Made by a program: the position numbers and the translations under genes
The notes under the pieces: model-generated
Database searches by the model: none
Told to the model about the DNA's origin: nothing
What the model saw: only the letters and a program-made list of their open reading frames with translations
Assembly: GCA_944393295.1 (NCBI GenBank)
Contig: CALXZR010000090.1
Coordinates: forward strand, 1 to 17,928
DNA length: 17,928 bases
Direction: 5' to 3'
Origin: an uncultured Clostridia bacterium
GTDB taxonomy: Bacteria; Bacillota_A; Clostridia; TANB77; CAG-508
Shown here: positions 1-17,928 of the stretch, piece after piece
Layout of the letters: every line of letters starts with the position of its first letter
Numbering within the stretch: position 1 is the first letter of the stretch

Positions 1-43
1 GAAAGCGTCTGACTAAAAAATATGAAGAAGCAATAAATTATTT

Positions 44-74
44 AAATAGAACTCGGATAGAGTTCTATTTTTCT
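44..74 (+). terminator. Rho-independent terminator, possibly bidirectional
   Basis: A perfect 11-bp inverted repeat (44-54 with 60-70) closes a five-base loop and is followed on the + strand by a T-rich run. As a + strand terminator it would end a gene whose tail lies at the window edge; two of the three forward frames stop at 12 or 16. Read in the other direction it overlaps the last codon and the stop of the superoxide dismutase gene and is followed by an A/T-rich tract, so it may serve both converging genes. The hairpin is directly visible; the shared role is inference. Confidence 0.75.
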
Positions 75-517
75 ATTTTGCCACAAGCAATTTTAATTCC
101 AGAATTTCCACTTGGTTGAGTTTTAAAGTCATCTGGTGAATCATGAATAATTATTACTTTGCCAATTATATCAGAAATTTTAAATTTATTTACTAGTACA
201 CTCATATATGCATAACCATTATTTTCTAGTAAAGGAGGTAAATCTCCACTATGAAATGGATGAGGACAATTATTTAGATTTAAGTGAGTTTTTGCATTTG
301 CAAATTCATCATCTAAAGTTCCAGAGCAAGAAGTTCCTTCATGTATATGAAATCCAAAAAATCTGCCAGTGCATTTATTAGAAGCTTTAGGTAATCCTGT
401 AATTTTAGCAGTAACTAATACACCATTTAATGTTTGTTTAAAAGTAACGATACCATCTATTTTAGGATATAGTTTTCCACCTTTTATATGAGCTTTTGCA
501 CTTAAAAAAATCGACAT
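65..517 (-). CDS. sodC: Cu/Zn superoxide dismutase family protein, no signal peptide
   Basis: This is a 150-residue Cu/Zn-type superoxide dismutase, which converts superoxide to oxygen and peroxide. The metal-site pattern is intact: GFHIHE (two copper His near 57 and 59), THLN (bridging His near 78), HPFHSGD (zinc His and Asp, 86-92), a His before DSPDDF near 125, and the closing GNSGIKIACG with the second Cys of the usual disulphide. The start is set at 517 because AAAGGTG sits 8 nt upstream of it. An in-frame ATG at 535 would add six residues but has no SD and lies just ahead of that SD. There is no signal peptide or lipobox, unlike most bacterial SodC proteins, so a cytoplasmic location is inferred. 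The zinc loop is shorter than in classic enzymes, and Lys stands where the guiding Arg (Arg143 in the bovine enzyme) usually is. It is the only minus-strand gene here. Confidence 0.9.
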   Translation of the reverse strand: MSIFLSAKAHIKGGKLYPKIDGIVTFKQTLNGVLVTAKITGLPKASNKCTGRFFGFHIHEGTSCSGTLDDEFANAKTHLNLNNCPHPFHSGDLPPLLENNGYAYMSVLVNKFKISDIIGKVIIIHDSPDDFKTQPSGNSGIKIACGKIEK

Positions 518-599
518 ATTAATAACACCTTTCATTTTAAATTTTTTTATGTTATATTTTATTCATAAAATTTTTTATTGTTAAATTTATTAATCAAAT

Positions 600-629
600 A
601 TTATAGTTTTTAGGTTTTAAGAGAGTTAA
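600..629 (-). promoter_or_regulatory. Possible promoter for the superoxide dismutase gene
   Basis: On the minus strand there is a perfect TATAAT (605 to 600), with TTAACT (four of six matches to the -35 consensus) 18 nt upstream. It lies about 80 nt before the chosen start. The region is so A/T-rich that other matches are possible, so this is only a candidate. Confidence 0.35.
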
Positions 630-686
630 ATATATAATAATTGTAATAAAAATGATATTTTTTAATACATTTAATTAGGGAATTAC

Positions 687-715
687 TGTACAAATTTTTC
701 TTTTTGCTATATAAT
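687..715 (+). promoter_or_regulatory. Sigma-A-type promoter of the murE operon
   Basis: TGTACA and TATAAT are separated by 17 nt. Transcription would begin near 722, giving a leader of under 30 nt with the SD GGAGG at 738-742, six nt before the murE start. This short leader leaves little room for attenuation or a riboswitch. No other promoter is evident before mraY, ftsW or murG. Confidence 0.6.
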
Positions 716-748
716 ATGATTGAATTTTAATATGTTTGGAGGCTTTAA

Positions 749-2236
749 ATGGAACTTAAAAAAGTTTTAGAAGGAATAAAAAATATTAAAATAAGAGGAA
801 ATGTAGATTTAGATATATCTAATGTAGAAAATAATTCTAAAAAAGTAACACAAAATTCTTTGTTTGTAGCAATAAAGGGTTTTGATGTAGATGGACATAA
901 ATTTGTAGAAGAAGCAATAAAAAATGGAGCTATTGCTGTTATGCTAGATATGAATGCTGATTTAAAAGGAATAAAAATTCCAGCAGGTATAACAGTTATT
1001 ATTGCAGAAGATACAAGATATGCTTTGGCTATTGCATCTTGTAATTTCTATGATAATCCATCTAGAAAATTTAAATTAATTGGTGTTACTGGGACAAAAG
1101 GAAAAACTACAACAACTTTTATGATAAAAACAATTTTAGAAAAACAAGGCTATAAAGTAGGTTTAATAGGAACTATAGAGAATTATATAGGTGAAGACAG
1201 TATTGGTAAAAGTACAAGAACAACTCCAGAAAGTCTAGACTTACAAAGAATGTTTTATCAAATGGTAAAAGAAAAAATGGATTATGTAGTAATGGAAGTG
1301 TCTTCACAAAGCTTAAAATTAAATAGAGTAGCTGGATGCGATTTTGATATAGGAGTATTTACAAATTTATATAAAGATCATATTAGTGAAAAAGAACATA
1401 CAGATTTAGAAGATTATTTTGAATCAAAGAAAAAACTATTTACAATGTGTAGAAAAGGTTTTGTAAACTTTGATGACTTTAAAGGAATTAAAATTGTAAA
1501 TACAATAAAATCTTGTTCTTTTAAAACTTATGGAATAGATAATACTGCAGATTATTTAGCAAAAGACATTACAATTACAAACATCAGTGTTGATTATAAA
1601 GTTAAAATTCATGGAAAAAATGAAAGAATAAAAGTAAATATTCCTGGAAGATTTAGTGTATATAATAGCTTAGCTGCTATTGCTGTAACAGAGTATTTAG
1701 GTGTAAGTACAGAAAATATGAAGGAAGCTTTGGAAAATATAACAGTTTCAGGAAGAAGTGAGCTTGTACCAAATAAGGCAGAACTTGCAATAATGATTGA
1801 TTATGCTCATACAGCGGAAAGCCTAGAAAATATTTTGCAAGCAGTAAAAAGCTACACAAAAGGCAGAGTAATATGTGTTTTTGGATGTGGAGGAGATAGA
1901 GATAAGCATAAAAGACCAGAAATGGGAGAAGTATCAGGAAGAGTAGCTGATTTTTCTATTATTACAACAGATAATCCAAGAACAGAAGAACCAGAAGAAA
2001 TTATAAAAGAAATAGAAGAAGGAATAAAGAAAACAAAGGGAAAATATACTGTTATTGTTGATAGAAGAGAAGCAATAAAAGAAGCTATAAAAATGATGAA
2101 TAATAAAGATATTGTAGTTCTTGCAGGAAAAGGGCATGAACCATATCAAGAAATAAATGGTGTAAAATATCCTTTTGACGAAAGAGAGATTGTAAAGGAT
2201 ATAATTAAAGAACTAAATATAGAAAACAAGAAATAA
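749..2236 (+). CDS. murE: UDP-MurNAc-tripeptide synthetase (meso-diaminopimelate adding)
   Basis: MurE is the cytoplasmic ligase that adds the third stem-peptide residue to UDP-MurNAc-L-Ala-D-Glu using ATP. The 495 residues show the Mur-ligase order: N-terminal UDP-binding domain (about 1-105), ATP-binding GTKGKTTTT (115-123), the central FTNLYKDH segment (205-211), the candidate carbamylated Lys in YFESK near 227, IDYAHT at about 350-355, and GKGHEPYQE near 460-468. The motif DNPR at 408-411 is the recognised signature for meso-diaminopimelate rather than lysine, so a DAP-type wall is predicted. The SD GGAGG lies 6 nt upstream. It is the first gene of the cell-wall operon, and mraY starts 20 nt after its stop. 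murF, normally next, is missing. Family assignment is secure; substrate choice follows from the DNPR rule. Confidence 0.97.
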   Translation: MELKKVLEGIKNIKIRGNVDLDISNVENNSKKVTQNSLFVAIKGFDVDGHKFVEEAIKNGAIAVMLDMNADLKGIKIPAGITVIIAEDTRYALAIASCNFYDNPSRKFKLIGVTGTKGKTTTTFMIKTILEKQGYKVGLIGTIENYIGEDSIGKSTRTTPESLDLQRMFYQMVKEKMDYVVMEVSSQSLKLNRVAGCDFDIGVFTNLYKDHISEKEHTDLEDYFESKKKLFTMCRKGFVNFDDFKGIKIVNTIKSCSFKTYGIDNTADYLAKDITITNISVDYKVKIHGKNERIKVNIPGRFSVYNSLAAIAVTEYLGVSTENMKEALENITVSGRSELVPNKAELAIMIDYAHTAESLENILQAVKSYTKGRVICVFGCGGDRDKHKRPEMGEVSGRVADFSIITTDNPRTEEPEEIIKEIEEGIKKTKGKYTVIVDRREAIKEAIKMMNNKDIVVLAGKGHEPYQEINGVKYPFDEREIVKDIIKELNIENKK

Positions 2237-2256
2237 TAATTCAAAAGGAGAAATTT

Positions 2257-3231
2257 ATGAAATTACAAATAATGTACTTGGTAATTGCTTTTATAGTTTC
2301 AGCATTACTAGAAAAAATATTAATACCGTTTTTAAAAAAGCTGAAAGTAGGTCAAAGTGAAAGATATGACGGACCAAGATCACATTTAAAAAAACAGGGA
2401 ACTCCAACAATGGGAGGAGTTGCAATGATAATAGTGTTGCTTTTATTTTTAATAATATTTTGCATACTAAATAAAGGCAACTTTGAAGCTATAAAAACAA
2501 TATTAGCTGTAGGACTAACTAGTATAGGTTTTGGACTAGTAGGTTTTATAGATGATTTTAAAAAGGTAATTTTAAAAAATACAGAAGGTTTAAATCCAAA
2601 ATTAAAAATGTTTGGACTTTTAATTATAGCTACTGCATATACAATATTTTTAACAAATTTTACAGATATTGGAACAGATATAAGGATACCTTTTACAGAT
2701 ATTTTTATTTCATTACCAGTATGGATTTATATTCCATTTACAATTTTTGTTATGTTAGGAACTACAAATGCTGTTAATTTAACAGATGGAGTAGATGGCT
2801 TAAATGGAAGTGTTTCTGCAATAATGATGACAGCTTTGTCTATTATTTCTTTAAAGATGGGTAATGAATCTTTATCAATATTAACAAGTGTAGTAGCAGG
2901 AAGTTGCATAGGATTTTTAGTATATAATTTTCATCCGGCAAAGATCTTTATGGGAGATACAGGTTCTATATTTTTAGGTGGAGTTTTAGCAAGTACTGCA
3001 ATTTATTTAAAAAATCCATTATTGCTTGTTATCATAGCAATTATACCAGTATTAGAGACAATATCTGATATAATGCAAGTTATCTATTTTAGAAAAACAG
3101 GAAAACGACTATTTAGAATGGCTCCACTACATCATCATTTTGAACTTTCAGGCTGGAGAGAAAATAGAGTAGTAGTAGTTTTTTCATTAGTTACATTAAT
3201 TGCTTCAGTAATTGGAATTTTTTCAGTTTAA
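2257..3231 (+). CDS. mraY: Phospho-MurNAc-pentapeptide transferase (lipid I synthase)
   Basis: MraY is the integral membrane enzyme that transfers phospho-MurNAc-pentapeptide from UDP to undecaprenyl phosphate, making lipid I on the inner face of the membrane. The 324-residue length and about ten hydrophobic segments fit the family. Visible signatures are GPRSHLKKQGTPTMGG (39-54), the Asp pair at 99-100, NLTDGVDGLNG (174-184), GDTGS (233-237) and the His triplet at 292-294 in APLHHHFELSGW. All expected catalytic Asp and His residues are present. An AAAGGAG SD lies just upstream. It sits between murE and ftsW with 20-nt gaps, consistent with one mRNA. murD, which usually follows mraY, is absent. 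Confidence 0.97.
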   Translation: MKLQIMYLVIAFIVSALLEKILIPFLKKLKVGQSERYDGPRSHLKKQGTPTMGGVAMIIVLLLFLIIFCILNKGNFEAIKTILAVGLTSIGFGLVGFIDDFKKVILKNTEGLNPKLKMFGLLIIATAYTIFLTNFTDIGTDIRIPFTDIFISLPVWIYIPFTIFVMLGTTNAVNLTDGVDGLNGSVSAIMMTALSIISLKMGNESLSILTSVVAGSCIGFLVYNFHPAKIFMGDTGSIFLGGVLASTAIYLKNPLLLVIIAIIPVLETISDIMQVIYFRKTGKRLFRMAPLHHHFELSGWRENRVVVVFSLVTLIASVIGIFSV

Positions 3232-3251
3232 TTTGAAAGGAACAAAAGAAA

Positions 3252-4415
3252 ATGGTACAAAAAAATAAAAAATGGAGGTTATTCACTAAAGGTGCTAGTG
3301 ACTATGTAATTTGGGTAGTAACTATGCTTTTGTTAGCATTAGGGATAATAATGGTACTTTCAGCAAGTTCACCAGCTTCGCTATCTGAAGAGGGTAATAG
3401 CTATAAATATGTAACAAAGCAAGCTATTTCAGCAGGAATAGGAATTGCTGGTATGATAGTTATTTCAAAAGTAGACTATAATATTTACAAAAAATTAAAA
3501 TGGCTTATTTACATAGTTGTTAATGCTTTACTAATATATACAGGTCTTTTTGGTAGTGAAGGTGGAGGAGCTAAAAGATGGATAGTTTTGTTTGGATTTA
3601 ACTTCCAACCATCAGAGCTTGCAAAATTAGGATTTATAGTTTTTTATGCAGCATATTTAAGTGAAGTAAAAGAAAATGGAAAAATAAAATCATTTTTTCA
3701 TGGATGCTTAATACCACTTGCTTTATTATTACCTGTTGTTTTTTCAATATATTATTTACAAAATCATTTTAGTGCAACTTTTGTTATAGGAATGATAACA
3801 ATTGTTCAAATGTTTATTGCAGGAACTAGATTAGGACATATCGTAATAGCTGGAATAATGGCAGCTTGTGCATATGTGGGATATAGTACTATAAAAGATT
3901 TTGGAAAAGTATCAGAAGCTACTGATGAAAGCTTTAGAAAAAACAGAATTCAAGTTTGGTTAAATCCTGAGTCAGATCCAAAAGGAAAAGGATGGCAAAT
4001 ATTACAAAGTTTATATACTATTGCATCAGGAGGTTTATTTGGAGTTGGTTTAGGAGAAAGTAAACAAAAATATTTATATTTACCAGAACCACATAATGAT
4101 TTTATTTTTGCTGTACTTGCAGAAGAATTAGGATTTTTTGGTTGTGCATTTGTAATTATATTATTTGGTATATTTATTTGGAGAGGTATTGTAATTGCTA
4201 TGAAGGCTCCAGATACTTTTTCTAGTTTAATTGCTATAGGAATAGTAACTATGATAGGAATTCAAGCTATTATAAATATTGCAGTTGTTACAAATACTAT
4301 GCCAGTTACAGGAATGCCATTACCTTTCTTTAGTTACGGTGGAACAGCAATAATTGTAGATTTAGTTGCAGTTGGATTGCTACTAAATATATCAAGACAT
4401 TGTAATCAAAAATAG
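3252..4415 (+). CDS. ftsW: SEDS-family peptidoglycan polymerase, FtsW or SpoVE
   Basis: SEDS proteins polymerise lipid II into glycan strands with a partner class B penicillin-binding protein. This 387-residue protein has about ten membrane segments and the family landmarks GAKRW (106-110), FQPSELAKL (118-126), and the outer-loop LPEPHNDFIFAVLAEELG with the conserved catalytic-type Asp near 283. Near the C-terminus is MPVTGMPLPFFSYGGT (350-365). The position between mraY and murG is that of ftsW in general and of spoVE in spore formers. Sequence alone cannot separate division FtsW from sporulation SpoVE, so the symbol is provisional. The SD is AAAGGA with about 10 nt to the ATG. The gap to murG is 11 nt, indicating an operon. 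Confidence 0.93.
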   Translation: MVQKNKKWRLFTKGASDYVIWVVTMLLLALGIIMVLSASSPASLSEEGNSYKYVTKQAISAGIGIAGMIVISKVDYNIYKKLKWLIYIVVNALLIYTGLFGSEGGGAKRWIVLFGFNFQPSELAKLGFIVFYAAYLSEVKENGKIKSFFHGCLIPLALLLPVVFSIYYLQNHFSATFVIGMITIVQMFIAGTRLGHIVIAGIMAACAYVGYSTIKDFGKVSEATDESFRKNRIQVWLNPESDPKGKGWQILQSLYTIASGGLFGVGLGESKQKYLYLPEPHNDFIFAVLAEELGFFGCAFVIILFGIFIWRGIVIAMKAPDTFSSLIAIGIVTMIGIQAIINIAVVTNTMPVTGMPLPFFSYGGTAIIVDLVAVGLLLNISRHCNQK

Positions 4416-4426
4416 AAGGAGAATAT

Positions 4427-5542
4427 ATGAAAGTAATAATTTCAGCAGCAGGAACAGGGGGACATATTAATCCTGGAATTGCTATTGCTAACAAAATAAA
4501 AGAAAAAGAACCAGATTCAGAAATTGTGTTTTTTGGAACAAATCGTGGCTTAGAAAATGATTTAGTTCCAAGAGCTGGATACAAACTAAAAAGAATAGAA
4601 GCTTATGGTCTAAAAAAAGAATTATCAATTAAAAATATTAAACATATATTGCAAACTATACATAGTAAAAAAGAAGTAAAAGCTTTTATAGAAGAATTTA
4701 AACCAGATGTAGTAATAGGTACAGGAGGCTATATTTGTGGACCTGTATTTGCAGCAGCTATTTCAAAAAATATTCCAACTGTACTACATGAAAGTAATGC
4801 ATATCCAGGTAGAGCTGTTAAAATGTTTGCAAAAGAAACAGACTTAGTATTAGTAGGTTTTGAAGAAGCAAAAAATAAACTTACAAATGCTAAAAAAATA
4901 GTTGTAACTGGAACTCCAACCAAAATAAGAAAATTAAATATTACAAAAGAAAGAAAAAGAGAAATATTAAAGGAATTAGGCATAAAAAATGAAATGCCAA
5001 TAGTGTTGATTTTTGGTGGAAGTCAAGGTGCTAAAGTAATAAACGAAGCTGTTCAAAAATTAATAGAAAAAAATTTGAATAAGAATTATCAAATTATTTG
5101 GGCTACAGGTCCAAAACAGTTTGATGAAATAAAAGAAGCTTTTGAGAAAGCTAATATGTATATAAATTCAATTCCAAACGTAAAAATAGTTCCATATATT
5201 TATAATATGGAAGAAATGATGAATATTTCTGATTTATTTATTTGTAGAAGTGGTGCTATGACAATTACAGAAGTTGCAATTGTTGGAAAACCAGCAATAT
5301 TTATCCCATTACCTTCAATGTCAGCAAATAGACAAGAGGATAATGCAAGAGTTCTAGAAAAAATAGGAGCTGCAAAAATTATATTAAATAAAGATTTAAA
5401 TGAAATAAATCTAGCTGAAGCTGTGGACAATGTTATAGACAAAAAATCAGAATTAGAAGAAATGGGAAGATTAGCAAACTCATTAGCTCCAAAAGATGTA
5501 GAAGAAAAAATTTATTATGAGATAAAACAAATTCTAAAATAA
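4427..5542 (+). CDS. murG: UDP-GlcNAc:lipid I GlcNAc transferase (lipid II synthase)
   Basis: MurG is a peripheral GT-B glycosyltransferase that adds GlcNAc to lipid I to give lipid II, the substrate of the SEDS polymerase encoded just upstream. The 371 residues show the N-terminal GTGGH loop (9-13), GTGGYICGP (98-106), HESNAYPG (121-128; HEQN in many relatives), the second Gly loop GGSQGA (197-202), and the donor-site segment CRSGAMTITEVAIVGKPAI (273-291) followed by the Gln-Glu pair in NRQEDNA. Length and motif spacing are normal. The SD GAAGGAG lies about 7 nt from the ATG. It is the last gene of the cluster and is followed directly by a terminator. Confidence 0.97.
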   Translation: MKVIISAAGTGGHINPGIAIANKIKEKEPDSEIVFFGTNRGLENDLVPRAGYKLKRIEAYGLKKELSIKNIKHILQTIHSKKEVKAFIEEFKPDVVIGTGGYICGPVFAAAISKNIPTVLHESNAYPGRAVKMFAKETDLVLVGFEEAKNKLTNAKKIVVTGTPTKIRKLNITKERKREILKELGIKNEMPIVLIFGGSQGAKVINEAVQKLIEKNLNKNYQIIWATGPKQFDEIKEAFEKANMYINSIPNVKIVPYIYNMEEMMNISDLFICRSGAMTITEVAIVGKPAIFIPLPSMSANRQEDNARVLEKIGAAKIILNKDLNEINLAEAVDNVIDKKSELEEMGRLANSLAPKDVEEKIYYEIKQILK

Positions 5543-5553
5543 AAATATTAAAT

Positions 5554-5580
5554 AAAGGTGTCTATTGATACCTTTTCTTT
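5554..5580 (+). terminator. Rho-independent terminator of the murE-murG operon
   Basis: A 9-bp stem (5554-5562 with 5567-5575, one G-T pair) closes a TATT loop and runs into TTTTCTTT, 11 nt after the murG stop. A second 9-bp hairpin follows at once (5580-5588 with 5595-5603), overlapping the T-rich tail. Confidence 0.85.
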
Positions 5581-5618
5581 AGTTATTTAAACAAAAATAA
5601 CTATTTAATGAATAATAC

Positions 5619-5647
5619 TTGCAAAATAGTAAATATTGAATTACAAT
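5619..5647 (+). promoter_or_regulatory. Promoter of topA
   Basis: TTGCAA and TACAAT are separated by exactly 17 nt, after the upstream terminator and about 34 nt before the topA start. The SD AGGAG is at 5668-5672, eight nt before the ATG. Confidence 0.6.
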
Positions 5648-5680
5648 ACAAAAGTAAATAAAGTTTTAGGAGTAAAATAG

Positions 5681-7789
5681 ATGATTGATAAATTAGTTAT
5701 AGTAGAATCACCTGCAAAAGCTAATACAATTAAGAAATTTTTAGGTGGAAAAAGCAAAGTTGTTGCTTCTATGGGTCATATAAGGGATTTACCAAAATCA
5801 AAATTAGGCATAGATATAGAAAATAATTTTGAACCACAATATATAAATATTAGAGGAAAAGCTAGCTTGATAAATTCTTTAAAAAAAGATGCAAAAGATG
5901 CGAAAACTGTTTACTTAGCAACTGACCCTGATCGTGAAGGAGAAGCTATAGCTTGGCATTTAGCGTATATTTTAGGAATAGATACAAATAATTTATGTAG
6001 AGTAACTTTTAATGAGATTACAAAAACTGCTGTAAAAAATGGAATAGCAAATCCAAGAAAGATAGATTTAAATTTAACAAATGCTCAGCAAGCTCGTAGA
6101 GTTCTAGATAGAATTGTTGGTTATAAAATAAGCCCAGTATTATGGAAAAAAGTTAAAAGAGGATTATCAGCTGGTAGAGTTCAGTCAGTTGCTGTAAAGT
6201 TGATAGTAGATAGGGAAGAAGAAATTGAAAAATTCATAGCAGAAGAATATTGGAATATATATTTAATTGCATCAGATAAAAAAACTAAAACAAAGTTTCA
6301 AGCAAAATTTTATGGAATAGATGGAAAAAAAGTTGATCTTCATAAGCAAGAAGATGTTGAAGAAATTATAAATAAAATAGATAAAGAAAAATATATAGTT
6401 AAAGAAATTAAAAAAGGTGAAAAAAAGAGAAACCCTGCACCACCATTTACTACAAGTACTATGCAACAGGAAGCGTCTAGAAAATTAAATTTTGCAATTA
6501 AGAAAACTATGTCTGTGGCTCAAGGTTTATATGAAGGTGTAAAATTACCAGAGTATGGAGAAACTGGTTTAATAACTTATATGAGAACTGATTCAACAAG
6601 AATTTCAAATGAAGCAAGGCTAGCTGCAAAAGAGCAAATAGAAAAAATTTATGGACCAGAATATTATGAGAATCGTTTTTATAAGACAAAATCAGAAGCT
6701 CAAGATGCCCATGAAGCTATTAGACCTGCTCATATTGAGCTTAAACCAGAAGATATAAAAAATAGTTTAACTCCAGATCAATATAAATTATATAAGTTAA
6801 TTTACAATAGATTTTTAGCAAGTCAAATGTCTTCAGCAATATATGATACTATTTCAGCTACGATATCAGCAGATAAATATGATTTTAAAGCAAATGGTCA
6901 GACAATAAAATTTAAAGGCTTTATGACTTTATATGTTGAAACAGAAGAAAATACAAAAGAAGAGGAATTTACAAAAATTCCTGAACTAAAAGAAGGAGAA
7001 CAAGTAAAAAAAGAAGAATTAACTTCTAAGCAAAGTTTTACAGAACCACCAGCAAGATACACTGAAGCAAGCCTTGTAAAAACATTAGAAGAAAAAGGAA
7101 TAGGTAGACCAAGTACTTATGCTCCTATAATTACAACAATTTTAGCAAGAAGATATATAGAAAAACTTCAAAAACAATTAGTACCAACAGATTTGGGTAA
7201 AATAGTAAATAAATTACTTATTGAAAATTTTGGAGATATTATAAATGTAGAATTTACAGCACAAATGGAAAATGAATTTGATAAAATAGCAGAAGGAAAT
7301 GAAAACTGGAAAGATGTAATAAGGGAATTTTACACACCTTTTGAACAAATAGTGGAAAAAGTGGAGAAAGAATTAGAACATGTGAAATTAGAGGATGAAG
7401 TTTCTGATGTGCCTTGTGAATTTTGTGGAAGAATGATGGTTATTAAATATGGAAGATATGGAAAGTTTTTAGCTTGTCCTGGTTATCCAGAATGCAAGAA
7501 TGCTAAACCATTTATTGAAACGATAGATGTTCCTTGCCCAAAGTGTGGAGCAAAAGTTCAAATTAGAAAAACTAAAAAACATAGAACTTACTATATTTGT
7601 GAAAATAATCCAGCAAGTTGTAATTATATTTCTTGGAATAAACCAAAACCAGGAGAAAAATTTGTTGAAAGTGAAGAAGATTTATCAGAAATAAAAGAAG
7701 AAAATGCAAAAACTAAAAAGAAAAAAACAGCAAAGAAAACTTCTACAAAAAAAACTGGTAAGAAAACCACAAAAAAATCTAATAAATAA
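5681..7789 (+). CDS. topA: DNA topoisomerase I (type IA)
   Basis: TopA relaxes negative supercoils by cutting one strand through a 5'-phosphotyrosine link. The 702 residues begin with the TOPRIM domain: Glu9 in VESPAKA and the acidic triad Asp82, Asp84, Glu86 in TDPDREGEA, which bind Mg. The catalytic Tyr is about residue 300 in ETGLITYMRTDSTR. IGRPSTYAPII (464-474) is another family motif. The C-terminal part carries two four-Cys zinc ribbons (about 579, 582, 599, 605 and 619, 622, 640, 647). It ends in a Lys-rich tail (about 675-702) that probably aids DNA binding. The gene has its own promoter and terminator. In many Bacillota trmFO follows topA directly; here a 925-codon gene lies between them. 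Confidence 0.97.
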   Translation: MIDKLVIVESPAKANTIKKFLGGKSKVVASMGHIRDLPKSKLGIDIENNFEPQYINIRGKASLINSLKKDAKDAKTVYLATDPDREGEAIAWHLAYILGIDTNNLCRVTFNEITKTAVKNGIANPRKIDLNLTNAQQARRVLDRIVGYKISPVLWKKVKRGLSAGRVQSVAVKLIVDREEEIEKFIAEEYWNIYLIASDKKTKTKFQAKFYGIDGKKVDLHKQEDVEEIINKIDKEKYIVKEIKKGEKKRNPAPPFTTSTMQQEASRKLNFAIKKTMSVAQGLYEGVKLPEYGETGLITYMRTDSTRISNEARLAAKEQIEKIYGPEYYENRFYKTKSEAQDAHEAIRPAHIELKPEDIKNSLTPDQYKLYKLIYNRFLASQMSSAIYDTISATISADKYDFKANGQTIKFKGFMTLYVETEENTKEEEFTKIPELKEGEQVKKEELTSKQSFTEPPARYTEASLVKTLEEKGIGRPSTYAPIITTILARRYIEKLQKQLVPTDLGKIVNKLLIENFGDIINVEFTAQMENEFDKIAEGNENWKDVIREFYTPFEQIVEKVEKELEHVKLEDEVSDVPCEFCGRMMVIKYGRYGKFLACPGYPECKNAKPFIETIDVPCPKCGAKVQIRKTKKHRTYYICENNPASCNYISWNKPKPGEKFVESEEDLSEIKEENAKTKKKKTAKKTSTKKTGKKTTKKSNK

Positions 7790-7797
7790 TAAAAAAG

Positions 7798-7829
7798 AAA
7801 TTCAAGATATTATATCTTGAATTTTTTTT
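7798..7829 (+). terminator. Rho-independent terminator of topA
   Basis: A perfect 12-bp stem (7798-7809 with 7813-7824) closes a three-base loop and is followed by further Ts to 7829, starting 9 nt after the topA stop. Confidence 0.9.
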
Positions 7830-7848
7830 AAAGCCTTTTTGTTTACGG

Positions 7849-7862
7849 AAATACATGTATTT
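7849..7862. repeat. 14-bp perfect palindrome upstream of the 925-codon gene
   Basis: AAATACATGTATTT is a perfect dyad 32 nt upstream of the -35 element of the next promoter. It overlaps the end of TTACGGAAA (7843-7851), a 9-mer found twice more in spacers of this window. A regulator site is possible but unproven. Confidence 0.5.
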
Positions 7863-7893
7863 TAAAGTATAAAAAAATGTAATTGATTTGTAA

Positions 7894-7922
7894 TTGTAAA
7901 ACTTTATATTAAAAGCTATAAT
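7894..7922 (+). promoter_or_regulatory. Promoter of the 925-codon gene and trmFO
   Basis: TTGTAA and a perfect TATAAT are separated by 17 nt, about 50 nt before the coding start. The SD is AGAGGA at 7961-7966, nine nt before the ATG. No later promoter is visible for trmFO, so this one probably serves both genes. Confidence 0.65.
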
Positions 7923-7975
7923 AAAATTAATAATATAGTATTTGTAAGGATTTTAGCTAAAGAGGAAAGTTTGCT

Positions 7976-10753
7976 ATGAACGAAAGAATAGAAGAGATTG
8001 ATAGTTTAGAAACATCAGGAATTCTTGAGTCTCGTCAACATGAGAATAATGAAAACGAAGAAAATTCTCATCGTACACTAGACGAATTAAGAACTATAGA
8101 AGAATTAAAAAGGGATAAAATTATGGAAGCTGTACAAACAAGTACGGTTTATAAAAATTTGTCTGAAATACCTGGAATTAATATGAAAGAGATATTAGAG
8201 TCTATAGTTGAAATGTATATGAATTTAGATGCTATAACTCCAGGAAATCCAGAATATATAGACTTGCAATCTTTAAATTTAATAATCAACTCTGTTAAAG
8301 AATATGAGATAGATACTGTACAAAACGGAATTGTAACTAATGATGATGGAACAATAGATAGAATTTCTTCAGCAGAACAACTAAGAGATATGAGTGGAAT
8401 ACCAGTATCTGAAATTTTAGCTCAAAATAAAGGTGAAGCTACATTAGATATTTCTAATGTAAGAAAAGATATGGGTGCAGAGCAGAAGATGTTTGATTTG
8501 ATTCTAGGTTCTTGTGATGGAGATGAACAAAAAGCTAATGAGGTATATAAAGGATATGAAAGACATGAAGCTGCTGCAAAAAAATTTATGGAAAAATATA
8601 AAGATATTGAAAAACAACAAGAAGAAAAACAGGAAAATCCAGAAGGTCAGGAAAAAAAATCCCATATAAGATATAAAGTAAAACGTATGGAAATTAAAGG
8701 TGCTAAATTTAATCAAAATAAAGATATTATGACTCATAAATTTAATACAATGGACACTTTAGAAGAAGCTGAATTTATACATTTAGGATATGAGTATAAT
8801 ATTTTTGATAAAAATATTAGTGAAGAAGACAAACTTTCTTTTATTAAAGAAATAGAGCAACTAAGAGAGCAAAATCCTAATAATAGGTTTATAGAAAAGA
8901 TATTAGATAAAGATAAAAATATAAGCTTTGAAAGAGCGGTTTTATTTGCAAAGAAATTTGAAAGAAACTATAATAATAATAAAAATAAAAACGACCTTCA
9001 ATACTATTTGGGTGATGTAGATGAAAACGATTCTTTAGAATTACGTAAAATGGATAGATTTAAAAAACGTGAATTTTTAACAGATATCTATATAGCAGCT
9101 ATGAGTGGCGATAAAGAAAGAATGGCTTTAGCTACAGAATTGTTGTTAAAAACAAAATCAAATGGTGTAAACGTATTTTCTGAAAATTTAGGAACTGTTA
9201 CAAAAGATATGGCATTGAATATCATAAATGCAGAATATGGAACAAAATTTGATCACGATAGTACTTGGTTGAAAGATATTATTGAAACTAGAAAGTTAAA
9301 TTCTATAACAGCAGACAAAAAGATAGATAATGTAAAATATGCTATAATGAATTCAGATGGAATAGAAAGACCAGTAGAAAGCCAAAAAATATTATCAAAA
9401 GAAAAAGACAAAGTAAAAATTTTAAAAGATCAAATTAGAGAACTTGGGATGGGAAGCTATGTGCGTGAAAAAGATGAAGCTATATCACAAGTATTAAATA
9501 AATTAGAAATAAATGGTATAGACTGTGCAAATGCTTTAACAGTTAAATTATTATATATTAAATTAAGCGAAAGAGATTATGCTTTAGTAAATGGAAGAAT
9601 GCCACAAAATAAGGAAGAAAGAATAGAAGCATATAAAGATGTATCAGCACATACTAATTCAAAAGCAGTATATATATTTATGAAAAACAACCCAGCAATT
9701 TTTGGAGATTTTATTAGCGAAATTCAGCAAATGGACGTTAGTAAAGTAGAAGAAATGTTAAGTCAGAATAGGCTTAAATCAGTGAAGGGAAATATATCTG
9801 TAGATAGATTAATGCGTGAAGTTGATTATGCAGGTCTAAAAGGCGCAGAAAAAGATTTAGAAACTTCACAATTAATGGTTGAATTAAAAGCAAAAATAGA
9901 TAACTTAAAAAAGGATGAAAAATTATCTAATAAAAGAAAAATATCTCCACAAGATAAAGCAGAAGCAAAAGAAAGATTTGAAGAGAATAAAGTAGAAGTA
10001 AAAGAATTACTTGCAAAATTACCTATAGGATATAGAAGTTCTGCTTTATGTATGAGAATTTTAACTACAGATTTAAATAAACGTACTCAACAAGAATTAT
10101 TAGAAGGTATAAAAACTTCTATTGAAAAAGATAAAGAAAAACCACTAGAAGAGGGAAAAGAAACAGCAATAGATAAATTTAAGAAATGGAGAGAAGTCAG
10201 AAAAGCATCTAGAGATACTGAGAAAATACTAAAAGATATATTAAATGGAAATAGAGAAGTAATAGCAACAAAAGATATTGCTAATTTAGGTTTAGAAGAT
10301 AAAGTAAAAATGTATCGAGAAAGAACAGAAAGAATTCGAAATGGCTTACCAGAAGTAGAACCAATGTTAGAGCCAGTTAAACAAGATATAACAGAACCTA
10401 AAGAAAATAAATTTTTAAAATTTTTACAAAATACTTTTGATATGGCAGGAAAAGCTGGAGAAACTATAGTAAATAGTTCTCAAAGAGCGGCAGAAGGTAT
10501 AGGAAAGTTTGTAAACAATTTAGGAAAGACGCCTAAAGATAAAGCTGTTAAAACAGCAGAAGAAAAATTACCAAAAGATGAAGCTTCTAAAGTAGAAAAA
10601 ACTTATAGAGAGATAGAAAATAGATCAGATGAATGGAAAGTATCACAAGAACAATTAAAGGCTAATAATGCAAGAGCTCAAAAAGAAGAAACAGTTAAAG
10701 TAGAACAAAAATTAGAAGCACATACAGGACCAGAAGATACAGGAGGAAGATAA
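7976..10753 (+). CDS. Unrecognised 925-residue soluble helical protein
   Basis: I do not recognise a family. The protein is long, highly charged and apparently helical, with no signal peptide or membrane span, so it is probably cytoplasmic. Visible parts are an acidic, Asn/Glu-rich N-terminus (1-50), a Gln/Glu/Lys-rich linker (209-230), a long globular-looking helical middle (250-700), a Pro/Glu-rich hinge (791-809), an amphipathic stretch (about 812-850) and a charged coiled-coil-like tail (855-915). No nucleotide-binding loop, zinc cluster or catalytic signature stands out. Base and codon use match the neighbours, so recent transfer is not indicated. The stop TAA abuts the trmFO ATG, and the last codons contain the trmFO SD. 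It interrupts the usual topA-trmFO adjacency. Function unknown; that it is a real gene is near certain from length, promoter and SD. Confidence 0.9.
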   Translation: MNERIEEIDSLETSGILESRQHENNENEENSHRTLDELRTIEELKRDKIMEAVQTSTVYKNLSEIPGINMKEILESIVEMYMNLDAITPGNPEYIDLQSLNLIINSVKEYEIDTVQNGIVTNDDGTIDRISSAEQLRDMSGIPVSEILAQNKGEATLDISNVRKDMGAEQKMFDLILGSCDGDEQKANEVYKGYERHEAAAKKFMEKYKDIEKQQEEKQENPEGQEKKSHIRYKVKRMEIKGAKFNQNKDIMTHKFNTMDTLEEAEFIHLGYEYNIFDKNISEEDKLSFIKEIEQLREQNPNNRFIEKILDKDKNISFERAVLFAKKFERNYNNNKNKNDLQYYLGDVDENDSLELRKMDRFKKREFLTDIYIAAMSGDKERMALATELLLKTKSNGVNVFSENLGTVTKDMALNIINAEYGTKFDHDSTWLKDIIETRKLNSITADKKIDNVKYAIMNSDGIERPVESQKILSKEKDKVKILKDQIRELGMGSYVREKDEAISQVLNKLEINGIDCANALTVKLLYIKLSERDYALVNGRMPQNKEERIEAYKDVSAHTNSKAVYIFMKNNPAIFGDFISEIQQMDVSKVEEMLSQNRLKSVKGNISVDRLMREVDYAGLKGAEKDLETSQLMVELKAKIDNLKKDEKLSNKRKISPQDKAEAKERFEENKVEVKELLAKLPIGYRSSALCMRILTTDLNKRTQQELLEGIKTSIEKDKEKPLEEGKETAIDKFKKWREVRKASRDTEKILKDILNGNREVIATKDIANLGLEDKVKMYRERTERIRNGLPEVEPMLEPVKQDITEPKENKFLKFLQNTFDMAGKAGETIVNSSQRAAEGIGKFVNNLGKTPKDKAVKTAEEKLPKDEASKVEKTYREIENRSDEWKVSQEQLKANNARAQKEETVKVEQKLEAHTGPEDTGGR

Positions 10754-12103
10754 ATGAATAAAGAAGCTATTGTAATTGGAGGAGGACTTGCCGGTACAGA
10801 AGCAGCTTTGCAATTGGCAAAAAGAGGAATTCATGTAAAACTATATGAAATGAAACCTAAAAAGTTTTCTGAGGCACATACAAACGAAAACTTAGCAGAA
10901 ATTGTTTGTAGTAATTCCTTTAAATCAAATCTTCTAACAAATGCTTGTGGTTTATTAAAAGAAGAAATGAGAAGACTGGGCTCATATTTAATTCCTATAG
11001 CAGATAATACAAGTGTTCCGGCAGGACAAGCTTTAGCTGTTGATAGAGATGAATTTTCTAGAAGAGTAACAAAAATTGTTAATAACAATGAAAATATAGA
11101 GATAATTAGAGAAGAAATAAAAGAATTGCCAAAAGACTCATACATAATTATTGCAACAGGACCACTTACATCTACTAAATTAGCTGAAAATATAAAAAAA
11201 TTATTAGGAGAAGAACAATTATATTTCTATGATGCTGCAGCACCAATAATAGAAAAAGATTCAATAGATTTTAATGTAGCTTTTTTTGGAAATAGATATG
11301 AACAAGAAAGAAAAAAAGACGAAGCTATTGATATTTGGCTAGAAAGAATAGAAAATCAGGAGAAAAGCTATATAAATCTTCCCATGAATAAAGAAGAATA
11401 TGAAAAATTTTATAATGAACTAATAAATGCAGAAATTGCTAATCTGCATGATTTTGAAAAAAAAGAAATTTTTGAAGGCTGTATGCCAATAGAAGTAATG
11501 GCAAAAAGAGGAATAGAGACTTTAAGATATGGACCACTAAAACCTGTGGGATTTACAGATAAAAGAACAGGATATAGACCATATGCAATTGTTCAATTAA
11601 GGCAAGATAATAAAGAAGCTACTTTATATAATATAGTAGGTTTTCAAACAAATTTAAAATATCCAGAACAAAAAAGAGTATTTAGAATGATACCTGGATT
11701 AGAAAAAGCTAATTTTATGAAATATGGTGTAATGCATAGAAATACTTATATACAATCTACAAAAGTATTAAACAGTAAATATCAATTAAAAGAAAACAAT
11801 AATATTTATTTTGCTGGACAAATAACAGGAGTAGAGGGATATGTAGAGTCAATTTCTTCTGGTTTAGTAGCAGGAATAAATTTAGCAAATCAAATATTAG
11901 GAAAAGAAGAACTTATATTACCTAAAGAAACAGTAATTGGAGCTTTAGCAGGATATATATCTACTGAAAGAGAAAATTTTCAGCCTATGAATGCAAATTT
12001 TGGAATATTGCCACAACTTCCAGAAAAAATTAAAGATAAAAAACAAAAATATTCTAAATTGGCAGAAATAAGTCTTCAAAAAATAGCAATTTTAAAAGTT
12101 TAA
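10754..12103 (+). CDS. trmFO: Folate-dependent tRNA m5U54 methyltransferase
   Basis: TrmFO makes ribothymidine at position 54 of tRNA using methylene-tetrahydrofolate and FAD. The 449 residues open with the FAD-binding IGGGLAGTEAA (8-18). They contain AEIVCSNSFKS with Cys52 and FEGCMPIEVMA with Cys243, the counterpart of the catalytic Cys of the B. subtilis enzyme. The C-terminal part has GVEGYVES and FQPMNANFGILP. The protein is slightly longer than the usual 435 or so. The extra residues appear to lie at about 182-203, a charged segment between GNRYE and the SYINLPMNKEEYE motif. Its SD AGGAGG (10741-10746) is inside the end of the upstream gene, and stop and start touch (TAAATG), so translation is coupled. 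No clear terminator follows the gene. Confidence 0.96.
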   Translation: MNKEAIVIGGGLAGTEAALQLAKRGIHVKLYEMKPKKFSEAHTNENLAEIVCSNSFKSNLLTNACGLLKEEMRRLGSYLIPIADNTSVPAGQALAVDRDEFSRRVTKIVNNNENIEIIREEIKELPKDSYIIIATGPLTSTKLAENIKKLLGEEQLYFYDAAAPIIEKDSIDFNVAFFGNRYEQERKKDEAIDIWLERIENQEKSYINLPMNKEEYEKFYNELINAEIANLHDFEKKEIFEGCMPIEVMAKRGIETLRYGPLKPVGFTDKRTGYRPYAIVQLRQDNKEATLYNIVGFQTNLKYPEQKRVFRMIPGLEKANFMKYGVMHRNTYIQSTKVLNSKYQLKENNNIYFAGQITGVEGYVESISSGLVAGINLANQILGKEELILPKETVIGALAGYISTERENFQPMNANFGILPQLPEKIKDKKQKYSKLAEISLQKIAILKV

Positions 12104-12125
12104 AACCATATAAAATCAACAAATA

Positions 12126-12170
12126 ATTACAATGTAAAAAAATTATGTAAAACTATTGAAACATTGTAAT
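12126..12170. repeat. 10-bp inverted repeat overlapping the small-ORF promoter
   Basis: ATTACAATGT (12126-12135) and its exact complement ACATTGTAAT (12161-12170) are 25 nt apart. The right arm begins on the last base of the -35 element and runs into the spacer, a position suited to repressor binding. No T-run follows, so it is a poor terminator for trmFO. Confidence 0.55.
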
Positions 12171-12184
12171 AAATATGTTATAAT
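12156..12184 (+). promoter_or_regulatory. Strong extended -10 promoter of the coiled-coil operon
   Basis: TTGAAA and a perfect TATAAT are separated by 17 nt, and TGT immediately before TATAAT gives an extended -10. It is one of the two strongest promoter matches in the window. Transcription would start near 12191, leaving about 60 nt of leader before the 35-codon gene. Confidence 0.8.
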
Positions 12185-12250
12185 GTTAACAGTTGTAATT
12201 ATGCGGAAATATAGAAAAATGAATAAATACATAAGAAAGGAGCTTTGAGA

Positions 12251-12358
12251 ATGGATACAAAACTAAACCAAAAAGGAAAAGAGCTAATTGAAGAAATAGC
12301 TGAAACAAGTGCTAAACTAGCAAGAATGGAAGCAGAAATAGAAGCGGAAAAAGAATAA
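12251..12358 (+). CDS. 35-residue helical small protein
   Basis: A 35-codon gene has a good SD, AAAGGAG at 12236-12242, eight nt before its ATG, and a strong promoter just upstream. The product begins MDTKLNQKGKELIEEIAE and ends in a Glu/Ala/Lys run (EAEIEAEKE). It is predicted to be one long charged helix, with hydrophobic residues (Leu12, Ile16, Leu23, Met26, Ile30) spaced roughly as heptads, so it could pair with another coiled coil. It is the first gene of the operon, and the SD for the 833-codon gene begins 14 nt after its stop. I recognise no family. It may be a functional partner of the large coiled-coil protein or mainly a translated leader; the sequence does not decide. Confidence 0.75.
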   Translation: MDTKLNQKGKELIEEIAETSAKLARMEAEIEAEKE

Positions 12359-12374
12359 AAGAAAAAATAAAGAA

Positions 12375-12410
12375 GGAGGTAATTTAAGTAACGAACAAGG
12401 TTACTTAAAT
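12375..12410 (+). promoter_or_regulatory. Ribosome binding site followed by a hairpin within its spacer
   Basis: The only good SD for the next gene, GGAGG at 12375-12379, is 39 nt from the ATG at 12419. A perfect 11-bp stem (12382-12392 with 12400-12410) with loop GAACAAG fills the gap. When folded it leaves about 10 nt between SD and start, near the usual optimum. An in-frame stop at 12410-12412 rules out an upstream start in that frame. Confidence 0.75.
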
Positions 12411-12418
12411 AGAGAAAA

Positions 12419-14920
12419 ATGGCAACTTTACAAGAATTAAATGAAAATTTACAAGAGATAAGAAGAGATTTAGGTTCTTTTGAAGATCAAAAAAGACAAA
12501 TTGTAGAAGAATTTAGAACTGCAAAAGCAAGTGTTAAAGATTTAAACAAAAACATAAGAGAGTATACTACTCAAATTGATGCATTAAATGTAGCTATAAA
12601 TATGCAAACAGATGATGCAATGAAAGCAAACTTAGAAAGCCAAAGAGATGCTTTAAATAAAACTTTACAAGAGGCAACAGCTGAAAGAGATAGATTAATT
12701 GCTTTAGGAGCTTCAAAAAGCGAAGCTGAAGATAACATTAGAACTGCAAATGCGAAGATGCAAAGTATTATAGCAGAATTTGCTAGTGATCCTAGAATTA
12801 ATGCTCATTTACAAGAAGCTATTGAAATTAAATACGATGAAGAAATAGAAGCAAAAAGAAAAGAGAAAAATTCTCAAGAAGAATTGAATAAAAAGTTTTC
12901 TTTAGATTTAAAAAATGATGAAGTTTTTGGTGGATTAGTACAAAAATTAGCAGAAAGCTATAAAGAAGTACTTAAAATTCCAAATATAATATTAGATGAA
13001 GAAACTAAAAAGAAAGCAGCAACTACAAGAGGTACATTCACAAAAAATCTTAACGCTTTAAGAAAAGCTATTTCAGCTAGACCAGAATATGCAAATATAC
13101 ACTTAGCTGAAGAGGATTTTGAAGCAATGATAGCAGGTCCAAATGCAGAAGGTGAATATGAGATACCAACTTTAAAAGAAAATGTTGAAACAATTGATAA
13201 AGCTACAGCTAATTTAGAAGAAAGAAAAGTAAAAATTATTTCAAAGATTAAAGATGCTTTAGTTTCAGAAAGAATAGATGAAAATGAAGTAGCAAGATTA
13301 GATGGAGAAATTGCTAATAAAGATCAAGAAATTAGTGCAGAAACAACAAAAGAACAAGCTGCAGATACAGAAATTGCAAGACTTCAAGGTGAAATTGATG
13401 CATTAAAAAATACATTTACAACAGTTGATGTAACAGCTCAAGAGCAAGCTTTGCAAGATGCAAAAACTAAATTAAGTGAGATAGAAGCAAAAATAAACGA
13501 AAATACAACAAAAACTGCTGGATTAGATACTGAAATTTCTAATTTAGCAACACAAATAGCAGCAATTGGTTTTGATCAAACAAGATTTGACACATTAAAT
13601 CAAGAAGCTGATATTCCAGCTGAATTAACTGACAAAGAAAATACTGCAAAAACAGAATTTGAAGCAGCAAAACAAGCTTTAAAAGCTAAAGGATATATTA
13701 GCGAAGATTTATATCCAGAAATAAGAAATTATACAAGACAAATTAATATATTTAGAAACGCTGATGCAGATGTTAGAAAAGCATTTTTAGAATGTGAAAC
13801 AAATGATTCTCCAGAAAGTAGAGAGGCTTTAAAAAATGCTATGACAGTTTATAAAAGTGCATCAGAAACTTTAACAACATTACCTGGAATGGAAGGACTA
13901 ACAGTAGAAAACTGGCATGATTGGTTAGTAAATGATTTAAGAAAGAAATCAAGAGAAGGAACTTTAGAAGATTATTACTATGATGAAACTGCTGATATGA
14001 GATTAGATGGAGTAAATAACGAATATAAAAGATTATTCAAAAAATCTCATACATTAGATTCTGCTTTCACAGCTTCTAAAGATGAATTAAAGAAAGTAAA
14101 AGATATGCAAGAAGCTTTCTTGAAAGGTGAAAATGTTGAATATGCAAATGTTGAACCTGTTTTAAATTCATATAAAGATTCTATTACAAACTTATTTAAT
14201 GCTTTAAAAGATAAAGGTGCAAAAGGTTTAGCAAAAGTAGAAGATTTATGGGGAAAACTACAAGGAAAACTTGCAAAAATTGGTATATTCCAAAAATTAT
14301 TTGGAAGTAAAGCAAATACTCCTCAAAAAATAGCAGGAACAAAACCAAAAGCTGAAAGAAATGAATTAAATGAATTAGTTTCTAAATTTGAAACTAAAAA
14401 ATCAGCACTAAAAGATGCTGAAAAAGAGATTGAAGATCATGCAAAAACAAAATTAGGTGAACAAAAATATAATGAATTAAAAGATTTAAGAGAAAAAGAA
14501 GCTAAAGCAAAAAGTAAAACTGCAGAAAAAACTGCTAAAGAAGCAGAAAAAGCTAATTTAGGAACAGAATATGCTACTTTAGTTAATGATAAAACAGCAG
14601 CTGAAGCAGAAGTTCAAACAAAACAACAAGAGCTAGCTAATGCTAGAGCTAATGGAACTGCAACTCCAGAACAACAAGCAAAATTAAATCAATTAGAAAC
14701 AGAAAAAACTGCACAAGAAACAGAAAAACAAAATGCTTCACAGGCAAGAGCAGCAGCAGAACAAGAAAAAGCTAGATTAGAACAAGAAAAAGCAAACTTA
14801 CAACCTAGAAGACCAGACCAAGTTGTTAAAAATTCAAGAGAAATAGCACATGGAAAAGGTAAAGAATTAGAAGATGCAACTTTAGATAGCTTTGAGAAAG
14901 CAGTAGATGAAGAAAGATAA
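12419..14920 (+). CDS. Unrecognised 833-residue coiled-coil protein
   Basis: I do not recognise a specific family. The product is a long, Ala/Glu/Lys-rich protein with no signal peptide or membrane span, and looks cytoplasmic. Coiled-coil-like tracts lie at about 1-125, 255-390 and 640-795. Between them are two more globular segments (about 150-250 and 400-590), and an amphipathic Lys-rich stretch (about 590-632) follows the second. The C-terminus (796-833) is charged. SMC-type ATPase motifs are not visible, so resemblance to SMC or myosin-like proteins would come only from heptads. The ATG is forced by an in-frame stop 7 nt upstream, and the SD is separated from it by a hairpin. The gene lies between the 35-codon gene and a terminator-like hairpin. 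Codon use matches the host. A structural or scaffold role is only a guess. Confidence 0.92.
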   Translation: MATLQELNENLQEIRRDLGSFEDQKRQIVEEFRTAKASVKDLNKNIREYTTQIDALNVAINMQTDDAMKANLESQRDALNKTLQEATAERDRLIALGASKSEAEDNIRTANAKMQSIIAEFASDPRINAHLQEAIEIKYDEEIEAKRKEKNSQEELNKKFSLDLKNDEVFGGLVQKLAESYKEVLKIPNIILDEETKKKAATTRGTFTKNLNALRKAISARPEYANIHLAEEDFEAMIAGPNAEGEYEIPTLKENVETIDKATANLEERKVKIISKIKDALVSERIDENEVARLDGEIANKDQEISAETTKEQAADTEIARLQGEIDALKNTFTTVDVTAQEQALQDAKTKLSEIEAKINENTTKTAGLDTEISNLATQIAAIGFDQTRFDTLNQEADIPAELTDKENTAKTEFEAAKQALKAKGYISEDLYPEIRNYTRQINIFRNADADVRKAFLECETNDSPESREALKNAMTVYKSASETLTTLPGMEGLTVENWHDWLVNDLRKKSREGTLEDYYYDETADMRLDGVNNEYKRLFKKSHTLDSAFTASKDELKKVKDMQEAFLKGENVEYANVEPVLNSYKDSITNLFNALKDKGAKGLAKVEDLWGKLQGKLAKIGIFQKLFGSKANTPQKIAGTKPKAERNELNELVSKFETKKSALKDAEKEIEDHAKTKLGEQKYNELKDLREKEAKAKSKTAEKTAKEAEKANLGTEYATLVNDKTAAEAEVQTKQQELANARANGTATPEQQAKLNQLETEKTAQETEKQNASQARAAAEQEKARLEQEKANLQPRRPDQVVKNSREIAHGKGKELEDATLDSFEKAVDEER

Positions 14921-14935
14921 TAATATACATAATCT

Positions 14936-14970
14936 AAAAGGCTATATTTAAGGTATAGCCTTTTAATTTT
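14936..14970 (+). terminator. Intra-operon terminator or attenuator
   Basis: A perfect 11-bp stem (14936-14946 with 14954-14964) with a seven-base loop runs into TTTTAATTTT, 16 nt after the 833-codon gene. The next gene starts only 25 nt after the T-run, with no convincing promoter between. Partial readthrough is likely, lowering expression of the downstream gene. Confidence 0.8.
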
Positions 14971-14994
14971 AATATGAACTAGAGGTAATATATT

Positions 14995-15816
14995 ATGCCA
15001 CAAAGTATAAGTGAAAAGAAAAGAATTTGTTTTCAAGCCTTAGGATTGACAGAAAAAGAAGCAGGAAATATTTTACTAGCAGAGTTAGTAAGACTTGAAA
15101 ATGATGAAAGATTACCAGATATAAAAGGTATTAGTATACAAGTTGCAAATGACGAACAAAGAAGACTATTAGAAACTATATTGCTATTATATAAAGGTGA
15201 AAATAATGGATTTGCTACAGTATTAGATGTTCCACAAAATGTTAAAATAAAAGTAGGAACAAATGAAAATGGACAAGAAAATTCAAATAATATAATAAAT
15301 CTTAATAATTTTGATTATCAAAAGGAAAAAGAAAAATTAGTAAATAGACTTAATTCATCTATACTTGGAAACTTAGATATTAGAGATATATTAGAACAAC
15401 AAGGAACTGAAAATAATACATTAAATAACTCTAAATACGAAAGTGAAATAAAGGAAATTGAGCAGCAAATTAAACATGTTCAGGACAAAATTGTAGGAGA
15501 TCAATTTAGTTTTTTTAGTATGTTTAAGCAAGGCTCAATTGCAAAAGGTCAAATAGAATTAAATCAATTAAAAAAGGATTTAAAAGCTAAGAAAGAAGAA
15601 TATGAATCAGAAACATCTTTTAAGAAATTTTCAGAAAAAAGAAGACTAACAAGAATAAAGACTTTAAGTGAAAAAGGAAAAAAACTTGAAGGAATAAAGT
15701 TTTTATTTACTGGTAAAAAAGAAAGAGTAATTACAAGTAGAGATGAAAAAGGAAGAATAAGAAGAACTTTTGTGGAAACAGATACAGAAGAACCTTTTGT
15801 AGAAGAACAAAAATAA
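14995..15816 (+). CDS. Unrecognised 273-residue charged protein
   Basis: I do not recognise a family. The N-terminal part (1-95) looks like a small mixed alpha/beta domain, including an ILLAELVRLE helix and a short strand-rich stretch near 72-90. A polar Asn-rich linker follows (about 88-106), then charged helices (106-135 and 146-167) and a Lys-rich helical region (185-235). The acidic C-terminus ends EEPFVEEQK. There is no signal peptide or membrane span. The SD is AGAGG at 14981-14985, nine nt before the ATG. It lies between the terminator of the 833-codon gene and a strong terminator of its own, so it is probably the last, weakly expressed gene of that operon. Composition matches the host. 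Function unknown. Confidence 0.85.
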   Translation: MPQSISEKKRICFQALGLTEKEAGNILLAELVRLENDERLPDIKGISIQVANDEQRRLLETILLLYKGENNGFATVLDVPQNVKIKVGTNENGQENSNNIINLNNFDYQKEKEKLVNRLNSSILGNLDIRDILEQQGTENNTLNNSKYESEIKEIEQQIKHVQDKIVGDQFSFFSMFKQGSIAKGQIELNQLKKDLKAKKEEYESETSFKKFSEKRRLTRIKTLSEKGKKLEGIKFLFTGKKERVITSRDEKGRIRRTFVETDTEEPFVEEQK

Positions 15817-15861
15817 AAAAGCTTGAAACGCATATATTTCAAGCTTTTTCTTGATTTTTTT
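15816..15861 (+). terminator. Strong terminator after the 273-codon gene
   Basis: A perfect 13-bp stem (15816-15828 with 15837-15849) has an eight-base loop and a T-rich tail with seven Ts at 15855-15861. It begins inside the stop codon of the preceding gene, and its tail overlaps the -35 element of the next promoter. Confidence 0.9.
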
Positions 15862-15879
15862 GCAAAAATATGCTATAAT
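15851..15879 (+). promoter_or_regulatory. Strong extended -10 promoter of the 78-codon gene
   Basis: TTGATT and a perfect TATAAT are separated by 17 nt, and TGC directly before TATAAT gives an extended -10. The start of transcription is expected near 15886, just before the leader hairpin. The -35 lies within the T-tail of the previous terminator. Confidence 0.8.
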
Positions 15880-15891
15880 TATAATATGAGA

Positions 15892-15952
15892 ACCTGTGTG
15901 TTTTTATTTCGAGACTGTTTTATTCGACTTAAAGACTAAAATAAACACAGGT
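15892..15952 (+). promoter_or_regulatory. Leader hairpin before the 78-codon gene
   Basis: ACCTGTGT (15892-15899) is exactly complementary to ACACAGGT (15945-15952), and after a four-base bulge six more pairs form (15904-15909 with 15939-15944). The hairpin occupies nearly all of the predicted 5' leader and leaves the SD AAAGGAG (15957-15963) single-stranded. Such a structure could protect the 5' end or be a regulatory site; I match it to no known riboswitch. Confidence 0.6.
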
Positions 15953-15968
15953 ACCGAAAGGAGAGCAT

Positions 15969-16205
15969 ATGAAGGACATGAATCCGATACTTCGGAACTT
16001 GCTTGTAACAGTTGGTGTTGCAGCAGCAGTAGTGGTACTGGGAGTTGCCGCAAAATACGGCGGTCAGTTAGTGGACTATATCCTGAAAAATGGAACTAAA
16101 ACACTTCTGGTGGTTGCCGTTGTGACGTTGGTGTCGGCACTGGTTTTTGGAGCAATTGAAATGATTGTTTCGAACAAAAAGAAATCAAACGTAAACGACG
16201 ACTGA
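15969..16205 (+). CDS. 78-residue two-helix membrane protein, GC-rich outlier
   Basis: I do not recognise a family. The product has two hydrophobic segments, about 11-28 (LLVTVGVAAAVVVLGVAA) and 44-67, joined by a short polar loop, and a Lys/Asn/Asp tail (69-78). It is predicted to be a small integral membrane protein. Holins and subunits of secretion or conjugation machines share this general size and layout, but nothing specific supports either. The SD AAAGGAG is 5 nt before the ATG. G+C is 44% by hand count (104 of 237), against roughly 25-28% around it. It uses CTG, GTG, GCC, TCG, CCG, ACG and CGG codons that neighbours mostly avoid, and is the only gene here ending in TGA. Both point to acquisition from elsewhere or strong selection on the RNA. 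It has its own promoter, leader hairpin and terminator. Confidence 0.8.
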   Translation: MKDMNPILRNLLVTVGVAAAVVVLGVAAKYGGQLVDYILKNGTKTLLVVAVVTLVSALVFGAIEMIVSNKKKSNVNDD

Positions 16206-16214
16206 CCAAGACCA

Positions 16215-16230
16215 GCTCAGAATTCTGAGC
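16215..16230. repeat. 16-bp perfect palindrome after the 78-codon gene
   Basis: GCTCAGAATTCTGAGC is a perfect dyad 10 nt after the TGA stop and before the terminator. With no spare bases it can form only a tight hairpin, but it could also be a protein binding site or an element end. Flanking GACC segments (16204-16207 and 16239-16242) could compete for pairing with the terminator arm. Confidence 0.6.
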
Positions 16231-16237
16231 AAAAGGG

Positions 16238-16287
16238 AGACCAAATGGAAAAGGCGAAAGCTTTAGACTGTTTGGTCTTTTTCTTTT
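16238..16287 (+). terminator. Terminator of the 78-codon gene
   Basis: AGACCAAA (16238-16245) pairs with TTTGGTCT (16271-16278). An inner five-pair stem (16251-16255 with 16260-16264) is capped by a GAAA tetraloop, and TTTTTCTTTT follows. The transcript from the promoter to here would be about 400 nt. Confidence 0.85.
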
Positions 16288-16401
16288 GGAAAATAATATT
16301 TATTTAAATTTTTATGCATGAAAATTAATCAATGCATATTTGATTTAATATTTATACGAATGTAGACTTACGGAAATAATAAAAAATAGCTTATAAAAAT
16401 A
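16288..16401. other. Spacer before the str operon promoter, no gene seen
   Basis: The region between the terminator and the rpsL promoter is very A/T-rich and carries no convincing reading frame. It holds a 7-bp inverted repeat with 12 nt between arms (16313-16319 with 16332-16338), each arm containing ATGCAT, and one copy of the spacer motif TTACGGAAA at 16368-16376. No rpoC or L7Ae-like gene precedes rpsL here. Confidence 0.5.
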
Positions 16402-16430
16402 TTGACTTTACAAAATAAAGATGATAAAAT
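16402..16430 (+). promoter_or_regulatory. Promoter of the str operon
   Basis: TTGACT (five of six) and TAAAAT are separated by 17 nt. Transcription would start near 16437, giving an 85-nt leader. The presence of a strong promoter here shows that rpsL is not read only from an upstream rpoBC unit. Confidence 0.75.
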
Positions 16431-16437
16431 ATTATAC

Positions 16438-16469
16438 GCTAGTGTAAGATGGAATAATTTTACATTGGC
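16438..16469 (+). promoter_or_regulatory. 5' leader hairpin of the str operon mRNA
   Basis: GCTAGTGTAA (16438-16447) pairs with TTACATTGGC (16460-16469) over ten pairs including two G-T, with a 12-nt loop. It lies at the predicted 5' end of the mRNA. No T-run follows, so it is a leader structure rather than an attenuator. Confidence 0.55.
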
Positions 16470-16521
16470 TGTTATAGTTATAATAGATTATATATAAAAA
16501 TAAGGAGGTGAATCATAAGAA

Positions 16522-16935
16522 ATGCCAACAATTAACCAATTAGTAAGAAAAGGAAGAAAAACAACACAAACAAAATCAACAGCTCCTGCACTACAAAAGG
16601 GATATAACTCTAGAAAGAAAACTCAAACAAATAATAGAGCACCACAAAAAAGAGGCGTATGTACAGTTGTAAAAACAGTAACACCTAAAAAACCAAACTC
16701 AGCTCTAAGAAAAGTTGCCAGAGTAAAACTTTCAAATGGTTATGAAGTTACTTCATATATTCCAGGTGAAGGACACAACTTACAAGAGCACAGTGTTGTT
16801 CTAATTAGAGGTGGAAGGGTAAAAGACTTACCTGGTGTTAGATACCACATTATTAGAGGAACATTAGATACAGCTGGTGTTAAAGATAGAATGCAAGCTA
16901 GATCTAAATACGGTGCAAAACGTCCTAAAAAATAG
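16522..16935 (+). CDS. rpsL: 30S ribosomal protein S12
   Basis: S12 is part of the decoding centre of the small subunit. The 137-residue length is the longer form typical of Bacillota, with the KGYNSRKK segment found in B. subtilis S12. The decoding loop [11 protein letters not shown] and the second loop [13 protein letters not shown] are both wild type, including the two Lys positions (Lys42 and Lys87 in E. coli) whose change gives streptomycin resistance; no resistance allele is predicted. The SD AAGGAGGTG (16502-16510) is a full anti-SD match with 13 nt between GGAGG and ATG, slightly long. An in-frame TAA at 16516 excludes an upstream start. It heads the str operon. Confidence 0.98.
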
Positions 16936-17045
16936 GATTTAATTTGTAAGAAAAAGAAATAGTGTATTAAGATAGATTATTGAACTAAATTGGAAGAAGG
17001 TTATTTCTTAAGATTCTATTCAATAAATAAATTTTAATAGCACTG

Positions 17046-17108
17046 TTACGGAAAAGCAGATTAGAAGCTTTTCAGAGTACCTTTTTACATTATGAATTAA
17101 TGTAAAAA
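17046..17108 (+). promoter_or_regulatory. Two hairpins in the rpsL-rpsG spacer
   Basis: The 202-nt gap between rpsL and rpsG holds a 7-bp hairpin (17051-17057 with 17067-17073), extendable through GTTAC (17045-17049) with GTAC (17077-17080). Right after it is a perfect 11-bp hairpin (17082-17092 with 17098-17108) with a five-base loop, ending 14 nt before the rpsG SD. No T-run follows, so neither looks like a terminator. In E. coli S7 represses its own operon by binding the rpsL-rpsG spacer; a comparable role here is inference. Confidence 0.55.
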
Positions 17109-17137
17109 TCTTAAAAATTTATAAGGAGGGAAGAATA

Positions 17138-17608
17138 GTGCCAAGAAGAGGATTTATAGCAAAAAGAGATGTTTTACCAGATCCACTATACAATAGCAAA
17201 GTTGTTACAAAGTTAATTAATAATGTTATGTTAGATGGTAAAAAATCAGTTGCTCAAGGAATTGTATATGGAGCTTTTGATATTATTAAAGAAAAAGAAC
17301 AAAAAGATCCATTAGAAGTTTTCGAAGCTGCATTAGAAAATGTTATGCCAGTACTTGAAGTAAAAGCAAGAAGAGTAGGTGGTGCAACATACCAAGTTCC
17401 ATTAGAGATTAAACCAGAAAGAAGACAAACTTTAGGTTTAAGATGGTTAGTTATGTATGCTAGAAAAAGACATGAAAAAACAATGGCTGAAAAATTAGCT
17501 GGTGAAATATTAGATGCAATCGCTGGAAATGGTGGAGCATTTAAGAAGAAAGAAGATGTTCATAAAATGGCTGAAGCTAATAAAGCTTTCGCACATTATA
17601 AATGGTAA
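17138..17608 (+). CDS. rpsG: 30S ribosomal protein S7
   Basis: S7 nucleates assembly of the 16S rRNA 3' domain and contacts the E-site tRNA. It has the standard length of 156 residues and clear family sequence: [19 protein letters not shown] at the start, [13 protein letters not shown] (75-87) with the RNA-contacting beta hairpin, GLRWL, and the C-terminal [13 protein letters not shown]. The start codon is GTG, fixed by the SD AAGGAGGG at 17123-17130. It follows rpsL by 202 nt, several times the usual gap, and the spacer is structured. fusA follows after 136 nt. Confidence 0.98.
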
Positions 17609-17633
17609 ATCTTTTAGTTTAAATAGGACATTA

Positions 17634-17678
17634 ATTTTAACAAATTATAAAGTGTATGATTTAGAATTTTGTTAAAAT
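17634..17678 (+). promoter_or_regulatory. Hairpin in the rpsG-fusA spacer
   Basis: ATTTTAACAAA (17634-17644) and its exact complement (17668-17678) enclose 23 nt. The following sequence is A-rich, so it is not a classic terminator. It could stabilise the 3' end of the rpsG message or separate S7 from EF-G expression. Confidence 0.5.
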
Positions 17679-17744
17679 ATGAAAAAGATATTAATTTAGA
17701 GAAAATAAATGAAATATAGAATTATGAGAGGAGGAAAAAATTAA

Positions 17745-17928
17745 ATGGCAGGAAGAGAATATCCACTAGAAAGAACAAGAAATATAGGAATAATGGCTCA
17801 CATTGATGCTGGTAAAACAACAACAACAGAGAGAATTCTTTTCTATACAGGTAAAACTCACAAAATTGGTGAAGTTCACGAAGGTGCTGCTACAATGGAC
17901 TGGATGGCTCAAGAGCAAGAAAGAGGTA
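17745..17928 (+). CDS. fusA: Elongation factor G, N-terminal fragment cut by window end
   Basis: EF-G is the GTPase that drives translocation on the ribosome. The first 61 codons are present and remain open to the window edge. They begin [19 protein letters not shown], with the G1 phosphate loop [10 protein letters not shown] at 18-27, followed by [27 protein letters not shown] and the approach to switch I. The SD is GAGGAGG at 17728-17734, with a gap of about 10 nt. The order rpsL-rpsG-fusA is the conserved str operon, so tuf probably follows outside the window. Confidence 0.97.

Follow-up and report, generated by a model that had tools for sequence, protein, structure and literature searches.

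An 833-codon gene in the window (the whole 17,928-nucleotide stretch of DNA analyzed here, from an uncultured Clostridia bacterium) is separated from its Shine-Dalgarno (SD) sequence by a gap that contains a perfect hairpin. We consider it likely, with a probability of roughly 0.8, that this hairpin is the folded spacer of a split ribosome-binding site. The evidence comes from the geometry of the leader itself, from 14 further leaders with the same layout in related genomes, and from relatives in which hairpin and long gap are both missing.

The SD, GGAGG (12375–12379, on the forward strand like all features described below), and the start codon ATG (12419–12421) are 39 nt apart. An inverted-repeat search of the window returned two arms of 11 bp, 100% complementary and 7 nt apart, which also pair in the predicted fold: the 5' arm ATTTAAGTAAC (12382–12392) and the 3' arm GTTACTTAAAT (12400–12410), flanking the loop GAACAAG (12393–12399), whose sequence is not conserved among relatives. 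The stem-loop thus lies entirely inside the SD-ATG gap, and folding it leaves 2 + 8 = 10 unpaired nucleotides between SD and ATG. The last base of the 3' arm is also the first base of a TAG (12410–12412) that is in frame with the ATG and closes the frame upstream of it. Using a general anti-SD sequence, not taken from this organism, which underlies all pairing energies given here, we obtained −12.1 kcal/mol for the duplex with the GGAGG region, versus a weak −2.9 kcal/mol for the 8 nt immediately 5' of the ATG. The original prediction, made from the sequence, had described these elements exactly, from the SD, the 39-nt gap and the perfect 11-bp stem with its seven-base loop to the ATG, the in-frame stop at 12410 and the roughly 10 nt left after folding. 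Its further claim that no other SD is near stands for the window leader because the nucleotides before the ATG pair so weakly with the anti-SD.

The hairpin is more stable and better placed than shuffled sequence would produce. An 81-nt stretch around the hairpin folded at −11.9 kcal/mol, a stability reached by 0 of 200 dinucleotide shuffles (z = −4.9), with weak additional pairs reaching the SD and the ATG. Over the 291 nt from 12190 to 12480, stability was ordinary as a whole (z = −1.7, with 12 shuffles as good), and the hairpin was present in both the minimum-energy and the centroid folds. Shuffling the 39-nt spacer alone 5000 times gave p ≤ 0.0002 for an equally good stem at the same position. 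The window contains the complete SD-hairpin-ATG pattern a single time, and none of 200 shuffled versions of it contains the pattern.

The leader sits within what looks like a compact transcription unit. Of 18 promoter-like sites in 11900–15100 (shuffles, 12.5 with a standard deviation of 3.5), the best one is a likely promoter at 12156–12184, TTGAAA-17 nt-TATAAT, with 11 of 12 consensus matches and a TG before the −10 element. It lies after a gene at 10754–12103 that we take to be trmFO. Next comes a short, charged open reading frame (ORF) read from the sequence, with 35 codons counted from its ATG and an SD of its own (12251–12358); by eye, similar promoter motifs precede the short ORF in several relatives. 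The 833-codon gene (12419–14920) follows, and 3' of it is an intrinsic-terminator-like hairpin (14935–14965) with a 12-bp perfect stem, 7 nt between the arms and then ATTTTAATAT. Because the promoter-like site and the terminator-like hairpin enclose both ORFs, the short ORF and the 833-codon gene probably form a two-gene transcript ending at 14935–14965.

The product of the 833-codon gene is predicted to be mostly helical: its AlphaFold2 model consists largely of long helices (mean pLDDT 87.8, pTM 0.42). Neither Pfam nor NCBIfam gave a match above cut-off for it, DUF7856 and SMC_prok_A appearing below threshold. A protein search at E ≤ 0.001 yielded 38 matches, the window's own protein included, and in 22 of these that were aligned, again with the window's own, the residues M1, A2, T3 and L4 are invariant, indicating that the start in the window is well placed. 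Two of the 22 (P0023 and P0024) carry a 7-residue extension. Gene callers that favor a short distance between SD and start can misplace starts of this kind, and these extensions may be an example.

To place the layout in related genomes, a scan of named genomes returned one locus, in G001, an uncultured Clostridia MAG. Its homologue is 25% identical, the gene order is as in the window, and a 9-bp hairpin lies between SD and ATG. One scan of viral contigs found no homologous locus. Searches of relatives were centered on G001 and used the 833-aa protein, trmFO and a second coiled-coil family encoded after trmFO; the sets covered overlap and comprise 96 relatives, 385 genomes of the order (searched with each of two profiles), and 390 and 380 genomes of the family. 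A trmFO match was found in 92 of the 96 relatives. The stretch downstream of it was scanned in 70 of the 92 (22 were left out), 2 of these stretches ending early at contig ends, and the layout was present in 9 of the 70; the remaining loci had other genes or an ordinary SD. A detector for GGAGG, stem and start, applied to the window and the first loci fetched, returned ten such leaders and two other places, one of them with three starts, and protein searches contributed five further hairpin leaders, for a total of 15.

The protein searches were filtered by score. With the profile of the 833-aa family (family A), 31 of 385 genomes of the order matched, of which 4 were used and 27 at E values of 1e-6 to 1e-3 were left out; among 390 genomes of the family, 35 matched, and we kept 10 with E < 1e-55 and left out 25 at 1e-6 to 1e-3. 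The profile of the second coiled-coil family (family B), which was built from hairpin-bearing members, matched 9 of 385 genomes of the order (6 kept, 3 weak matches left out) and 12 of 380 genomes of the family (8 kept, 4 at E values of 1e-4 to 5e-4 left out). G009 was absent from the second-family profile matches and was added from the trmFO loci through a BLASTP match to G038 (35%). A profile comparison of the two coiled-coil families gave a probability of 13.5%, and we do not regard homology between them as established despite an E value of 0.0021.

Altogether, the layout is found in 6 of the 11 examined members of the 833-aa family (the window, G001, G044, G029, G046 and G023) and in all 9 examined members of the second family (G009, G034, G038, G035, G003, G161, G400, G011 and G437). 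Nine relatives (G001, G044, G029, G046, G003, G161, G400, G437 and G011) were first found by protein homology, and their leaders were inspected afterwards. The sample is in part biased because the other five (G023, G009, G034, G035 and G038) were first noticed through their hairpin.

SD and ATG flank a hairpin in each of the 15 leaders. The order is constant: SD, 1–3 nt, a hairpin of 7–11 bp, 8–12 nt, ATG, with loops of 3–8 nt. The unfolded gap is 30–43 nt in the 13 leaders in which it was measured, and the folded gap is 9–14 nt over all 15. Two leaders have variant SDs, GGGGG in G400 and GGGAG in G437, and the start of G044 is not certain because two ATGs inside its gap are in frame and open. 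Shuffling the spacers of 13 leaders (G011 and G437 were left out) gave p values of 0.0002 to 0.011 for an as-good stem in place, in 13 of 13 cases. With 60 nt of context per side, the mean pair probability is at least 0.79 for 13 of the 15 stems; the doubtful ones are those of G001 (0.41) and G011 (0.11), and the 83-nt leader of G001 has ordinary stability (z = −1.4, with 16 of 200 shuffles as good). In the window, the predicted probability of being unpaired is 0.71 (SD) and 0.60 (ATG), and over the 15 leaders it ranges from 0.28 to 0.99 for the SD and from 0.09 to 0.82 for the ATG. Neither element is thus predicted to be entirely free for the ribosome, which counts against the folded-spacer reading. 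In addition, the short ORF is 37–59 codons long in the 14 hairpin-bearing relatives, with starts chosen by script.

While the position of the hairpin is kept, its sequence changes. When the 5' arm of one genome was set against the 3' arm of another, 727 of 1678 positions paired (43%); the full pairing of each arm with its own partner follows from the construction of the detector. A MAFFT alignment of ten leaders left the stems out of register, so a script tallied covariation after setting the stems in the register with the most identical pairs, in place of a covariance model. Counted this way, both-side changes that keep pairing affect 2 of 11 pairs between G029 and G046 (GC to AT and TA to CG), 2 of 7 between G437 and G011, 3 of 8 between G400 and G161, and 2 of 11 between the window and G044. 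In the trio G009, G034 and G038, no pair had changed on both sides, and the only changes were one-sided, between T-A and T-G. The compensatory changes proposed as a check on the hairpin are therefore present in some close pairs of genomes and absent from this trio. No common loop or stem sequence was found across the 15 leaders. Because relatives keep the hairpin while its sequence changes, it appears to be the shape, rather than the sequence, that selection has kept.

The five remaining examined members of the 833-aa family (G051, G013, G047, G041 and G016) lack the hairpin, and in each of them the SD is 6–10 nt from the ATG. They form one clade with support of 100/100 in a 19-row tree of these five, the six hairpin-bearing members and eight database proteins known from protein sequence (the tree was midpoint rooted, G041 fills 40% of columns, and G023 and G044 have long branches). 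The hairpin-less five also follow a short ORF, which the script recovers in 3 of 5, one of them as an internal start only. For ordinary spacing, we searched distances of 2–59 nt in G029 and found that 272 of 398 GGAGG-to-ATG gaps fall at 4–10 nt with a peak at 7, the other gaps including chance GGAGG within genes; the window's gap is 39 nt. Gap length and hairpin thus change together, as the idea of a folded spacer predicts, and the hairpin and the long gap may have arisen or disappeared as one. Stemless homologues with an ordinary SD had been named in the original prediction as evidence against it. Such homologues exist, 5 of the 11, but the idea is not refuted by them, as they belong to one clade and have the SD at 6–10 nt.

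The best explanation for these sequences is that folding like that of phage T4 genes 38 and 25 shortens the gap, here on a bacterial chromosome. In the window, a 30S subunit would pair with the GGAGG at 12375, and the 11-bp hairpin would fold away 29 nt and leave 10, so that the ATG could reach the P site. In this way, the hairpin would allow one 30S subunit to engage SD and AUG at once. A gap of 39 nt, if left unfolded, is far beyond the usual range, so translation should occur from the folded form; we infer that the ribosome initiates on this form and that opening the stem would lower translation. Folding of the hairpin is presumably constitutive rather than regulated. The folded spacing of 9–14 nt exceeds the ordinary 7, as would be expected if the path crosses the base of a helix.

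A hairpin arising by chance in an AT-rich leader is one rival account, and background matches to the pattern do occur. In 1.17 Mb of G029, the pattern matched nine times, one match being the coiled-coil gene locus; of the others, three lie within longer ORFs, another three, in our reading, have an ordinary start near the SD, and two are plausible, one preceding a gene presumably of RNHCP type and the other a presumably PAP2-like gene. Among 30 RNHCP leaders viewed (of 44 matching genomes), the layout was not seen by eye in the 29 loci other than that of G029, and many had an SD-like motif at ordinary distance; the PAP2-like leader (30 viewed of 39) is a weaker candidate, as its SD lies inside the end of xseB and is mixed with coding constraint. 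Under the same loose settings, decoy 5-mers also match: in 388 kb of G029 they gave 8 matches at 1116 sites, and GGAGG gave 3 at 287 sites. Strict settings applied to the 1.91 Mb fetched, which is enriched for the locus, gave 18 distinct matches after 1441 GGAGG sites, 12 of them at the coiled-coil gene kind of locus and 6 elsewhere, against 7 matches at 12,409 sites for eight decoy 5-mers. Because the layout recurs in 15 leaders, always at the same kind of locus, with a fixed geometry and some paired changes, chance is an exceedingly improbable account. The palindrome could instead act in DNA or transcription, as an operator, attenuator, terminator or mobile repeat, and a perfect inverted repeat would suit such a role. 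We consider this very improbable as well: the element is single copy within the window; AGAGAAAA rather than a T-run follows the stem, which is absent from the 6 terminator-like sites of 11900–15100; and loop length and arm sequence vary among relatives, unlike an operator.

Two other accounts concern translation. The hairpin could be a switch, opened or covered by a protein, small RNA, helicase or temperature, which would leave the SD 39 nt from the ATG and stop translation. The geometry permits this, with 10 nt folded versus 39 unfolded, and in T4, mutations destabilizing the structure cut initiation (PMC3014915). We nonetheless think regulation of this kind unlikely. No loop or stem sequence is shared over the 15 leaders, whose loops vary in length, and since only shape is common to the whole set, recognition at a specific protein site is unlikely. 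Predicted half-melting is at or above 72 °C in 14 of 15 spacers, and the remaining one is not half-melted by 94 °C. In an RNA thermometer, the SD or AUG is locked in a helix that opens at physiological temperatures; we rejected this class, since the SD is outside the stem and the window spacer has a predicted half-melting temperature of 83 °C. A known riboswitch or leader family was likewise rejected, as no part of the window reached the gathering score of any Rfam model. The original prediction had invoked T4 gene 38 and suggested that temperature or a bound protein might exert control. The likeness to gene 38 holds up, in that the hairpin's position is kept, its sequence is changed, and the long gap occurs only with the hairpin, whereas the proposed control is without support because of the lack of shared sequence and the high melting temperatures. 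Alternatively, ribosomes might start at the ATG independently of the GGAGG-hairpin geometry, guided by the A-rich leader or a weak SD nearby, or by re-initiating once the short ORF has been translated, with GGAGG only a standby site. Weak SDs (AAGG or AAGGA, −5.6 to −6.2 kcal/mol) do lie a few nucleotides before the ATG in G001, G003 and G400 and could serve alone, the short ORF ends 44–75 nt before the large gene in all 15 hairpin leaders, and there is published work on ribosomes binding to structured standby sites upstream (PMC3936740). This account is about as unlikely as a switch: 12 of the 15 leaders lack a good proximal SD, a standby site has no need for the near-constant 1–3 and 8–12 nt flanking the stem, and in the hairpin-less relatives an SD of this kind is 6–10 nt from the ATG.

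The best reading of the sequences is therefore that the folded spacer is real and under selection on a bacterial chromosome, and it is notable for its breadth and its compensating evolution. The layout occurs on bacterial chromosomes, before two gene families, and has survived extensive divergence of the proteins, the stem undergoing compensating changes. These leaders amount to a natural mutagenesis series, suggesting selection on the geometry of an mRNA and not on its sequence alone. As a speculative extension, which we hold to be improbable if a little less so than a switch or a geometry-free start, initiation on a folded spacer may be a built-in, recurring strategy in this group, with the hairpin as a distance switch that sets the level of the coiled-coil protein, perhaps via the short upstream protein, without covering SD or AUG.

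Among the open-access matches listed, judged by title and the beginning of the abstract and with most subscription journals outside this scope, we noticed no bacterial chromosomal SD-hairpin-AUG layout with comparative support. In E. coli thrS, the hairpin is not known to lie between SD and AUG. Like the window, thrS has a bacterial chromosomal leader with large RNA structures that is called a split ribosome-binding site; unlike the window, it is described as having standby-site modules upstream (PMC3936740). For a hairpin that sets the SD-AUG distance, the cases we found described are two phage T4 genes (PMC3014915). In T4 gene 38, a structure shortens the SD-AUG gap, as in the window, from 22 to 5 nt, so that both the gap and the folded spacing are shorter than in the window, and the gene is a phage gene (PMC3014915). 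T4 gene 25 is closer, having a hairpin between SD and AUG whose folding reduces the distance from 27 to 11 nt, compared with 39 to 10 nt in the window (PMC3014915). In T4, mutations that weaken the structure lower initiation (PMC3014915). The gene 25 hairpin is kept in close relatives and absent in distant ones, much as in the 833-aa family the hairpin is kept in some relatives and replaced by ordinary spacing in others (PMC3014915). The two systems differ in that gene 25 is one phage gene whose hairpin was tested by mutation, a lacZ reporter and DMS probing (PMC3014915), whereas the leaders described here, known from sequence, belong to bacterial chromosomes, precede two protein families, and have had their stem sequence largely replaced.

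In all 15 hairpin leaders, those of the window and its 14 relatives, a short ORF of 35-59 codons lies 5' of the large coiled-coil gene (12251-12358 in the window), and the short ORFs of the two coiled-coil gene families differ in appearance. In the G044 leader (L004 1457-1501), two extra in-frame ATGs are present, one adjoining the Shine-Dalgarno sequence (SD) and the other within the loop. Two database homologues of the 833-aa product, P0023 and P0024, each carry a 7-residue extension, which may originate in a loop ATG like that of G044. In G041, a genome from the no-hairpin clade of the 833-aa family, the homologue (L149, G041:C6) is broken by two in-frame stops, one TGA and one TAA.

Elsewhere in the window, searches of Pfam and NCBIfam at E 0.01 yielded nothing for the 925-aa (7976-10753) and 273-aa (14995-15816) proteins. 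The former has a 960-aa counterpart in a relative's DNA (L001), where it occupies the equivalent position, 5' of the gene we take to be trmFO. The region 15892-16280 contains a 78-codon, membrane-like ORF (15969-16205) that, being of seemingly higher GC content than its surroundings as judged by eye, produced only sub-threshold matches in family searches; upstream of the ORF lies an imperfect inverted repeat (15892-15905/15939-15952).

A further SD-hairpin-ATG layout, with a stem-loop between SD and start codon, was observed in G029 (L107 14311-14349) upstream of a presumably RNHCP-type gene, also contained in L213, whose 5' neighbour we take to be uridine-kinase-like. Inspection by eye of 29 other loci homologous to the RNHCP-type gene revealed no such layout. 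Upstream of another gene, which we assume to be PAP2-like, an AAGGAGG sits within the 3' end of the presumed xseB, ~30-40 nt before the ATG. In four genomes (L135 7292-7328; L247, L253 and L262) this leader could form a 7-11 bp hairpin, a possible candidate, though constraint from xseB coding and coupling may also be at play.
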